64,000 nt of DNA from positions 2,604,001 through 2,668,000 of the forward strand of contig NZ_CP051774.1 in NCBI RefSeq assembly GCF_012913485.1. The letters are read 5' to 3'. Within the stretch, counting starts at the first letter, position 1. Every line of letters begins with the position of its first letter. A model generated the notes under the pieces. The model was not told the DNA's origin and searched no databases. It saw only the letters and a list, made by a program, of their open reading frames with translations. A program made the translations under genes and the position numbers. Of the stretch, positions 1-64,000 are shown piece by piece. Source of the stretch: Luteolibacter luteus. Lineage in GTDB: Bacteria; Verrucomicrobiota; Verrucomicrobiia; Verrucomicrobiales; Akkermansiaceae.

Positions 1-166
1 CCTCGGGGAGGAGAGGTTTGGTGAACCGAGAATCCCTTCCCCCGTCAGGTAGGGCAGCGGACTCTAAAAGGGATAATGTAAATACCTCCTCCGAAGGTTT
101 AGAAAAAATCGGAATATTTTCCTAAACTTCATGATCCATTGATAACCAGAGATCAACCTTCGGCAC

Positions 167-1042
167 TCAGAGATTCAGGCGGCCCAAGCGAGGGGCGGAG
201 TGGCCGGAGGCGCGATAAAGGATCTGCCGCAAATCCACGAGCAGGGAACGGGCGGCGAGGCTATCGGCGCAGAGGGCACGGACCATGAATGCCCCTGCCA
301 AAAGCGGTCCGTGGCCGAGGTAAATTTTTTCACCGGAAAGGGCATCCAGTTCCTCCGCAGGCCAAGCGGAGGCCGTGATACCGGCGACGTGAACAGTCAC
401 GTAGTGAGCGGCGGGAAATTTCTCCCGCATTGCGGTGAGGCTATGGTCGGAAGGATTGAGATTGTAGCGTTCCCGGGCGATCAGTTTTCCACCCACTTCC
501 AAGTCCAACTCCCAGCGGAGGCTTTCGTAGTCAAAGATCTCACCCCGGGCGACTCGGCCGGGGGCGATCCACTCGAAGAAAAAGAGCCCGGCGTCTTCGG
601 CCAATTCGATCTTGGTCTGTTGATGATAGCGGGCGCCGGCCTGCGGGATGAAAGGCTCCGGGATCCACTCCATGAAGGCTCCGGACTCAACCGTCAGGTG
701 CTGGGAGCAGATCGCGGGAGTTTCACCACGGGCGCGGTGGACGCGTGAAGCTCCCGGAGAACTGAGCACCACCCGGCTCCCCTGCCCTGCGTCGACACGG
801 ACATCCAGGCGATCGCCATCGAAGAAGCCCGCGGTCGGGTTCACGAGATGGACGACCAGCGCGCCCGATTCCACGTGAGGCTTGCTCAGATGGATGGGCG
901 CGCGGAAGGACTGGCGGGACAAATAGGTGACCCCGTCCGGCCTGAGGTCGCAGCGGAGATCGAGATGACCGCGGATCGTCCGGCCCGTGATTCCTTGGAT
1001 CTGTGAGATCGGTTCCACGGGCCGTGACGGAAGCGGGTTCAA
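167..1042 (-). CDS. ureD: Urease accessory protein UreD (UreH)
   Basis: UreD is the scaffold on which UreF, UreG and UreE deliver nickel to apo-urease in the cytoplasm. The 291-residue protein has the usual length and family signatures: an N-terminal NPTAGFFDGDRL segment (the family's NP-x-GG-x-x-x-GD stretch), SSPGASRVHRA, and MEWIPEPFIPQAGARY followed by an acidic FFFEWIAPGR-RGE block. The start is a TTG at 1040-1042 whose first base directly follows the TGA of dapL (TGATTG), so translation is probably coupled to dapL. No urease structural or other accessory gene lies in this window. They would have to follow to the left of base 1 or be elsewhere. Family assignment is firm; the TTG start is inferred from position. 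Confidence 0.88.
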   Translation of the reverse strand: MNPLPSRPVEPISQIQGITGRTIRGHLDLRCDLRPDGVTYLSRQSFRAPIHLSKPHVESGALVVHLVNPTAGFFDGDRLDVRVDAGQGSRVVLSSPGASRVHRARGETPAICSQHLTVESGAFMEWIPEPFIPQAGARYHQQTKIELAEDAGLFFFEWIAPGRVARGEIFDYESLRWELDLEVGGKLIARERYNLNPSDHSLTAMREKFPAAHYVTVHVAGITASAWPAEELDALSGEKIYLGHGPLLAGAFMVRALCADSLAARSLLVDLRQILYRASGHSAPRLGRLNL

Positions 1043-2275
1043 TCAGGCGAGCAAGGCGGCGAGGCGCTTGCACACCTCTTCGACGTTCGCGCGGGAGTTG
1101 AAAGCGGAGATGCGGAACCAACCTTCACCCGCGGCACCGAAGCCGGCACCCGGGGTGACAACGACCTGCGCCTCGGCGAGCATCTTGTCGAACATATCCC
1201 AAGAGCCGAGGCCGGCCGGGCAGCCGACCCAAACGTAAGGTGCATTCTCACCGCCGAAGACCTTCAGACCGGCATCCTTCGCAGCCTGCACGAGCAACTT
1301 GGCATTGCCCATGTAGTGCTCGATGAGGGCCTTTACCTCGGCCTTGCCCTGCTCGGAAAAGACGGCGGCGGCGCCCTTCTGCACGGGATAGCTGGCACCA
1401 TTGAACTTGGTGCTGTGGCGGCGGCTCCAGAGCTGGTGAAGCGGGATGCGGTTGCCTTGATCGTCCTTGCCGCTGACGGTCTTCGGGATGACGACGTAGG
1501 CGCAGCGCACGCCGGTGAAGCCGCCGTTCTTCGAGAAGGAGCGGAACTCGATGGCCACGTCCTTGGCCCCTTCGATCTCGAAGATCGACTTCGGGATGGA
1601 AGCGTCCTGCACGAAGGCCTGATAGGCGGCATCGAAGAAGATGATCGTGTCGTTTTCCTTCGCATACTTCACCCAAGCTTCGAGTTGCTCGCGGGTAGCG
1701 ACGGCACCGGTCGGGTTGTTCGGGAAGCAGAGATAGACGAGGTCCACCTTCTCCTTCGGCAGATCGGCCACGAAGCCATTTTCCGCGGTGCAGGGCAGGT
1801 AGACGAGACCACCGTAGGCACCCTTCTCATCGGCATCGCCGGTATTGCCCGCCATCACGTTGGTATCGACGTAGACCGGATAGACCGGATCGGTGATGGC
1901 GATCACGTTGCCCTTGCCAAAGATGTCGAGGATGTTGCCGGTATCGCACTTCGAGCCGTCGGAGATGAAGACTTCATCGGCGGAGATCCCAAGGCCGGCG
2001 AACTCGTTGTCCACGATCGCCTGGCGAAGGAACTCGTAGCCTTGCTCCGGACCGTAGCCCTTGAAGGTCTCGCGGCTGCCCATTTCGTCGATGGCCTCGT
2101 GCATGGCGGCGCGGACGGCAGCGGGCAATGGCTCGGTCACGTCACCGATGCCGCAGCGGATGATGCGCGCGGCCTTGTCCGGATTTTCCTCCGAGAATGC
2201 TTTCACCCGGCGGGCGATTTCGGGGAAAAGGTAACCGGCTTTGAGCTTCAGGAAGTTCGAGTTGATCGTGGCCAT
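1043..2275 (-). CDS. dapL: LL-diaminopimelate aminotransferase
   Basis: This PLP enzyme converts tetrahydrodipicolinate directly to LL-diaminopimelate, the one-step route to lysine and peptidoglycan precursors known in Chlamydiae, Verrucomicrobia, plants and some other bacteria. The start is the ATG at 2275 ([17 protein letters not shown]), which matches the conserved N-terminus of the family; an upstream extension of 13 codons is unlikely. At 410 residues it has the family's normal length. Visible motifs are the CFPNNPTGA cofactor segment (about 183-191) and [10 protein letters not shown] with the Schiff-base lysine at K249. It is first of a two-gene unit with ureD, whose start codon abuts its stop codon. 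Confidence 0.95.
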
Positions 2276-2322
2276 TGCGGCGGGACGTTTAGCGGGGGGG
2301 CGCGGCGGTCGCAAGGACTACA

Positions 2323-3240
2323 TCACGACTGGCCCGGGGTGCGTGGCTCAAGAACCACCTTCAATTGCGAGTGGTCGGAGCGGTGGCGGATCTTCTCGGT
2401 AGAGACTGCCTGCCAGAGATTCCCGGTCCAGATCTGGTCCAAGGTGAGCAGCGGAAAACCGTAGGCCCAGGTCTCGCGAAAGCCCCGGCGAGGGCCGTCA
2501 TTCGCCAGAGTGAGGGTGGGGCGCCAGTGCTGGTACCAGCGGGACTCCGGCGGGGTATTGAAGTCCCCCAGAACGATGACCCGTGGGTCACTGGACGCCG
2601 CCGCAAGCACGCCCGCCATGGCCGGGCCGCGAGGCAGGACGGGGCTCGACTCGACATCGACCACGATCACGGTGAGCTCGCCGTGGACCGGCAGGGAGAC
2701 GCGGATGCGGTAGCACTTATAGCGGTTCCGGATGCCTAGGGATTCGCTGGAGAGAATCTTCCCCCGGACACCAAGCATGGTCCCCGAAAAGCGCTTCCAC
2801 TCCATGCCCGGGGTGGCGGCGGCGAAGCTCTGCCATGTCTCCCCGGTAAAATCGCCGGTTTCCACCACGGCCATCAAGTCGGTATCGGCAAGGGCAGGCC
2901 ATGTCTCCGGGTCCGCCTCCAGCGTACGGCCTGCATTGTAGATCGAGGCGCGGAGATCCCCGGCGACCAAAGGCGGCAACTCGTCGCGGCGGAAGGAATG
3001 CCAGCCCTCCAGAAACGATACCAGCAGGCAGGTGACCGCCATCAGGCGGAAGCCCCAGTGCCTGAGAACCAGCAGCGCGAAGAGCCCCGCGATCAAGCGC
3101 AGCAACCACGGCGTGGCGTAGTAGATCACCGCGGCGAAGATCGTGGTGTCCCTCCCTCTGAAAATGATGCCGGCCCAAGCCAGCAAGAGGCCCGCGATGG
3201 CAACGAAACGGATGAGCCTGAGCCAGCGATCCCGCTTCAT
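2323..3240 (-). CDS. Membrane-anchored endonuclease/exonuclease/phosphatase (EEP) family protein
   Basis: The first ~85 residues contain three hydrophobic helices (about 8-25, 33-60 and 65-78). They are followed by a periplasm- or cytoplasm-facing EEP fold: SIYNAG (about 99-104), AVVETGDF with the metal-binding glutamate, VIVLGDFNTPP (about 220-230), LTLDQIW and a terminal RSDHSQL with the catalytic histidine. This motif order is that of metal-dependent phosphodiesterases of the DNase I/sphingomyelinase superfamily. The substrate cannot be read from sequence. The ATG overlaps the stop codon of the winged-helix gene by four bases (ATGA), so the gene is the last member of a three-gene operon. 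Confidence 0.8.
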   Translation of the reverse strand: MKRDRWLRLIRFVAIAGLLLAWAGIIFRGRDTTIFAAVIYYATPWLLRLIAGLFALLVLRHWGFRLMAVTCLLVSFLEGWHSFRRDELPPLVAGDLRASIYNAGRTLEADPETWPALADTDLMAVVETGDFTGETWQSFAAATPGMEWKRFSGTMLGVRGKILSSESLGIRNRYKCYRIRVSLPVHGELTVIVVDVESSPVLPRGPAMAGVLAAASSDPRVIVLGDFNTPPESRWYQHWRPTLTLANDGPRRGFRETWAYGFPLLTLDQIWTGNLWQAVSTEKIRHRSDHSQLKVVLEPRTPGQS

Positions 3241-3536
3241 TTCCCGAGATTGAGGATCTGCTCGAGGATGGAGAGGTAGTCCTCGAAGGCTTTCTTTCCT
3301 GCGGCAGTCAGGGTGTAGAGCGTCTGCGGACGGCCATCACCCGTAAGCTTTTCGCCGGAGATGTAGCTCGCCTGCTCCAAGGTGCGGAGGTGGGTGATGA
3401 GATTGCCATCGCTCATCTCGAGCTCCGATTTCAGGTCCTGGAAAGGCCACGGATTCACACGGGAAGCCAGCAGCGTCATGATGCCGAGCCGTCCCTTCTC
3501 GTGAATGGTCTTATCCAGCTTTGAAAAATCGATCAT
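3237..3536 (-). CDS. Winged-helix transcriptional regulator (HTH_34-like)
   Basis: This 99-residue protein is essentially one winged-helix domain: a first helix with KGRLGIMTLLA, the recognition region LEMSDGNLITHLRTLEQASYI, and a wing with a basic GRPQTLYTLT strand, then a C-terminal helix. It resembles small DNA-binding regulators that are encoded next to a membrane protein they control. Here it overlaps by ATGA both the upstream membrane-protein gene and the downstream EEP gene. Cytoplasmic DNA binding is inferred from the fold. The ligand, if any, is not visible, and no cysteine-rich or metal-binding cluster is present. Confidence 0.8.
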   Translation of the reverse strand: MIDFSKLDKTIHEKGRLGIMTLLASRVNPWPFQDLKSELEMSDGNLITHLRTLEQASYISGEKLTGDGRPQTLYTLTAAGKKAFEDYLSILEQILNLGK

Positions 3537-4174
3537 GCTCCCGGTCGGTCGCGGCGGGTAGTGGTGACGATGGCAGCCCCATAGAGCAAGTGGAAGCCGC
3601 CGAAGGTCGCCGCCATCAGGCCGGAGGGACCGAGGCGGATCAATAAATGGTTCATCGACTGGATGAAGGTGCCAGCAGCAAAGGCGATGAGGCCGGTAGT
3701 AAGAAAGGCGATCCCGAGCCAGACCATCGATTTCGGAGCAAACTCGCGGATGGCGAGGAGCGCGAGCCCATAGTGTAGCACCCAGAAGGAGGCGGCGAAA
3801 TATTCAGCTTTCGGATAAGCGGGCTGGCGTCCGCCGTACTTCAGGTAGAGCAGGCCGAGGAATCCTCCGGCGATGAGCGAAGGCAGGGCACCGCGGAGGG
3901 CGACTTTCAAGCCATGGGACCAGAAGGGACGCTCGTGGATCTGGGAAAGGCGGTGCAATTGCCAAACAGCGAAGACCATCACGATGCCCAGCCCGGCCAG
4001 CCAGACGCTGCCCCATGCCCAACCGACCCGGGACTCGGAGATCCAGCCGGCGGCGAGAGCCATGGCGCCACCCAGCAAAGCAGCTTCTCCGGAGAGCGCG
4101 CGGAAGATCGTCGCGCGCTCCATCATCGTACGGATCACCCGTAACTGTTCTGCTGCGTCCTGATGGGTTGTCAT
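3533..4174 (-). CDS. Multi-spanning membrane protein of unknown function
   Basis: I do not recognise the family. From the ATG at 4174 (MTTHQDAAEQLRVIRTMMERA) the protein has a cytoplasmic amphipathic N-terminus followed by about six hydrophobic segments, including a GGAMALAAGW stretch, WLAGLGIVMVFAVW, LIAGGFLGLLYL, WVLHYGLALLAI, WLGIAFLTTGLIAFAAG and a last one near the C-terminus. It ends in a basic tail (TTTRRDRPGA). A longer start 36 bases upstream is possible but less likely. It is the first gene of a 4-bp-overlapping trio with a winged-helix regulator and an EEP protein; such pairs often work as a regulator plus its regulated membrane partner. Confidence 0.7.
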   Translation of the reverse strand: MTTHQDAAEQLRVIRTMMERATIFRALSGEAALLGGAMALAAGWISESRVGWAWGSVWLAGLGIVMVFAVWQLHRLSQIHERPFWSHGLKVALRGALPSLIAGGFLGLLYLKYGGRQPAYPKAEYFAASFWVLHYGLALLAIREFAPKSMVWLGIAFLTTGLIAFAAGTFIQSMNHLLIRLGPSGLMAATFGGFHLLYGAAIVTTTRRDRPGA

Positions 4175-4270
4175 GGCCACTGCTTTGCCATGCAAAGTTG
4201 TGAGTTCCAAGCGGGAAATTTGCTAGATATCATGTTCGCCGGAATGAGCGTCAGCCCGGGAGAATCGCGG

Positions 4271-4446
4271 CCTGTTCCGCCTGTTATAACAGGGAAAATA
4301 ACAGGCGGGAAAGAAGGCGGACATCGAGCTTCGAACTTCCAACATTGAATGTCGAAGTGGGGAGCCGGGGCGGAGCGGAACGGCAGGTAGAAAACATCTC
4401 GACGGGAAGTGTCCCAGATGTGGCGAATGGATTTCTACTGCCAGTG
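4271..4446 (+). repeat. Dispersed intergenic repeat, copy 1
   Basis: The 378-base gap between 4175 and 4552 holds no convincing gene. It contains a ~176-bp element found twice more in the window (28577-28742, same orientation; 53274-53440, opposite orientation). Copy 1 begins with a perfect 11-bp inverted repeat, CCGCCTGTTAT at 4277-4287 and ATAACAGGCGG at 4298-4308 with a 10-base loop. It continues with shared blocks such as GGCGGGAA, CGAAGTG, GGCGGAGCGG, GTAGAAAACATCTCGACGGG (near 4387-4406) and ends in TTTCTACTGCCAG. Short open frames across it look like by-products of the repeat. Confidence 0.8.
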
Positions 4447-4552
4447 GAGGAAGCTTCGGGAGCCGGGGGCATGCACCGATGATGACCCGGCACGCGAAGC
4501 CCAAGGGCGGACCGTGCCGGAAGTTTCCCCGGCGAGTGCGCCCGCCCCCACC

Positions 4553-5806
4553 TTAGACAAGGCCGTCTTTCCGGGCCTGCTTCCAGTAGGCGTATTCGGA
4601 GCGGTTGAAGTCGATGTACTCCGGAGAGAGATCGCTGGAGTACATCACATACTCGGCGTCTCCCTGGTTGAGATTGATCTCGATCTTGAACTCCGGCTTG
4701 GCGGCGATTTCGCGAAGCTCGTCCATGGCGGTGGGAGCCTGGAGGCCGCCGAGGCAGGCGGCTTTGCCATCGTAGGAAATGTCCACGAGTTCCTCGCGGA
4801 TGCGGGCGCGGGAGTAGCCGACAGCGTGAAGGACGCGGCCCCAGTTCGGATCGCCTCCATTCCATGAGGACTTCACCAGCGCGGACTTGCAGACGGCTTC
4901 CGCCACCTGCTTGGCATCGAGGTAGGTGCGGGCACCCTTCACCTCCACGGTGACGAACTTGGTGACGCGCTCGCCATCGCGGACGACGGCTTGGGCGAGT
5001 TCCAGCATGACCCAGCGCAGGGCTTCGCGGAATTGCTTGCAGAGGGCGCTGCCACGGCGGATCGGCGGCATGCCGGAGCGGCCATTGGCGAGGACGAGCA
5101 CGGTGTCATTGGTGCTCATGTCGCCATCGATGGTGATGCGGTTGAAGCTTTCGTCCACGCCTTCGAGCACGGCCTTGCGCAGGGCCTCGCGCGGGACATT
5201 CGCATCCGTGGTGATGAAGCAAAGCATGGTGGCCATGCTGGGAGAAATCATGCCGGCCCCCTTCACACAGCCGCCGATGCGGACGCGGTGGCCGCCGAGA
5301 TCGAACGAGATGGCGACTTCCTTGTGATGGGTATCGCTGGTGATGATCGCCTTCGCGACTTCTGTTCCGCGGCCACTACCCAGGCCCTCCACGAGATCAT
5401 CGAATCGAGGCTCCACGCGGACCATGGGCATCGGCAGGCCGATGACGCCGGTGGAACAAACCCCGACCTCACCGCGCTTCAGGCCGAGCGGCTTTGCCAC
5501 GCCATCGCACATCAGCTTCGCGTCCTGGATGCCTTGCACACCGGTGCAGGCATTCGCATTGCCGCTATTCGCTACGATCGCGCGCAGGTCACCCTTGCGC
5601 AGATGAGCTTGGGAAAGCTTTACGGGTGCGGCTTTCACGCGGTTGATCGTGAAGGTGCCGGCGGAAGTGCAAGGGCTCTCCGAGTAGATCAATGCAAGAT
5701 CGAGCCGCTGGACGGCAGGATTCTTGATCCCACAGGAAATGGCAGAACATTGGAATCCACGGGGCGCACCAACGCCTCCTTTGATCCGGGTCACGGGGAA
5801 GTCCAT
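4553..5806 (-). CDS. argJ: Bifunctional ornithine acetyltransferase / N-acetylglutamate synthase
   Basis: ArgJ transfers acetyl from N-acetylornithine to glutamate in the cyclic arginine pathway. The precursor self-cleaves before a threonine that becomes the nucleophile, here in MATMLCFITT (T193 from the ATG at 5806). The oxyanion-hole STGVIG (118-123) and the DGDMSTNDT block are present, and the 417-residue length is typical. A GTG at 5851 that overlaps the argC stop (GTGA) is an alternative start adding 15 residues, but those match nothing in the family. It lies 41 bases downstream of argC on the same strand, forming an argC-argJ unit. Confidence 0.95.
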   Translation of the reverse strand: MDFPVTRIKGGVGAPRGFQCSAISCGIKNPAVQRLDLALIYSESPCTSAGTFTINRVKAAPVKLSQAHLRKGDLRAIVANSGNANACTGVQGIQDAKLMCDGVAKPLGLKRGEVGVCSTGVIGLPMPMVRVEPRFDDLVEGLGSGRGTEVAKAIITSDTHHKEVAISFDLGGHRVRIGGCVKGAGMISPSMATMLCFITTDANVPREALRKAVLEGVDESFNRITIDGDMSTNDTVLVLANGRSGMPPIRRGSALCKQFREALRWVMLELAQAVVRDGERVTKFVTVEVKGARTYLDAKQVAEAVCKSALVKSSWNGGDPNWGRVLHAVGYSRARIREELVDISYDGKAACLGGLQAPTAMDELREIAAKPEFKIEINLNQGDAEYVMYSSDLSPEYIDFNRSEYAYWKQARKDGLV

Positions 5807-5847
5807 AGCAGGGTTTGCAAGGGTGGGGCGGCGACGCTGAACCATTC

Positions 5848-6891
5848 TCACGCGGTTTGCAATCCGGCTGTCTGCGGCAGGCCGAAGATGATGTTGAATG
5901 ACTGCACGGCCTGGGAACCGGCACCCTTGCCGAGGTTATCCTCAGCGCTGGTTAGGATAACCCGCCCGGTCCGTGAGTCATGGTGCCAGCCGATGTCGAT
6001 GAAGTTGGTGCGGGTGACATTTTTCGTATCGGCGCAGCCGCCTTTCCCAAGCAAGCGGACAAAAGGCGCCTCCGAGTAGGCAGCCTCCAAGGCCTCGCCG
6101 ACCTTTGCCGCATCCACACCCCCACGGAGCTTCGCGGTGATGGTGGTAGCGATCCCTGCATTCACCGGGATGAGGTGGGGGATGAAGGTGATCGTGACTT
6201 TTTCTCCCGCGGCAAGCGACAGCTCCTGTTCGATCTCCGAGAGGTGCCGGTGCTTCGGGATGCCATAGGCGCGGACGCTTTCGTTGCACTCCACGAAGAG
6301 GAGGGAAATGTCCGCCTTCCGACCGGCACCGCTGACGCCACTCAGGGAATTCGCGACGATGGTCTCGGGATCGATGAGTCCGGCCTTCAGCAGCGGCACC
6401 AGCGGCAAGATGATGCTGGTGGGGTAGCAGCCAGGCGAGGCGATCAGCCGCGCCGCCTTGATGGCATCTTCACGAACTTCCGGGAGGCCGTAAACAGCCT
6501 CGTCCAACAACGCGGGTGCGGGATGGGCGTGGCCGTAGAATTCTTCATAGATGGCGGCATCGCTGAGGCGGAAGTCGGCGCTCAGGTCGATGACCTTCAG
6601 GCCGCGCTCCAAAAGAGCGGTGGCGATTTCCGCAGCGACCCCGTGAGGCAACGCGAGGAAGGCAGCCTGAGCCCCTGTGGCGGCGATGGCATCCGGATCC
6701 GGCTCAATGAAAGGGAGCTCGGCCCCGGGCAACTTTCGGAAGCGCGGGAAAACGGCAGAGAGCGGCTTTCCGGCTTCTTGCCGGGAGGTAGCCGCCACGA
6801 GTTCGACCTGGGGATGGACCAGCAGCAGGCGCAGGAGTTCCTGTCCCGTGTATCCACTGGCTCCGACGATCGCGGTCTTGATCCGTTCCAT
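5848..6891 (-). CDS. argC: N-acetyl-gamma-glutamyl-phosphate reductase
   Basis: ArgC reduces N-acetylglutamyl phosphate to the semialdehyde with NADPH, the third step of arginine synthesis. The ATG at 6891 gives MERIKTAIVGASGYTGQELL with the family's N-terminal NADP-binding GASGYTG motif. The catalytic cysteine is C155 in ASPGCYPTS, and a histidine-containing PHRHL-like segment (PKHRHLSEIEQE) follows. At 347 residues the length is standard. The reading frame is open further upstream into the divergent tRNA-Pro gene, so that extension is rejected. It is transcribed with argJ. Confidence 0.95.
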   Translation of the reverse strand: MERIKTAIVGASGYTGQELLRLLLVHPQVELVAATSRQEAGKPLSAVFPRFRKLPGAELPFIEPDPDAIAATGAQAAFLALPHGVAAEIATALLERGLKVIDLSADFRLSDAAIYEEFYGHAHPAPALLDEAVYGLPEVREDAIKAARLIASPGCYPTSIILPLVPLLKAGLIDPETIVANSLSGVSGAGRKADISLLFVECNESVRAYGIPKHRHLSEIEQELSLAAGEKVTITFIPHLIPVNAGIATTITAKLRGGVDAAKVGEALEAAYSEAPFVRLLGKGGCADTKNVTRTNFIDIGWHHDSRTGRVILTSAEDNLGKGAGSQAVQSFNIIFGLPQTAGLQTA

Positions 6892-6975
6892 GGCGGGCGG
6901 AAAATGCACGATTTTCAGGGCTTGCCAACCGGGATTTGCCCTGATTGTCTGCCCGCCCGTCGCCGACGAGGTAAA

Positions 6976-7052
6976 CGGGCTGTAGCGCAGTCTGGTAGCG
7001 CACCTGCCTGGGGGGTAGGGGGTCGTGGGTTCGAATCCCGCCAGCCCGACCA
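6976..7052 (+). tRNA. tRNA-Pro (anticodon GGG)
   Basis: A 77-base cloverleaf can be drawn by hand. The acceptor stem is CGGGCTG with CAGCCCG, the D-arm contains AGCGCAGTCTGGTAGCGC, the anticodon loop is CTGGGGG with anticodon GGG (one G:T pair in its stem), and the T-arm contains GGGTTCGAATCCC. Discriminator A is followed by a chromosomally encoded CCA (7050-7052). It aligns closely with bacterial tRNA-Pro(GGG). It is divergent from argC, 84 bases away from its start. Confidence 0.97.
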
Positions 7053-7263
7053 TCAACTCAAAGAGTTCGATGGCCGTTTACTAAGTTCAGCCGTCTGCGA
7101 ACAGCGCAGTGCCTACTGGCCAGGAGGCATCCGGAATCCAGCAGCGTGCACGGCCATCATGCAATTTGCGGTAGCTATCTTTGGTTTTTCGGAGCCGCTT
7201 CCTTGAGAGGACGAGCGTGGAGCCGAGGGTTCGTTTTGGCGCGATTTCAGCATCAGAATCGGG

Positions 7264-7521
7264 ATGGCCACACCCCATGGAAAGACGGCCGAACTCATCG
7301 GCGGCCCCGAAGACGGACTCGAAGTCGAACCCGAGCTGCTAGCGGCTTCAGGCCTGAAGCTCAACATCGAGGGACATGAGATCCCGGTGATATTCAGCTC
7401 CACCGGCTCCTTGGATTTCGAACCGGGCGACGAAGTGGAGATCGTTTTCATGGGCGTGTATACCCGCGAGCCCGGCCCGGGCCCGGCGCACTACCGCTGG
7501 GTGCCGGCAGACCGGTCCTGA
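7264..7521 (+). CDS. Small conserved-looking hypothetical protein
   Basis: An 85-residue acidic protein whose family I do not recognise. It starts MATPHGKTAELIGGPEDG and contains an alternating hydrophobic/polar pattern suggesting a small beta-rich fold (HEIPVIFSSTG, DEVEIVFMGVYTREP), ending HYRWVPADRS. No signal peptide, membrane segment or cysteine is present. It lies 50 bases upstream of the CnrY-like gene on the same strand, separated by a strong palindrome that covers its stop codon, so co-transcription is uncertain. Confidence 0.55.
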   Translation: MATPHGKTAELIGGPEDGLEVEPELLAASGLKLNIEGHEIPVIFSSTGSLDFEPGDEVEIVFMGVYTREPGPGPAHYRWVPADRS

Positions 7522-7538
7522 CGAAAGCTTTCGTCTGG
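7517..7538. promoter_or_regulatory. Long palindrome before the CnrYXH-like operon
   Basis: GACGAAAGCTTTCGTC at 7520-7535 is a perfect 16-bp palindrome. After one mismatch on each side it gains a further CC/GG pair, giving a 22-bp near-perfect dyad. It overlaps the stop codon of the 85-aa gene and ends 34 bases before the CnrY-like start codon. It could be an operator for a dimeric regulator or, as RNA, a short hairpin; there is no T-tract to make it an ordinary terminator. Confidence 0.5.
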
Positions 7539-7571
7539 CCCTGAGAGGAGCGGCCGCTAGCCTGAGCGGCG

Positions 7572-7862
7572 ATGTCCGGTCCGGAATCCCTAGAGCAGAT
7601 CTTGGAAGATGCGCGGCGCGAGCGCCCGGCGGCGCTGCCCCGCGGATTCTCGGCGGAAGTGATGGAACGCATCTCCCGGCAAGCCGCGGAGAGGCCGCGG
7701 CCTTCGCCCGGCGCGCTCGACTATGCGGTGATCGGGATGGCAGCAGTGATTGTCGCGGGACTCGTCAGCCTGCTGGTGGTCCCGTCGAACGACTCGTCCG
7801 GGCCGCCGCGGCTCGCGGTCTTTGGCACCGAGGGAAACAGCTCGCCCTTCGCGACGCCATGA
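7572..7862 (+). CDS. CnrY-like transmembrane anti-sigma factor
   Basis: A 96-residue protein with a cytoplasmic N-terminal ~48 residues (SLEQILEDARRERPAALPRG, predicted helical), one membrane helix at about 51-70 (AVIGMAAVIVAGLVSLLVV) and a short external tail. Cupriavidus CnrY has the same layout and nearly the same length (95 residues): its cytoplasmic helix binds the sigma factor CnrH and its external part contacts CnrX. Sequence similarity alone is weak. The call rests on topology, size and gene order (Y-X-H), with the next gene strongly CnrX-like. The stop codon overlaps the next start (ATGA). Confidence 0.65.
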   Translation: MSGPESLEQILEDARRERPAALPRGFSAEVMERISRQAAERPRPSPGALDYAVIGMAAVIVAGLVSLLVVPSNDSSGPPRLAVFGTEGNSSPFATP

Positions 7863-8308
7863 ATCCTTGGACGGCCCGGCTTCTATGGGCACTCGCCACG
7901 GTGACCTTGGCGGCAACGACGGCGGTCTTCGTGTCCCACTCGATGCAGGGCAAGCGCGCTCCCGCAGCGGGTACATCGGAGGATGACTTCCACCGCTGGA
8001 TGCACGAACAACTGCAGATCACGCCGGCACAGCATGAGGCCCTGGCATCCGCGGAAGAGGCCTATGAAAAAGAACGCGAGCAGCTGCGCGGCGAGCTCAC
8101 CGAAGCTGGCAAGCAACTGGCGGACGCGGTGCGACAAGGAAAAGCGGGATCGCCGGAAATCGAGGCGGCGCTCCAGCGACTGAATGCCGCCCAAGCCAAG
8201 CTACAGCGGGCGACGCTCACCCATTTCTTCGCGATGAAGGATCACCTCGATCCGGGGCAGGCCGAAAAGCTCCTGCAGTGGACCCATGACAGCATTCTCC
8301 CCAAGTAG
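7859..8308 (+). CDS. CnrX-like periplasmic nickel/cobalt sensor
   Basis: A 149-residue protein with an N-terminal membrane anchor (about 8-26) and an all-helical periplasmic domain. Compared with remembered Cupriavidus metallidurans CnrX (148 residues), the five ligands of its Ni/Co site, H42, H46, E63, H119 and M123, align with H45, H49 (in FHRWMH), E66, H122 and M126 (in THFFAM), all at a constant offset of three. The LADAVRQ and SPEIEAA segments also match. In CnrX, metal binding relieves CnrY and frees CnrH. The gene overlaps the CnrY-like gene by 4 bases and the sigma gene by 23 bases, so the three are translationally linked. Confidence 0.85.
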   Translation: MNPWTARLLWALATVTLAATTAVFVSHSMQGKRAPAAGTSEDDFHRWMHEQLQITPAQHEALASAEEAYEKEREQLRGELTEAGKQLADAVRQGKAGSPEIEAALQRLNAAQAKLQRATLTHFFAMKDHLDPGQAEKLLQWTHDSILPK

Positions 8309-8906
8309 CTTCGAGGGGATTCCCCGCGGGGCTTCCCTGCCCCCGGGAGTGACCGCAGACGAGGTGGCGGAGATCGCGATGATCGCGTCCGCGCAAAATG
8401 GATGCCCCGATTCCTTCCGGCAGCTGGTGGAGCGGTACCAGCAGAGGATCTACCATTTCTGCTTTCACTACCTGCGCGATGCCGGGGATGCGCGGGAGGC
8501 ATGTCAGGACGCCTTCATTCGCGCTCATCGGGCACTGCCGAAGTATCGGCCGAAGGCCCGCTTCAGCACTTGGCTGTTCCAGATCGCACTGAATCTGTGC
8601 CGCGACCGTGTGCGGGCATCATCCCCGGGTCGTGCGACCGAGGCGCTGGGCGAGCATGCACTGGAATTCCCCTGCCCTGCCGCGACTCCGGATGAGGCGG
8701 CGATGCGGGATACGGATCTGGCGAAGCTGGATCGCGGGCTGGCGGCCCTAGCGGAAGAGCATCGGAGCGTGCTGGTCCTTTCTTGTCTGGAGGGCCTGAG
8801 CCACAGCGAGTGCGCTGAGATTCTCAAGTGCTCCGAGCGTGCGGTGGAAGGGCGGCTCTACCGAGCGCGGCAACGGCTCGCGGAATGGTGGGAGCGGGAA
8901 GAATGA
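8286..8906 (+). CDS. ECF sigma factor (CnrH-like)
   Basis: A two-domain ECF sigma-70 factor. Region 2 runs from about 43 to 105 (DSFRQLVERYQQRIY, AREACQDAFIRAHRAL, STWLFQIALNLCRD) and region 4 from about 145 to 200 (LVLSCLEGLSHSECAEIL followed by SERAVEGRLYRARQRL). The ATG at 8286 lies inside the CnrX-like gene; a GTG at 8349 would remove a poorly conserved 21-residue leader. By analogy with CnrH it should be held by the CnrY-like protein and released when the CnrX-like sensor binds metal. The TonB receptor 131 bases downstream is the obvious candidate target. Confidence 0.88.
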   Translation: MTAFSPSSFEGIPRGASLPPGVTADEVAEIAMIASAQNGCPDSFRQLVERYQQRIYHFCFHYLRDAGDAREACQDAFIRAHRALPKYRPKARFSTWLFQIALNLCRDRVRASSPGRATEALGEHALEFPCPAATPDEAAMRDTDLAKLDRGLAALAEEHRSVLVLSCLEGLSHSECAEILKCSERAVEGRLYRARQRLAEWWEREE

Positions 8907-9016
8907 AAGGGTGATTCGGTTAGGCTGGAATCGGAGGGAGCCTCCAGAACCCCTTCGGGTTTTCAGAGAGATCTTCGCGAGCGAGGAAGGACCAATAGGG
9001 GCGATCGCGAAGCGTC

Positions 9017-9028
9017 GGTGACGTCACC
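9017..9028. promoter_or_regulatory. Palindrome upstream of the TonB receptor
   Basis: GGTGACGTCACC is a perfect 12-bp palindrome 9 bases before the first possible start (GTG 9038) and 42 bases before the alternative GTG 9071 of the TonB-dependent receptor. Position and symmetry suit an operator or a leader-RNA element. No matching palindrome occurs before the CnrY-like gene. Confidence 0.35.
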
Positions 9029-9037
9029 ATTTTCCGC

Positions 9038-11131
9038 GTGGGATCTTTCCGAGGGTCTCGTTTCACAGGCGTGACCACTTTTTCCACCCCGCCTGCGCAC
9101 TCCCGCCGTGCCGTGATCGCCATGGCGATGATGCCCTTCGCCCTTCACGCCCAAGAAATGCTCGAACCGATCGTGGTGACGGGCAAAGCCGAAAACCTGA
9201 TCGGAGAAGCCGACGCCGCCTCCAAGGGCCAATCCGATCGCGAGGAATTGCTCGAACGCCCCTACCTGCGCCGCGGGGAACTGTTAGAAGTGGTGCCCGG
9301 CATGGTGGTGACGCAGCACGCGGGCGGCGGAAAGGCGAACCAGTACTTCGTCCGCGGGTACAACCTGGATCACGGCACCGACTTCGGGATCTTCGTCGAT
9401 GGCATGCCGGCGAACTACCGGGCGCATGGCCATGGCCAAGGATATGCGGACATGAATTTCCTGATCCCGGAGTTCGTGGAACGTCTGGACTACCAGAAGG
9501 GGCCCTACGATGCCCGAATGGGTGATCTGACGACGGCAGGCTCCGCGGAGTTCTCGCTGGTGAATTCCCTGGAGCGCGGCTTCGCGGGCATCACAATCGG
9601 GGAAGATGACTATTACCGCGGCGTCTTCGGCGATTCGGTGCAGGCGGGATCCGGCACGCTCACCTTCGGTGGTGAGGCGACCTATTACAATGGCCCTTGG
9701 GTGCTCGAAGAAGACGCGCACCGTTTCAACGGGTTGATCCGCTGGCATACCGGTGACGAGGACAACTTCTTCAACATCATGCTGCTCGGCTACCAAGCGG
9801 AGTGGACATCCAGCGACCAAATCCCGGAACGAGCAATCTACTCCGGCGAGATCGACCGCTACGGCTATCTGGACCCGACGAATGGAGGCCAGTCACAGCG
9901 CTATTCGCTTTCCATGAACTGGGGGCGGCTCTGTGACGACGTGATGTGGAAGGGGAACGGCTACGTAGGCTACTACGATCTCGATCTGTATTCGAACTTC
10001 ACCTACTTCCTCGATGACCCGGTGAATGGCGACCAGTTCCGCCAATCCGACCAGCGCATCTTCTTCGGAGGCGACGTGTCCGCGACGCTTCAGGGACGCA
10101 GCATTTTCGGAGCGCCGACCGACTACATCATCGGCTTCCAGACGAGGAACGACGCGATCTGGGATCTCGAATTGGCCCGCACCCGCGCCCGCGCCGACGT
10201 GAACAAGATCCGCGAGGATGATGTCTTCACGGGCAACTACTCGGTTTATGCGGCCGCAGAAACGAAGTGGAACGAGTGGTTCCGCACCCAAGCCGGCGTG
10301 CGGGCAGATCTCTTCTACTTCGATGTGGAGAGCGACAATCCGGCAAACAGCGGAGATGAGTTCGATGGCATCGCGGTGCCGAAGCTGAATCTGATCTTCG
10401 GGCCATGGGCGGATACCGAGTACTACCTCAACCTGGGCGGCGGTTTCCATTCGAACGACGCGCGTGGCATCTTCACGCGCATCGATCCCAATGACGGCGT
10501 CACACCGGTGCTACCGGTGGATCCTCTGGTGCGCACCTGGGGCAGTGAAATCGGCGTGCGCCACCAGTGGGGTGCGAACCTGACGACCACGGCGGCGCTC
10601 TGGTACATCTATAGCGAGTCCGAGCTGCTCTACGTAGGGGATGCGGGAAATGTGGAAGCGGGGCCTTCGACGGACCGCTACGGGGTGGAATTCGCGGCGT
10701 ACTGGAGGCCAAACGAGTGGTTCAGCTTTGACAGCGAGATCGCCCTCTCCGAGGGACGTTACACCGATACTTCGGGGGGTGCCTTTGTGGAGAATCAAGT
10801 GCCTTTCATCATTTCCAGCGGGCTCACGCTGGGCGGGAAGACGGGACTCTACGGGACGCTACGTGCCCGCTATTTCTCGGAGCGCCCGCTTACTGCGGAC
10901 AAGAGAGTCGAATCCGAGGATTCGCTGCAGTTCAACGCGCGGGTGGGATACCGCTTGGAGAACTGGGACTTCGCGGTGGATGTGCTGAACCTCTTCGATC
11001 GCGAGGACAACGACATCGAATACTACTATACTTCCCGTATGCCCGGAGAACCTGCTGCAGGAATCGATGACGTGCACCTGCATCCTGCCGAGCCGCGGAC
11101 GATCCGGGCGTCAGTGACGTATTACTGGTGA
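9038..11131 (+). CDS. TonB-dependent outer-membrane receptor
   Basis: A 697-residue outer-membrane transporter. The signal peptide ends at about ...MMPFALHAQ, followed by the TonB-box-like EPIVVTG. The plug domain has the characteristic order RRGELLEVVPGMVVTQHAGG, NQYFVRGYNLDHGTDFGIFVDG and KGPYDARMGDLTTAGS. A 22-strand-type barrel rich in aromatic ends fills the rest, closing with VTYYW. The GTG at 9038 is the longest start; GTG 9071 gives a more compact signal peptide and is also plausible. It follows the CnrYXH-like module on the same strand and is likely regulated by it. The substrate is not known from sequence; Ni or Co, free or chelated, is an inference from context only. Confidence 0.9.
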   Translation: MGSFRGSRFTGVTTFSTPPAHSRRAVIAMAMMPFALHAQEMLEPIVVTGKAENLIGEADAASKGQSDREELLERPYLRRGELLEVVPGMVVTQHAGGGKANQYFVRGYNLDHGTDFGIFVDGMPANYRAHGHGQGYADMNFLIPEFVERLDYQKGPYDARMGDLTTAGSAEFSLVNSLERGFAGITIGEDDYYRGVFGDSVQAGSGTLTFGGEATYYNGPWVLEEDAHRFNGLIRWHTGDEDNFFNIMLLGYQAEWTSSDQIPERAIYSGEIDRYGYLDPTNGGQSQRYSLSMNWGRLCDDVMWKGNGYVGYYDLDLYSNFTYFLDDPVNGDQFRQSDQRIFFGGDVSATLQGRSIFGAPTDYIIGFQTRNDAIWDLELARTRARADVNKIREDDVFTGNYSVYAAAETKWNEWFRTQAGVRADLFYFDVESDNPANSGDEFDGIAVPKLNLIFGPWADTEYYLNLGGGFHSNDARGIFTRIDPNDGVTPVLPVDPLVRTWGSEIGVRHQWGANLTTTAALWYIYSESELLYVGDAGNVEAGPSTDRYGVEFAAYWRPNEWFSFDSEIALSEGRYTDTSGGAFVENQVPFIISSGLTLGGKTGLYGTLRARYFSERPLTADKRVESEDSLQFNARVGYRLENWDFAVDVLNLFDREDNDIEYYYTSRMPGEPAAGIDDVHLHPAEPRTIRASVTYYW

Positions 11132-11156
11132 AGGCCGGTCCGCCCCACTTCCTCGC

Positions 11157-11747
11157 TTACGGCTTCTCCGACTCCTGCTGCTGCTTCGGCGGAAGCGCGA
11201 GTTCGGAGAGGCCCATCAGGAAGCCATCGGCGGGATCGGCCTTGCCGCGGACAGGCGAGGCACCGGTCTTATTGCCAGCCAAGCTGGAGAAAGGCGGGGC
11301 GATGCCATCGCGGCGCATCTTGCGAAGCGTGACTTCCACGACCTGCGCCAAGGTATAGCGATCCAGAATGCCAGCGATGGCATTCCGGACATCGATCATG
11401 AGCATGCGCAGGCCGCAGTGATCTTCATCCGGGCAGGTGCAGCGTTGGTAGGCGAACTCGCTGGCGCAGGCGATGGGGGCCAGACGGCCGTCCATCAGGC
11501 GAACGAGATCACCGATGCGGATTTTCTCCGGAGGCGTGGCCAAGGCGTATCCGCCCAATTTCCCGCGCTTGGTTTCCACGATCCCGGCCTCCCGCAATTC
11601 CTGGAGGATGCGCTCGATGAATTTCAGGGGCAGACGGTTCGCATCCGCGAGTTCCACACCGGAAACCACGGGGAGGCCCATTTCCGCGGCGATCCCGAGG
11701 TGGATGGTGGCACGGAGGGCGTACTCGGCTTTCTTGGAAAGGTGCAT
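11157..11747 (-). CDS. Rrf2/IscR-family transcriptional regulator
   Basis: An Rrf2 protein with the family start MHLSKKAEYALRA, a winged helix (residues 1-70, GKLGGYAL in the wing) and an iron-sulfur-type cysteine cluster C94, C103, C105 and C111 (CASEFAYQRCTCPDEDHC). This suggests an Fe-S or redox sensor as in IscR, NsrR or RsrR. A ~60-residue C-terminal extension rich in P, K and Q is longer than usual. It is convergent with the TonB receptor (25 bases between stops). The short palindrome at 11756-11766 just upstream may be its own operator. Confidence 0.88.
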   Translation of the reverse strand: MHLSKKAEYALRATIHLGIAAEMGLPVVSGVELADANRLPLKFIERILQELREAGIVETKRGKLGGYALATPPEKIRIGDLVRLMDGRLAPIACASEFAYQRCTCPDEDHCGLRMLMIDVRNAIAGILDRYTLAQVVEVTLRKMRRDGIAPPFSSLAGNKTGASPVRGKADPADGFLMGLSELALPPKQQQESEKP

Positions 11748-11755
11748 CTGCGAAT

Positions 11756-11766
11756 GTGGACTCCAC
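11756..11766. promoter_or_regulatory. Short palindrome before the Rrf2 gene
   Basis: GTGGACTCCAC, two perfect 5-base arms around a central C, begins 8 bases before the Rrf2 start codon at 11747. It is a candidate autoregulatory operator. At this length a chance palindrome is quite possible. Confidence 0.25.
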
Positions 11767-11852
11767 CGCAGGGATTTAGAGTAGGAGGGTCAAGTGGGAT
11801 TTTCCCCAAAGACCAAGTCCTCCCGGCAGCGGCACCCCTTGCAGACGCCCAT

Positions 11853-12542
11853 TTACCCCTCGAAAGAGGAGGTCTCGGAGACGGACGAAGCACTGAAAAG
11901 CACGCTCTTCCGTGAGGCAAAGCGCCGGCGCCATTCGCTCGGGCTCATGCCGGTGGCTGCCACGAAGCAGCGGTTGAATTGGGACAAGGAGAGGCCGCCC
12001 ATGGTCGATGCGATCTCGGAAACGCGACGGCTGGTGGTTTCAAGGACATGGCAGGCGTGCTGCATCCGCTCATCCCTGAGGACACGCTTGAAGCTGGAGC
12101 CGGTGATCTTCTCGAATTGCTCGCCGAGATATCCGGCGGAGAGATCCACACAGCTGGCCACCTCTGCGAGGCTCATGGCACGGGTGGGATGGGTGATGAC
12201 GAGGGACCACGCGGTTTTCACGGCCTGAGGCCACTCGCGGAGCGGACGACCACCTGCGAGATTACCCTTCATGGCATCAAGCATGCGAGTAAGGACAGGC
12301 TCGCGCCACGCGGGTTTTCCCACTCCCTGCGGCCGCTCGACATGGACCAGCCATGTTTCGCCGTCGTGTGGCAAAGAAACCTGCCAAGCTGCGGCGGCAT
12401 GGGCGTCATCAGGAGCCGCATCTCCGCGGTAACAAGTCACCGAGCCGCTCGTGGTGAGCCGCGATAGGGCGGCGACATACGAGGCAAGCGAGGGCCAAGC
12501 CTGGATCTCTTCTTCGGACAGGGGGTGTTGGACAGGGGACAT
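11853..12542 (-). CDS. AraC-family transcriptional regulator
   Basis: A 229-residue protein whose C-terminal half is a double helix-turn-helix of AraC type: MSLAEVASCVDLSAGYLGEQF (first HTH, about 122-143) and RRVSEIASTMGGLSLSQFNRCFVAATGMSPSEWRRR (second HTH plus the conserved GMSPSEWRRR end). The N-terminal ~100 residues are a small sensor domain I cannot assign. It is divergent from the winged-helix gene at 12675 across a 132-base AT-richer intergenic region. Confidence 0.88.
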   Translation of the reverse strand: MSPVQHPLSEEEIQAWPSLASYVAALSRLTTSGSVTCYRGDAAPDDAHAAAAWQVSLPHDGETWLVHVERPQGVGKPAWREPVLTRMLDAMKGNLAGGRPLREWPQAVKTAWSLVITHPTRAMSLAEVASCVDLSAGYLGEQFEKITGSSFKRVLRDERMQHACHVLETTSRRVSEIASTMGGLSLSQFNRCFVAATGMSPSEWRRRFASRKSVLFSASSVSETSSFEG

Positions 12543-12559
12543 TGATATCGGTAGGTTTT

Positions 12560-12581
12560 CACCGGTATTTTTCTTCCGGTG
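12560..12581. promoter_or_regulatory. Inverted repeat in the AraC/winged-helix divergent promoter region
   Basis: CACCGG (12560-12565) and CCGGTG (12576-12581) form a 6-bp dyad with a 10-base T-rich centre, flanked by a looser GGTA/TACC pair. It lies 17 bases upstream of the AraC start, between two divergent regulator genes, where an operator would be expected. Confidence 0.3.
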
Positions 12582-12674
12582 TTTACCAACAAAGGACTCC
12601 CAATCCGCAAAAAAGCAAAAATTTATTTCCGGTTTTTTTCTTCCGCTCTCCGGGTTTCAGGGCCAAGATAAAGC

Positions 12675-13004
12675 ATGAGCACGACGCCAAAGCCTTGGGC
12701 GCTCTTCAGCCGCCACGGACACGCTCTCCTCCATCTCGCCAAGAATCCGCGGCTCCGCCTCATTGATCTGGCCCGGGACATGAACATGACGGAACGCTCG
12801 GTCCGCCTGCTGATTGGCTCGCTGGGCCGGACGGAGTTCCTGCGGGTGGTGAAGACCGGCCGTAACAATTCCTACCAGCTGGATCTGGAGCGCCCGCTGA
12901 TGCTTCCTTTTGAAAAAGAAATCCCCCTCCACAAGTTGATCAATCTAGCGCTGAACATGCCGGAACTTCTGGAAGGGGAGAGTCCCGAGAAGGCGGCGAA
13001 GTAG
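12675..13004 (+). CDS. Small winged-helix transcriptional regulator
   Basis: A 109-residue protein with a MarR/ArsR-like winged helix: FSRHGHALLHLAKNP, RLIDLARDMNMTERSVRLLI (HTH) and VVKTGRNNSYQLD (wing), followed by a C-terminal helix. No effector domain or metal-binding cysteines are visible. Its upstream region is AT-rich with several T-tracts. It is transcribed away from the AraC gene and stands alone. Confidence 0.8.
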   Translation: MSTTPKPWALFSRHGHALLHLAKNPRLRLIDLARDMNMTERSVRLLIGSLGRTEFLRVVKTGRNNSYQLDLERPLMLPFEKEIPLHKLINLALNMPELLEGESPEKAAK

Positions 13005-13193
13005 GCTTTTTTAGCCGCGATCCGGGCCGCGCTAAAAATTTAACCGGCGGGGAATGGTGCGGAATGCAACCGGATCGTGCGGGGTGGAACTTCAAAGGCG
13101 GCCGGAGTGCTTTTCGCCGCGGGATTCCCTTTTGATTTTCAGGGAGCTGGGTTGTCCGCTCGTCGTTGGCATCGGGCGAGCGAAGAAAACAGG

Positions 13194-13667
13194 ATGGCAA
13201 CGACATCCCCAACTTCCGATGCGGCTCAACTCCAAGAGGTTCTCACCCGCTATGTGGATTCCCGCGACGGCTACCTGCAAGCGTCCAAGCTGGTCCCGCA
13301 AGAGGCGCTCGCCCGAAATTTTGCTTCGATTGCGGAGCGGCGGGACCTGATCGCCGCGAAGATGGCGAATCTAATCGAAGATCAAGGATTTCGCCCCGAC
13401 GAGGACGGCAGCCCGGAGGCCAGCGTGCACCGTTGGTGGCTGCGCGTTCGGGACAAAATGACGGATCAGGAGGCGGATGCCATTCTGGCTGAGTGCGTCC
13501 GCGGTGAGACCGAGCTGGTGCGGACGCTGAATGCGGCGCTGGATAAACCGGAACTCCTGCCCGAGCACCGGCAGCTGATCGAGGACATGATTGCGGAGGT
13601 GACTTTGGCCGTCCGGGCCTTCGATTCTGCTATCGGAGACCTTGAGCCTGAGCGCCCGTCCGCTTGA
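13194..13667 (+). CDS. DUF2383 (PA2169-type) four-helix-bundle protein
   Basis: From the ATG at 13194 the 157-residue protein shows the DUF2383 pattern: an N-terminal helix pair (LQEVLTRYVDSRDGYLQASK, then a RDLIAAKMANLIEDQG helix), SVHRWWLRVRDKM, the conserved ILAECVRGETELVRTLNAAL and a last helix with LIEDMIAEVTLAV. These ferritin-like bundles are stress-associated and of unknown chemistry. An in-frame upstream extension to 13077 has no similarity and is left out. It is followed by the L31 gene 70 bases downstream. Confidence 0.82.
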   Translation: MATTSPTSDAAQLQEVLTRYVDSRDGYLQASKLVPQEALARNFASIAERRDLIAAKMANLIEDQGFRPDEDGSPEASVHRWWLRVRDKMTDQEADAILAECVRGETELVRTLNAALDKPELLPEHRQLIEDMIAEVTLAVRAFDSAIGDLEPERPSA

Positions 13668-13737
13668 CACGGGCCCCGCGCTATGCATCCTCCCGCTCCC
13701 CGCCGCGTCGGTAACGTGACCGGGGCCCTCTAACGTC

Positions 13738-14004
13738 ATGAAAAAGGATCTTCATCCCAAGTACAACCCGGTCGTGTTCGTGGACATGACCACGGGTGCC
13801 CGTTTCGTCAGCCGCTCCACCAAGACCTCCGACAAGAAGGAAGTCATCGACGGCGTGGAACACTACATCATCTCGATCGGCATCACCTCCGACTCGCACC
13901 CGTTCTTCACGGGCAAGTCCACCTTCGTCGACACCGAAGGCCGTATCGACAAATTCCAGAAGCGTTTCGGTGCCGTGCGTCGCGCTGCCAAGCCGAAGCT
14001 CTGA
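13738..14004 (+). CDS. rpmE2: 50S ribosomal protein L31, type B
   Basis: The 88-residue protein begins MKKDLHPKYNPVVFVDMTTG, contains SDSHPFFTGKSTFVDTEGR and ends FQKRFGA-RRA-KPK, the diagnostic layout of L31. It lacks the CxxC zinc motif of type A L31 and carries the insertion typical of type B (zinc-independent, RpmE2). An intrinsic terminator follows 33 bases after the stop. Chromosomal translation gene, high confidence. Confidence 0.96.
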   Translation: MKKDLHPKYNPVVFVDMTTGARFVSRSTKTSDKKEVIDGVEHYIISIGITSDSHPFFTGKSTFVDTEGRIDKFQKRFGAVRRAAKPKL

Positions 14005-14037
14005 TCGCGATCCTTTTTCGCGCATCGTTTTCCCAAG

Positions 14038-14068
14038 ACGCCCGTCCGCTGCTGCGGCCGGGCGTTTT
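14038..14068 (+). terminator. Intrinsic terminator of the L31 gene
   Basis: ACGCCCG (14038-14044) pairs with CGGGCGT (14059-14065), followed by a short T-tract. The loop itself can form an inner CCGC/GCGG stem. It lies just downstream of the L31 stop codon. Confidence 0.75.
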
Positions 14069-14142
14069 GCTTTCTTGTCACATGATCGCGGGATGAGCGG
14101 AGATTGACCCTAGCAGGAGGTTTCCATAACAATGGACTCAAC

Positions 14143-14853
14143 ATGAAGTTCCTCCCGATCTGTCTTTCGATGGTTCTGCCCTGCCTTGCCGCAGTCGAGC
14201 CGCCGACGCTTCCCTTGGAAGTGGGCATGCTGAAATTGCGCGATGGCACCGTCTATGAAGGCACCAAGGTGACGGGGCATGATGCCGTGGGCGTGAAGTT
14301 GATGCACTCCGGCGGCACGGCACGCGTGCCCTATGCGAAGCTGCCGAAGGATCTGGCAGACAAGTTCCCGCGCGATGTGGCGGGAGCGAAGGAGCAACTC
14401 GAGAAGGAGGCCAAGGCGGAAGCGGCACACGGCCGCACGGTGGACAAGGCACTCGCCAAAGAAGCGCAAGAAGAGAAGGTGGACATCGGCACCGAGGAAT
14501 CCCCGCTGGAAAAAATGCCGGACGGCAAGGGTGATGTCTCGGCGAAGATCTTTGCCTTGGAATCCTATGTGCGGCGCCTGGAGTCAGGCATTTCCCAAGC
14601 ACAAACCGCGGCCGCGGATGCACGTTCGCGCGCCTCAAGCTATCGCTCACAGGCAAACGCCTCGGTCACGCGACGCGACGCTTCTGGAAATCTTTACACG
14701 GTGGATAGCTACAACACCTCCAAGTATCGCAAGGCTGAGTTCCACGAGCGCCGCGCTATCAAGCAGGAGGCGAAGATCAAGGAGGCGGAAGACCTCATCC
14801 AGATCGCGAACTCCAAGATCAGCGTGCTGAAGAAGGAACACGGGGGCTCCTGA
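14143..14853 (+). CDS. Secreted protein with SH3-like N-domain and C-terminal coiled coil
   Basis: The family is not recognised by name. The ATG at 14143 gives a signal peptide (MKFLPICLSMVLPCLAAVEPP). Residues ~28-75 (LKLRDGTVYEGTKVTGHDAVGVKL...GGTARVPYAKLP) resemble the small SH3-like domain common in secreted Verrucomicrobia and Planctomycetes proteins. The rest is charged and helical, with a predicted coiled coil from about 90 to 236 rich in A, K, E and Q. A perfect AGGAGG at 14115-14120 is too far from this ATG; it instead serves an ATG at 14132 that opens a four-codon frame whose stop overlaps this start (ATGA), suggesting coupled initiation. Confidence 0.7.
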   Translation: MKFLPICLSMVLPCLAAVEPPTLPLEVGMLKLRDGTVYEGTKVTGHDAVGVKLMHSGGTARVPYAKLPKDLADKFPRDVAGAKEQLEKEAKAEAAHGRTVDKALAKEAQEEKVDIGTEESPLEKMPDGKGDVSAKIFALESYVRRLESGISQAQTAAADARSRASSYRSQANASVTRRDASGNLYTVDSYNTSKYRKAEFHERRAIKQEAKIKEAEDLIQIANSKISVLKKEHGGS

Positions 14854-14868
14854 GCACGGTTTCCTTTT

Positions 14869-16881
14869 TCACTCCATGGCCTGCAGGACGCGTTGCCGCA
14901 CGTAGCGCTCTATATCGGCCTGGAGTTTCGTGTCGAACCACCCGGAAGGGTCCGGACCGCTGAGGGTATCGCGCGCCATCCATGCTCTTTCCTCGTCCTT
15001 CAGAAAGGGGGTCAAGCCGACCAGAACGAGGCTTCCCAAGACCAAGACGGGAAGCAGGAAGCGGGAAAGCATGACCCCGGGAAGCGCCGCCCCGACCGGC
15101 CCGAACAGGATCGAGCCGCCGCGCCACAAGAGCCACAGCAAAGGGAAGCCCAACACGGCGCAAGGGCTGAGGTAGTAGATCTCGTCCAACCCCGGCCAAT
15201 AGCGGGCCAAGCCGGTGACCGGGACAGTGATCGCTGCGATCCCCGCCATGATCCAACCGGGCCAGAGGGCAGCAGGACGCAGGCCCAAGAAGCCGCCGCG
15301 CTTCGCCACGCGCCAACGAGCGACCTGCAAGAGCATGCATAGCGAGAATAGCAGGATGGCGATGAGGCGGACGACAAAAGGGAGGAAGTCCTCCAGGCCA
15401 ACCGCAAGATCCCGGAAGCCCAAAGGCGTGAAGCGGATCCAAGCCACATACCAAAGCAAAGGAAGCACCATGCCCAACCCACCAACCCACAAATAGTCGA
15501 CCGGCCGAAGCAGGGGCATGAGTCCCTGCGCCATCCCGCGGAGATGAGGCGCGCGGCGCCAGCCTTCGAAAAAGGCAACGAGTGAAAGTACGACAAAAAT
15601 CGTAGCAATTGCCACGGCACCGAAGCGATCCGCCACCGCGTGTTCGGCCTTCACTCCCGGCGCCAGCTCCCCGACGGTGACCATCTCTTCCATGGCAGAC
15701 CCGAACCTGTGGTAATAGAGGTCTCCGGTGTAGGTGGCGATGCGCAGCTCCATGTCCGTCACCTTTGCCGGTGTTCCGGACCGGATCAGCGCATTGACTT
15801 CATGCTGCCATTTCTTCATGCGGGCTTCCACATCGGGCGCCCCGACAATGAGAGCGAGGGACTGGAATTCTCCCGTAGCCCTTTCGATATGGTAGAGGGA
15901 TGGACAGTTCGCGTTGGGCCCCGGGGAACGGAGTCCCTCCATTACCCTGCGGTCCCACGTCGCGGTCCATTGGCGGAAGCCCTCGAGGTCGTTCAACGAA
16001 ACAAGCTCCTGTGCCCTGGCGATCCAGATATCGATCACGTTCCCCGAATTTCCCATGAATACCGCCTGACGCTGGGCAAAGCCGGTGAGGTCTGCCAGTT
16101 CTGCAAGATCCCTGGGCGGGCCAAGAAGGCGCAAGCGTTCCGCGGTACGATCCGCGCGGTACGATTCGATGCGGGGTGCTGCCAAAGCCTCCTCCAGCTT
16201 CGACAACGATTGGGCATACCAAGGAGGCCGCGAAAAAACCGGGCCGGTGCCGGAGCGCCGACCGCGATAAGCTCCTCCGCCGCCGGTCACGCCGGCTTCC
16301 GCGGTGAGCAGGGCCCACAGGCCGTTGTCGGGATCGATCCGCTTGCTTTGAGCCTGGAAAGACTCGGGAACCTTGGCTCCCGGCGTTCTTCCGAGCTCAT
16401 GCCATAGTTCTTCAAGCTCGGCGGGATCTTCCGGGAGATTTTCGAATCGCTCGCTCAGCCAGCGATTCACATCCGTGTCCTGCACGCTACGGGTTCCCGA
16501 GAAGAGAAAGATCTTCTTCGAGGGGTCTACCCGCCGGGCGAGCCGCTGCTCCCACTCCTCCTGCGTCTTCACCCCGCTGCGGTAAGGCGTACGCCCGCGC
16601 TTGAGCCGCGTCAGTTCCTCAAAGCCGGACAAAAAGGTCAGCGAGACCAGCGTCCCGATGGACAGGACCATGATAAAGGCGAACCATGAACTCCTCCAGA
16701 TTCTGCCGCCCGGTTTTGCCTCCAAACGAGCGGTGGCCAGCGTCATGCCATCGTCTCCCGCAGCAGGCGAGGCATGGGCAAGGCGGTCCATCAACTCGCC
16801 GCGCGCAAGATCCTCCGTACCGCCTTTTCCCGTCAGCTGACGTGTGACGAGATCAATAAAGCGGAGCCGGGCATCAAGCAT
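14869..16881 (-). CDS. Seven-helix membrane protein of unknown function
   Basis: A 670-residue protein I cannot assign. A ~65-residue cytoplasmic N-terminus (FIDLVTRQLTGKGGTEDL) precedes a first membrane helix (about 66-86, FIMVLSIGTLVSLTFLSGF). A ~340-residue external domain follows, with no recognisable motif, and then six further helices in the C-terminal 240 residues (AIATIFVVLSLVAFFEGW, WVGGLGMVLPLLWYVAWI, LIAILLFSLCMLLQVA, WIMAGIAAITVPVTGLA, LGFPLLWLLW, FLLPVLVLGSLVLVGLT). It is the last gene of the minus-strand operon that begins at 22130, 57 bases after the UPF0489/CapA fusion gene. Confidence 0.65.
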   Translation of the reverse strand: MLDARLRFIDLVTRQLTGKGGTEDLARGELMDRLAHASPAAGDDGMTLATARLEAKPGGRIWRSSWFAFIMVLSIGTLVSLTFLSGFEELTRLKRGRTPYRSGVKTQEEWEQRLARRVDPSKKIFLFSGTRSVQDTDVNRWLSERFENLPEDPAELEELWHELGRTPGAKVPESFQAQSKRIDPDNGLWALLTAEAGVTGGGGAYRGRRSGTGPVFSRPPWYAQSLSKLEEALAAPRIESYRADRTAERLRLLGPPRDLAELADLTGFAQRQAVFMGNSGNVIDIWIARAQELVSLNDLEGFRQWTATWDRRVMEGLRSPGPNANCPSLYHIERATGEFQSLALIVGAPDVEARMKKWQHEVNALIRSGTPAKVTDMELRIATYTGDLYYHRFGSAMEEMVTVGELAPGVKAEHAVADRFGAVAIATIFVVLSLVAFFEGWRRAPHLRGMAQGLMPLLRPVDYLWVGGLGMVLPLLWYVAWIRFTPLGFRDLAVGLEDFLPFVVRLIAILLFSLCMLLQVARWRVAKRGGFLGLRPAALWPGWIMAGIAAITVPVTGLARYWPGLDEIYYLSPCAVLGFPLLWLLWRGGSILFGPVGAALPGVMLSRFLLPVLVLGSLVLVGLTPFLKDEERAWMARDTLSGPDPSGWFDTKLQADIERYVRQRVLQAME

Positions 16882-16938
16882 CGGCCACCCTCTAGCAGAC
16901 CGATTTGAATCCGGGAACCTCCCGTTTGGCCTATCTCT

Positions 16939-19461
16939 TCAACGGGAGAATCCCACGACAGGAGGGATCTCGGCGACACGCACCGTTCCGGAGTCCGCTC
17001 CTTTCAGCTCGCGGGGATAGACGGCATTCCCGAGTGAATGGAAGATGCGTGCCCCGGCATGGGTTTCTTCCCGTTGGAGAACGTGCGGATGGGCACCCGC
17101 TACGATGGCAGCTCCCTGGGAGGCAAGCCAGCGCGCCCCATCTCGTTGTTCTTCCGTGACCTTCGGATCGTATTCATCGCCTCCGTGGACGATCGTCACG
17201 ATGCGTTCCCCCCGAGCGCGTGCCTTGCGGAATTCTTCGGCAAGAAGCTTCCTGTGCCCGATCACATTTGCCACTGCCGGCTCTTCCGCTTCCGTGCCAC
17301 TTTCCTGGAGCAGGCTGATGCCGAAGACGGAGAGTTTCACGCCACGGAATTCACCCCGCCATGGTTGGCAGGCTTCTTCCGCATTGTGACCCGCACCGAC
17401 AACCGCGAGGCCGGCTTCCCTACAAGCGGCGAGGCCCTCCAGAAGCCCGGCCGGTCCTGCATCCATGGCGTGATTGTTTGCCAATGATACGAGATCGACG
17501 CCTTGTTGCTTCAGCCATGCGAGTCTTTCGGCCGGGAAGCGGAAGTCATAGCGCGGCTTCTTGTCCGGCTCCTTCAGGGAAGGAATACCTTCGAGATTCA
17601 CGAAGAAAGCATCCGCATCCCCTTTCCCGAAGCCATCGATCACCACGCGATCGTCGCCAGCGAGAACCACGTCACCAGCGAAGGCGATGCGGCATCCACC
17701 CTCACGTGGAATGCGAAGCGCAAAGAGCGGCCGCTTTTCCGCAAGAACGGAGAGCGTGACGATCTCCGGAAAGCCGCCGAGATGATGCAGCGCCAGGTCA
17801 TTTCCATCGAGGACGCCGATCGGCTCCCGATCCTCCCATAAGGCGGCGACGTGGCGGCCGAAATCGATGGCGATGCCATTCTCAATCTCTTCCGGCGTGA
17901 TCTTTACCGCATCGGTCACGCGGACTTTCTCCGCCTTCGTTTGCAATTGCTCGCGCAAGCGGGCGGGATCGCCCCAGACGAGCGGGATTCCCTGCCGGCG
18001 CCAAGCGTGGACCAAGAGATTGGCACAATCACTCCCCCACCCTGTCTCCACGCCGCTCAAGCCTTCCTCCGCCACACCAGCAATGCCGAAGACGTAGGGC
18101 ATGTGCATGCATTCGGAGAGCGCACCCCGGAAGCCACCGTCCTCCGCGACACAGATATCCACGGGCGGAAGCTTCAACCACCCTGCCTGGATCGCACACT
18201 CCGCGACGATCCGGTAGCGACCGGGCTTGCCCCCGGCCCAACGCGCAGGATCGAGCTGGAAATCCTCGGTCTGCCCCAAAATACGACGTTTCTCGTAGAT
18301 CCAGCGTGCCGGCGATGCCGAGAAGTCTTTCCCCAAGCCGGTGCCGGGCAGGAAGTCATAAGCCGCGCGGGCAGGCTCCAAGAGATACCAGCGCACCCGA
18401 CCATCCAACTCCGCGATCCCGTCCTTCGGCTCCACCCGCAAGACAGGCTCTTTTCCCGGTGAACAGCGAAAAACACCATCGCAATCAACGGCGAGATCGC
18501 GCGTCGTGATTGAGGCACGTCCAAACCTACCGGTCCAAATTCCTGAAAGCTTCCCCCAGGAGATTTCCGGGTCACGGATCGACAAGCGGTCCGAGCCGAG
18601 ACCTAAAAGGGCCAGCTTCACGCGATCACTCGCGTGCCCGAAGTCCCAGCGGGGAATGGGTTTCCCTTGCTCGCGGAATCTCTTCGCCTGCAGCGAATGA
18701 TCGGCCCGTTCATCCGATCTCGTGTCGATCTCCAAGATGGCACCACGGGTGCGAGCCACGGCATCGATGGCAAGTTCGACCAGGTCGTCCGCTTCTTCAT
18801 CGTTCTTCAGCCATGGTCGCGACACGGCAAAGGCGACACCTGACAAGCCGGGCCAATCCATCGCGTGCTCCCAGATGGCCTCGAAATGCTTCTCCCGGTC
18901 GATGCGGTCCATCCCGGCGAAGAAATCAAGATCGATGGCGAGGATCACCGGCTTGTTGCCGGGCTTCCACGCGGCGTAGCCCTTCAAATCACAGACATCC
19001 CAACGCGAGGCAAGAGATCCGGAGGAGCGCGGCTCGACTTCCAAGCGCCCATCCAACTCCTCACCCGCGTTCCTTTGCTTCAGCGCCCGGCTCTCTTCAT
19101 CCAGCGCGGGCGCCGCAAGCCAGAGGACGCGGTCCAAGGGCCGAGGCATCAGTGGCTCGATCCAATTGAAGGCCTGAATCCGGCCTTGGTCACGCCATGA
19201 TTCCACCCTGCCATCGCGCTCTTTTTCATTCGCCACGCGCCGCAGGTCCTCACGCAGTTCCTCCGAGCGTTCGGCGGCAGAGGCATCGGAGTGGGCATCG
19301 ACCAGGACCATCTGATGAGCCTGATCCGGATCAAAAGTCCGCGCGATCCACGCGAAGGTCTCGGCGTGGTTATCGGCTAGAAACACCGGGAGCTCGTGGT
19401 CCGGCCGAGCGATGACGATCGGCGTCAGGACAAGGCAGGCCAGGAGGATGAAACGCTTCAT
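16939..19461 (-). CDS. UPF0489 / NlpC-P60-like / CapA three-domain fusion protein
   Basis: An exported 840-residue protein (signal peptide MKRFILLACLVLTPIVIA). Residues ~25-315 look like a UPF0489/arginase-like fold: VDAHSDAS with D55, H57 and D59, and AIDLDFF with D177 and D179, the expected metal ligands. Residues ~440-575 resemble an NlpC/P60 cysteine peptidase or amidase: C479 in GWGSDCANLLVHAW, H537 in GRHVAALWED and H559/H560 downstream. Residues ~590-815 are a CapA-type metallophosphatase as in poly-gamma-glutamate synthesis proteins: AFAGDV, VNLEG, SLANNHAMDAG, VHGGDEY and GAHPHVLQ. The combination suggests an envelope enzyme acting on peptide-like polymers; the substrate is unknown. 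It lies 6 bases downstream of the paralogue gene ending at 19468, in one operon. Confidence 0.75.
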   Translation of the reverse strand: MKRFILLACLVLTPIVIARPDHELPVFLADNHAETFAWIARTFDPDQAHQMVLVDAHSDASAAERSEELREDLRRVANEKERDGRVESWRDQGRIQAFNWIEPLMPRPLDRVLWLAAPALDEESRALKQRNAGEELDGRLEVEPRSSGSLASRWDVCDLKGYAAWKPGNKPVILAIDLDFFAGMDRIDREKHFEAIWEHAMDWPGLSGVAFAVSRPWLKNDEEADDLVELAIDAVARTRGAILEIDTRSDERADHSLQAKRFREQGKPIPRWDFGHASDRVKLALLGLGSDRLSIRDPEISWGKLSGIWTGRFGRASITTRDLAVDCDGVFRCSPGKEPVLRVEPKDGIAELDGRVRWYLLEPARAAYDFLPGTGLGKDFSASPARWIYEKRRILGQTEDFQLDPARWAGGKPGRYRIVAECAIQAGWLKLPPVDICVAEDGGFRGALSECMHMPYVFGIAGVAEEGLSGVETGWGSDCANLLVHAWRRQGIPLVWGDPARLREQLQTKAEKVRVTDAVKITPEEIENGIAIDFGRHVAALWEDREPIGVLDGNDLALHHLGGFPEIVTLSVLAEKRPLFALRIPREGGCRIAFAGDVVLAGDDRVVIDGFGKGDADAFFVNLEGIPSLKEPDKKPRYDFRFPAERLAWLKQQGVDLVSLANNHAMDAGPAGLLEGLAACREAGLAVVGAGHNAEEACQPWRGEFRGVKLSVFGISLLQESGTEAEEPAVANVIGHRKLLAEEFRKARARGERIVTIVHGGDEYDPKVTEEQRDGARWLASQGAAIVAGAHPHVLQREETHAGARIFHSLGNAVYPRELKGADSGTVRVAEIPPVVGFSR

Positions 19462-19467
19462 GGCGCT

Positions 19468-20808
19468 TCAGCGGGCAGGCGAGATCTTCGGCGGAGTGTC
19501 CACCCGAACCTCGAAGGCCACCCCGCTGACGCAGAGGTCCTCGTGCTTCGATCCTTTCCAGACCTCCTGGAAGGTCATGCGCAGGGTCTTCACCGGTTCA
19601 CTGAAGGAGACCGGAATACGGCACCCCTCATTCAAATCTGGAATTTCCGCAGTGAATTTCTCTTTCCCGTTCAACGTGATCAGCACCTTCCTCGGCCTGG
19701 CGTTTGCCTTGAAGAGCGCGTCGTCCTTTCCATAGCCGGGATAGATGTTGATCGCAGTCATCATCTTTGGAACCTGTGGCTTGAACTCCAGCCACTCGCC
19801 GATACCGGGTCCGGCTGCGCCTTCGCTCCAGGCACCCTCGTCCCAGATTCCTTTCACCTGATCCGCATCATAGCGGAGATCACCGTTCGCCGGGAGGGTC
19901 GAACTGGCGGTCACCTGATAATTGGAATGCGACATGGTCCATTTCCCGGCCCGCTCGGTATAAGTCACCATGGCGGCCTCCCCGTCATACTTGCCGTTCT
20001 CCGAGCGGCCATAACTCTTCACCTCGGGTCTGGCCTCGATCTCGATGTCATCCGCCATCGCGGGCTCAAGATTCTCGAAGCTCCAAACCCAGTTGTCACC
20101 CTCCTTCTTGAAGCGGTTCGCGGGCTTGAGCACCTTGAGCTCCCCGGCCGGTATTCCCGCCGGCCGAAGTACGATGCGCCCCGTACCAATCGTACCGGCC
20201 CAGCAGGCAGCGGTCGACAAGCGATACTTGAAGATGGCGGGGCCCGTGAAGGAATCATCGCTCACACTCCACTCCTCTTCCGGATAGCTGCTTCGAAAAG
20301 CAATCCTCAGGGCCTTCTCTTCCCCGGGCTCGAAGCTCAGTTCGGATACCAGCCAACCGGCAATTCCCTTGAAACGCTCATCGTCGCCCGCTTTCTCTTC
20401 ACCCTTCCACTTGGCCTCGATCTTCTTTCCACCCGCGGTGATCTCGTAGTCCTTGCAGTACTTCAGCTTGCCATCGCTCTTCTTGGAAGTTTCCGGGTCG
20501 GCATCGCCGCCTTCATTCATGATGTCATTGTCAAAGAGCTCCTCGACGGGAAATCCGAAGCGGATCTTCACCTTGCTCTCGGTCTCGTTCTTCAGGATGT
20601 ATCGGATTTCAACCCCCGCCTCCTTGTCGCCCAAGTCGATGGCCAGCTGCTCATCCAGCATCCGGATTTTTTCCACCTCTTCAGGTTCGAAGAGCTCGAT
20701 GTCGCCGGAGCGTTGGATGCCACCGCGGAAGTAGCCCCCTCCGTTGGCAAGGAGCGCTTGGGGAGCAATGGCACTGAATCCTAGACAAGCAAACAGCATT
20801 CGCTTCAT
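19468..20808 (-). CDS. Secreted DUF4424-like protein with C-terminal discoidin-like domain (paralogue B)
   Basis: The ATG at 20808 (MKRMLFACLGFSAIAPQALLANGGGYF) gives a signal peptide; a 24-residue upstream extension is not supported. The 446-residue protein starts after cleavage with NGGGYFRGGI and carries a beta-rich domain (EKIRMLDEQLAIDL, EIRYILKNET, RFGFPVEELF) like DUF4424-type envelope proteins. The C-terminal ~150 residues, around AAGPGIGEWLEFKP and VKTLRMTFQEVWKG, resemble the NADase-type glycan-binding/discoidin fold. Two cysteines (KYCKDY, AACWAG) are shared with its tandem paralogue, which lies only 5 bases upstream. The enzymatic role, if any, is unknown. Confidence 0.7.
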   Translation of the reverse strand: MKRMLFACLGFSAIAPQALLANGGGYFRGGIQRSGDIELFEPEEVEKIRMLDEQLAIDLGDKEAGVEIRYILKNETESKVKIRFGFPVEELFDNDIMNEGGDADPETSKKSDGKLKYCKDYEITAGGKKIEAKWKGEEKAGDDERFKGIAGWLVSELSFEPGEEKALRIAFRSSYPEEEWSVSDDSFTGPAIFKYRLSTAACWAGTIGTGRIVLRPAGIPAGELKVLKPANRFKKEGDNWVWSFENLEPAMADDIEIEARPEVKSYGRSENGKYDGEAAMVTYTERAGKWTMSHSNYQVTASSTLPANGDLRYDADQVKGIWDEGAWSEGAAGPGIGEWLEFKPQVPKMMTAINIYPGYGKDDALFKANARPRKVLITLNGKEKFTAEIPDLNEGCRIPVSFSEPVKTLRMTFQEVWKGSKHEDLCVSGVAFEVRVDTPPKISPAR

Positions 20809-20813
20809 GGGAT

Positions 20814-22130
20814 CTAACGGGAAGGTTCGATTTTCGGGGCCTTGTCCAATTTCGACTCGAGAAGGATCTGGGTAACGCAAAGGTCGTCGAATTGTTCACC
20901 TTTCCACACGTCCTTGAAGGTGATGCGGATGGACTTCACCGGCTTGCTATAAGCATTCACCGGCACGCGGCAGTAGTCCCGTGAATCCGGGATGTCTGCG
21001 GTGAATTCGTGCTCACCGTTCAAGTTTACCAGGATCCTCCTGGGGCGGTTATTCGCCTTGAATAGCTCATCGGACGTGGCGAAGCCGGGTGTGATGCCGA
21101 TGGCGACCACCGGCTTGGCGACTGCCGGTTTCAATTCGAGCCATTCTCCAATACCGGGACCTTCGGCACCTTCACTCCAAGCACCCTTTTGATAGGTGTC
21201 CTTCAGGAGCGAGGCATCGTAGCGATGCTCACCCTCAGGGGGCAACGTAGAGCTCGCGGATACCTGATAGTTAGCGTGCTGCATGGTCCATTTGCCGCCG
21301 CGATTGGCATAGTGGGCCCAGCTCCCGGAATCGACAGGAACGCCCGCCCCGTAGCCGCGGGTCTCCGGGACCGCCTCGATCTCGAGATCATCCGCCATCG
21401 TAGGTTCAAGGTTCTCGAAATCCCAGACCCAGGACGACCCCTCTTTCTTGAAGCGATTCACCGGCTTCAACACTTTGATCTCATCGGCAGCGGCACCGGC
21501 CGGGCGGACGACGATTTTCCCGGTGCCAATGGTTCCCGCCCAACATGCGGCGGAAGAGAGCCGGTACTTGAAGATGGAGGCGCTATCAAAGGTGCGCTCG
21601 CTCACGAAACTGTTCGAAGCAGGATAACCACTGGTGAATGAGATCATCACCGGCTTTTCTTCACCAGGTTCGAAGCCCAGTTCCGAAACCAGCCAGCCCG
21701 CGATCCCCTTGATCTTCTTGCTCTCGTCCTTGGAGCTCTCCGCTTTCCACTTCCCGGTCAGATCCTTGCCGCCCGCAGTGATCTTATAGTCGTTGCAGTA
21801 TTTCAGCTTCCCGTCCTTGCCATCGTCGGGATTCGGCGGCCGCATGCCCATGTAGTCATCGAAGAGTTCCTCGACCGGAAACCCGAAGCGGACTCTCACC
21901 TTACCCGTGGTCTCATTTTTCAGGAGGTAGCGGATCTCAACCTTTGCCTCCTTCGTGCCGAGATCGATGGTGAGCTTTTCGTCCAGCATGCGGATTTTCT
22001 CCACCTCTTCCGGCTCGAAGAGTTCGATGTCTCCCGTGCTCCGGATTCCGCCGCGGAAGTAACCGCCCCCGTTACCCAAAAGCGGAAGCGAGGAGGCAAG
22101 AGTCAGGGAGAAGATAAGCCGGGCTATCAT
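20814..22130 (-). CDS. Secreted DUF4424-like protein with C-terminal discoidin-like domain (paralogue A)
   Basis: A 438-residue exported protein (MIARLIFSLTLASSLPLLGNGGGYF) that aligns with the next gene over its whole length; about half of the residues look identical. Shared blocks include ELFEPEEVEKIRMLDE, IKGIAGWLVSELGFEPGEEK, SAACWAGTIGTGKIVVRPAG and EGPGIGEWLELKP. The pair is a tandem duplication that has diverged mainly in the loop after FGFPVEELFD. It is the first gene of a four-gene minus-strand unit. A discoidin-like C-terminus suggests binding to a glycan or another surface ligand; this is inference. Confidence 0.72.
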   Translation of the reverse strand: MIARLIFSLTLASSLPLLGNGGGYFRGGIRSTGDIELFEPEEVEKIRMLDEKLTIDLGTKEAKVEIRYLLKNETTGKVRVRFGFPVEELFDDYMGMRPPNPDDGKDGKLKYCNDYKITAGGKDLTGKWKAESSKDESKKIKGIAGWLVSELGFEPGEEKPVMISFTSGYPASNSFVSERTFDSASIFKYRLSSAACWAGTIGTGKIVVRPAGAAADEIKVLKPVNRFKKEGSSWVWDFENLEPTMADDLEIEAVPETRGYGAGVPVDSGSWAHYANRGGKWTMQHANYQVSASSTLPPEGEHRYDASLLKDTYQKGAWSEGAEGPGIGEWLELKPAVAKPVVAIGITPGFATSDELFKANNRPRRILVNLNGEHEFTADIPDSRDYCRVPVNAYSKPVKSIRITFKDVWKGEQFDDLCVTQILLESKLDKAPKIEPSR

Positions 22131-22218
22131 GGAGCCATCGTCGGAGTCTGGCAGCTGAAAGCAAATCCAATTTCCCTCTTGCCGCGATCAAGAGCCAAGC
22201 GTCAGCCTTCCCGGAACC

Positions 22219-22764
22219 ATGATCAGCCTGTTGCGCCTGCCGACCGTGCCCCTTCTCCAGGAGAGACGGTCAATCGCCTATCTGATCGTTTTCGGGATCT
22301 GGGCAGAGGTCTTTCTCTACTGCCTCCTGCACGATCAATATCTGATCCGGCTGGCACCCACGCATTTCACGGAGTATCACGCGCCCTTGTGGGGGATCGA
22401 GAATCTCCCGCTGCTCGCCGCTGGCTGGGCCTTCCGAGCATCCATCGGGCCGGGGCTGGTGCTCGGGTTGGCGGCACTGTTTCTCGGACGTGCCGGTAGC
22501 CGTCCGAAGATTTCGCCGGGGACGATGCTGAAGATCGTGCCTTGTCTGATCCTGCTCACCGAAGCTTGCGGGCTCCTGACGGGCTGGTGGGCATGGAAGA
22601 ACGAACGCCCGCTCTATCCGGAGATCATTTATCCGGATCTGACGCGCCCGATCCTGACTAGCCAGACAATCCAGCTCACCTGCTATGCGGTAGGCGGAAT
22701 CAGCTCGGTGATATTCCTAGGGTGGATCGTCTGGCGTCGCAGGCGAACTGCTCACCATTCGTAA
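22219..22764 (+). CDS. Four-helix membrane protein, hypothetical
   Basis: A 181-residue protein with four predicted membrane helices (SIAYLIVFGIWAEVFLYCLL, SIGPGLVLGLAALFLG, IVPCLILLTEACGLLTGWW, YAVGGISSVIFLGWIVW) and a very basic C-terminus (WRRRRTAHHS). The loop between helices 1 and 2 carries HFTEYHAPLWG. I do not recognise the family. It is divergent from the duplicated-paralogue operon with 88 bases between start codons and stands alone before the DUF1800 gene. Confidence 0.6.
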   Translation: MISLLRLPTVPLLQERRSIAYLIVFGIWAEVFLYCLLHDQYLIRLAPTHFTEYHAPLWGIENLPLLAAGWAFRASIGPGLVLGLAALFLGRAGSRPKISPGTMLKIVPCLILLTEACGLLTGWWAWKNERPLYPEIIYPDLTRPILTSQTIQLTCYAVGGISSVIFLGWIVWRRRRTAHHS

Positions 22765-22872
22765 AAATAACTGAGCGGAGAGTTCGTTGGAGCTTGGTTT
22801 GGGTAACGAGATCTCGCGAGTCACCGTCGCGGACTTGTTTTATCAAACGGAATAGTCAGCCTGCGTTTCCTA

Positions 22873-25443
22873 ATGAACACCGGGCTTTCGGGAATCGTCG
22901 CCGTTTCCGTGCTCCTCTCACCAGTTGGCTTCGCGCTGGACGGAAACGGGAACTCGCAAAGCGATGTCTGGGAGATGGCCTTCGGAGCCAGCGGGCTTCA
23001 AGCCACTGCAGACGCAGACAGGGATGGCTGGACGAATGCGACGGAAAGCACTGCGGGCACCAATCCCTTCGATCCCCTTTCCTACCCGAAGTCCGGGATC
23101 AACGGCGGGCAGCTCCAATGGCCTTCCCAAGCGGGCAAGCGCTATGCGATCCAGACAAGCAATGACCTCGGCATCTGGACACCGGTTCAAGGAAACATCG
23201 CGGGCAATGGCACCACGCTGAGCTGGCCGCTCGTTCCGGCCGGAGGACGAGAGTTCTTCAAGATCGTGGCCTCTGATGTGGATAGCGATGGGGACGGCAT
23301 CAACGACTGGGAAGAACTGACGGTGGGCTTCGATCCCGGGAGCAACCGGACCGGCCGCTTCTCGCAGACGGATTCCCAGCGCATCACCGCGGGGCTCACC
23401 GCCGCGAGCACGATCACCGTCTCGGTCTATGACGACAGCTGCTCGGAACGCTGGCCGGATCCGGCCGTCCTGGTGGTAAGGCGCAGCGGCGGATTGAAGC
23501 CGCTCACCGTGAATCTTTCGTTTGATGGAACCGCGAGTGCGGCCGACTATACGAGTTCGGCTGATAGCAGCATCTCCTTCGCGCCGGGGCAGAGGGAAGC
23601 TTTTATCCGGATCCAGCCGGCGGCCGATGCCCTGGATGACGAAACTACGGAGACCGTCGTACTTACCGTCCTGCCCGGAACCGGTTACACGGCGGGAGCT
23701 GCGAACAGCGGCACGGTTTCCATCCTGAACCAGCCGACGAACGGCGGACCTTCCGCGAAGGAGGCCGCACGCTTCCTGATCCAAGCGGGCTTCGGTCCTG
23801 ATCAGGATTCCGCGGACGATCCTGACCAGACCCCCGAGAACGTGGAACAAGTCATGTCCCTGGGAATCGAAGGCTGGATCGATGACCAGCTCACACGCCC
23901 GATCGGCCGGCTCACACCGATGATGCAGTGGCAGCGGGAGCTGATGCAAAGCGATCCCGACCATCGCCTCTGGAACAACCGGAAAATGAATGCTTGGTGG
24001 GGCCGGGCGATGGGACTTCCCAAGCTGAGGCCGGATGCGAGCACGGAACAGTTGCCCGATCCCTTGCGGCAACGCGTGGCCTTTGCGCTGAGCCAGATTT
24101 TCGTGATCAGCGACCGCCCGGAACGCTTGGCCGTGGAACCGGAGGCAATGGCCCACTACTACGACAAGCTGCTGGAGGGGAGCTTCGGCAATTTCGAAAC
24201 CTTGCTGAGAGATGTGACGCTGCACCCCTGCATGGGGATCTACCTGAGCCACTTCGCGAACAAGAAGGCGAATCCGGTCAACCGCACCTTCCCGGATGAG
24301 AACTATGCGCGTGAAGTCATGCAGCTTTTCAGCATCGGACTGTGGATGCTGAATCCGGATGGGACGCGCATCCTCGACGAACATGGGCAACCGATCCCGA
24401 CTTACTCGAACGCGAACATCACGGAGTTCGCGCGGGTCTTTACCGGCCTTTCGTTCGGCCTGCTGTCGAATGGCCAGAACCCGCCCTTCAACGCCTTTGA
24501 CGGAGACTTCACCGTGCCGATGAAAGGCTGGGACGAACATCATGACCTGGAGCCGAAGGCGCTCTTGCGGGGTGCCACCACCCCGGCGCGAACGGCAAGC
24601 CCGGGCAATACGGGCACGGCAACCATGGCAGATGTCGATGCTGCGGTTTCGAATCTCTTTAACCACCCGAACGTGGGTCCCTTCATCGGCAGGCTGCTGA
24701 TCCAGCGGCTGGTCACCTCGAATCCCTCGCCCGCGTATGTCGGCAGGGTGGCCGCTGCCTTCAACGCGGCCCCGCGCGGGGACATGGGCCGCACGGTGAA
24801 AGCAATTCTCATGGACCCGGAAGCCCGCGACCCGGCCAAGATGTCGGATCCTAGCTTCGGCAAGCTGCGCGAGCCCTTTCTGAAGGTGGTGAACGTCGCG
24901 CGTGCCTTCAATGCTTATACGGACGCGGGATGGTACTACCTCTCGGGGATGAGCGAGCTGCACGTTCAGGAACCCTTCAATTCGCCAAGCGTCTTCAATT
25001 TCTATCTGCCGAGCTACACCCCGCCGGGTGCCCTGGCCACCGCGGGCCTGGTAGCCCCTGAATTTCAGATCGTGAATGCCGCCTCCGGCGTCACGGCGCC
25101 GAACTTCTTCTGGGAGCACATGGTCGGGGCCGAATTCGGGCTGGGTGCTTCGAAGGAAGACCGGTCCCCCACGCTGAATCTCGACCAAGAGTGGCTCCTG
25201 AATCTGCCGAACCTCAATTTCGACCAGTGGGGACAGACCAACGTCCAGCCGCTCGACCCGGATCCCCTGATCCGCCGGCTCGACCTCGTGCTGACCGGCG
25301 GGACCTTGGAGCCGGAGTCCTTCCAGATCATCCGCGAAGCCCTGGCCCGAATCGGGCCGGGCAGTTGGGACTGGCATGAGCATCGCCTGAAACTCGCCAT
25401 CTATCTGATCATCTGCAGCCCGGAATTCGCGGTCCAACATTGA
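22873..25443 (+). CDS. DUF1800 domain protein with calcium-binding and Calx-beta modules
   Basis: An 856-residue secreted protein. After the signal peptide come thrombospondin type-3-like calcium loops (ADADRDGWTNATE; DVDSDGDGINDWEE near 137-150), a Calx-beta-like module (about 170-275, TVNLSFDGTASAADY, DDETTETVVLTV) and the DUF1800 domain from about 295 to the end (RFLIQAGFGP, DPLRQRVAFALSQIFV, FPDENYAREVMQLFSIGLW, LREPFLKVVNVARAF). DUF1800 proteins are usually encoded immediately before DUF1501 proteins in Verrucomicrobia and Planctomycetes, as here with 13 bases between them. Their joint role at the cell surface is not established. Confidence 0.9.
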   Translation: MNTGLSGIVAVSVLLSPVGFALDGNGNSQSDVWEMAFGASGLQATADADRDGWTNATESTAGTNPFDPLSYPKSGINGGQLQWPSQAGKRYAIQTSNDLGIWTPVQGNIAGNGTTLSWPLVPAGGREFFKIVASDVDSDGDGINDWEELTVGFDPGSNRTGRFSQTDSQRITAGLTAASTITVSVYDDSCSERWPDPAVLVVRRSGGLKPLTVNLSFDGTASAADYTSSADSSISFAPGQREAFIRIQPAADALDDETTETVVLTVLPGTGYTAGAANSGTVSILNQPTNGGPSAKEAARFLIQAGFGPDQDSADDPDQTPENVEQVMSLGIEGWIDDQLTRPIGRLTPMMQWQRELMQSDPDHRLWNNRKMNAWWGRAMGLPKLRPDASTEQLPDPLRQRVAFALSQIFVISDRPERLAVEPEAMAHYYDKLLEGSFGNFETLLRDVTLHPCMGIYLSHFANKKANPVNRTFPDENYAREVMQLFSIGLWMLNPDGTRILDEHGQPIPTYSNANITEFARVFTGLSFGLLSNGQNPPFNAFDGDFTVPMKGWDEHHDLEPKALLRGATTPARTASPGNTGTATMADVDAAVSNLFNHPNVGPFIGRLLIQRLVTSNPSPAYVGRVAAAFNAAPRGDMGRTVKAILMDPEARDPAKMSDPSFGKLREPFLKVVNVARAFNAYTDAGWYYLSGMSELHVQEPFNSPSVFNFYLPSYTPPGALATAGLVAPEFQIVNAASGVTAPNFFWEHMVGAEFGLGASKEDRSPTLNLDQEWLLNLPNLNFDQWGQTNVQPLDPDPLIRRLDLVLTGGTLEPESFQIIREALARIGPGSWDWHEHRLKLAIYLIICSPEFAVQH

Positions 25444-25456
25444 CCTTTTTCCTTCC

Positions 25457-26935
25457 ATGAATCGTCGCCGTTTCCTTGGCCAAGCCAGTTGTTCAGCGGT
25501 TAGCGCCATTCCGGTATTGAACACCTTGTTGAACCTGCGCCTCGCAAGTTCGATCGCCAATGCCGCGCCCCCGCAACCGGGTGAATACCGCGCACTGGTG
25601 TGTTTGTTCATGAGCGGAGGGAATGACAGCTTCAACATGCTGTCGCCGCTGAGCGGGCCGTCTGCGACCCATGCAAACGCGCGGGCCGAGTATGAGAACA
25701 GCCGGGGGAACCTCGCGCTGCCTTTGACGGGGCTCCATGAGATCCATCCGCAGAACACGCCCGGCAGGACCTTTGCCGTGCATCCTTCCATGCCGAAGCT
25801 CGCCGCTCGCTTCGAGACCGGGGATGCGGCGTTCGTCGCGAATGTGGGGACTTTGATCGAGCCGGTGCTGAATCGAGGGCAGGTGAACAATGCCTCCAAG
25901 CGCTTGCCGTTGGGACTCTACTCGCACTCGGATCAGATCGAGCAGTGGCAAACCAGCGTCCCGCAGAGCCGCTCCGGAATCGGCTGGGGAGGCCGGATGA
26001 TGGACCTGATCAAGGACATCAATCCCAACCAGCTGGTCTCGATGAACATTTCCATGGATGGCAGCAATGTCTTCCAAAGCGGTGTCACGGGAGCCGAGTA
26101 TGCGGTGAAGCCAAGCATCTCGGCGACCGAAGGCGGGGCCCAAGCGCTGCTCGGCTACGCGGAGGGCTACAGTGCAAACAATCTCACCGATGTGAGCAGC
26201 GCCGCGGTGGACAGCATGCTGGCCCGGCAATACAGCCACCTGCTGCAGCAAACCGTGCAACAGAAGCGCCGGGACGCCCAAGATGCCTACGCGATCTATC
26301 ATGAGGCCACCTTGGGAACCTTGCCTGGAAGCGTGGACTTCCGATTGGTGGCAAACCAAGCACTGGACCTGCCAGCGAACCGGCTGGGACAGCAGCTTCA
26401 CCAGGTGGCGAAGGCGATCATGGGACGCAGCACGATGGGCGCGCTGCGGCAGACCTTCTTCGTCAACCTCGGCGGCTGGGATCACCACAGCAATACACTG
26501 GCCGAACAGGAATGGATGCTGCGAGACGTGGACGATGCGATCGGTGCCTTCTGGGACCAACTGGCGTTGCTCGGCGTGCAGGATCAGGTGACGCTTTTCA
26601 CCGGCTCGGACTTCGGACGCACGCTCACCAGCAATGACCAAGGGTCCGATCATGCGTGGGGCGGCAACCACTTCATCATGGGTGGCGCGGTGGACGGACG
26701 AAAAATCTTCGGCCAGTATCCGGGCCTCGCCTTGAATCCTGAAGGCAACGGGGCGGAGCTGAATCCGCTGGATACCGGACGCGGGCGGATGATCCCGACG
26801 ACGAGCTGCGACGAATATTTCGGCGAGCTGGCGCTGTGGCTGGGGGTCCCTCCTTCGAGCTTGCATCTGGTGCTGCCGAACGTGGGAAATTTCTTCACAC
26901 CGGGAGCCACGGGACCGCTGGGATTCTTCGGCTGA
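25457..26935 (+). CDS. DUF1501 family protein (Tat-exported)
   Basis: A 492-residue DUF1501 protein, distantly related to alkaline phosphatase/sulfatase folds. It has a twin-arginine leader (MNRRRFLGQASCSAVSAIPV) and the family's ALVCLFMSGGNDSFNML near the N-terminus, LGGWDHHSN in the middle, and GSDFGRTLTSNDQGSDHAWGG late in the sequence, which carries probable metal-binding D and H residues. It is co-transcribed with the preceding DUF1800 gene. The function is unknown beyond this recurring pairing. Confidence 0.9.
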   Translation: MNRRRFLGQASCSAVSAIPVLNTLLNLRLASSIANAAPPQPGEYRALVCLFMSGGNDSFNMLSPLSGPSATHANARAEYENSRGNLALPLTGLHEIHPQNTPGRTFAVHPSMPKLAARFETGDAAFVANVGTLIEPVLNRGQVNNASKRLPLGLYSHSDQIEQWQTSVPQSRSGIGWGGRMMDLIKDINPNQLVSMNISMDGSNVFQSGVTGAEYAVKPSISATEGGAQALLGYAEGYSANNLTDVSSAAVDSMLARQYSHLLQQTVQQKRRDAQDAYAIYHEATLGTLPGSVDFRLVANQALDLPANRLGQQLHQVAKAIMGRSTMGALRQTFFVNLGGWDHHSNTLAEQEWMLRDVDDAIGAFWDQLALLGVQDQVTLFTGSDFGRTLTSNDQGSDHAWGGNHFIMGGAVDGRKIFGQYPGLALNPEGNGAELNPLDTGRGRMIPTTSCDEYFGELALWLGVPPSSLHLVLPNVGNFFTPGATGPLGFFG

Positions 26936-26980
26936 GGAAATCGGGTTGTCTCCCCAAGGATGCGCACATAACTTGAAAGC

Positions 26981-27343
26981 GTGAAGGACCTGACCGGCTA
27001 CGAACAGAAGATCGATCCGTTGCGCGACGAGTGCCCGGTGCGGGCGGCGCTGGATGTGATCCGTGGCCGATGGAAGCCCTCGATCTTGTGGGAGCTCAAT
27101 TGCGGCACGAAGCGCTTCTCGCAGCTGCAGGAAGCCTTGCCACAGGTGACGGCGCAGGCGCTGACCGTGCAGCTTCGCCAGCTTGAAGCGGACGGGGTGG
27201 TGCGAAGGGAGATCTTCGCCGAGGTGCCGGTGCGCGTGGAGTATTCGCTGAGCGAGCATGGCAAGGCGCTGTCGAACGTGATGGATGAGCTGGAGGAATG
27301 GGGAAAGGCCTACATGGAGCGGCAGGGCAAGACGGCAGGCTGA
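26981..27343 (+). CDS. HxlR-family transcriptional regulator
   Basis: A 120-residue winged-helix protein starting at GTG 26981. It has the HxlR hallmark CPVRAALDVIRGRWKPSILWEL with the conserved sensing cysteine (C18), then FSQLQEALPQVTAQALTVQLRQLE and a YSLSEHGKAL-V---L--W end. HxlR proteins often use that cysteine to sense quinones, aldehydes or electrophiles. The neighbouring azoreductase fits such a role. A TGTGAG-TCA-CTCACA dyad lies between this gene and the azoreductase gene. Confidence 0.9.
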   Translation: MKDLTGYEQKIDPLRDECPVRAALDVIRGRWKPSILWELNCGTKRFSQLQEALPQVTAQALTVQLRQLEADGVVRREIFAEVPVRVEYSLSEHGKALSNVMDELEEWGKAYMERQGKTAG

Positions 27344-27352
27344 TCACATTCC

Positions 27353-27367
27353 TGTGAGTCACTCACA
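27353..27367. promoter_or_regulatory. Candidate HxlR operator
   Basis: TGTGAG and CTCACA arms separated by TCA form a 15-bp dyad 49 bases before the azoreductase start and 10 bases after the HxlR stop codon. It suits a dimeric winged-helix regulator controlling the downstream genes. Assignment is by position and symmetry only. Confidence 0.4.
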
Positions 27368-27415
27368 ATCTTCGGACGAAGCAGGATGAGCGGATCGGGC
27401 GCATGCTGCGTCCCT

Positions 27416-28072
27416 ATGAAATCGCTTCTCGTCATCAATGCCAGCGGACGCGTGACGCGTTCGATCACCCGCCAGCTTACGGCCCGCTTCGTCGAGCGAT
27501 GGAAGGAAGCCTACCCGGATGCAGAGATCATCGACCGCGACGTGGGCATCCGCCCGCCGACGCCGGTGAGCGAAGCGTGGGTGGCTGCGTCGTTCAGTCC
27601 CGCCGATCAGCGGACACCGGAGATGCATGCCGCGCTGGAGGAGAGCGAAACGTTCATCGAGGAGATCCTGCGGGCCGACGCGATCGTGATGGGTGTGCCG
27701 ATGTACAACTTCGGGATGCCAGCGCAGATGAAGGCGTGGTTCGACCAGATTGTACGCGTGGGCCGCAGCTTCGACTTCAAGGATGACGAGGCCGATCCTT
27801 ATTTGCCGCTGCTGCCGTCGAGGCCGGTGGTATTGATCACCGCAACAGGCACTTCCGGTTATGAGCCGGGAGGACTGAACGAGCGCTTCAATTTTTTGGA
27901 TCCGCATTTGCAGTCGGTGCTGTCCTTCGTCGGGCTGGATAACATTTCGCTGATCCGGGTGGGCTTTGAAGAAAGTCAGGACAAGCGTTTCAAGAGATCG
28001 GTGGAGGAAGCGGAGCTTTCGATCGATCGAGCAGCCGGGAAGCTGACCCCTGTCGCCCAACCGGTGAACTGA
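27416..28072 (+). CDS. FMN-dependent NADH-azoreductase / NAD(P)H quinone reductase family
   Basis: A flavodoxin-fold oxidoreductase of AzoR type. From the ATG at 27416 (MKSLLVINASGRVTRSITRQL) it shows the phosphate-binding loop NASGR-TRSIT, the core ADAIVMGVPMYNFGMPAQMKAWFDQIVR and VLITATGTSGYEPG. Homologues reduce quinones or azo compounds by two-electron transfer with FMN. An ATG 30 bases upstream is possible but not conserved-looking. With the HxlR regulator upstream and the DUF1772 gene 16 bases downstream it forms a likely electrophile-response cluster. Confidence 0.88.
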   Translation: MKSLLVINASGRVTRSITRQLTARFVERWKEAYPDAEIIDRDVGIRPPTPVSEAWVAASFSPADQRTPEMHAALEESETFIEEILRADAIVMGVPMYNFGMPAQMKAWFDQIVRVGRSFDFKDDEADPYLPLLPSRPVVLITATGTSGYEPGGLNERFNFLDPHLQSVLSFVGLDNISLIRVGFEESQDKRFKRSVEEAELSIDRAAGKLTPVAQPVN

Positions 28073-28088
28073 ACTGATTCCTACCGCC

Positions 28089-28556
28089 ATGAATCCTCAT
28101 CTGAATCTCGTGACGATCCTGGCCTGCGGTTTGATGGCCGGAGTCTTTTTCACCTTTTCCAGTTTCGTGATGAAAGCGCTGGAGAAGATCCCTGCTGCAG
28201 AGGGCATCTCCGCGATGCAATCCATCAACGTGTGTGCGGTGAAGTCGTGGTTTCTGCCAGCGTTCCTCGGATCCGGAGTGCTATGCCTGGCAGTGACGGC
28301 GACGACCGTTGGGAAGCTGGATCTCCCTGCGGCGCGGCTGATGTTTGCCGGAGCGGTGATCCATTTTGTCGGATGCTTCCTGGTGACGATGGTCTTCAAT
28401 GTGCCGCTGAACAACGGCCTGGCTGCGGTTTCCGCGAATGCGCCAGCGAGCACGGAGACATGGAGCGACTACCTCTCGCGGTGGACGATGTGGAATCATG
28501 TGCGCACGCTTTCGTCGTTCGTGGCGACGTTGCTGTTAGTGATGGGGAGGGCGTGA
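28089..28556 (+). CDS. DUF1772 (anthrone oxygenase-like) membrane protein
   Basis: A 155-residue, four-helix membrane protein of the DUF1772 family: LACGLMAGVFFTFSSFVMKAL at the N-terminus, AMQSINVCAVKSWFLPAFLG, VGCFLVTMVFNVPLNN and WTMWNHVRTLSSFVATLLLV. The fungal relatives are anthrone oxygenases; bacterial members are uncharacterised. It sits 16 bases after the azoreductase gene, presumably in the same transcript under HxlR control. Confidence 0.85.
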   Translation: MNPHLNLVTILACGLMAGVFFTFSSFVMKALEKIPAAEGISAMQSINVCAVKSWFLPAFLGSGVLCLAVTATTVGKLDLPAARLMFAGAVIHFVGCFLVTMVFNVPLNNGLAAVSANAPASTETWSDYLSRWTMWNHVRTLSSFVATLLLVMGRA

Positions 28557-28576
28557 AGGGATGGGAGGTCCTTCGA

Positions 28577-28742
28577 CCTGTTACGCCTGATAGAAACTGG
28601 AAAAATAACAGGCGGGAAGGAGTGAGGATCGAATGCCCAACATGAATATCGAAGTGAGGGAATCCGGGCGGAGTGGAGCAGCGCGTAGAAAGCATGTCGC
28701 CGGGAAGTTTGGCGCATGCAAGGGCGGGCTTCTACTGCCAGG
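28577..28742 (+). repeat. Dispersed intergenic repeat, copy 2
   Basis: A ~166-bp copy of the element at 4271-4446 lies between the converging DUF1772 and MoxR genes. Its head can form CCTGTTA (28577-28583) with TAACAGG. Shared downstream blocks are AATAACAGGCGGGAA, CCAACAT-GAATATCGAAGTG, GGCGGAGTGGA, GTAGAAAGCATGTCGCCGGG and a terminal CTTCTACTGCCAG. Spacing between blocks is nearly the same as in copy 1. Confidence 0.8.
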
Positions 28743-28833
28743 GCCGACGAGACGGCAACGGCGGAACTCCTGATCGAAGCCCGCCTCCGTTCTCACGAAC
28801 GATCCGACACCTCGTGCGGCTCACCTTGTTTCC

Positions 28834-29781
28834 TCAAACGGGAACCGGCAGCTCGAGGAGGATGTTCTCGACGACCTGGCGCCCGGTGACGCCGGAGAGC
28901 TTCGCTTCCGGGGAGATCACCATGCGGTGCGCGATGACATCCGCGGCGACGGCCTGGATGGTTTCCGGCACGACGAAGTCGCGGCCTTCGAAAAGCGACA
29001 GCGCCTGGGCCATCTTCATCAGGGCGAGAGATGCGCGCGGGCTGGCGGCAAGCTGCACTTCATCGCGGGTCCGCGTGGAGGACACGATGTCCACGATGTA
29101 GCCGCGCAATTCATCGCTGATGCGGACGCCACGCGTCGCCTCAAGCAAGGCCACGAGTTCGTCGCGGTTCACCACCGGCTCCAGCGTGTCGACGGGATGG
29201 CGGTGAATCTGGTCGGAAAGGATGGCGCGTTCTTCCTCTGCCGTCACGTAACCCAGACGGCTCTGGATCATGAAGCGGTCCATCTGTGCTTCCGGCAGCG
29301 GATAGGTTCCCCGGAACTCCACGGGATTCTGGGTGGCGATGACGAAGAAGAGGCCATCGAGATCATGGCGCTCGCCATCGATCGTCGCCTGGCGCTCGGC
29401 CATGGCCTCCAGCAGTGCGGACTGGGTGCGCGGGGAGGCGCGGTTGATTTCGTCCGCGAGCAGGATATCGGCGAATACCGGACCGGGGCGAAAGCGGAAC
29501 TCCTGGGTCCGGGGATCGAAGATCGAGACTCCGAGGATATCCCCCGGCAGCAGGTCCGGGGTGAATTGCACGCGCTTGAAGCCGGCACCGCCCACGGAGC
29601 GGGCGATCGCCTTGGCTAAGGTGGTCTTGCCGGTGCCGGGCACGTCCTCCACGAGGGCGTGACCACCGGCCGCAAGGCAGGCGAGGATATTCCGGAGAGC
29701 TGCATCCTGGCCACGCACAACGGTGCGGACGGCATTTTCAAGCAGGCTGGCGGTACGTCGGGCGGAAGGCAGTTCGCTCAT
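28834..29781 (-). CDS. MoxR-type AAA+ ATPase
   Basis: A 315-residue MoxR ATPase: Walker A VPGTGKT (K52), the MoxR-specific FKRVQFTPDLLPGDILG, EFRFRPGPVFADILLADEINRASPRTQSALLEAMAE containing Walker B, sensor-1 FVIATQNPVEFRGTYPLPEAQMDRF and a C-terminal helical lid. MoxR proteins act as chaperones for metal insertion or complex assembly, usually beside DUF58 and VWA proteins. No such partner follows here. Its start overlaps the stop of the 654-residue exported protein (ATGA), in an operon led by an M42 peptidase. Confidence 0.93.
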   Translation of the reverse strand: MSELPSARRTASLLENAVRTVVRGQDAALRNILACLAAGGHALVEDVPGTGKTTLAKAIARSVGGAGFKRVQFTPDLLPGDILGVSIFDPRTQEFRFRPGPVFADILLADEINRASPRTQSALLEAMAERQATIDGERHDLDGLFFVIATQNPVEFRGTYPLPEAQMDRFMIQSRLGYVTAEEERAILSDQIHRHPVDTLEPVVNRDELVALLEATRGVRISDELRGYIVDIVSSTRTRDEVQLAASPRASLALMKMAQALSLFEGRDFVVPETIQAVAADVIAHRMVISPEAKLSGVTGRQVVENILLELPVPV

Positions 29782-31742
29782 TCGGTGGATTTCGGGCGGC
29801 TCTCGCGGGTAGCGGCGGAAAGGGTACGATGTTTCTCGTAGATGGACTCAAGTTCGCCGCGTGCGCCTTCCGGAAGGCGGGCGGTCACACGATCCCAAAC
29901 GCTGCGGTTCAGGAATTCGCGGCTACGCGTGAGCGGGTCGTAGAGATCAATTTCCGGCAGGACCTTCGGGCCTGACGGCGTGGATGCCACCACGATGAGA
30001 GGATAGCCATCGGCGGAATCATCCCCATGGGCCGGAGGCACGCGCAGGGATACGGCGGCCCAGCGTCCGGCGCGATGAATCCCAAGGATCTCGCCCTTCT
30101 GACGCGGCATGAGCTCGTAGCTGGTCTTCTTCAACAAGCCGGCCGAACCCGCGTCATCATCAAAGCAGGCGGACAACGCGAGCATGCGCGCCCCGTCACC
30201 GGCGGCGATGGCAGAGCGCCACTCATCCACCACCTTGCGGGCTTCTTCCTCGCTTGGTGCGGAATCCGCAGGGATCCCGCCGATCCGGACGAATACACCC
30301 GCGGACCAATTTCTCTCGCGCGTCTGGACCGCGGTGCCGATCCACTTGCCCATCGCCCCGCCATCCTTCACGTGGGCGAGCGCGGGCGCACCGGAGAAGC
30401 CGCTATTCGCGAGCCAGCCCGCCGGACCGCGATGGAAAAACAAGGTCTCGATGGCCGCCTTTCCAGGATCTTGCCCGGAGAACATCTGGATCAGGGCGCA
30501 GGCGTCGTCACCTTCTTCGTGCACCTCAAGCAAGATCGGAGAAGCGGCTCCCGCCGGCTGGTGGATGCGCTGCCAGAGCATGGCCGCACGACTGATGGCC
30601 TCGACCCCGGCGGACCTCCTCGCCCCGGGATCCATGCGTCGGCAAACTTCTTGGAAAGAAGGGGCTTGGAGCGCGGCCATCATTGCCTGCGCGGCGTCTT
30701 GCGCGCTTGGCTCCGGCTTTGCCGTGAGCGTCTCCGCAAGTTTCTCGGGAAGCAGTGCAAGGAGATCCGCATCGTAGTTCTCCGCTTCATCCTCCCGGCC
30801 CGGCGACTTCTTCGGAGCCTGGGGGCTGAGCAATTCATGCGGCAGGTCGATGCGCCATGACCCGGCCTTCGATTTCACGAAGGGCAACTGCACGGACTTC
30901 GCGCGCGGGCGCAGGGCGAAGTTCGCCGCGGGATCGATCCCCACCACACTCACCACGGCATCCGATTGATTTTCCTCCACCAGCACGATGGCTCGTGCGG
31001 CCTCCGGTGCGGCAAGCAGCCGCCACTGGGGATGGGTAATCTCCTTCCGCTGCAGGATGCGGGACAAGATCGGGAAGGCATCATCGAAGTCCGCAGGCCG
31101 CGGATTTTCGAGGCCGCCGAGCATCGCGAGCACGGCGGGCAGATCCTTCGCCTGTAGCGCGGCGAGAAAGTCCTTCGCCAGATTCCCGGGCGTGGCCTTA
31201 TGGAGCTGCTCCGGGCTCTTCACCTTCTTCATCTCATCGAAGAGCACGGAGAAGGCGTCCTCCTTCAAGCGCACCAGCTGGGTGCTCCGGGTGCGGAGCA
31301 TCCAGTCTTCCAAGCCCTTCATGCGCTTCAGGAAGCCGGGACGAAGGCTGAGCCCGGTGTTGTTGAAAGACGATGGAAGCGGCGCGGGCACCCAGCGGCC
31401 TTCGCTCTTCACCAAGCCCACCGCGTGGATCTGCACGCTGTCGGCATCGAAATTCGTGATCTGCGAGACGAGCACCGCGGCGAGGTCGCCATCTTCCCTG
31501 TCGGCCACTGCCTTCAGATCGTCCGGGCGCAGGCCCTCGCGAAGATGGGAAATCCTCTTCCGGATCGCTTTCAAATCATCCTCGCTGGTGTCCGGAGAAA
31601 TCGCGGTCTCGTCCACGAGCTTCGCTTCCGCCTCGCCCGACGCCACATGGCGCAGCCACTCGACGGCGGCTTCCGAAGGGCTCTGCCCCCCATAAGCGAT
31701 GCCGCCTGCGAGCAGCAGGGCGATGACGGCCGCGGATCTCAT
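29778..31742 (-). CDS. Exported protein of unknown function, 654 residues
   Basis: I do not recognise the family. A signal peptide (MRSAAVIALLLAGGIAYG) is followed by a mature protein made of several alpha/beta segments resembling repeated small SnoaL/NTF2-like units (for example AVEWLRHVASGEAEAKLVDE at ~26, KDFLAALQAKDLPAVLAMLG at ~190, VVDEWRSAIAAGDGARMLAL at ~507), each with a helix preceding a hydrophobic strand. No catalytic motif is evident. It overlaps the M42 peptidase gene upstream and the MoxR gene downstream, each by four bases, so the three proteins are probably made in equal supply. Confidence 0.65.
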   Translation of the reverse strand: MRSAAVIALLLAGGIAYGGQSPSEAAVEWLRHVASGEAEAKLVDETAISPDTSEDDLKAIRKRISHLREGLRPDDLKAVADREDGDLAAVLVSQITNFDADSVQIHAVGLVKSEGRWVPAPLPSSFNNTGLSLRPGFLKRMKGLEDWMLRTRSTQLVRLKEDAFSVLFDEMKKVKSPEQLHKATPGNLAKDFLAALQAKDLPAVLAMLGGLENPRPADFDDAFPILSRILQRKEITHPQWRLLAAPEAARAIVLVEENQSDAVVSVVGIDPAANFALRPRAKSVQLPFVKSKAGSWRIDLPHELLSPQAPKKSPGREDEAENYDADLLALLPEKLAETLTAKPEPSAQDAAQAMMAALQAPSFQEVCRRMDPGARRSAGVEAISRAAMLWQRIHQPAGAASPILLEVHEEGDDACALIQMFSGQDPGKAAIETLFFHRGPAGWLANSGFSGAPALAHVKDGGAMGKWIGTAVQTRERNWSAGVFVRIGGIPADSAPSEEEARKVVDEWRSAIAAGDGARMLALSACFDDDAGSAGLLKKTSYELMPRQKGEILGIHRAGRWAAVSLRVPPAHGDDSADGYPLIVVASTPSGPKVLPEIDLYDPLTRSREFLNRSVWDRVTARLPEGARGELESIYEKHRTLSAATRESRPKSTE

Positions 31743-32824
31743 AGAGTCTGGTGAAAGCGATCGGACGCCTGCAGCGAGAGCACGAAGCCGGTGAGGAGAT
31801 CGATGGTGCGCTCGATGTCATCGAGGTGCGCCGTTTCCACGACCGAATGCATGCAACGCAATGGCAAGGATACCAACGCACTGGGAACGCCCTCGCGCAT
31901 GTGGAAAATCTTGTCCGTGTCCGTGCCGGTGAAGCGGCTGCTGGCCTCATGCTGCACGGGGATCTTCGCCTTGTCCGCAACGTCGATGAGACGCTGCACC
32001 ACCAGCGGATGGCTGGCGGTACCGTGACTGATGGTCGGGCCACCGCCCAGCTTCACGGTGCCGAACTTGGAATTGTCGATGCCCGGAGTGTCGGTGGCGT
32101 GGGTGACATCGAGGCAGACGCAGACATCCGGGAAGAGCCGGTAGGTGGCCATCATGGCGCCGTTTCCGCCGATTTCCTCCTGCACCATGTTCGCACAGAT
32201 CAGGGAGAAGCCTGGCTTCTTCTTACCCTTTGCGATGCGCTTCAGGACTTGGGCGATGATGTAGCCGCCGATGCGATTATCGATCGCGCGACCGACGAGG
32301 CGCTTGTGGGCCAGCTCGGTCGGGCCGTCTTCATAGACGCCCGGGTGACCGACGCGCAGGCCCATGGCGGTGACTTCCTTCGCATTCGAAGCACCGACAT
32401 CCACCCAGAGTTCGTGGATCTGCGGGGCTTTTTCGTCACCCAAGCTGTCGCGGCGCAGGTGGATCGCGGTATTGCCGATGATCCCCATCACGGGACCCTT
32501 GTCGCCTTGGAAAATGATACGACGCCCGCGGGCAGTGGCGGTATCGCTGCCACCGATGCGGTCGATCCGGATAAAGCCATCCTGCTGGATGGTCTTGATC
32601 ATGAAGCCGATCTCATCGGCGTGGGCGGCGAGCATCACGCTACGCTGGGACTTGCCCGTGAGGGTCGCCCAAGTGGAGCCGTAGGCATCGCAAGCGATCT
32701 CCGAGGCGGTCGGCCGGAGATAATCCGCCCAAACGCGCTGGCCGGGCATTTCAAAACCGGTGGGGCTAGGGGTCTTGAGCAGGGTGAAGAGGAAGTCCCG
32801 GTCGTCTTTCGTCATCCCCGCCAT
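31739..32824 (-). CDS. M42 family metallopeptidase (glutamyl/deblocking aminopeptidase type)
   Basis: A 361-residue M42 peptidase, a dinuclear zinc/cobalt enzyme that forms large tetrahedral cytoplasmic complexes and trims short peptides. Visible ligands are H68 in LAAHADEIGFM, bridging D182 in GRAIDNRIG, catalytic E216 and ligand E217 in NMVQEEIGGNGA, D239 in CLDVTHATDTPG and H326 in PLRCMHSVVE. M4 is an alternative start. The gene heads the overlapping trio M42 peptidase, exported protein, MoxR. Confidence 0.93.
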   Translation of the reverse strand: MAGMTKDDRDFLFTLLKTPSPTGFEMPGQRVWADYLRPTASEIACDAYGSTWATLTGKSQRSVMLAAHADEIGFMIKTIQQDGFIRIDRIGGSDTATARGRRIIFQGDKGPVMGIIGNTAIHLRRDSLGDEKAPQIHELWVDVGASNAKEVTAMGLRVGHPGVYEDGPTELAHKRLVGRAIDNRIGGYIIAQVLKRIAKGKKKPGFSLICANMVQEEIGGNGAMMATYRLFPDVCVCLDVTHATDTPGIDNSKFGTVKLGGGPTISHGTASHPLVVQRLIDVADKAKIPVQHEASSRFTGTDTDKIFHMREGVPSALVSLPLRCMHSVVETAHLDDIERTIDLLTGFVLSLQASDRFHQTL

Positions 32825-33005
32825 TCAAGCAGTTGTAGGGCAGAGGGCAATCGGGGAGTGAGGTTTAGCGGACAGAGATCTTTCCTCCAGCCCGAAGCCT
32901 CCCATTTCCAAGCGGTTCTCCGGGATCCGGCTACGCCAAATGCTATTTTCACCCATTTCAGGGGACAGCAGGGCAACTTGCCATGCTCACGCCGCCGACC
33001 ACAGG

Positions 33006-34559
33006 ATGAAGCGTAAACCCATCGATCCCATGCGTACCCGTGTTCCCGCGCTTGCTGCCTTGCTCTTCACTTTTGCGGTAGCCTTGCCGGCGCTGCCAAT
33101 CGCGGCGCAGGCCGCCGAGGTCGCCGCCTTCAATGGAGGAACGAGCACCTGGCACGATGGTTTCGTCCGCTACGACTTCATCATGAATGTCGAGACGCTG
33201 GAGATCTCGCCCTTCAAGGCTCCGGCCGGGGAGAACTTCGCGGTGCGCGATCCGAAACCGGGGACCCGACGCTGCGTGGTGATCGCGCCGAAGAAGGCCG
33301 CACCGGGAAATCCGTGGTCATGGCAGGGCTGCTACTGGGACCATGAACCGCAGACCGAGGTCGAGCTGCTGAGGCGCGGATTCCACATCGCCTACATCTC
33401 GGCGAACGCGGAGCTGCGACCCGGCAAGGAATGGGACAAGTGGTACGAGTTCCTGACAACGGAGCACGGACTATCGCCGAAGCCTGCCTTCATCGGCATG
33501 AGCCGGGGCGGCGAGTATTCCTACACGTGGGCAACGGCGAACCCGACCAAGGTCTCCTGCATCTATGCGGACAATCCGGGAGGAAACGCACAGATGATCG
33601 CGGGGCTGGGAGGTCTGGCCGAGAATGACGTGCCACTGCTCCATGTCTGCGGAAGCATGGACCCGCTGCTGGGGAGATTCTCCAATCTGATCGAAACGAT
33701 CTATCAGCAAATGGGCGGACGGATCTCGGTGATCCTCAAGGACGGAGCGGGTCACCATCCGCATAGCCTGCGTGATCCGAAGCCGATCGCCGATTTCATC
33801 GAGCAAAGCGTCCAGGCACGCAGCACCGCGACGCCGGCCTTCGCAGGTGAAAAGAGCCGGAGGAGCAGTTTCTATGGCAACGACATGAGCTATGCCTTCT
33901 CGGAAACGGAGGGCACCTCGATCACCAGCCGTGGTGCCCGCTTTACCGGGTGCTATGATCGCTACGCCTTCGAGCTGCCGGAAGTGGAAGGGGCGGTGAA
34001 TGTGATCGTGCCGAAGAAGGCCGCCGCCGGAACGCCGTGGGTCTTCCGCGCGGGCGTGGTGGAGCGGGACGCGACGGTGGACCTGGCCCTGCTCGCGAAG
34101 GGCTACCACATCGTCACAGGCCCCATTTCCTACAACAAGGATGGTGCGGACCTGAAGCACTGGAATGCGGTCTACAAGCATCTCACCGGCCATGGCTTTT
34201 CCGCGAAGCCGGTGATGGAAGGTGCAGGCCGCGCGGCCGGTGAAGCCTACGCATGGGCGATCGCGAATCCCGACAAGGTATCCGGCATCTATGCCGAGAA
34301 TCCGGTGCTGCAGTCCTTCATGTCGGAGGAACCGCTGCTGGAGAACCTGGCACCGCTGGCGACGGCGAAGGTGCCGCTGATCCATGTCTGCGGATCTCTC
34401 GACCCAGCCCTTGAGGACCAGACCCGCGCGGTCGAGAAGCGCTACACGGCACTCGGCGGGAAGATCACCGTGATCCTTCAAGAAGGCATCGCCCACTATC
34501 CCCTCTCACCCCGCGATCCACACGCGGCCGTGGAGGCCATCACAGGATCGCAGAAGTGA
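33006..34559 (+). CDS. Secreted tandem alpha/beta-hydrolase with a degenerate second domain
   Basis: A 517-residue exported protein (signal peptide after the basic start at 33006; ATG 33030 also possible). It is an internal duplication. Domain 1 (about 40-270) has the nucleophile elbow GMSRGGEYSY (S166), CGSMDPLL (D219) and GAGHHPHSL (H250). Domain 2 (about 290-515) aligns with it: the elbow reads GAGRAAGEAY with Gly408 in place of the serine, while CGSLDPAL (D466) and GIAHYPLSP (H497) are kept. Domain 2 is therefore predicted inactive and may bind substrate or stabilise domain 1. The natural ester is unknown. The gene is transcribed convergently with the hydrolase at 34644. Confidence 0.78.
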   Translation: MKRKPIDPMRTRVPALAALLFTFAVALPALPIAAQAAEVAAFNGGTSTWHDGFVRYDFIMNVETLEISPFKAPAGENFAVRDPKPGTRRCVVIAPKKAAPGNPWSWQGCYWDHEPQTEVELLRRGFHIAYISANAELRPGKEWDKWYEFLTTEHGLSPKPAFIGMSRGGEYSYTWATANPTKVSCIYADNPGGNAQMIAGLGGLAENDVPLLHVCGSMDPLLGRFSNLIETIYQQMGGRISVILKDGAGHHPHSLRDPKPIADFIEQSVQARSTATPAFAGEKSRRSSFYGNDMSYAFSETEGTSITSRGARFTGCYDRYAFELPEVEGAVNVIVPKKAAAGTPWVFRAGVVERDATVDLALLAKGYHIVTGPISYNKDGADLKHWNAVYKHLTGHGFSAKPVMEGAGRAAGEAYAWAIANPDKVSGIYAENPVLQSFMSEEPLLENLAPLATAKVPLIHVCGSLDPALEDQTRAVEKRYTALGGKITVILQEGIAHYPLSPRDPHAAVEAITGSQK

Positions 34560-34643
34560 GGTATCTGCAAGGATGGGGACCGGAATGGACTGGATGAATG
34601 GGATCTTGTAGCCGAGATCCCTCAGAGCATCTGACGACGGGTT

Positions 34644-35588
34644 TTACTTCTTGGCGGCGAAGAAGCTGCGGATCTCCGCGCCGATCTCCTTGGCGTGGGT
34701 TTCCAACGCGAAGTGCCCGGTGTCATAGAAGACGACCTTGGCATCCGGGTTGTCACGCTTGTAGGCCTCCGCACCGGGAGGAAGGAAGAAGGGGTCATTC
34801 TTTCCCCACACCGCAAGGGTGGGCACCTTGTAGGTGCGGAAGAACTCCTGGAACTTCGGGTAGAGCTTCACGTTGTTCTGATAGTCACCGAAGAGATCAA
34901 GCTGGGCTTCCGCGCTCTGAGGGCGGTCAAGCATGGCTTGATCGAGCGTGTAGGATTCGGGAGCGACGAGGCTTTCGTCCTTCACGCCATGGACGTACTG
35001 CCAGCGGGTGACTTCGGGGCTGAAGAACTTGCGGAGAGCATCGCGATTTTCCTGAGTGGGCTTGTCCCAATAGGTTTTGACGGGCCTCCAGCCTTCTTCC
35101 GAAAGGCCTTCGACGTAGGCATTCCCATTCTGGGTAACAATACCGGTGATGCGATCAGGATACTTCAGGGCCAGGCGCAGGCCGACCGGCGCGCCGTAGT
35201 CGAAGATGTAGATCGAGAACTTCCCGAGCTTCTGCTGCTCCACGAAGTCCCCCATCACCTTGGCGAGGTGGTCGAAGGTGTACTGGAACTTGGTGTGATC
35301 GGGCGCGCTGGAGAAGCCGAAGCCGGGAAGATCCGGGGCCATCACGTGGAAGTCTCCGGAAAGCTCGGGGATGAGGTCCCGGAACATGTGGCTGGAAGTC
35401 GGGAAGCCGTGGAGCAGGAGGATGACCGGCTTTCCGGGGTCTCCGGCTTCGCGATAGAAGATATCGGCTTCAGGCAGGGTGACGGTCTTGTAGCGGACCA
35501 CGGTATTCCCGGGTTCGGCGGCTGCCGGGGATGCGGTGAAGAGCGAGAGCGCAAGGGCTCCGGACGCGAGGATGGATGACGTGTTCAT
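34644..35588 (-). CDS. Secreted alpha/beta hydrolase with Asp nucleophile (epoxide hydrolase/dehalogenase type)
   Basis: A 314-residue exported protein (MNTSSILASGALALSLFTASPAAA). It has the oxyanion-loop LLLHGFPTSSHMFRDLIPEL, MAPDLPGFGFS, and the elbow YIFDYGAPVG with aspartate D130 as nucleophile, as in epoxide hydrolases and haloalkane dehalogenases, then WGKNDPFF (catalytic acid region) and DTGHFALE (catalytic His). Which class it belongs to cannot be settled without the two substrate tyrosines/tryptophans being placed. It is divergent from the CGNR regulator across a shared inverted-repeat region, suggesting control by that regulator. Confidence 0.85.
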   Translation of the reverse strand: MNTSSILASGALALSLFTASPAAAEPGNTVVRYKTVTLPEADIFYREAGDPGKPVILLLHGFPTSSHMFRDLIPELSGDFHVMAPDLPGFGFSSAPDHTKFQYTFDHLAKVMGDFVEQQKLGKFSIYIFDYGAPVGLRLALKYPDRITGIVTQNGNAYVEGLSEEGWRPVKTYWDKPTQENRDALRKFFSPEVTRWQYVHGVKDESLVAPESYTLDQAMLDRPQSAEAQLDLFGDYQNNVKLYPKFQEFFRTYKVPTLAVWGKNDPFFLPPGAEAYKRDNPDAKVVFYDTGHFALETHAKEIGAEIRSFFAAKK

Positions 35589-35600
35589 TGGAGTGAATTG

Positions 35601-35683
35601 TTGTAACCTTCAAAAATCACAAATGACAGTTACTCGATGTCTCCATCCCTGAAACTTGTCAAATCTAATTTTAAAGGTTACAA
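35601..35683. promoter_or_regulatory. Widely spaced inverted repeat in the hydrolase/CGNR divergent region
   Basis: TTGTAACCTT (35601-35610) and its exact complement AAGGTTACAA (35674-35683) flank the divergent intergenic region 63 bases apart. One arm lies 12 bases before the hydrolase start, the other 7 bases before the GTG of the CGNR gene, and A-rich tracts extend the symmetry. An isolated GTTAC also lies between them. The layout suggests two operator sites for the CGNR regulator acting on both promoters. Confidence 0.5.
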
Positions 35684-35690
35684 TCGGCAC

Positions 35691-36293
35691 GTGAGCACAG
35701 TTGGCCCTGAATTCGTTTTCCTTGGTGAGCATCCGGCCTTGGATTTCGCAAATACCCTCTACGCGCCGCACGGCGAGTTGGAAGACCAGCTGCGGTCCTG
35801 GGGCGACATCGTGGAGTGGCTTCGGCAGGCGAATCTCAGCGATGGGACGGCCCTCGAAGCGACCAAGGCCGAGGGCGAGGCGGCCGTGGAAGCGGTGGTG
35901 GCGCTGCGAAGAGCCTGGGCGAAGCAGATCGAGGGAATCCTGGAGGAAAAGCCGCTCCGCAAGGAGTTCCTGCAAACCCTGAACGCGGCTTTGGAGAAGG
36001 ATCTCTTTTCAGAAGCGGTGGTCGCAGAGGACGGGGCGGTCGGGCTGCAGCGGTCCGAGTCAAGGCTACGGGGCAGCGAGCGGGCGCTGGCTATCCTAGC
36101 ACGCCAGATCGCGGTCTTTCTCACGGAGTGCAACCATGAGTACCTGCGGCAATGCGCGGGACCGGGGTGCGTGCTGTATTTCTACGACACCACGAAGAAT
36201 CATCGCCGCCAGTGGTGCAGCGCGGCGGCCTGCGGGAACCGGCATAAGGTGGCGGCTTTCCGCGAACGGCAGGCGAAGAAGCGGACTAGCTAG
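35691..36293 (+). CDS. ABATE/CGNR zinc-finger transcriptional regulator
   Basis: Starting at GTG 35691 (MSTVGPEFVFLGEHPALDFANTL) the 200-residue protein has the ABATE N-terminal domain, which in this family begins right before a G-x-x-ALDF-NT motif, and a C-terminal CGNR zinc ribbon: CAGPGC then WCSAAACGNRHKVAAFRERQ. An ATG at 35637 would add 18 residues but would place the operator-like AAGGTTACAA inside the gene, so the shorter start is preferred; AAAGG precedes it. Family members are stress- or antibiotic-linked regulators. The divergent hydrolase is its probable target. Confidence 0.87.
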   Translation: MSTVGPEFVFLGEHPALDFANTLYAPHGELEDQLRSWGDIVEWLRQANLSDGTALEATKAEGEAAVEAVVALRRAWAKQIEGILEEKPLRKEFLQTLNAALEKDLFSEAVVAEDGAVGLQRSESRLRGSERALAILARQIAVFLTECNHEYLRQCAGPGCVLYFYDTTKNHRRQWCSAAACGNRHKVAAFRERQAKKRTS

Positions 36294-36350
36294 AAATGGA
36301 GCAAACCCCGTTCGCAACACCTTTGGCGTTGGCGATGCACCAATGAGGCA

Positions 36351-36404
36351 CCCCGGGTAGGCCTGCGGCCAACCCGGGGCTTTGCTACGATGCCCCTTTG
36401 GGGC
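36351..36404. repeat. REP-like double hairpin
   Basis: The intergenic stretch after the CGNR gene holds CCCCGGGT (36351-36358) with ACCCGGGG (36372-36379), extended internally by GGCC/GGCC after one mismatch. GCCCC-TTT-GGGGC (36392-36404) follows. It resembles the short GC-rich palindromic repeats scattered between genes in Planctomycetes and Verrucomicrobia. Lying between converging genes it may also terminate transcription or protect 3' ends. Confidence 0.55.
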
Positions 36405-36418
36405 AAAGGGAGATCGGC

Positions 36419-36982
36419 TTAGAACCCGAGGAAGTTCTCCAAGATCCGCTTTCCGTCCTGAGTCAGGATCGACTCGGGGTGGAACTGGACTCCGTGAACC
36501 GGGTGCTCCTTGTGGCGCAGGCCCATGATCTCGCCCTCAGCGGTCCATGCGGTGATCTCCAGGCAGTCCGGGAGGGTCTCGCGCTTCACGATCAGGGAGT
36601 GGTAGCGGGTCGCCTCGAAGGGGCTCGGAAGCCCGGCGAAGACACTCTGCCCCTCATGAAGGATGGGCGAAGTCTTGCCGTGCATGAGGCGATCCGCGCG
36701 GACGACGTCTCCGCCGTAGACCTGGCCGATCGACTGGTGGCCGAGGCAGACGCCGAGAATCGGGGTGGTGGCGCCCAGTTTCTCGATGAGTTCGCAGGAG
36801 ATGCCCGCTTCCGTCGGCGTGCAGGGACCAGGTGAAATGCAGATGCGCTCGGGCTTCAGGGCCTTCACGTCGTCCACCGTCAGCGCGTCGTTCCGCACGA
36901 TCTTCATCTCCGCCCCGAGCTCGCCGAAGTATTGGACGAGGTTGTAGGTGAAGGAGTCGTAGTTATCGATGATGAGCAACAT
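36419..36982 (-). CDS. trpG: Anthranilate synthase component II (glutamine amidotransferase)
   Basis: A 187-residue class I glutamine amidotransferase that supplies ammonia to TrpE. It starts [19 protein letters not shown], has ISPGPCTP, the nucleophile elbow [13 protein letters not shown] and the GVQFHPESI catalytic His/Glu end. PabA of folate synthesis has the same signatures, but the TrpE-type gene 6 bases upstream supports TrpG; dual use is possible. It is last in the minus-strand run from 42337. Confidence 0.94.
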
Positions 36983-36988
36983 GGCGGC

Positions 36989-38503
36989 TTATCCTTCGAG
37001 GGTTTTGGCGAGGGCGATGGCGCGGAGCAGGGCCTTGGCCTTGTTCACCGTCTCGTTGTATTCGTAAGTGGGATCGGAGTCCGCGACGACACCGGCACCG
37101 GCTTGGACATAGGCCTTGCCGTCTTTCAGCAGGCAGGTGCGGAGGGTGATACAGGAGTCGTGGCCGCCATCGAAGCCGAAGTAACCGACCGCGCCGGCAT
37201 AGGCGCCGCGGCGGCTTTTCTCGAGCTGGTTGATGATCTGCATGGCGCGGATCTTCGGCGCGCCGCTGACGGTGCCCGCCGGGAAAGTGGCGCGCAGCAC
37301 GTCGTAGGCACTGTGGGTGTCATCGAGCGTGCCGGTGACATTCGACACGATGTGCATCACGTGGCTGTAGCGCTCGATGATCATGAAGTCATCGACCTTC
37401 ACGCTGCCGTGCTCGGCGATGCGGCCGACGTCATTCCGGGCGAGATCGACGAGCATGAGGTGCTCGGCGCGCTCCTTCGGATCGGCGAGGAGATCGGCGG
37501 CAAGGGCATCGTCCTCCTCGGGAGTCTTACCCCTCCAGCGGGTGCCCGCGATCGGACGAATGTCGATGCGGCCCTCGATGGCGCGGACGTGGACCTCGGG
37601 CGAAGAGCCGACCAAGGAGAAATCGCCCAGTTCCAGAATGAACATGTAGGGCGAGGGATTCACATGGCGCAGGGCACGGTAGAGATCCACTGGAGAACGG
37701 TGGAAGTCCGCGGCAAAGCGCTGGCTGGGGACGAACTGGAAGACGTCGCCCGCGGCGATGAACTCCTTTCCTTCGAGCACCATCTGCTCGTACTCGGCCT
37801 GGGTGGTATTGCTCTCCGCCTTTTCCGGTTCCACGGGAGCGAGGCCATTGAGGGCCGGCACGTGGAGCGGGCGGTTCAGCATTTCCACGATGGCGGCGAC
37901 CTTCGCTTGGGCAGCGCCGTAGGCTTCCTCAAGCGTGGCGTGATCGCCGGTGAATGCATTCGCGATGATCTGGAGGCGGCGGAGGCGCTGATCGAAGACG
38001 ATCAGGGTATCCGCCAGCAAGAACACGGCATCCGGGATCCCGAGGTCGTCATTGGCGTGGGCCGGGACAGTGGACTCGAACTGCCGGACCGCGTCGTAGG
38101 AAAGGTAGCCGACCAAGCCGCCGCAGAAGGGCGGCAGGTTCCCGTGTGTGACCGGCTTGTAGCCCGCCATGTGACGCTCTAGCGCGGCCAGGACGTCGTC
38201 CTCCACGGTGACCTTTTCGACGGAGGAACCTTCGCGGATCGTCAGATCCTTGCCGCGGGCCTCGATGACGCGGCGCGGGCCGCTGCCGATGATCGACCAT
38301 CGTCCGCTCTTATCCGTGCTTTCGGCGCTCTCGAGCAGGAAGGAATGACGCGCGTCGCGCACCTTGAGGTACGCGGACAGCGGCGTCTCGAAGTCCGCGG
38401 CAAGCTGGGTGTAGACAGGGATGACATTTCCCTGCCCGGCCAGCTTGGCGAAGGCTTCGAACGACGGTTCGACCGGTAGTGGATTCACAACGCGCGGGAG
38501 CAT
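36989..38503 (-). CDS. trpE: Anthranilate synthase component I
   Basis: TrpE converts chorismate and glutamine-derived ammonia to anthranilate, the first step of tryptophan synthesis. The ATG at 38503 is chosen (MLPRVVNPLPVEPSFEAF); 12 further upstream codons look spurious. The feedback-binding LLES motif occurs in HSFLLESAES, and the catalytic half carries PSPYMFILELGDFSLVGSSPE, RPIAGTRWRG, LVDLARNDVGR, ATFPAGTVSGAPKIRAM and GAVGYFGFDGG. The LLES motif argues for tryptophan-sensitive TrpE over PabB. No trp leader peptide or attenuator was identified. Confidence 0.94.
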   Translation of the reverse strand: MLPRVVNPLPVEPSFEAFAKLAGQGNVIPVYTQLAADFETPLSAYLKVRDARHSFLLESAESTDKSGRWSIIGSGPRRVIEARGKDLTIREGSSVEKVTVEDDVLAALERHMAGYKPVTHGNLPPFCGGLVGYLSYDAVRQFESTVPAHANDDLGIPDAVFLLADTLIVFDQRLRRLQIIANAFTGDHATLEEAYGAAQAKVAAIVEMLNRPLHVPALNGLAPVEPEKAESNTTQAEYEQMVLEGKEFIAAGDVFQFVPSQRFAADFHRSPVDLYRALRHVNPSPYMFILELGDFSLVGSSPEVHVRAIEGRIDIRPIAGTRWRGKTPEEDDALAADLLADPKERAEHLMLVDLARNDVGRIAEHGSVKVDDFMIIERYSHVMHIVSNVTGTLDDTHSAYDVLRATFPAGTVSGAPKIRAMQIINQLEKSRRGAYAGAVGYFGFDGGHDSCITLRTCLLKDGKAYVQAGAGVVADSDPTYEYNETVNKAKALLRAIALAKTLEG

Positions 38504-38563
38504 GCCCGCGAACGGCCCGGGCGCAAGTCCCGAGGACAACCGATGGTGCTGAATCCACCGGGC

Positions 38564-41140
38564 TTAGCGCGGATTTCCCGAAGGACTGCCACCCTCCATG
38601 CCGAGGGGGAAATCAGCCACCAGATCCGCCGCGCGAGCGCGCTCGGCGGGGTCGCCGCCCTCTTGGGCGAGGAGGCTGCGGGCGCGGGAAATGGCGTCCC
38701 GGTAGGCCGACTCCAGCTTTCTGCCGGGGCCGTAGAGCTCGATCTCGAAGATCGCGTAGCCCCAATTCGAGAGCTCGACGCCTTGGAATTTGAGAAAGCG
38801 GGCCTCGACCGGCGGAAAGGAGAGCGGGTCAAAGCGACGCTCCACGGTGAACGTCGAATCGTCGGCAAGGACATTGACCCAAGACTCTCCATCCTTGGAT
38901 GCCAGCATCTTATAGCGGGCTCCGCGCTGGATCTCCCAATGGATCACGGCGCGGTCGAGGGTCTCGATTTTCCCGAGATCCACGGTGAGCCAGCCATCCG
39001 GGATCGCCGCGGTGGACCAGCGGGTCGAGAGATCGCCATCGACCGCTTTTCCCGGGGCGAGTTCGGCGCGTCCGAGTTCCCATGAAGACGCGGTAACCGG
39101 CTTGCCAAGGGCCAGATTGCGGCCTGCACCGAGCAGGTCCACGGGTCGATCGAGGACCGTGAAATTGTCGATGGCCCCGATGAAGGCGTGGTGATCGCTG
39201 CCGATCCGCGCGAGTGGAAGGGCGAAGGTAGTGAGCCGCATGCGGTGGACGAGGCGCTCCACGTGTTCGTCGCCATTCACGTAAAGGCAGGTGCCTTTCG
39301 AGTCACCGGTGAGGGTGATGTCGGACCATTGGTCGGCAGGCGGAGCAAAGTCGAAGAGGGTGGTGTCACCCTCTTTCGCAAAGCCGAGCTTGCCACTGCC
39401 TTTGGTGTTGAGGGTGAGGGTTCCTTGGGGGGATTCGAGGATGATGGCGTCCGGAGGATTTCCGGGATCCGGCTTCAGGGAGAAAGAGAGGGTGTAACCA
39501 AAGCCCTTCGCTTCGAGAGGTGTGGCGACGTAACTTTCGCCGCCTTTCAATTGGAGGGCTTGGCCGGTTTCGCCGGGGATGAAGGCGATGTTCTTCGCAT
39601 GGCCGGTGCGGTCGTTTCCGGAACGGTCATCAAGGTCGCCGTCGAAGCGATACGTCAAAAGGGAGCCATCCTTCGCGACGGTGGCGGCGGAATAGCGGAG
39701 GTTTGCCGCGGGGTCTTCCTTGATGAGGGAACTGCGGGTTTGGAAGGCGGAGTAATCGGCATCCTCACGGGAGCCGCGCCAGCATTTCTCGGCGAAGACC
39801 GGCACGGCGGCGAGAAGTCGGTCGGTGGTATCGTCCATCGAGATGCCGTAGGAGGGCGAGCGGTCATTCCAGATGGCGAAGTTCGCGCCATTCATCTGCG
39901 GATGATCCGCGGGAACGGTGAGCGCGGGGAATTGGTTCGGCTCCCAGTTGCGGTAGAGATCGGCGGTGTCGAGGTAGTCGCGATAGATCCCGGAGTAGGG
40001 CACGATGTAGAGCTTGGCGTCGTCGATGTTCGTGAGGCGGTGGCCGGCGGGCAAGGCGGTGGCGGCATTTCCCCAGCCCCAGTTCCAGAGGTCGATCTGG
40101 AGCCGCTTGTCGACGGGGGTGGTGCCGCTGTAGCGATCCAAACCACCCCATGCATGCGCTTCCTTTCCGTAGGCATGCACGTGTGCGAAGATCTCGTTCA
40201 TCCATGCGCGGAGAAGCTCGCGATCCTCCTGGGTGGAGGTCTCCACTTCATCGGTGCCGATGTGAACCACGGGGCCGGTGAAGGTCGGATGCCGGGGATC
40301 GAGATACTCGGACCAGAGCTTCTTCATGAACTCCATGCCCGCGGGATTCCGGAGATCGAAAGCACCGTGGGAACCAAGCTCCGGCCGGTAGCGGAGAATG
40401 GCTCCAACGTGGCCGGGACCATTGATCTCCGGGACCACGGTGACGCCCAGCGATTTGCCGAGCTCGATGAGATCGCGGAACTCCTGCTTGGTATAGTGGC
40501 CGTCTTTCGCTGCGAGTCCGGGAAAGGTCTCGCTCTCCAAGCGGAAAGCCTGGTCATCGGTGAGATGCAGGTGAAGGACATTCAGCTTGTACCACGCGAG
40601 GTCGCGGACGAGGCGGCGCAGGTAGCCGATCGTGTAGAACTTCCGCGAGACATCGAGGGTGACTCCGCGCATGCGGTACTTCGGGAAGTCGATGGCTTTC
40701 CCGCAAGGGAAGCGATCATGCGAGGGCGCTTGGGAGAGAACCTGAAGCAGGGTCCTTGATCCACGGAGGATACCGAGATGATGTCGGGCGGTGAGGGTCA
40801 GATGTTCGCCCGCTTCGAGGGCGTAGGCTTCTTTGCCCGGCTGGGGGAAGGCGGGATCGAGAACCAAGGCGATGTCTCCCGGATGAGGCTCCCCCTTGGC
40901 AACCGCAGGCAAGCTGCCGGTTTGAAGGAGGAGATCATGAGCGACGCCTTCCGCCAGATCGGAGAGTTCGTCGCTGGAAATCAGCAATCGCGTCGCCGGG
41001 CCAAAGACTGTCGCAGCTTCCCTGCCCTGCCATTGCTGGAGCGAGGGAATGACCGAGGGCTCCGGATTTTCCGCGGCGTGAAGAAGGCCCGCCCCGAGGA
41101 ATAGGGAGAAGGCGCAAGCAAGGGAAACGGGAGCAACCAC
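38564..41140 (-). CDS. Secreted beta-N-acetylhexosaminidase (GH20) with LamG-like and F5/8C domains
   Basis: A large exported GH20 enzyme that removes terminal GlcNAc or GalNAc. Counting from the longest frame (ATG 41215), the signal peptide lies at ~28-48, a GH20b N-domain follows, then the TIM barrel (YRMRGVTLDVSRKFYTIGYL, LHLHLTDDQAFRLE, PEINGPGH, HIGTDEVE with catalytic D322-E323, NFAIWND). A LamG/concanavalin-like module comes at ~530-690 and an F5/8 type C (CBM32-like) domain at ~700-840. The start is moved to GTG 41140 because the upstream ATGs at 41215 and 41203 lie inside the terminator of the M29 gene. The GTG start itself is uncertain. Confidence 0.85.
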   Translation of the reverse strand: MVAPVSLACAFSLFLGAGLLHAAENPEPSVIPSLQQWQGREAATVFGPATRLLISSDELSDLAEGVAHDLLLQTGSLPAVAKGEPHPGDIALVLDPAFPQPGKEAYALEAGEHLTLTARHHLGILRGSRTLLQVLSQAPSHDRFPCGKAIDFPKYRMRGVTLDVSRKFYTIGYLRRLVRDLAWYKLNVLHLHLTDDQAFRLESETFPGLAAKDGHYTKQEFRDLIELGKSLGVTVVPEINGPGHVGAILRYRPELGSHGAFDLRNPAGMEFMKKLWSEYLDPRHPTFTGPVVHIGTDEVETSTQEDRELLRAWMNEIFAHVHAYGKEAHAWGGLDRYSGTTPVDKRLQIDLWNWGWGNAATALPAGHRLTNIDDAKLYIVPYSGIYRDYLDTADLYRNWEPNQFPALTVPADHPQMNGANFAIWNDRSPSYGISMDDTTDRLLAAVPVFAEKCWRGSREDADYSAFQTRSSLIKEDPAANLRYSAATVAKDGSLLTYRFDGDLDDRSGNDRTGHAKNIAFIPGETGQALQLKGGESYVATPLEAKGFGYTLSFSLKPDPGNPPDAIILESPQGTLTLNTKGSGKLGFAKEGDTTLFDFAPPADQWSDITLTGDSKGTCLYVNGDEHVERLVHRMRLTTFALPLARIGSDHHAFIGAIDNFTVLDRPVDLLGAGRNLALGKPVTASSWELGRAELAPGKAVDGDLSTRWSTAAIPDGWLTVDLGKIETLDRAVIHWEIQRGARYKMLASKDGESWVNVLADDSTFTVERRFDPLSFPPVEARFLKFQGVELSNWGYAIFEIELYGPGRKLESAYRDAISRARSLLAQEGGDPAERARAADLVADFPLGMEGGSPSGNPR

Positions 41141-41186
41141 CGCGGGATTACGCCCTTGGACGCACCCGCTCTTCCCCCGAATTTCC

Positions 41187-41217
41187 AAAAAGGTGCCGGG
41201 CATCCTGGCCGGCACCT
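41187..41217 (-). terminator. Intrinsic terminator after the M29 peptidase gene
   Basis: On the minus strand AGGTGCCGG pairs with CCGGCACCT and is followed by TTTTT, a textbook terminator beginning 20 bases after the peptidase stop codon. It overlaps the 5' end of the longest possible GH20 reading frame and so argues for a later GH20 start and a separate promoter. Confidence 0.85.
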
Positions 41218-41236
41218 GCTTTCACTGTTAGCGGGC

Positions 41237-42337
41237 TCAGCCGTTCAGCTTGGCCAGCGACTTCGGCAGGAAGACGCCATCCTTCCGGATCACCTTGCCG
41301 TCGAAGAGGATTTCGCCACCGCCGTAGTCCTTGCGCTGGATGCAGACCATGTCCCAGTGGACTTGGGAGCGGTTGCCATTGTCGGCTTCCTCGTAGGCTT
41401 GGCCCGGGGTGAAGTGGAAGGAACCGCCGATCTTCTCGTCGAAGAGGATATCGCGCATCGGGTGCTTGATGGCGGCATTGTAGCCGAGGGCGAACTCGCC
41501 GATGTAGCGGGCGCCCGCGTCGCTATCGAGGATCTTGTTGATCTCCTTGTTCTTCCCGGGGGACTCGGCCTTCACGACCTTGCCCTTCTCGAAGGTCAGC
41601 TTGATCGAGTCGAAGGGGATGCCCTGATAGATGGTCGGGGCATTGTAGGAAATGACGCCGTTCACGGAGTCCTTCACCGGAGCGGTGAAGACCTCGCCGT
41701 CCGGGATATTGTGAGTGCCCGCGCAGACGATGGCGGGGATGTCCTTGATCGAGAAGGTGAGGTCGGTGCCCGGGCCCTTGATCTGCACCTTGTCGGTCTG
41801 GTCCATCAGCTTCTTCAGCGCGGTGGCGGCAGGAACGAGGCTCTTGTAATCGACCAGACAGACATCAAAGTAGAAATCCTCGAAGGCCTCGGTGCTCATG
41901 CCGGCCTGCTGGGCCATCGAAGGGGTCGGCCAGCGGAGCACGCACCACTTGGTCTTCTTCACGCGCCAATCGATTACCGGGCGCATGTGCTTCATCGCGA
42001 GCTTCATGTTCGTCGCCGGGACATCGCTGCTTTCGGCGATGTTGTGGCTGCCGCGGATCGCGATGTAGGCGTCCATGTCCTTCATCTCGGCGAGAAGATG
42101 CTTCGACATGATCTTATACTGCTCGTCTTCCGCACCCTTCAGCATCTCGCGGGTCAGGCGGGAATTGTGAAGGCGCAGCACGGGCAGCGCACCCTTGGCG
42201 CGGGCCTCGCGGATCAGGGCCAAGCCGATCGATTCCGGCACATCGTAGAGATCAAGGAGGATCTTTTCTCTCTTCTGCAGGGAGGTGGAGTAGCGGACGA
42301 GTTGGCGGGCAAGCTGATCGATGCGCGGGTCGTGCAT
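41237..42337 (-). CDS. M29 family aminopeptidase
   Basis: A 366-residue metallo-aminopeptidase of family M29 (AmpS/aminopeptidase T type), starting [20 protein letters not shown]. Features include [14 protein letters not shown], an [18 protein letters not shown] segment (family [10 protein letters not shown] metal region), [13 protein letters not shown] and [25 protein letters not shown], which carries the glutamate and histidine ligands. It releases N-terminal residues in the cytoplasm. The reading frame remains open far upstream, but that extension is antisense to purN. Its transcript ends at the terminator at 41187-41217. Confidence 0.93.
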
Positions 42338-42598
42338 GCGTCTGCTTAGCGAGGCTTTTCCCAAGGCGGAATCCGAAAAGCAGCCGGGGCGCGGTTTTAG
42401 ATCGGGGCTTGCGAATCGGGTGTGATCTTTTGTCGGGAACTCACCTTGCCGTTCGAGGACGCGCTTGAGCCTTTCGCGCTCTTTTCCGGAAGTTCCACCG
42501 CCTCTTTGGAGCCAGTCGAAAGCGACTCCTCGATTCTCAAGCATGCCGTCACATGATCCCTCTTGCGCAGGGCCGCCGGTGCCGCTTCTCCTCCCGCC

Positions 42599-43192
42599 AT
42601 GCGTCTCGGCATCCTTGGCTCCGGTTCCGGCTCGAACATGCAGGCGATCCTCGATGGCGTCGCGGATGGCTCGATTCCCGCGACCATTGCGCTGGTGATG
42701 ACGGAGAACCCGCAGGGCTACATTCTGGAACGAGCAAGGAAGGCCGGCATCCCGACCGCGCTGATCGATTGCCGGGGCTTCAAGTCCAAGTTCCCGGAGG
42801 AGGCGCAGGCGGAGACCGCCGCCGCACTCAAGGAAGCCGGAGTCGATGTGGTATGTCTGGCCGGCTTCATGCGGCTTGTGAAAAAGCCCCTCCTCGAGGC
42901 CTTCCCGGATCGCATCCTCAATATCCACCCTGCCCTGCTGCCCGCCTTTCCCGGCCTGCAGGCATGGCGACAGGCGCTGGAAGCCGGGGTAAAGGAGACC
43001 GGCTGCACGGTCCACTATGTCGATGGCGGGATGGATACCGGGCCGGTCATCCTGCAGGGAAAGGTGCCGGTGCTTGAAGGCGACACCCCGGAATCCCTGC
43101 ACGAACGGATCCTCGAAGCGGAGCACCGCATCTACCCCGAAGCGATCCGGATCGTGGCGCGGAAACTTGCCGTCCCCGCACCGGGAATGTGA
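42599..43192 (+). CDS. purN: Phosphoribosylglycinamide formyltransferase
   Basis: PurN transfers a formyl group from 10-formyltetrahydrofolate to GAR in purine synthesis. From the ATG at 42599 the 197-residue protein reads [20 protein letters not shown], then [35 protein letters not shown], with the catalytic Asn-His (N-I-H) of the family and the downstream [13 protein letters not shown] carrying the catalytic Asp. Twelve in-frame upstream codons are not conserved. It stands alone between the divergent M29 gene and the acyltransferase gene. Confidence 0.95.
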
Positions 43193-43271
43193 TTGCCGGA
43201 AATGCGGGGATCTGGAGGATCTGCCCGCCGATGATGCCTGAAACCCAAGCCCTCCGCGCACCGGTCGCCTC

Positions 43272-44426
43272 ATGAAAGACGATCTTCCCGGTGCAACCCA
43301 GGAGGAGGTGGCCAAGCATATCCCCGGTCTGGATGGCGTGCGCGGCCTGGCCATCCTGATGGTGATGTTCAGTCACTTCATCAAGCAGGGTGACCACCTG
43401 AACGAGAGCCTGCCCCTGCATCGCCTGATCTCCAGCGGCTTCCTAGGGGTGGACCTGTTCTTCGTGCTGAGCGGCTTCCTGATTACCGGTATCCTGGTGG
43501 AGGCGAAGAAAAAGTCGCACTACTTCCGTACCTTCTACATCCGCCGGGCCCTGCGCATCTTCCCGCTCTACTACCTCGTGCTGGCGGTGGCCTTCCTCTC
43601 CGTCCCGCTGCTTTCTCCCGAAGATGCTCCCAAGCTGACCGGTGCGGACTCTCCGTGGTGGTACTGGCTCTATGCCTCGAACATCGGCATGGCCTTCAAG
43701 GGTGACTGGCTGACCTCCCCGACATGGGTCGACCTCGGCCACTTCTGGTCGCTCGCGGTGGAGGAACAGTTCTACATGGTCTGGCCGCTGGTGGTTTTCT
43801 TCGTGAACCCGAAGTGGCTCTTCCGGCTGTGCCTGCTGCTGGTGATCACCAATCCTCTGGTCATGGGGTGGCTCTACCTAACCATCGGCGACCAGGCCAC
43901 CTACACCTCCACGCTCAGCCGCACCGGCCTGCTGGCGGCAGGGGGCCTGCTGGCGGTGGTCTGGAAGAATCCGGCCCGGAAGCCGCGCTGGATGAGGATG
44001 GCGCTTCCTGTCTTTTGCCTGTCGGGACTGCTGCTGCTGCTGGACCGGACCTTTTTCGGAAAGCACCTCGCGATGTACGAGCCGCTGATCATGCTGTTCT
44101 GCGGAGCCGCCTGCGTCGCGCTCGCTTCGAAGACCACCGGGTTCAGCTTCTTCCGGCGTTTCTTCGAGTCCGATCTCCTCCGCTGGTTCGGGAAATATAG
44201 CTACGGGATCTATGTGTACCACCACGCCCTGCGGAGCGTGTGGGTTCATTTCATCTGGGAACGGCTGGCCGTACCCCTGGTAGGTCCGGGCTGGGCGGGA
44301 ACCGCCATCTACTTCATCGTGGCCACCGCCGCCACGCTGTCCCTCTCCTGGCTAAGCTGGCACTTCTTCGAGGCCAAGATCCTGTCCCTGAAGCGCCATT
44401 TCACCTACGATTCCGCGAAGGTTTGA
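43272..44426 (+). CDS. Acyltransferase family 3 (OafA/YrhL-type) membrane protein
   Basis: A 384-residue integral membrane O-acyltransferase. The N-terminal signature [21 protein letters not shown] contains the conserved arginine and histidine, followed by [37 protein letters not shown] and [19 protein letters not shown], and about ten hydrophobic helices. Such enzymes acetylate or otherwise acylate sugars of surface polysaccharide or peptidoglycan. Its 3' end overlaps the convergent CE2-like esterase gene by 26 bases, so an acylating and a deacylating enzyme are encoded tail to tail. Confidence 0.92.
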
Positions 44427-45495
44427 GCCCCGGCAACTGCGGCAGGATCTGATCTGCCATCTTGCGGTGGGTCTCGACCGTGGGATGACCGTCCGCCACA
44501 TAGCCGCCGGGAAACTCGTCGAACGTGGCATAGGTCACACGCGGGCTGCCGAGCTCGGTCACCACCCGGCCGATCTGCTCACGAGCCCAAGGCGTGTAGG
44601 GCGAAAGCGCCACGATCCGCGCCTGAGGATGGGCGGCGCGTACGGTATCGATCAGGCGGCGATATTCCCGGCGGAAATTGGCGGAGTCCTTTTCCCGGAT
44701 GCTGCCGTCCTTCCGCGCCAGACCGGTGCGGTCATTCAGGCCGAGGGAAATCACCACCAGATCCGGAGTCCAGCAGCTGAAGTCCCAGCGCGGACTCCGC
44801 TCGTCCATGAGCGTGCGCCCATAGCGCTCGACCATCGCACTGGAACGGCTGCCCTGCCAATCGCAGAGCACCCCGTTTCCGGAACGACAGACGGTGACGT
44901 ACTCCGCATCCAGATCCCGGGCGATCATCGCGGCATAGCCTTTCTCGGAATCGGTGACGGCGAACTTCCTTTCCCAAGGCAAGGTCGGCGCGGTCGCTTC
45001 ATTTCCCTCCGCAGCCGTGAAGGAATCGCCAATGAACTCGATCTTGAGGCGTGGCTGCGAACGCTCGTCGATGAGGCGGGAACCCTCATCCAGGGCAAAT
45101 CGGGAAATCTCGGTGGGCCGGGCGAAGGAAATATTCCGCCTCGCCAGCCGGAGACTGTGAGACCCCGGAGAGAGCCCTTTTGCCAAGGTGACCCAGCCCG
45201 CGTTCCCGGGACCTCGCACGACCCGCTGGAACTCCCCGTCGATGTGGACATTGAAGTAATTTCCCGGGTCGTCGATTTGCACCGCGATCGAGCGTCCGGT
45301 GAAGCCGGTGCTGAGGTAAAATCCCGGCCATGAGGCCCGCCGGTCCCCGTCCGCCGTCTCCTCCCAGCGCCCGACGTAGTGAACCGCGGGGTGGGAGGCA
45401 GGGAATTCCGCGCGCTTTTCCGGTGGACCGTGGACCAGCTTGCAGGAGCTGAGGGCGAGCGCCGCAGCAGCCGGGATAAAGGAAAGCCAACGCAT
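44401..45495 (-). CDS. Lipoprotein SGNH/GDSL esterase, carbohydrate esterase family 2-like
   Basis: A 364-residue probable lipoprotein: MRWLSFIPAAAALALSSC gives a lipobox with C18. Residues ~35-145 form a jelly-roll-like N-domain (YVGRWEETADGDRRASWPGFYLS, VHIDG), and ~150-355 an SGNH hydrolase with EFIGDSFTAAEGN (S158), ISLGLND (N254) and VADGHPTVETHRKMA (D335, H337). This order is that of CE2 acetyl-xylan/acetyl-glucomannan esterases. Upstream codons to 45630 belong to no conserved domain and overlap the miaB start. It is convergent with the acyltransferase gene. Confidence 0.85.
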   Translation of the reverse strand: MRWLSFIPAAAALALSSCKLVHGPPEKRAEFPASHPAVHYVGRWEETADGDRRASWPGFYLSTGFTGRSIAVQIDDPGNYFNVHIDGEFQRVVRGPGNAGWVTLAKGLSPGSHSLRLARRNISFARPTEISRFALDEGSRLIDERSQPRLKIEFIGDSFTAAEGNEATAPTLPWERKFAVTDSEKGYAAMIARDLDAEYVTVCRSGNGVLCDWQGSRSSAMVERYGRTLMDERSPRWDFSCWTPDLVVISLGLNDRTGLARKDGSIREKDSANFRREYRRLIDTVRAAHPQARIVALSPYTPWAREQIGRVVTELGSPRVTYATFDEFPGGYVADGHPTVETHRKMADQILPQLPGLKPSRNRR

Positions 45496-45607
45496 GCGCG
45501 CGGATCTTTGGGGGGCCGGGAAGCCCCCCGACAACCGCAAAATTCCCGTATTTCTCCCGGCTTGAAACCCCGGCCGGGGGCCGCTAGCGTCCGCCGCCCC
45601 GGTCCCT

Positions 45608-46978
45608 ATGCCAAAAGTCCACATCCGCACCTACGGTTGCCAAATGAACGAACGCGACTCCGAACAAGTCGCGCAGATGTTCAGCGAAGGCGGCTACACG
45701 GTCACCCCCGTGGAAGCGGAGGCAGATGCCATCCTCGTGAATACCTGCTCGGTCCGTGACCAGGCCGAGCAGAAGGCGCTGGGAAAAATGGGGAACATGG
45801 GCAGCTACCGGCGGAACAAGCCCCACGTGGTCTTCGGCTTCATGGGCTGCATGGCCCAGAGCCGCGGCCCGGAGCTCTTCGAGCGGATCCCTCACCTGGA
45901 CGTGGTGGTGGGCACGCAGAAGTACCACAAGGTTTTCGAGTATGTGGACACCATCCTCCAGCGCCGCTTGCAGCGCCGGATGGATGAGCTGGAACTCTCC
46001 CTCACCGGTGAAAGCGTCTGCGACGTGGAGGAGGAAGCAGGTTCGCAGAACACGATCCGCGACCATATCCCAAAGGATCTCAACGCCTCCGCCTTCGTTT
46101 CGATCATGCAGGGCTGCAACATGCGCTGCTCCTTCTGCATCGTGCCGGATACCCGCGGAAAAGAACGCGGTCGCCCGATCCAGGAGATCGTGGAGGAAGT
46201 GAAGCGCCTGCGCGATCACGGCGTGAAGGAGATCACGCTGCTGGGACAAATCGTGAACCTCTACGGTCGCACGGAGTTCGAGAAGGTGGATGGCAAGTCG
46301 CCCTTCGTGCAACTCCTCGAGCAGGTGCATGCGGTCGAGGGCATCGAGCGCATCCGCTTCACCTCGCCTCACCCGATCGGCTATCGCGACGATCTGGTCG
46401 CCGCCTTCACCTACCTGCCGAAGCTTTGCTCGCACATCCACTTTCCGATGCAGAGCGGATCCGACCGCATCCTCAAGGCGATGCGCCGGCCCTACAAGAA
46501 CGAGAAGTTCGTGGAGATCTGCGAGAAGATGAAGGCCGCCCGGCCCGGCATCGCGATCACCACGGATATCATCGTCGGCTTCCCCGGTGAGGAAGAGGAA
46601 GACTTCATGGCGACGGTGGAAACCGTGCAACGCCTGCAGTTCGACAACGCTTTCGTCTTCCGCTATTCGAAGCGCAAGGACACCCCGGCCGCCGACATGG
46701 ACGGCCAGCTCCCGGAGCGCGTGAAGGAGGAGCGAAACCAGCGCCTGCTGGACGTGGTCAACGAGATCGCCAAGGCCAAGCACCAGGCCATGGTCGGCAC
46801 GGTGCAGCGCGTGCTCTGCGAGGGACCCTCGAAGACCAACAAACAGCGCCTCACCGGACGCACGGACACCAACAAGATCCTGATCTTCGACGGTGACGCC
46901 CACAAGCTGACCGGGCAACTGCTCGACATCCGCGTGGAGGAGAGCACGGGCTTCACGCTCTACGGCAGCGTGATCTGA
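45608..46978 (+). CDS. miaB: tRNA-2-methylthio-N6-dimethylallyladenosine synthase
   Basis: MiaB is the radical-SAM methylthiotransferase that converts i6A37 to ms2i6A37 in tRNAs reading UNN codons. The 456-residue protein has the N-terminal UPF0004 domain with C11 (RTYGCQMNERDSE), C47 (NTCSVR) and C81 (FMGCMAQ) for the auxiliary cluster. The radical-SAM CNMRCSFC has C170, C174 and C177, followed by GCNMRC--C-VP-TRG, and a C-terminal TRAM domain (RLTGRTDTNKILIFDG). It is divergent from the esterase gene; the start codon lies 112 bases from that gene's start. Confidence 0.96.
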   Translation: MPKVHIRTYGCQMNERDSEQVAQMFSEGGYTVTPVEAEADAILVNTCSVRDQAEQKALGKMGNMGSYRRNKPHVVFGFMGCMAQSRGPELFERIPHLDVVVGTQKYHKVFEYVDTILQRRLQRRMDELELSLTGESVCDVEEEAGSQNTIRDHIPKDLNASAFVSIMQGCNMRCSFCIVPDTRGKERGRPIQEIVEEVKRLRDHGVKEITLLGQIVNLYGRTEFEKVDGKSPFVQLLEQVHAVEGIERIRFTSPHPIGYRDDLVAAFTYLPKLCSHIHFPMQSGSDRILKAMRRPYKNEKFVEICEKMKAARPGIAITTDIIVGFPGEEEEDFMATVETVQRLQFDNAFVFRYSKRKDTPAADMDGQLPERVKEERNQRLLDVVNEIAKAKHQAMVGTVQRVLCEGPSKTNKQRLTGRTDTNKILIFDGDAHKLTGQLLDIRVEESTGFTLYGSVI

Positions 46979-47002
46979 CAGGGCGAAAAAACCGCGCCGC
47001 CC

Positions 47003-47749
47003 CTAGAGGCGTAACCTCACCGCGACCAGTGCGGCGGCGTGGCGATTCTCCACCCCGAGCTTGGCGTAGATATTTTCCAGGTGCTTCTTCACCGTGCCCG
47101 GACTGATCTCCAGCAGGAAGGCGATCTCGGCATTGGTCTTCCCCTCCGCGAGCCATCTGAGGACTTCACGTTCCCGCATGCTGAGAGGGACATCCTCCAA
47201 GCTCGCGTCCTCGCCCAGGGATCTTGCCAAACGCTGCTGGACTTGAAGGCGGGAGAAAACCTCCCGCACGTGCGGTTCAAGCAAGGCTAACAAGCCCCGT
47301 TCGTTAGCAGTGAAGCCGCGCTTGCCGCGGGAACCGATCAGGCTCAAGCGGCAGTCCTTGCGAAGCGACATGTCCAGCACCAGGCCATCTTCCTGGTCTA
47401 CCTGGCTGAAGCCCTGCGCGTAGAGATCCGTGAGGTGCCACTGCTTCCGGCTCAGGAAATCCGAGATCGCGCCGACGCTGCCGCGGCATTGCTCATAGAC
47501 GGGATTCTGGTGCGCGTGGGCATGCAGGGAAGCATTCACCGCGGCCGGCACCGCATCCATGGGATCATAGACCGTGCGGACATCCAGCCCTTGGAAGCCA
47601 TACCAATCCACCACGCAGATGTCGGCGCTGAGCACCTTGCGCATGGCTCCTAACAGGTGGCTGGAAAACTCCTCGGCACTCCGCGTCCGGTGGACGAGGA
47701 GCACCGCCTCATTGAATCTCCCGACTTCCGCACAGGAAAGCGTGCGCAT
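47003..47749 (-). CDS. LuxR-family response-type transcriptional regulator
   Basis: A 248-residue regulator starting MRTLSCAEVGRFNEAVLL (ATG 47749). The C-terminal ~65 residues are a LuxR/GerE helix-turn-helix (LSMREREVLRWLAEGKTNAEIAFLLEISPGTVKKHLENIYAKLGVENR). The N-terminal ~170 residues look like a GAF-type or autoinducer-like sensor domain with no phosphoacceptor receiver. Upstream codons to 47845 are ignored because they read into the promoter region of the next gene. It is divergent from the frameshifted surface protein gene, 215 bases between starts. No luxI-like gene is present. Confidence 0.85.
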   Translation of the reverse strand: MRTLSCAEVGRFNEAVLLVHRTRSAEEFSSHLLGAMRKVLSADICVVDWYGFQGLDVRTVYDPMDAVPAAVNASLHAHAHQNPVYEQCRGSVGAISDFLSRKQWHLTDLYAQGFSQVDQEDGLVLDMSLRKDCRLSLIGSRGKRGFTANERGLLALLEPHVREVFSRLQVQQRLARSLGEDASLEDVPLSMREREVLRWLAEGKTNAEIAFLLEISPGTVKKHLENIYAKLGVENRHAAALVAVRLRL

Positions 47750-47964
47750 ACGCGGGATGATTCGGAATTCCGCGTAATTTGGAAGAGCTAACTTCCAAGG
47801 ACCGGTGCCTGAACGTCTCAGCCGCCGCAAGGGCCGGACGGGCACGATGGAATGGCCTCGACCTGGGACATGACTCTTTGTTATCAGGAGACACCCTCCC
47901 CTTACTCAGGCTCCACCTGGCCCATTCCTTCAGCTGGGCATCCCCTCGGGTAAGGACAAACCCA

Positions 47965-49985
47965 ATGAACACCCCTCCTCTCCTCCTACGCCCGAGCTTC
48001 CCCAGCAGCTCGAATCACCTTCTATCCGCAGCTCTCGCGGGCGCCCTCTGCTTTGCCACCGCAGGGGTGGCTGACGGCGCCAGTTGGATCGGTGGTAACG
48101 GGAACTGGGATAATGCCTTCGGCAGCGAAAACTGGTCGCCTGCCGACGAGCCCGACGACAACGACGATGCGAGCTTCAGTACTCCTCATACTGTCAGGCT
48201 CATCATTTCGAGTCCGTTTGTCCTCAGCCATTCGATTGGTTCCCTCAACATGTCCGGCGGGAGCACCTTGAATATGAGCGGTCAGCCCATGTCCGTGTCC
48301 GGCTCCGTCGCCCTGAGCGGCACCAATACCCGGCTGGTGGCCCCCAGCAGCTACCTGGGAGTCTACGACGGCAACATTGGTATCAGCAGCGGCAGTACTC
48401 TCTTCCTGGACAACGGTTCAGTCTCGCTGGACTCGCTCACCTCCAGCCGCAACTTGACGACCTCCGGCGGCACTCTCCGCGGCCATGGCTATGTCAATCT
48501 TGGCGATAGAGGCAACTACGCCCTGAACACCACCATCAACAACAACGGCACCATCACCGCCAGCAACGCCACCTCCACCTCTTTTCCCCCGCCGGAGCCC
48601 ACCCGCCTTTACTTCGGCACCAGCGATTACAGCGCCACCTTCGACCTCGATGGCTCGCTGGAAACCGGCATCGTCCACATCGACCGCAATCAGACCCTCG
48701 AGACCAGAATCCCGCTCGCAGACGCCTTCAATGGCAGCCTCTCGATGGTCCAGAATTCCACGCTGATCATCGACGGCAGGTGGCTTGTCGGTGCCAACAC
48801 CTCATGGAGCCTCGGCACCGGCGGCACCCTTGCTATCGACAACGGTGCCATTGCTGGCACCGGAGGCGCTCCTGCCGGCACCGCCACCATCGGCGGCATG
48901 GCTTTCACGCAGGCAGGCGGAACCATCACGGTGATGGATGCCGACGGCACACTGGTGATCGATGTGCCCTACACCTTCAGCGGCGGTCTGCACAAAACGC
49001 CGGTCGCGTTATTCTCAAGAAGAGCGCCACCATCGGTGCCGGTGCCACCTTCGCGGGTACGGGCGCGCTCATCATCGCGAACGGCAGCCAGACGGTGACA
49101 GAGCCGGGAGCCAATCTTAACACCGTTGTCAACCTGCAAGGAGCCCTCCGGATCGGCAGCTCCAATACCATCACCGAGCTTACCGCGAAGAAGCTCCAAA
49201 TGGCTCCTACCGGGGAGCTCCATGTGGACATCATCGGCACCGCCACCAACCAGTCCGACCGGATCATGGTAAGCGGCATCGCGGAACTCAATGGCTCCCT
49301 GGATCTCCACTTTGGCGAAGTGTCCCCAGGCGTGCCCTTCGTTCCCGCCGTGGGGCAGAAATTCAGCGTTCTCTCCGCCGGTGGCGGTTTCACGGGCACC
49401 TTCAAAACGCTCCGCCCAAGCGCCATGCCCGCGGGGCTCGCCATCAAGATCAGCTACCTGCCTACCCTCGTGGAGGCCGAGGTCATCAGCGGTGACGAAT
49501 ATGAAATCTGGGTCCATGGCTTCCCCACGGTCACCACCCCCGCCGACCGCCTGCTGACCGCAGATCCGGATCACGACGGCTTGAGCAACCTTTTCGAATT
49601 TGCCCTTGATGACGATCCTGGCAGCAGCAGCTCCAGCGGGAAGGTTATCGCCAAAATCGCACCGGTCGCAGGTGAGAATGTTCTCACCCTCACCTTCCCC
49701 GTCCGCGCTGCGAACGAGTCCTATGATACTCCCGGCGGCGAATTCCTGATGATCGGCATGGGCGACACCCATCTCCACTACAAGGCCCAGGCCTCGGCTG
49801 ACTTTACTAGCTTCGACCTCGATGTGGAGCGTGTCACCGGTGCTGATGCCACCGCCATTCAGGCAGGCTTGCCTGCGCTCAGCCCCGGCTGGGCCTATAT
49901 TACATGCCGCAGCGGCGGCGCCGCTACCGCCGACCCGCACAAGTTCATGCGGTTGGACATCTCGGAAGGTCCGCTGCCACCCTGA
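47965..49985 (+). pseudogene. Secreted beta-repeat (autotransporter-like) protein, frameshifted
   Basis: Two frames together encode one ~670-residue secreted protein. The first (start MNTPPLLLRPSFPSS at 47965, signal peptide ...FATAGVADG) carries GASWIGGNGNWDNA and stacked short beta-repeats rich in G, S, T and N. At 48994-48997, within CACAAAACGCC, the coding sense moves to the -1 frame, which continues RVILKKSATIGAGATFAGTGAL through a C-terminal domain (LLTADPDHDGLSNLFEFALDDDP) to the stop at 49985. Adding one A to the AAAA run restores a single frame. A sequencing error, a real disabling mutation or slippage are all possible; no canonical slippery heptamer is present. Confidence 0.75.
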
Positions 49986-49994
49986 GGCACCCGC

Positions 49995-52900
49995 TCAACG
50001 CCTGCGCCGCAGGACCATCAGCCCGGCAAGCCCGCAGAGGAGGATCGCCGAAGGTTCCGGGATCGTCTGGAAACCTAACACCAGTTGGTTTCCGGAACGG
50101 CGGATACTGAAGTCCCCGCCGAAATTCGGATGGAATCCGGTGGCGTCGAAGCCGATGGCGCTTTCGTCGAAACCAGCGCCGAAGCCTGCGGTGGTGCTGG
50201 CGATGACCCATTCATATAAGGTATCCGCCTGCAAATTTCCAAGCGACCCGCTGAGAACGAGATCGAAGGTGTTCAGGCCGATGTCCGCCATGTCGAGCTG
50301 GCCGTTGATGCCGAGAAGATCCCATTCCGTCCCCGCCGTGCCGGTGACGGCCCCGAGCTCCAGGCGATAGGATCCACCGCCCATCCATGTCTGGCTGCCG
50401 GTGGTGAGCGTGCCGATGCTATTGCCGGGGGAAACGAAGCCACCGCTCCCGATCTCCACGGTGCCGGTAATGATTCCTCCGCCACCGAGGATGCCTCCGG
50501 AAATCACGCTCACCGCCCCGCCGCCGGTGGCGGAGCCGGTGGTATTGTTCACCAGCAGGCTGCCGCCGGAAACGGTGGTACCGCCGAGGTAGGAAGAGGC
50601 ACTGGCCAAGGAAAGGGTGCCGCTTCCGTTCTTTTCCAAAGCGCCCGTCCCGAGGATCGAGCCGCTAAAAGTGGTGGAAAGGTTGTTCCCTCCGATGGTG
50701 AGCTTCTTGTCGCCCAATGAGACCCAGCCATTGCCCTCCAGCGAGCCGATGGTGGTGCCTGCGGAGCTGAGGGAGACGATGTTCAGGCTACCATAATTAT
50801 CCAATCGAACCGCCGCGCTACCGCCGCTGGCATTCCCTTGGAATCGGATGCTGCCACCCGAAATCCCTCCTTGGGCGATAAGCTTGGACGACCCCGCCGT
50901 GGAGTTATCGTAGAAGGCAATGACCCCGCCGTGATAGTTTCCTCCAGCGGCGGTGATGGTGGCGCTGGCGGCGCTAGAGGAATCGAAGAACTGGGTCCAA
51001 CCGGTATTGCCCCCCATCATCTGCGCTGCGGCATTGTTGATGGTGGCGGTGCCCGCGTTGGAGGTGTTGTAGAACTGGGTGGTGCCGCCACTGGTCGTGG
51101 TGGTGGCGAAGGATTGATTGTGGATGGTCGCGCCGCCAGCCGTGGAGGAATTGTAGAAATAGGTGTAGCCCGCACTGTGGGCGGTGGCCTGATTGGTAAT
51201 GACGGAAGTCCCGCCACTGGCAGTTCCCCTGAAAGCAGTGACGCCACCCGAGGCACCCGAGACAGATGAGCCGCCATTGTTGATGGTGGCATTCCCCGCA
51301 ACGGAGGAACCGAAGAACTCCGTCCAGCCACGCGAGCCTCCCGAAACCGTAGCAGCATGGTTGGTGATCAGTGCGGAACCGGCAGTGGAGGTGCCGATGA
51401 ACTGGAGCGTGCCTCCCGTGGCACCGGTGACCAGCGCTCCCCGGTTATTGAAAGTGGCGGAGCCAGCGCTGGAGCTATCGTAGAACCAGGTATAGCCGGC
51501 ATTCGCACCATTCACGGAACCGCCATGATTCGTGATATCGGAGGTTCCGGCGTCCGAGCTGCCGCGGAAGGCCAAGGTGCCGCCGCGGGCTCCGGAGGCG
51601 GTGCCACCTCCATTTGTTAGAGTGGCGTTCGCAGCACTGGAACTGTCGATGAATTCGGTCCGGCCGCTGCCGTCATTGGATACGCCGCCTTGGTTCGTGA
51701 TGACCGAGTTTCCCGCATCCGAGGAGTTCCAGAAGATGATCGCCCCGCCCCCGGCTCCTGCGGTGGCACTGCCTTCGTTGATGAGGACGGCGGAATCTGC
51801 CGAAGAGTTGCCAAGGAAGTAGGTGTAGGAAGAAAGCGCGCCAGAAACGGTGCCAGCCTTGTTAGTGATGGATGCCGATCCGGCCGTGGAGTCGTCGTAG
51901 AAGCCGGTCAGCCCCCCTTGAGCGCCGGAGACGGTTCCGGCTTCATTGATGATCTCCGCCTGCCCCGCGGTGCTGTTCTCCGTGAAGTCGGTAAGCCCGC
52001 CTCTGCCACCGGACAGGATGCCTCCTTCGTTGGTAATGCTCGCTCCCGCAGCGGAAGCATTTCCAGCGAAGCGGGTTTCAGAGAGGTTGCCCTCAATGAT
52101 CGCGTTCGCCTGATTGGAAATAAGCGCGGTACCGGCATTCGAGGAGTCCGCAAAAAGGGTAAAGCCACCTGCGATTCCCGCGCCGGTGCTTCCCTCATTG
52201 ATGATCTGAGCTCCGCCCGCGGTGGATTGCTCGTAAAAGCGGGTGAGACCCCCGCTCTCTCCCGCGCTCGCACCGTGGTGATTGAGAATGACCGCCTCCC
52301 CGCCCGTGGATTGCCCGCGGAAATCAATCAGGCCGCTTTGACCGGCGCCACCGAAGTTCTCGAAGGTGCCACTACCCGCACTGGCGCTGTCGTAGAAGAT
52401 TGCCCTGCCGCTCCTGCCGCCGCTGAGGGTGCCGCCGTAGGAGAAGATCGTGGCGTTTCCCGCGGTCGCGGAATCGTAGAAGCGCAGCTCCCCGTTCGGG
52501 CTGGGAGAAGCGCTCGCCGCACCCCGGTTGTGGATGGTCGAGTTGGCAGCGGTGGCGCTGCCGCGAAACTCGGTGAAGCCACCTTGACCCACGCCTTCTA
52601 GGTTATCGATGACCGAGCGGCCCGCGGAGCTGTTGTCATCGAAGAGCAGCCCGCCCGCCAGGCCACCGGAGATTCCGCTGCCTTCATTGATGAAGATGAA
52701 AGGGGAAGAACCCAGCGAATCGCCGGCAATCGCACCGTTGATGAAGGCGATGCCTCCGGCCTTGCCCGATCCATCGTCCGCGAGGGTGACGAAGGTTTGC
52801 ACACCGGATCCCGCCCCGAGAATACCCGCACCGCTGAAGACCAGCTTGTGTCCGGCAGACCCGGCGCCACTGACGCCGATGGTGTAGTCAGCCGTCATCG

Positions 52901-53153
52901 CCATGAAATTCATGCCTCCCAGCGTGAGGTCCTCCTGAATCAGGAGCTCCGTGAAAGAAGAAGCTCCGAGGATGGCGGTATCATCCGCGCCATCCGGAAT
53001 TCCCGCGGTCCAATTCGCAGGCAGATGCCAGTTACCATCGGTAGGACTACCGCTCCAGGTAGAGTCCACGGCAGTGGCACGGGGTGCCGTGAAAACTGCC
53101 AGCGGCGAAAGCAGCGAGAACCAAGCTAGGCGGGCGACGGGTGTGGGACGCAT
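49995..53153 (-). CDS. Large PEP-CTERM surface protein built of ~23 28-residue repeats
   Basis: A 1052-residue exported protein. The ATG at 53153 gives a signal peptide (MRPTPVARLAWFSLLSPLAVFT...ATA). Residues up to ~160 are an autotransporter-like entry (STWSGSPTDGNWHLPANW). About 23 tandem 28-residue units follow with consensus GGxTxFxxxSTAGxATITNxGGTxSGA, each predicted as a beta-helix turn. An autotransporter-associated beta-strand unit (GTGALEKNGSGTLSLASASSYLGGTTVSGG) comes next, and then the sorting tail IPEPSAILLCGLAGLMVLRRRR. The PEP-CTERM tail predicts cleavage by an exosortase encoded elsewhere. It converges with the frameshifted beta-repeat gene, 9 bases between stops. Role: probably adhesion, matrix or surface structure (inferred). 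Confidence 0.85.
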   Translation of the reverse strand: MRPTPVARLAWFSLLSPLAVFTAPRATAVDSTWSGSPTDGNWHLPANWTAGIPDGADDTAILGASSFTELLIQEDLTLGGMNFMAMTADYTIGVSGAGSAGHKLVFSGAGILGAGSGVQTFVTLADDGSGKAGGIAFINGAIAGDSLGSSPFIFINEGSGISGGLAGGLLFDDNSSAGRSVIDNLEGVGQGGFTEFRGSATAANSTIHNRGAASASPSPNGELRFYDSATAGNATIFSYGGTLSGGRSGRAIFYDSASAGSGTFENFGGAGQSGLIDFRGQSTGGEAVILNHHGASAGESGGLTRFYEQSTAGGAQIINEGSTGAGIAGGFTLFADSSNAGTALISNQANAIIEGNLSETRFAGNASAAGASITNEGGILSGGRGGLTDFTENSTAGQAEIINEAGTVSGAQGGLTGFYDDSTAGSASITNKAGTVSGALSSYTYFLGNSSADSAVLINEGSATAGAGGGAIIFWNSSDAGNSVITNQGGVSNDGSGRTEFIDSSSAANATLTNGGGTASGARGGTLAFRGSSDAGTSDITNHGGSVNGANAGYTWFYDSSSAGSATFNNRGALVTGATGGTLQFIGTSTAGSALITNHAATVSGGSRGWTEFFGSSVAGNATINNGGSSVSGASGGVTAFRGTASGGTSVITNQATAHSAGYTYFYNSSTAGGATIHNQSFATTTTSGGTTQFYNTSNAGTATINNAAAQMMGGNTGWTQFFDSSSAASATITAAGGNYHGGVIAFYDNSTAGSSKLIAQGGISGGSIRFQGNASGGSAAVRLDNYGSLNIVSLSSAGTTIGSLEGNGWVSLGDKKLTIGGNNLSTTFSGSILGTGALEKNGSGTLSLASASSYLGGTTVSGGSLLVNNTTGSATGGGAVSVISGGILGGGGIITGTVEIGSGGFVSPGNSIGTLTTGSQTWMGGGSYRLELGAVTGTAGTEWDLLGINGQLDMADIGLNTFDLVLSGSLGNLQADTLYEWVIASTTAGFGAGFDESAIGFDATGFHPNFGGDFSIRRSGNQLVLGFQTIPEPSAILLCGLAGLMVLRRRR
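50819..52665 (-). repeat. Tandem 84-bp coding repeats
   Basis: Twenty-two to 23 diverged units of about 84 bases encode the 28-residue repeats of the PEP-CTERM protein. Every unit keeps an aromatic F in position 6, a small-residue S/T-A-G/A-x-A core and an N near position 19. A few units are 24-30 residues long. DNA-level divergence is high, so the array is old or under diversifying pressure. Confidence 0.85.
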
Positions 53154-53273
53154 GGTGCCCAGAATCCCTTGCCATGGGGACAAGGCGCAATACTCCTTCG
53201 GACGTACGGGGGGGCGATCAACCCGGCTCGGCACCATGGTCGGCACATCGTTCTTTCTCCAAAAAAGCACCGT

Positions 53274-53440
53274 CTGGCAGTAGAAGCTCGCCGCTCGAGG
53301 GCGACAAACTGGGTGAAGGTATCGACATGCTTTCCGCTCGCCATCCCGCTCCGCGCCAGACGCTCCACTTCGACCCTCAATGCCTTCATTCCCTCCCTCT
53401 CTCCCTGTTATTTTTCATGTTTTAACAGGCACAACAGGCG
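53274..53440 (-). repeat. Dispersed intergenic repeat, copy 3 (reverse orientation)
   Basis: The 400-base gap between the PEP-CTERM start (53153) and the ECF sigma start (53554) holds a third copy of the ~170-bp element, inverted relative to the others. It begins CTGGCAGTAGAAGC (the complement of the terminal CTACTGCCAG block), continues CGACATGCTTTCCGC and CTCCACTTCGA, and ends with the head hairpin CCTGTTA-tttttcatgttt-TAACAGG. Upstream of it lie only promoter sequence and no gene. Confidence 0.75.
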
Positions 53441-53500
53441 GGAAATGGCGATCTCCGGAAGGCCGTCTCTTGAGCAATATCGGAACAGCGGCAAGTTTTC

Positions 53501-53522
53501 CGGAAGTTTTCGGGGAACACTT
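53501..53522 (+). promoter_or_regulatory. Candidate ECF promoter element before the sigma/FecR genes
   Basis: A 22-base segment here matches 20 of 22 bases at 55463-55484. The last 12 bases, CGGGGAACACTT, are identical and contain GGAAC, the classic -35 core of ECF sigma promoters. It ends 31 bases before the sigma start codon. It suggests that the sigma factor transcribes its own operon. Confidence 0.55.
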
Positions 53523-53553
53523 GCCAGTTTCGTCACACTGACCCTACGAGGCC

Positions 53554-54081
53554 ATGCCGGATCTCAAGGAATTCACACGCGTGATCAACGAGCATCACTC
53601 GAGCCTGCGATACTACATCCAGGGGCTCGGGGTGAATCCGGCGTGGGTGGATGACATGGCCCAGGATGCCTTCCTCGTGGCCTACCGGAAATGGGGAGAA
53701 TTCGAGGCGGTGGAAAACCCGGGCGCATGGTTGCGCTCGATCGCGAAGAATCTGGTGCTCAATGAAACGGCCAAGCTCAATCGCCGCCAGCGGCTGCTGG
53801 ATGAGAACCTGACGACGCTGATGCTAGAGTCTTCCGATGACGACTTGGAGGCCGGCGGACTTTCCGATCTGAGCCATCGGCAGGACGCGCTACGCGCCTG
53901 CATGAAGAAGCTCTCCGAGAAGGCGCGGGGCATTGTCGAAGCGCGCTATTTCCACGACCGGAACTCCGCCGAGATCGGGGATGAATTTTCAATGAAGCCG
54001 GTGGCCGTCAGGAAGATGCTCTTCCATTCACGACAGGCCTTGGCACATTGCCTGAAGGGTTCGATCGAAAGCACGATTTGA
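53554..54081 (+). CDS. ECF RNA polymerase sigma factor (FecR-associated)
   Basis: A 175-residue ECF sigma factor: region 2 with VDDMAQDAFLVAYRKWGEFEAVENPGAWLRSIAKNLVLNE (about 34-72) and region 4 with CMKKLSEKARGIVEARYFHDRNSAEIGDEFSMKPVAVRKMLFHSRQAL (about 118-165). This subgroup is paired with FecR-domain membrane proteins in Verrucomicrobia and Planctomycetes. The stop codon overlaps the next start (TGATG). Candidate targets are its own operon and the PEP-CTERM/sulfatase genes, based on a shared upstream motif. Confidence 0.92.
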   Translation: MPDLKEFTRVINEHHSSLRYYIQGLGVNPAWVDDMAQDAFLVAYRKWGEFEAVENPGAWLRSIAKNLVLNETAKLNRRQRLLDENLTTLMLESSDDDLEAGGLSDLSHRQDALRACMKKLSEKARGIVEARYFHDRNSAEIGDEFSMKPVAVRKMLFHSRQALAHCLKGSIESTI

Positions 54082-55430
54082 TGGCGGCCGAAATTCCAGA
54101 CGAGTTCATCGAGCTTCTCGAAGCGCTCTCCGAAGAGCGGATCGATGAGGCCGGACGTGCGCGTCTGGTTTCGATGGTACGCGAGGACGCGAGCCTGCGC
54201 GCCGTGCTGCGGGAACACTTCGCGGTTTCGCGAGCCTTGGCTTCGCTGGAGCGGGACGATCCCGGTTTCGCGGAAAGGACCGCCGCCCACGTGATGAAAA
54301 CCGCCGAGGAAGGCGAGTTCGCCTTCGCCGGAAAAGTCACGCGCCGGATCGCGCGGCACCGTTTTGCCAAGGGTCTCGCCGCTGCCGCGGTCCTCACTCT
54401 CGCGGCCCTTCCGCTTGCTTGGAAGATGCTCCATCCCGCGAAGGATGTGGCGACACTGGTTCGGATGGACGAGGCGGGAATCGTGCTTTCCCGGACTCCG
54501 GTGAAGGCGGGTGAGAAGCTCACGGAAACCAGCGGCCTGATCCGGCTCGATTTCCACAACGGAGCGGTGGTCGCGGTGGAAGCACCGGCCAAGCTCACCA
54601 CGGTATCCGGCATGGAGATCGCCCTCGAATCCGGCCGCCTGAATGCGTGGTGCCCGGAGTCGGCCCATGGTTTCAAGGTCCGCACCAAGTCCGCGGAGCT
54701 CACCGATCTTGGAACCTCTTTCGGCATCTCTGCATCGCCCGACGGACGCTCGGAATTCGTGGTGCTCGACGGCTTGGTGGAAGTGCAAAAAGGCAGCGAG
54801 AAAATCCGTCTCGAGCAGGGCAAAGCCCTCACGAGCAACGCGCAGGACACGCTGCAGTCCGTGGCATTCGATCCTTCCGGCTTCAAGAACACCTGGCCCC
54901 TTGCCTCCGGGATCCTCTCGACCACCGGCTCGGTGATTCCGGCCAGCCCGGACGTTCCTGAAAAGGTCGCCCTAAGCGAGGATAGCGAGCACGTGCTGGT
55001 GATCCCCGAACGCCGCGGCATCCCATTCACGAGCCCGCTCGAAGCCGAGATCATCGGACCGGGATCACTGCCCGGAACTTTCGACGGCTCAGCCAAAACC
55101 ATGGAACCCCAGGCCGGAAGGAGGCTGCGAAGCATCCTGCTGCGCTATGACCCCGTGGGAACTTCTCCCGAGGACTACTTCATCCGCCTTGAGGGAGAGG
55201 TTACCTTTGATCGGCCGGTCCTGGCCATCAGTTGCCTCCGTGAGTCTCTGGAGAAAAGCGATGGAGTCTTCTCCACCGCCAGTTGGACGGCCACCCACCG
55301 CGGCATCGAGCTGAAGCAAATCGATAACGACCCTGATTCGGTGACCCTTTCCGAGGATCGGCGGACAGTGAAGATCATCTTCTATGCGGGCGCGTCCACG
55401 GACGAGATCCGCGTCTTCCTGGAAGATTGA
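54081..55430 (+). CDS. FecR-domain transmembrane regulator
   Basis: A 449-residue protein with a cytoplasmic anti-sigma-like N-terminus (about 1-95, ELLEALSEERIDEAGRARLV), one membrane helix at ~97-116 and an external FecR domain at ~125-245 (LSRTPVKAGEKLTETSGLIRLDFHNGAVVAVEAPAKLTTVSG, TKSAELTDLGTSFGI, GLVEVQKGSEKIRLEQGKAL). The C-terminal ~200 residues form a beta-rich sensor-like domain I cannot name. The ATG at 54081 overlaps the sigma stop codon and is preferred over one 33 bases upstream. It probably controls the sigma factor in response to a surface signal. Confidence 0.88.
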   Translation: MAAEIPDEFIELLEALSEERIDEAGRARLVSMVREDASLRAVLREHFAVSRALASLERDDPGFAERTAAHVMKTAEEGEFAFAGKVTRRIARHRFAKGLAAAAVLTLAALPLAWKMLHPAKDVATLVRMDEAGIVLSRTPVKAGEKLTETSGLIRLDFHNGAVVAVEAPAKLTTVSGMEIALESGRLNAWCPESAHGFKVRTKSAELTDLGTSFGISASPDGRSEFVVLDGLVEVQKGSEKIRLEQGKALTSNAQDTLQSVAFDPSGFKNTWPLASGILSTTGSVIPASPDVPEKVALSEDSEHVLVIPERRGIPFTSPLEAEIIGPGSLPGTFDGSAKTMEPQAGRRLRSILLRYDPVGTSPEDYFIRLEGEVTFDRPVLAISCLRESLEKSDGVFSTASWTATHRGIELKQIDNDPDSVTLSEDRRTVKIIFYAGASTDEIRVFLED

Positions 55431-55462
55431 GTGGCGGAAGGCGCTGGCACCCTTGTGTCATG

Positions 55463-55484
55463 CGGAATTTTGCGGGGAACACTT
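55463..55484 (+). promoter_or_regulatory. Candidate ECF promoter element before the PEP-CTERM gene
   Basis: This is the second copy of the 22-base motif seen at 53501-53522 (20/22 identical, sharing CGGGGAACACTT with the GGAAC core). It lies in the 146-base gap between the FecR gene and the PEP-CTERM gene, ending 92 bases before that start. The downstream -10 region is not obviously conserved between the two copies. Confidence 0.55.
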
Positions 55485-55576
55485 CGCGCCCGTCGCGAAA
55501 CCTCTCCTGTGGACACCCGGTGGGCGTCGTTCCCCCGATAGCTCTCTTTCTTTCCCGGCGATCCGCAAAAAGCCCC

Positions 55577-56467
55577 ATGAAACTCCGCTCCGCCCTCCTG
55601 GCCTGCCTGCCCGCGCTGCAGGTTTCCGCGCACGGTGCCGTCCTCTTCTCGGACAGCTTCAACCGCGCCGACAGCAAGAACATCGATGCCTCCCTGACCG
55701 GCATCGTGGACAACACCGGCTCGAATCTCACCGCCGACAATGTCTACACCCACGCGTGGATCGACCCGGCAAGCCAGTCGCCGCTTTATGGTACTCCCGA
55801 TGCCAATGCGGCCAACGGCGGCGGTTCCCAGATCCTCTCCAACCAGCTCCAGCTGAAGTACGGTGCGGGAACGGTGAATGCCTACGTGAACCACAACTTC
55901 ACCAATGCCTCGATCCTCACGGCCGGTGGCTTTTCGGTGAGCTTGGATGTCGCCGGCTACAACCAGACGACCATCAACCAAGGCGGCGCTTTCGGCATCG
56001 GCCTCACAGCGCTTGAAGCGGCATCAATGCGCGATGCCGTCGCGAACCAGAATAACGAGCTCCACATGAGCAATGCACTCGGCAGCGGCCTGCCGAGCCA
56101 AACGGGTGCCCTCGCAGATTTTTGGGTAGGCCTCCGCGGAAATGCCACCATCGCATGGGGCAGCGGCGATACGGTTCTCGGCTCACTGCCCGTCGCCGCC
56201 AAGACCGGCACGATCTCCGCGGTCTTCACCGTGCCTGATTTCAACCAAGGCAGCACGGTCGGCTTCGAGGTCTTCTACAATGGTACAACCCAAGGGACCG
56301 GCAGCTTCCTGTGGACCGACAACAACGCGAATTACATCGCGATGGATGGCCGGGATAACACTTTCCTCAACCTCGACAACCTCGTTGTCGCCACCGTGCC
56401 GGAACCGTCCGCTCTGGCACTCGGCCTCTTCGGACTGGGTGCACTGCTGCGTCGCCGCCGGGCCTGA
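55577..56467 (+). CDS. PEP-CTERM protein consisting of one copy of the sulfatase-flanking domain
   Basis: A 296-residue exported protein (MKLRSALLACLPALQVSAHG). After the signal peptide, residues ~22-270 are one domain (LFSDSFNRADSKNIDASLTG, NGGGSQILSN, VNHNFTNASILTAGGFSVSLDV, GAFGIGL, NYIAMDGRDNTFLNLDNLVV). The same domain starts the neighbouring sulfatase at high identity and recurs in its C-terminal part. The protein ends in the sorting signal VPEPSALALGLFGLGALLRRRR. A beta-sandwich, possibly carbohydrate-binding, is inferred. The position after the sigma/FecR pair and the shared upstream motif suggest ECF control. Upstream in-frame codons to 55427 are discarded. Confidence 0.85.
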   Translation: MKLRSALLACLPALQVSAHGAVLFSDSFNRADSKNIDASLTGIVDNTGSNLTADNVYTHAWIDPASQSPLYGTPDANAANGGGSQILSNQLQLKYGAGTVNAYVNHNFTNASILTAGGFSVSLDVAGYNQTTINQGGAFGIGLTALEAASMRDAVANQNNELHMSNALGSGLPSQTGALADFWVGLRGNATIAWGSGDTVLGSLPVAAKTGTISAVFTVPDFNQGSTVGFEVFYNGTTQGTGSFLWTDNNANYIAMDGRDNTFLNLDNLVVATVPEPSALALGLFGLGALLRRRRA

Positions 56468-56557
56468 TTCCTTTCCAGGACACATATGAAACGGCGTCGG
56501 GTCGTCTTCCATGGCGGCCCGGCGCTTTTTGTTCGCACCGTTCCTTGATTCACCAAG

Positions 56558-59500
56558 ATGCGCCTACCTTTGCTTGCGCTCCTGGCCGGCATGCTTCCCT
56601 GCCACTCCCAGGACATCATTTTCAGCGACACCTTCGATCGCCCCGACAACCGGAACATCGATGCCGTCTTGACCGGCATCACTAACAACACCGGCACTGC
56701 CCTGCCCGAGGACGGCGTCTACAGCCAGCCATGGCTGGACCCGGCCAGCCGTCCCCCCACCTATGGAGCACCGGATGCGGATCCGGCCAATGGCGGCGGT
56801 AGCCAGATCCTCTCGAACGTCTTCCGGGTGAAAGTGGGCACGGGCACCGCAAATGCCTTCGTGAACCACAACTTCACCAATGCCCCGATCCTCAACGCGG
56901 GAGGCTTCTCGGTGAGCATGGATGTCACCGGCTACAATCAGGCGACCGCCGGCCAAGGCGGCGCTTTTGGCATCGGGATGACGGCGGCAGAGGCCGCGTC
57001 GATGGGAGACGCGATGGGAAATGGCACAGCCCAGCCGCATCTCAGCAATGCTTTCGGCACCAGCACCAATGCCGTGGCGGACTTCTGGTATGCAATCCGT
57101 GGCAACAACACGGTGACATGGGGTAGCGGCGACACGGTGCTCGGCACGGCCACGGTGGCGGCGAAGACAGGCAAGCTCACCGCGAACTTCTCCGTGCAGG
57201 ATTTCAATGCCGGCAGCGTCGTCGGCTTCCAAGTCCTCTACGGCACCACGGTAGTCGGATCCGGCACCTTCACCTGGACCGATACCAATGCGAACTACAT
57301 CGCGATGGACGGCCGGGACAACACCTTCGTCAGCATCGACAACTTCTCGGTGTCCACCTTCACGCCGGTGCCTTCGGTGACTTTCTCGGCGGACCCGAAA
57401 TTCGTGCCGGCGAACAACACCGCGCTCCCCGTCAACCTGAGCTGGACCACCACCGGCATGCCTGCGGGCGCGACCTTCCAAATCACGGCGGACAAGTCAG
57501 TCAGCTTTCCGAACGGCGGCAACAGCGGGGCCGCGGCGAATGGCACCGGCACGATCACCACCACCGTCGATGGTAGCTTGGGAGACACCACCTTCACCTA
57601 CGCGGTGTCGAATAGCAGTGCCCAGATCATCGCGAGCGGCACTGCAACCATCAAGCAAGTGGCAGCGAACCGCCCCAATGTCATCGTGATCCTCGCGGAC
57701 GACATGGGCTGGTCCGACCTCGGCTGCTACGGCAGCGAGATTCCCACGCCGAACCTCGATGCATTAGCCGCAAATGGCGCACGCTTCCGCCAGTTCTACA
57801 ACAGCGCCCGCTGCAGCCCGACCCGCGTGTCCCTGCTGACCGGCCTCTATCCGCAGCAAGGCGCGGTGAATCCCGCCGCCGCCCTGCCGGACCTGCGGAA
57901 CGACAACAACGTGACCTTCGCTGAACTTCTCGGTTCCTATGGTTATCGTACTTACATGGCGGGCAAATGGCACCTCGGAAACGGCGCGCTGCTCGCGGAG
58001 AACCGCGGCTTCCAGCACGTGTGGCGGATGGGCAACGGCCAGGCCAACAACACCGACCAATGGAACCAATCGGCCTACACGCTCGTCTCCCGGAACAATG
58101 AGATTCCCTTCCGCGACTATGCCGGCACGGGTGGGACCTTCTACCAGACGGATGCCATCGGCGACTACGCGGTCGACTACATCAATCACAACCTGAACAA
58201 GGCGGATGGCGCGCCCTTCGCGATGTATCTCGCTTTCGGTGCACCGCATTTCCCGATCCAGGCCCCGGCAGCGCTGGCTGACACCTTCACCTCGACCTAT
58301 GCCCAAGGCTGGGACGTGATCCGCCAGGCACGCTACAACCGCCAGCTGGCGAATGGCGTGATCGATAGCCGCTATCCCTTCCCGGGACTTGGCGGCACCG
58401 GCCCCCACCAGGCAGAGCCGATCGTGCCCCTTCCAGCATGGAACACGCTGCCTGCCGATCGCCAGGCGGACCTCACGCGCCGCATGTCACTCTATGCCGC
58501 GATGATCAAGAAGCTGGACGATAACGTCGGCAAGGTGGTCACGCGCCTCCAGCAGACGGGCCAGCTGGACAATACGCTGATCTTCTTCATGTCCGACAAT
58601 GGTGGCAACCATGAGGGCGGGATCTTCGGCAATACCACGGGTGCCCCGCTGACCGGCGCCGCGCTGGCAAACATGGGCCAAGCGGGTCAAGGCGACATGA
58701 TCCACTACGGCGGCGGACTCGCCCATGTCAGCAACACCCCGCTGAAGCTCTTCAAGCACTTCACGCATGAAGGCGGCATCCGCGCGCCCTTCATCGTCCA
58801 CTGGCCCGCAGGTTTCAGCGGGAAGAACTTCTGGGTGGAAACGCCGGGTCATCTGGTCGATGTGGTGGCCACCATCAACGCCGTCACCGGCACGCCACAG
58901 CCAAGCAGCTTCAATGGTCATCCGGTGCTGCCGCTGGAAGGCATCAACCTGAAGCCCCTGCTGGACCAACAGGCGGTGGCCGAACGCCCGATCTTCGTGG
59001 AACACGAAGCAAACCGCATGATCCGCAAGGGCAAGTGGAAGCTGGTGACCGAGAACTTCAGGGCCTTCGATGGGGAATTCCCCGCCCATCAAAAGCTGCT
59101 CTACGACATGGATGCGGACCCGGGCGAAAGCAATGACCTGGCCGCGCAGAACCCGGCAAAGGTCGTGGAGCTCGTGGACGAATGGAATGCCTGGAGCACC
59201 CGCGTCGGCCTTCCTCCCGAGAGGCTCATCACTCCGCCTCCCTCAAACCTCACGCCGGCTCCAACCACCGCGGACTTGTTTCTTGATACCTTCAACCGCG
59301 CGGCAGCAGTGGACATCGATGCCTCGAATAGCGGCATGAGCGGCAGCCGCGTGCCTCCGCTCGGCAGCGGCACCACCTGGTTCGAAGGCTGGGAAGGCAG
59401 CGGCACGACGGACTCGATCCAGATCACCGACAATATCCTGCAAATGGCGACCGGTGCAGGCATGAGCGAAAGCGGCGTGAACCACAACTTCACTGGCCAG

Positions 59501-60418
59501 GACATCGTGGATGCCGGCGGTTTCTCGGTGTCGCTGCGCGTTCTCTCGCTCAACAGCGATGCCACCGACACCGCAAACCGCTACGCGGGCTTCGGCGTCG
59601 GCCTGAACGCGGCCCAAGCTGCAGCGGGAAATGACATCGGCACCGCCAATCCGCCGCCGATCCGTGGCAATGGCACGGTGATCGGCACCGCGGATTGCTT
59701 CCTGGAGCTGGATCTCAATGGCAACGTGAAGATGTGGGCCGATGGCGCGGTGGTGGCCACGGTGCCGGTGGGCAAGACCAAGGGCACGCTGACCGCATCC
59801 TTCGCCTGCAGCAGCTTCGCGGCTGGAGCTCCGGTGACGGTCTCCGCCTATTTCGATGGGGAGCAGCTCGATCTGGATCCAAGTTCTGCCGCGGCGACGC
59901 GGAACTTCGCCTGGGATGAGGCGAATGCGAACTATCTGGCGCTGAGCGCCCGGGCGACGGGCTTCGCACAGATGGATAACTTCGCGGTGCGCAAGCTACC
60001 CTTGGCCGCTTCGCTCGGCCTGGAGTATCTGCTGAACTCCGGCCTCGATGGAGGGGAGAGCTCCCTGCTCGCCGATCCGGATGGCGATGGAATGGACAAC
60101 TTCGGCGAGTGGGCCTTCGGTACGCACCCGGACCGGTCGGACGCCTTCGTGGCGGCGACCTCCTTGGTGCTGATGCAGCCCTCCGTTGGCACCTTCCGCT
60201 TCGCGCACCGCCGGCTCAGCAGCTTCGCTGCGGCCGGCTTGAACTACCGCTACATGGTCAGCACGAACTTGAGCACTTGGCATGAGGCGGCAGCCACCGA
60301 GGAGTCCACCTCGGCACTGGCGGGCAGCCCGGGTTACGAAAGCGCCACGCTCACGCTCTCTCCGGGAGAGCTCGCCGGACAAGACCGGCTCTTCTTGAAA
60401 ATCGAGGCTCTGCCTTGA
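56558..60418 (+). CDS. Giant secreted sulfatase flanked by two copies of a novel domain
   Basis: A 1286-residue exported protein. Order: signal peptide; domain copy 1 (~20-268); an Ig-like linker (~273-365); a type I sulfatase (~372-900) with RPNVIVILADDMGWSDLGCYG, the formylglycine site C419 in CSPTR, MAGKWHLG, FFMSDNGGNHEGG and a late GKWKL; domain copy 2 (~905-1148, DTFNRAAAVDIDA, VNHNFT, GGFSVSLRV, ANYLALSARATGF); and a C-terminal segment with a calcium-loop-like ADPDGDGMDNFGEWAFGTHPD (~1165-1185). The enzyme needs a formylglycine-generating enzyme, not seen here. It is probably an exo-type sulfatase on sulfated polysaccharide. It follows the PEP-CTERM gene by 90 bases. Confidence 0.9.
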   Translation: MRLPLLALLAGMLPCHSQDIIFSDTFDRPDNRNIDAVLTGITNNTGTALPEDGVYSQPWLDPASRPPTYGAPDADPANGGGSQILSNVFRVKVGTGTANAFVNHNFTNAPILNAGGFSVSMDVTGYNQATAGQGGAFGIGMTAAEAASMGDAMGNGTAQPHLSNAFGTSTNAVADFWYAIRGNNTVTWGSGDTVLGTATVAAKTGKLTANFSVQDFNAGSVVGFQVLYGTTVVGSGTFTWTDTNANYIAMDGRDNTFVSIDNFSVSTFTPVPSVTFSADPKFVPANNTALPVNLSWTTTGMPAGATFQITADKSVSFPNGGNSGAAANGTGTITTTVDGSLGDTTFTYAVSNSSAQIIASGTATIKQVAANRPNVIVILADDMGWSDLGCYGSEIPTPNLDALAANGARFRQFYNSARCSPTRVSLLTGLYPQQGAVNPAAALPDLRNDNNVTFAELLGSYGYRTYMAGKWHLGNGALLAENRGFQHVWRMGNGQANNTDQWNQSAYTLVSRNNEIPFRDYAGTGGTFYQTDAIGDYAVDYINHNLNKADGAPFAMYLAFGAPHFPIQAPAALADTFTSTYAQGWDVIRQARYNRQLANGVIDSRYPFPGLGGTGPHQAEPIVPLPAWNTLPADRQADLTRRMSLYAAMIKKLDDNVGKVVTRLQQTGQLDNTLIFFMSDNGGNHEGGIFGNTTGAPLTGAALANMGQAGQGDMIHYGGGLAHVSNTPLKLFKHFTHEGGIRAPFIVHWPAGFSGKNFWVETPGHLVDVVATINAVTGTPQPSSFNGHPVLPLEGINLKPLLDQQAVAERPIFVEHEANRMIRKGKWKLVTENFRAFDGEFPAHQKLLYDMDADPGESNDLAAQNPAKVVELVDEWNAWSTRVGLPPERLITPPPSNLTPAPTTADLFLDTFNRAAAVDIDASNSGMSGSRVPPLGSGTTWFEGWEGSGTTDSIQITDNILQMATGAGMSESGVNHNFTGQDIVDAGGFSVSLRVLSLNSDATDTANRYAGFGVGLNAAQAAAGNDIGTANPPPIRGNGTVIGTADCFLELDLNGNVKMWADGAVVATVPVGKTKGTLTASFACSSFAAGAPVTVSAYFDGEQLDLDPSSAAATRNFAWDEANANYLALSARATGFAQMDNFAVRKLPLAASLGLEYLLNSGLDGGESSLLADPDGDGMDNFGEWAFGTHPDRSDAFVAATSLVLMQPSVGTFRFAHRRLSSFAAAGLNYRYMVSTNLSTWHEAAATEESTSALAGSPGYESATLTLSPGELAGQDRLFLKIEALP

Positions 60419-60471
60419 GTAACCACTCTTGGGAAACCCCGCGGGCATGAGGATAGCCCCCGGTGGTGTGA

Positions 60472-60514
60472 TTCCATGGCCGCTGTCATGAGCAGTAACG
60501 CGGCGGCCATGGAA
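60472..60514. other. Perfect 12-bp inverted repeat downstream of the sulfatase gene
   Basis: TTCCATGGCCGC (60472-60483) and GCGGCCATGGAA (60503-60514) enclose a 19-base loop, 53 bases after the sulfatase stop codon. Partly complementary GGTGG/CCACC flanks could lengthen the stem. No T-tract follows, so it is not a typical terminator. Confidence 0.6.
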
Positions 60515-60529
60515 CCCCACCTGAGGCCG

Positions 60530-60778
60530 TCAGAGACGGGAGGAATCTTCAGAGGTCCCCTCACCCCCTTGGCCGGAGGAGCCGTAGGGAAGTGCGATGA
60601 GACCGGGCAAAAAACCGAAAACGGCGGTCGCGGGCCAGATGACCCACTGGATTACCGGCGGGAGGAGCGGCGCCGGGACTTCGAAGGCGGAACCCGCATT
60701 GGCGGCCCCATCCTCGACCCGGCGGGAGGAGTCCGCCGGGTCGGGACGAGAGGGCCCGGAATGTTGGAACCACTTCAT
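60530..60778 (-). CDS. Possible small membrane protein (doubtful)
   Basis: The 625-base gap between the sulfatase stop and the FadL start (60419-61043) contains no clear gene on the plus strand. On the minus strand, an 82-residue frame from the ATG at 60778 (MKWFQHSGPSRPDPADSS) has one hydrophobic stretch (PPVIQWVIWPATAVFGFLPGLIALPYG) suitable as a membrane segment. It has no recognisable homologue pattern, and one hairpin (60715-60743) lies inside it. It is reported only because it is the single membrane-like frame in an otherwise empty region. Confidence 0.25.
   Translation of the reverse strand: MKWFQHSGPSRPDPADSSRRVEDGAANAGSAFEVPAPLLPPVIQWVIWPATAVFGFLPGLIALPYGSSGQGGEGTSEDSSRL
60715..60743. 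other. Strong GC hairpin in the sulfatase/FadL gap
   Basis: CGACCCGGCGG (60715-60725) and CCGCCGGGTCG (60733-60743) form a perfect 11-bp stem with a 7-base loop (GAGGAGT). Together with the dyad at 60472-60514 it makes this long intergenic region unusually structured. It could belong to a noncoding RNA, or be protein-coding symmetry if the minus-strand frame is real. Confidence 0.5.
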
Positions 60779-61043
60779 TGGGGGGGGCGATCTTGGAACT
60801 GTCCACGACGCCACAACCCGCCACAGGGAGGGTTCACCGCCACGGGGAAGATGGCGGAGAGGAGTTGGGCGGAAGCGGCTTTCATCGCGTCAGTCGGGTT
60901 GGGAGGGTTGAAACCCAGATCGACACGGATCATCGAAAGTAAAACTACGTAGCGCCATCGGGAGCATTCCCTTTTTGGGATGGGAGAATTTCCTACTACC
61001 CGGGGCTGGCGGAGAGCCGCGCGGTCGTGTTAGACGCTGCCGC

Positions 61044-62240
61044 GTGAGTAAAACTCCGTATCTTGCCCTCCTCCTCGCGATATCTGCCAGCCCTAGCCAC
61101 GGCTTGGGCATCGAGTTCACGTATCACGATCCGGAAGTCTTGGCGAGAGGCAACGCAGGAGTGGCCTCCAATACCAATGCCTCTGCGGTTTACTACAATC
61201 CGGCACTGTTGGGAGCCGGGCAAGGCTCCGACCTGCTGGTCACCGGATACGTGCTGGACTACAAGGTGGAGCATACCGGGCCCGGCGGCCACACGGACCT
61301 CAAGGATGGCCCGGCGGTGGCAGCAAGCGCCTTCGCCTCCACGCCGCTGTGGGACGGGGCATCCCTCGGCCTGGGCTTTTACTCACCCTTCGGCCAGAAG
61401 AACGAGTGGCCGGAGAATTCGCCGCTGCGCGCCTTCGCGACCGATACCGAGCTGCTTTTCATGGCGGGCACGGCGGCCCTCGGCTTCGAAGTCACCCCGA
61501 GCTTCCGCTTCGGGATCTCACTGAGCGCCACCACCAGCAGCGCGGACATCAACCGCGGCATCGTGGTGCCGGGAGACACCTTCTCGATCGAAGGCGAAGG
61601 CGATGGCTGGGGTGCCGGCGCGGGCTTCGCTTGGGAACCGATCGAAGGACACACGCTGGGCGGCACGGTCCGCTACTGGTCGCCGGTCACCTATAAGGGC
61701 CATAGCACCACGGTGCTCCTCTTCCCCACCTCCGACACGGCGGTGGCGCCGGCGGAAGCCGAGCTGGAATTCCCGGTCGAGGCCACGCTTGGCTACGCCT
61801 TCAAGCCGAATGACAAGTGGCTCTTCGAATTCGATGTGACCTATACCGAGTGGTCCTCCTTCGATGAATTCGCGGTGCAGAGCCCGGGCGGAACGCTGGT
61901 CGAGCCGCTGCTGTGGGAAGACAGCTTCACCATCGGCACCGGTGTCACCCGCAAGTGGGACTCCGGCTGGTGGCTCGGCGCGGGCTACTGGTTCGCCGAG
62001 AAGACAACTCCCGATGTGACTTTCAATCCCCGGCTGCCCGACGTGGACCTTCACGTGGGAAGCATCGGCACCGGCTATCGCACGGAATGCTGGGCTGCCG
62101 AATTCACCTATCAATACGGCTACGGCAAACCGCGGCAAATCAGCGGCGGAGCTCCCCTTCCTCCCACGGGGGTCACGGCCAATGGCAAGCTGAACTACCG
62201 TGCCCACGGCTTCTCGGCCGGGGTGCGCTGGTTCTGGTAA
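61044..62240 (+). CDS. FadL/OMPP1-type outer-membrane transport protein
   Basis: A 398-residue outer-membrane barrel of the FadL family (long-chain fatty acid or aromatic hydrocarbon uptake). Start GTG 61044 gives MSKTPYLALLLAISASPSHG as signal peptide; 23 upstream codons are rejected. The hatch-like N-terminus (EVLARGNAGVASNTNASAVYYNPALLG) is the diagnostic N-P-A motif. FGISLSATTS, YAFKPNDKWLFEFDVTYTEWSSFDE and a terminal GVRWFW with an aromatic last residue follow. It is 28 bases upstream of the ATPase/kinase-like gene. The substrate is not predictable. Confidence 0.9.
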   Translation: MSKTPYLALLLAISASPSHGLGIEFTYHDPEVLARGNAGVASNTNASAVYYNPALLGAGQGSDLLVTGYVLDYKVEHTGPGGHTDLKDGPAVAASAFASTPLWDGASLGLGFYSPFGQKNEWPENSPLRAFATDTELLFMAGTAALGFEVTPSFRFGISLSATTSSADINRGIVVPGDTFSIEGEGDGWGAGAGFAWEPIEGHTLGGTVRYWSPVTYKGHSTTVLLFPTSDTAVAPAEAELEFPVEATLGYAFKPNDKWLFEFDVTYTEWSSFDEFAVQSPGGTLVEPLLWEDSFTIGTGVTRKWDSGWWLGAGYWFAEKTTPDVTFNPRLPDVDLHVGSIGTGYRTECWAAEFTYQYGYGKPRQISGGAPLPPTGVTANGKLNYRAHGFSAGVRWFW

Positions 62241-62268
62241 GCGAACCCCAACAACTCTTTCCTCCGCC

Positions 62269-63579
62269 ATGAATGATCCTTTCGATCATTGGATGCCTTT
62301 TCGTCGCCGCGACGAGAACTGGAGCGGCTCGCAAGTGAGCGACCGCATCCGCCGCGATGTCATCCAGCCACTCGAGTCGCTGGTGGCTCGCGTTTCACAT
62401 CCCCGCTTCGATATCCCCGAGCCATCGCGGAATTCCCTCGAAACGGTGCTCGCGGTGGTGAGCGAGACCTTCGCGGCCACCGATCACGCCGGGGCGGTGG
62501 AGACGCTCGATCAAGCATGGCATGGCTGGGAAGTGAAGCTGCAAGCCTTCGCCCGCGATGGCGGGGAGGTGGCCATGAAGCGCATCGGCAAGGTCGCCGA
62601 CATCGGCCAGGAGGCGGCGCGCCAACTTTACCTGGCAGTCCGCGAGGCCATCGGCAATGCGATGCGCCATGCCGCAGCCTCCCGGATCGAGGTGGTGATG
62701 GTACCACTGCAGCAAGGCTGTGCGGTGACCGTGGCGGACAATGGCCGCGGCATCTCGCCTACGAAGTCAGGCGGGATCGGCATGTCCACCATGCGCCGCC
62801 GGATGGGCCGCTGTGGGGGCGAGGTGATCGTGCATCCGATCGAGGGCACCGTGATCGAATTCCGCCTGCCATGCCCGCGCCGCTCCTTGTGGGAGTGGCT
62901 ACTGCAAAGCAGAAGGCTCGAGCGCGCCGTAGATCCGGCGCATGCGGGCGAGATGAAGACACGCTGGCAGGAACGCGTGGATCGCTTCGGCAGCCTTGAG
63001 TCGGTCTTCGCCGAGTGGCCGCTGGCGGCTTCCTGGATCGAGTCCCGCCTGCCCGCCGAGCGCCGCGCGCCGGATGACCTGCAGCGGATGGTCTTCTGGC
63101 TCACGCAGGAGTTGATGCACATCGGCGTGCCCTATGAGATCGAGGCAGAGGAAGATGCGGACCGCGTGCGCTGCCGCATTTCATGGCAGGGCGAAGTGGA
63201 TCCCCTGCATTGGCTGGAGCTCGGCCTGGTGATTTCGCTTTCCCGGCCTGTAACCTTGCGGCTGACGGGCTCGTCGGGCTTGGAGTTGCTGGTGGCACGC
63301 AGGGCCGATCAACTTTCCGCAACGGGCGTGGCGGGATCTTTCGCCTCACTGGTGCACAATACCTGGTCCGGCGGCCTTCCCGCTGCACGGGACGATCTTT
63401 CCTCCTACCTGCACGATGTCTTGGCACAGGAACTCGTGGCGGAATCGATGCGCTGGGAGATCGCTCGCGAGGAGTACCCTCCCGGGGACATGAGATCGCG
63501 CTTCGATCAATGCCAGCACGAGCTCAGGCGCATCGCGGTTCTGGCGCGAGGCCTGTCTCATGAAATATCGGACCATTGA
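62269..63579 (+). CDS. Sensor-kinase-like protein with HATPase first and HisKA_3-like helix last
   Basis: A 436-residue soluble protein from ATG 62269. Residues ~55-200 hold a histidine-kinase-type ATPase with N box VREAIGNAMRHA (N130), G1 DNGRGIS (D157) and G2 SGGIGMSTMRRRMG, as in NarL-class kinases. Residues ~270-350 resemble a second, degenerate ATPase-like fold lacking the N and G boxes. Residues ~374-430 (DDLSSYLHDVLAQELVAESM, H382) look like the dimerisation/phosphoacceptor helix of HisKA_3 kinases but are followed only by the stop codon. No membrane segment or response regulator is present. It may be a rearranged kinase or a partner of a separate one. Confidence 0.7.
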   Translation: MNDPFDHWMPFRRRDENWSGSQVSDRIRRDVIQPLESLVARVSHPRFDIPEPSRNSLETVLAVVSETFAATDHAGAVETLDQAWHGWEVKLQAFARDGGEVAMKRIGKVADIGQEAARQLYLAVREAIGNAMRHAAASRIEVVMVPLQQGCAVTVADNGRGISPTKSGGIGMSTMRRRMGRCGGEVIVHPIEGTVIEFRLPCPRRSLWEWLLQSRRLERAVDPAHAGEMKTRWQERVDRFGSLESVFAEWPLAASWIESRLPAERRAPDDLQRMVFWLTQELMHIGVPYEIEAEEDADRVRCRISWQGEVDPLHWLELGLVISLSRPVTLRLTGSSGLELLVARRADQLSATGVAGSFASLVHNTWSGGLPAARDDLSSYLHDVLAQELVAESMRWEIAREEYPPGDMRSRFDQCQHELRRIAVLARGLSHEISDH

Positions 63580-63619
63580 GCGATAGCCCGACCAAGTTCC
63601 AGGGACCTGGCCGGAGCCA

Positions 63620-64000
63620 TCAAATGTACTGCTGCCCTTCGATGATCGCCATCGAGGGGCTGCCCTTCGTCAGGGCATTCACGGCAAGCATCGCCGACGT
63701 CGTGGCGGACTCCACGCAACCGATATCGATCGAGTTCCGGCACCAGTCTCCCGCGAAGAAGAGATTGTTGAAGCCGCTCTCCCATGGGAAGAGGCGGTGA
63801 GGCGTGCCGGTATTCGTCGAAAGGACGTAGCGCTCGGACGGATCGATATTGATCCGGAAGTACTGCCAATCGAAGCGTTCCTCATCCGTGGCATTCGGAT
63901 CCGGATGGTAGAGCGCTTTCGGATCGAGGCATTCGGTGCCCGGCAAACAAATGCCCGGCCACAAGGCGGAATGCGAGGCGAGCCACTGGCGGCAGACTTC
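63620..64000 (-). CDS. FAD-dependent oxidoreductase (amine oxidase-like), C-terminal part
   Basis: Only the last 126 codons are in the window; the frame is open to base 64000. The C-terminus shows the FAD-binding NLFFAGDWCRNSIDIGCVESATTSAMLAVNAL pattern of flavin amine oxidase/phytoene-desaturase-like enzymes, where GDW and the following helix contact the flavin and ribityl chain. The upstream stretch NIDPSERYVLSTNTGTPHRLFPWESGF fits the substrate domain. Its start and precise class lie beyond the window. It converges with the kinase-like gene, 40 bases between stops. Confidence 0.75.
   Translation of the reverse strand, partial: EVCRQWLASHSALWPGICLPGTECLDPKALYHPDPNATDEERFDWQYFRINIDPSERYVLSTNTGTPHRLFPWESGFNNLFFAGDWCRNSIDIGCVESATTSAMLAVNALTKGSPSMAIIEGQQYI

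Follow-up and report, generated by a model that had tools for sequence, protein, structure and literature searches.

CnrX, a nickel sensor that has been well studied at the structural level, is known for switching on an efflux pump. The locus described here raises the question of what such a sensor controls when the next gene encodes a TonB-dependent receptor. In the window (that is, the whole 64-kb stretch of Luteolibacter luteus DNA analyzed), the ORF list contains three overlapping plus-strand ORFs with overlaps of 4 and 23 bases: a putative CnrY-type anti-sigma factor (96 residues; 7572..7862), a CnrX-type periplasmic metal sensor (149 residues; 7859..8308) and a CnrH-type ECF sigma factor (206 residues; 8286..8906). 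This gene order, as well as the TonB receptor after the sigma gene, had been put forward in an earlier sequence-only reading and both were recovered here, the receptor (plus strand, 9071..11131) by its Plug domain (4.3e-13), which was its sole Pfam match above cut-off. The same order of anti-sigma factor, sensor and sigma factor, with five sensor ligands at equal spacing, is found in cnrYXH-cnrCBAT of Cupriavidus metallidurans pMOL28, whose output is an RND pump instead of a TonB receptor. On the basis of sequence comparison, we consider it reasonably probable that this locus encodes an envelope switch of the CnrYXH type that now controls the import of nickel (or cobalt) across the outer membrane.

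The sensor matched PF13801 (Metal_resist, 2.5e-14), the only such match above cut-off in this genome, and could be aligned over 93 residues to the CnrX structures 4wwb and 2y39 (E ~4e-14). Because this alignment contains no gap, residues H45, H49, E66, H122 and M126 coincide with the ligands of CnrX, given in the earlier reading as H42, H46, E63, H119 and M123; the identical spacing claimed in that reading was thus borne out. In an alignment of 54 sensors (47 of 75 database matches, CnrX, the window sensor and those of five loci), the invariant columns were exactly H45, H49, E66, L115, Q116, H122 and M126. Five of these seven are the ligands. Across the phylum, HHEHM was kept in only 16 of 27 sensor matches, which implies that the weak matches are not all of CnrX type. 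CnrX-type sensors with the same five residues also adjoin copper genes, so that an assignment of the metal from the ligands was ruled out; it could be cobalt, zinc or copper instead of nickel. It would be rather unlikely, in our view, that the switch senses copper, zinc or cobalt and that the receptor imports that metal or its complex, a reading to which the sphingomonad CnrYXH-like triads are relevant. These share the triad and the ligands with our locus and differ in their output, as their HHEHM sensors precede copA/copB (multicopper oxidase and CopB). A CopA-like match was also present in four of the six non-congener verrucomicrobial sensor loci among the 8 that were listed out of 26 sensor loci. 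However, the CopA/CopB genes of Sphingobium ba1 are themselves upregulated under nickel (PMC5557971).

The sigma gene encodes Sigma70_r2 and r4_2 domains and matched CnrH (4cxf, 1.9e-16), with eight other ECF sequences outscoring CnrH, which was not the best-scoring ECF structure. As in a CnrYXH-type unit, it lies downstream of the sensor gene and overlaps it. For the anti-sigma gene, no family match above the curated cut-offs could be found. A profile of nine anti-sigma factors matched a profile of CnrY and four sphingomonad counterparts with an hhalign probability of 93%, whereas no match was obtained between the same profile and CnrY alone (0.2%). The position and size of this gene fit the CnrY type, and its product has one hydrophobic stretch at approximately residues 49–70 (read by eye). 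The three overlapping genes thus form a unit of CnrY/CnrX/CnrH type, in which the first gene is a probable CnrY counterpart.

In the mechanism that we propose, the anti-sigma factor in the inner membrane would hold the ECF sigma factor until the periplasmic sensor binds nickel or cobalt through its five ligands, whereupon the anti-sigma factor would let go and the freed sigma factor would transcribe the receptor gene. The sensor would then report substrate in the periplasm and raise the receptor, a feed-forward logic like that of FecIRA. Here we infer the release on metal binding and the direction of transport, together with the identity of the metal and the sign of the response. With the same wiring, the sign might be inverted, the metal-free sensor freeing the sigma factor and the receptor being made in metal starvation, as uptake genes would be. 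Such genes are usually induced by scarcity (NikR, Zur and Fur are examples), and ligand conservation shows that there is a dependence on metal, not its sign. We nevertheless regard an inversion as unlikely: every sensor ligand is kept, nothing seen at the locus points to it and nickel activates cnr through CnrH in Cupriavidus (PMC9045368).

A putative CnrH-type promoter, TGGG-N16-CGT, was found on the plus strand in the gap before the receptor (9039..9061). Its layout, [T/G]GGG-N16-CGT, is that of the CnrH promoters that have been mapped; both cnr promoters (cnrYp and cnrCp) read GGGG-N16-CGT, and transcription starts there 12 bases downstream of the C in CGT. Applying this spacing here gives a predicted +1 at 9071, the start codon of the receptor. 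This GTG is probably the true start, because the alternative GTG at 9038 falls inside the promoter-like element. The element preceded the receptor in all 9 discovery triad loci and in all 10 switch-linked loci added later, compared with just 6 of the 94 receptor genes that lack the switch. This contrast supports the earlier reading, in which a TonB receptor, rather than a pump, is the target of a complete CnrYXH-type switch. A spacer of 16 was the only one found in all nine triad loci (a spacer of 15 occurred in 5/9), and a stricter form, RTGGGDT-N13-BCGTY, was present in all nine triad loci and in none of the 94 non-triad loci. An unbiased gapped-word search also recovered TGGG-N16-CGTT in seven of the nine gaps, with at most three in shuffles. 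The parts, the ligands, the candidate promoter and its co-occurrence with the switch can be read directly from the sequences compared.

The same geometry occurred near both copA and the anti-sigma gene in three of four sphingomonad/Caulobacter triads. In contrast to these and to cnr, no [TG]GGG-N16-CGT could be found before the anti-sigma gene here, where a gapped-word search of the nine upstream regions remained at shuffle level; a cnr-like self-activation is thus not evident. Two congeners keep the element before the receptor even though receptor and switch lie apart (by ~72 kb in one case and on different contigs in the other), which makes action of the sigma factor in trans probable. The element was present before two of three unlinked receptor genes, and a second receptor copy in one genome (G288) had none. 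Within the genus, the receptor occurred in 12 and the sensor in 11 of 18 genomes, all 11 being among the 12 (Fisher p 3.8e-4, kinship ignored). Genome-wide, the strict element was not enriched over its reversed control (13 versus 11 in the own genome; 5 versus 5 and 9 versus 6 in the other comparisons). All 13 own-genome matches were located in open frames; for the match at the receptor, this is the reading frame of the receptor gene continued upstream. These counts gave no evidence for a larger regulon, although further targets may exist.

What the receptor carries is suggested by its relatives. No PDB homologue could be found by sequence at E up to 0.01. Several family members located beside NikR or HoxN share 40–47% identity with it over 87–98% of the query, and H94, H112, H132 and H471 were present in all 113 aligned receptors. 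Such neighbors were found at 16 of 52 named non-verrucomicrobial loci and in 7 of 10 plasmid regions, and relatives in Bradyrhizobium, Afipia, Paraburkholderia and others adjoin NikR, HoxN or hydrogenase genes. They appear to be of the type of Bll6948 and Daro_3944, which have been named as predicted nickel TonB-dependent transporters (PMC11247825; PMC7142613), with the difference that the neighbor there is NikR and here an ECF switch. None of 51 verrucomicrobial receptor loci had NikR or HoxN alongside, and the nickel assignment is hence carried over from other phyla. On the receptor tree, the NikR linkage was scattered, with 16 changes against a shuffled mean of 18.5 (28 of 500 shuffles were as low).

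Two neighborhoods bear again on another metal. A cobalamin cluster lies near the receptor relative of M. extorquens CM4, and the triad of one genome (G447) comes with a different receptor, after which lies a ZnuA-type binding protein, of a family named for zinc. Against a zinc reading of the latter, the sole matches to this ZnuA-type protein and its permease among 147 loci searched were the pair in Methylomagnum that adjoins NikR and a receptor of our family; the NikR and HoxN genes beside relatives of our receptor likewise argue against a metal other than nickel. The sequence-only reading had left import, export-linked scavenging and remodeling as possible outputs. Of the three, import appears to fit best, because members of the receptor family in other phyla show a linkage to NikR and HoxN.

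All CnrYXH outputs known to us are protective, and metal excess might accordingly trigger a swap of outer-membrane proteins in which the receptor binds or clears metal and does not feed the cell. In Sphingobium ba1, several TonB-type receptors increase at 10 mM Ni, for which the authors suggest accumulation (PMC5557971). In C. metallidurans, however, the genes that metal stress downregulates most strongly include two for TonB receptors (PMC11647585). The genes to which our receptor family is linked (NikR, HoxN and hydrogenase genes) are supply genes, and we consider detoxification or envelope remodeling very improbable.

In FecIRA and similar systems, an ECF sigma factor and an envelope anti-sigma factor drive a TonB receptor, as is proposed here. 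The present receptor differs in that no STN signaling domain could be found at the Pfam threshold used, and a separate periplasmic metal sensor would do the sensing. The chances seem about even that, in Luteolibacter/Haloferula and relatives, a resistance-type nickel sensor has been rewired from export to feed-forward import. The CnrH-type sigma factor would have lost its pump and self-activation and kept, to judge from the loci compared, a single receptor promoter, which it would serve in trans even where switch and receptor have separated. ECF sigma factors and TonB receptors would then be coupled in a second manner, in which a soluble metal sensor replaces the receptor's signaling domain. 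If the same switch does control uptake in Verrucomicrobiota, one module could serve interchangeably for sensing metal excess and for metal supply, and it would become possible to test how runaway import is avoided. The promoter element could also be used to look for additional targets of CnrH-type sigma factors, and it provides an entry point to TonB receptors for non-iron metals in a little-studied phylum. No paper with both CnrX and Verrucomicrobi- could be found in the open-licence PMC literature, where absence is not absence in print; four papers there, PMC11647585 among them, name CnrX together with a TonB-dependent receptor.

The wider genome adds context. The reported absence of an RND efflux gene (PF00873) held within the window; genome-wide it was ruled out by nine matches, all elsewhere. 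By BLAST, the match most similar to CnrA (28%) has HlyD- and NicO-type neighbors and no CnrX gene at its locus. Three [TG]GGG-N16-CGT matches fell outside crudely called ORFs at the nine RND loci, none just upstream of an RND gene. The ureD gene, which had been taken as a pointer to nickel use, is present on the minus strand outside the switch (167..1042; PF01774, 3e-42). It is a weak pointer, because the sole urease alpha match is ~0.8 Mb away (3,406,855 of the genome), and ureolysis is likewise a weak reason for nickel use. NikR and NicO genes are present elsewhere in the genome.

The genome of Luteolibacter luteus (6.41 Mb, one contig) contains, in the window at 2,604,001-2,668,000, three overlapping ORFs on the + strand, which encode a putative CnrY-type anti-sigma factor (7572-7862), a CnrX-type periplasmic sensor (7859-8308) and a CnrH-type ECF sigma factor (8286-8906). 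The next gene encodes a TonB-dependent receptor, whose closest named relatives were found in Luteolibacter and Haloferula. The window sensor and CnrX could be aligned without gaps over 93 residues with all five metal ligands (H45, H49, E66, H122 and M126) in place, and five of the only seven columns invariant among 54 sensors were these ligands. Thus, the proposal of the sequence-only reading that the CnrX ligand set is kept at the same spacing was confirmed. Downstream of the receptor and convergent to it are genes for an Rrf2-type (11157-11747, - strand) and an AraC-type (11853-12542, - strand) regulator.

A sensor relative was present in 24 of 288 sampled genomes of the phylum and a strong receptor relative in 25 of 276. 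The four-gene order, also looked for in other Verrucomicrobiota, was identified in two congeners (G178 and G274), six named loci in further genomes of the phylum (L127, L128, L129, L131, L132 and L140) and two more genera of the family (G475 and G484). Within the genus (18 genomes), 12 genomes had the receptor and 11 the sensor, all 11 among those 12 (Fisher p = 3.8e-4, genomes treated without correction for kinship); six had neither, two of them being only 61% and 72% complete. In G293, which has the receptor and no sensor match, the contig ends inside the sigma gene adjoining the receptor. On a tree of 113 receptors, linkage to the switch required three changes, whereas shuffling gave a mean of 8.7 and never, in 500 rounds, so low a number.

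TGGG-N16-CGT was common to the nine discovery gaps before the receptor, and a blind gapped-word count recovered TGGG-N16-CGTT in seven of them (at most three in shuffles). Transcription start sites (TSSs) of cnrYp and cnrCp are reported in PMC9045368, the text of which describes both promoters as CnrH-dependent, whereas the later PMC11647585 tabulates the cnrY site as RpoD-type. At both sites the pMOL28 sequence reads GGGG-N16-CGT, with the TSS 12 bases past the C of CGT. The loose form, [TG]GGG-N16-CGT (9039-9061 in the window, + strand), preceded 9/9 switch-linked receptors versus 6/94 other receptors. Other spacers (range 8-24) gave 0 to 5 of 9 and 1 to 9 of 94, respectively; spacer 15 reached 5/9 because G runs permit a one-base shift. 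The element was also found in all 10 loci outside the motif derivation that had the switch, or its sigma gene, as a neighbour (L251, L252, L253, L255, L257, L258, L274, L281, L282 and L283), among which L274 retains a receptor remnant only, L281 has a different receptor (~25% identity) and L252 matches the loose form but fails the strict one (RTGGGDT-N13-BCGTY). L274 (G288:C4:96000-110000, reverse strand) consists of a complete triad, the element and this short remnant; G288 has, in addition, one receptor copy linked to a switch and one unlinked.

A sigma factor acting in trans predicts that the promoter is kept after separation of receptor and switch. Three receptor genes in the genus did not adjoin a switch. 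The strict element preceded the receptor in G289, although the switch is ~72 kb off, and in G299, where the switch is on another contig and the 1.1 kb preceding the receptor contain no sigma gene. The third gene, the second G288 copy, lacked the element.

The predicted +1, 12 bases past CGT, falls on a GTG (9071) in the window. GTG or ATG lay at most one base from this position in 15 of 21 loci and exactly on it in 8 (frame checked in part of the loci), which makes a leaderless message likely for many receptor loci. Read by eye, the protein from 9071 opens with a plausible signal peptide. By eye, the sigma-receptor gap also contains an 8-base inverted repeat, CTTCGCGA...TCGCGAAG (8973-8980 and 9005-9012), and a 12-base palindrome, GGTGACGTCACC (9017-9028), immediately ahead of the element, neither of which was seen in the congener gaps L044 and L127.

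With regard to what the receptor carries, nickel TBDTs predicted from NikR regulation have been named in PMC11247825 and PMC7142613. Ten plasmid neighbourhoods, out of 51 records with a receptor homologue, contained NikR in five, HoxN in three and either in seven; one of the remaining three had a cobalamin cluster near. In the flanks examined of 52 named non-verrucomicrobial loci, NikR was present in 15 and HoxN in 1 other; 12 of the 39 with at least 3 kb on each side had either within 3 kb. Neither adjoined the receptor in 51 verrucomicrobial loci. Four histidines were conserved in 113/113 aligned receptors. In L281 (G447:C192:66000-81000), the genes after the triad encode the other TonB receptor, a DUF4198 protein, an ABC ATPase, a permease of MacB type and a binding protein of ZnuA type; together they may form a complete operon for metal uptake, controlled by a CnrH-type switch. 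The ZnuA family is named for zinc, a caveat on the metal here. Among 147 loci, relatives of this permease and binding protein (42-43%) occurred in Methylomagnum only, where they lie 0.8-2.9 kb away from a receptor of the window receptor's family that is linked to NikR, a finding that connects the two types of cluster with metal uptake.

The sequences provide the parts, ligands, promoter geometry and co-occurrence; we infer sigma release as in Cupriavidus, where nickel frees CnrH from CnrYX (PMC9045368), as well as which metal is involved at this locus and which way it is transported. In the most economical model, metal in the periplasm would lead to more of its own receptor, and such feed-forward import implies that a brake must exist. 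Candidates in the genome are a NikR gene, a NicO gene that neighbours an RND pump, and other pumps; no link was seen between these genes and the switch-receptor locus, and no NikR-like palindrome was visible by eye in the sigma-receptor gap of the window. Against this reading, the strict element was no more frequent across the genome than background, and cnr-like self-activation was not evident in the gapped-word search. In addition, the same five ligands occur in CnrX-type sensors that lie close to copper genes, and NikR linkage is patchy across the receptor tree. Therefore, the locus is at best a switch of CnrYXH type whose output is uptake.

In three sphingomonad plasmid loci (L040, L041 and L043), GGG-N16-CGT stands before the anti-sigma gene and also close before copA, so copper-gene triads, too, seem to follow the CnrH promoter geometry. 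Elsewhere in the L. luteus genome, L074 (2168000-2187000), with an RND permease, an HlyD-type adaptor and an adjoining NicO gene, may serve Ni/Co efflux but has no sensor of CnrX type. The ureD gene of the window (167-1042, - strand) is ~0.8 Mb from the sole urease alpha match of the genome, in L249 (3400500-3414500).
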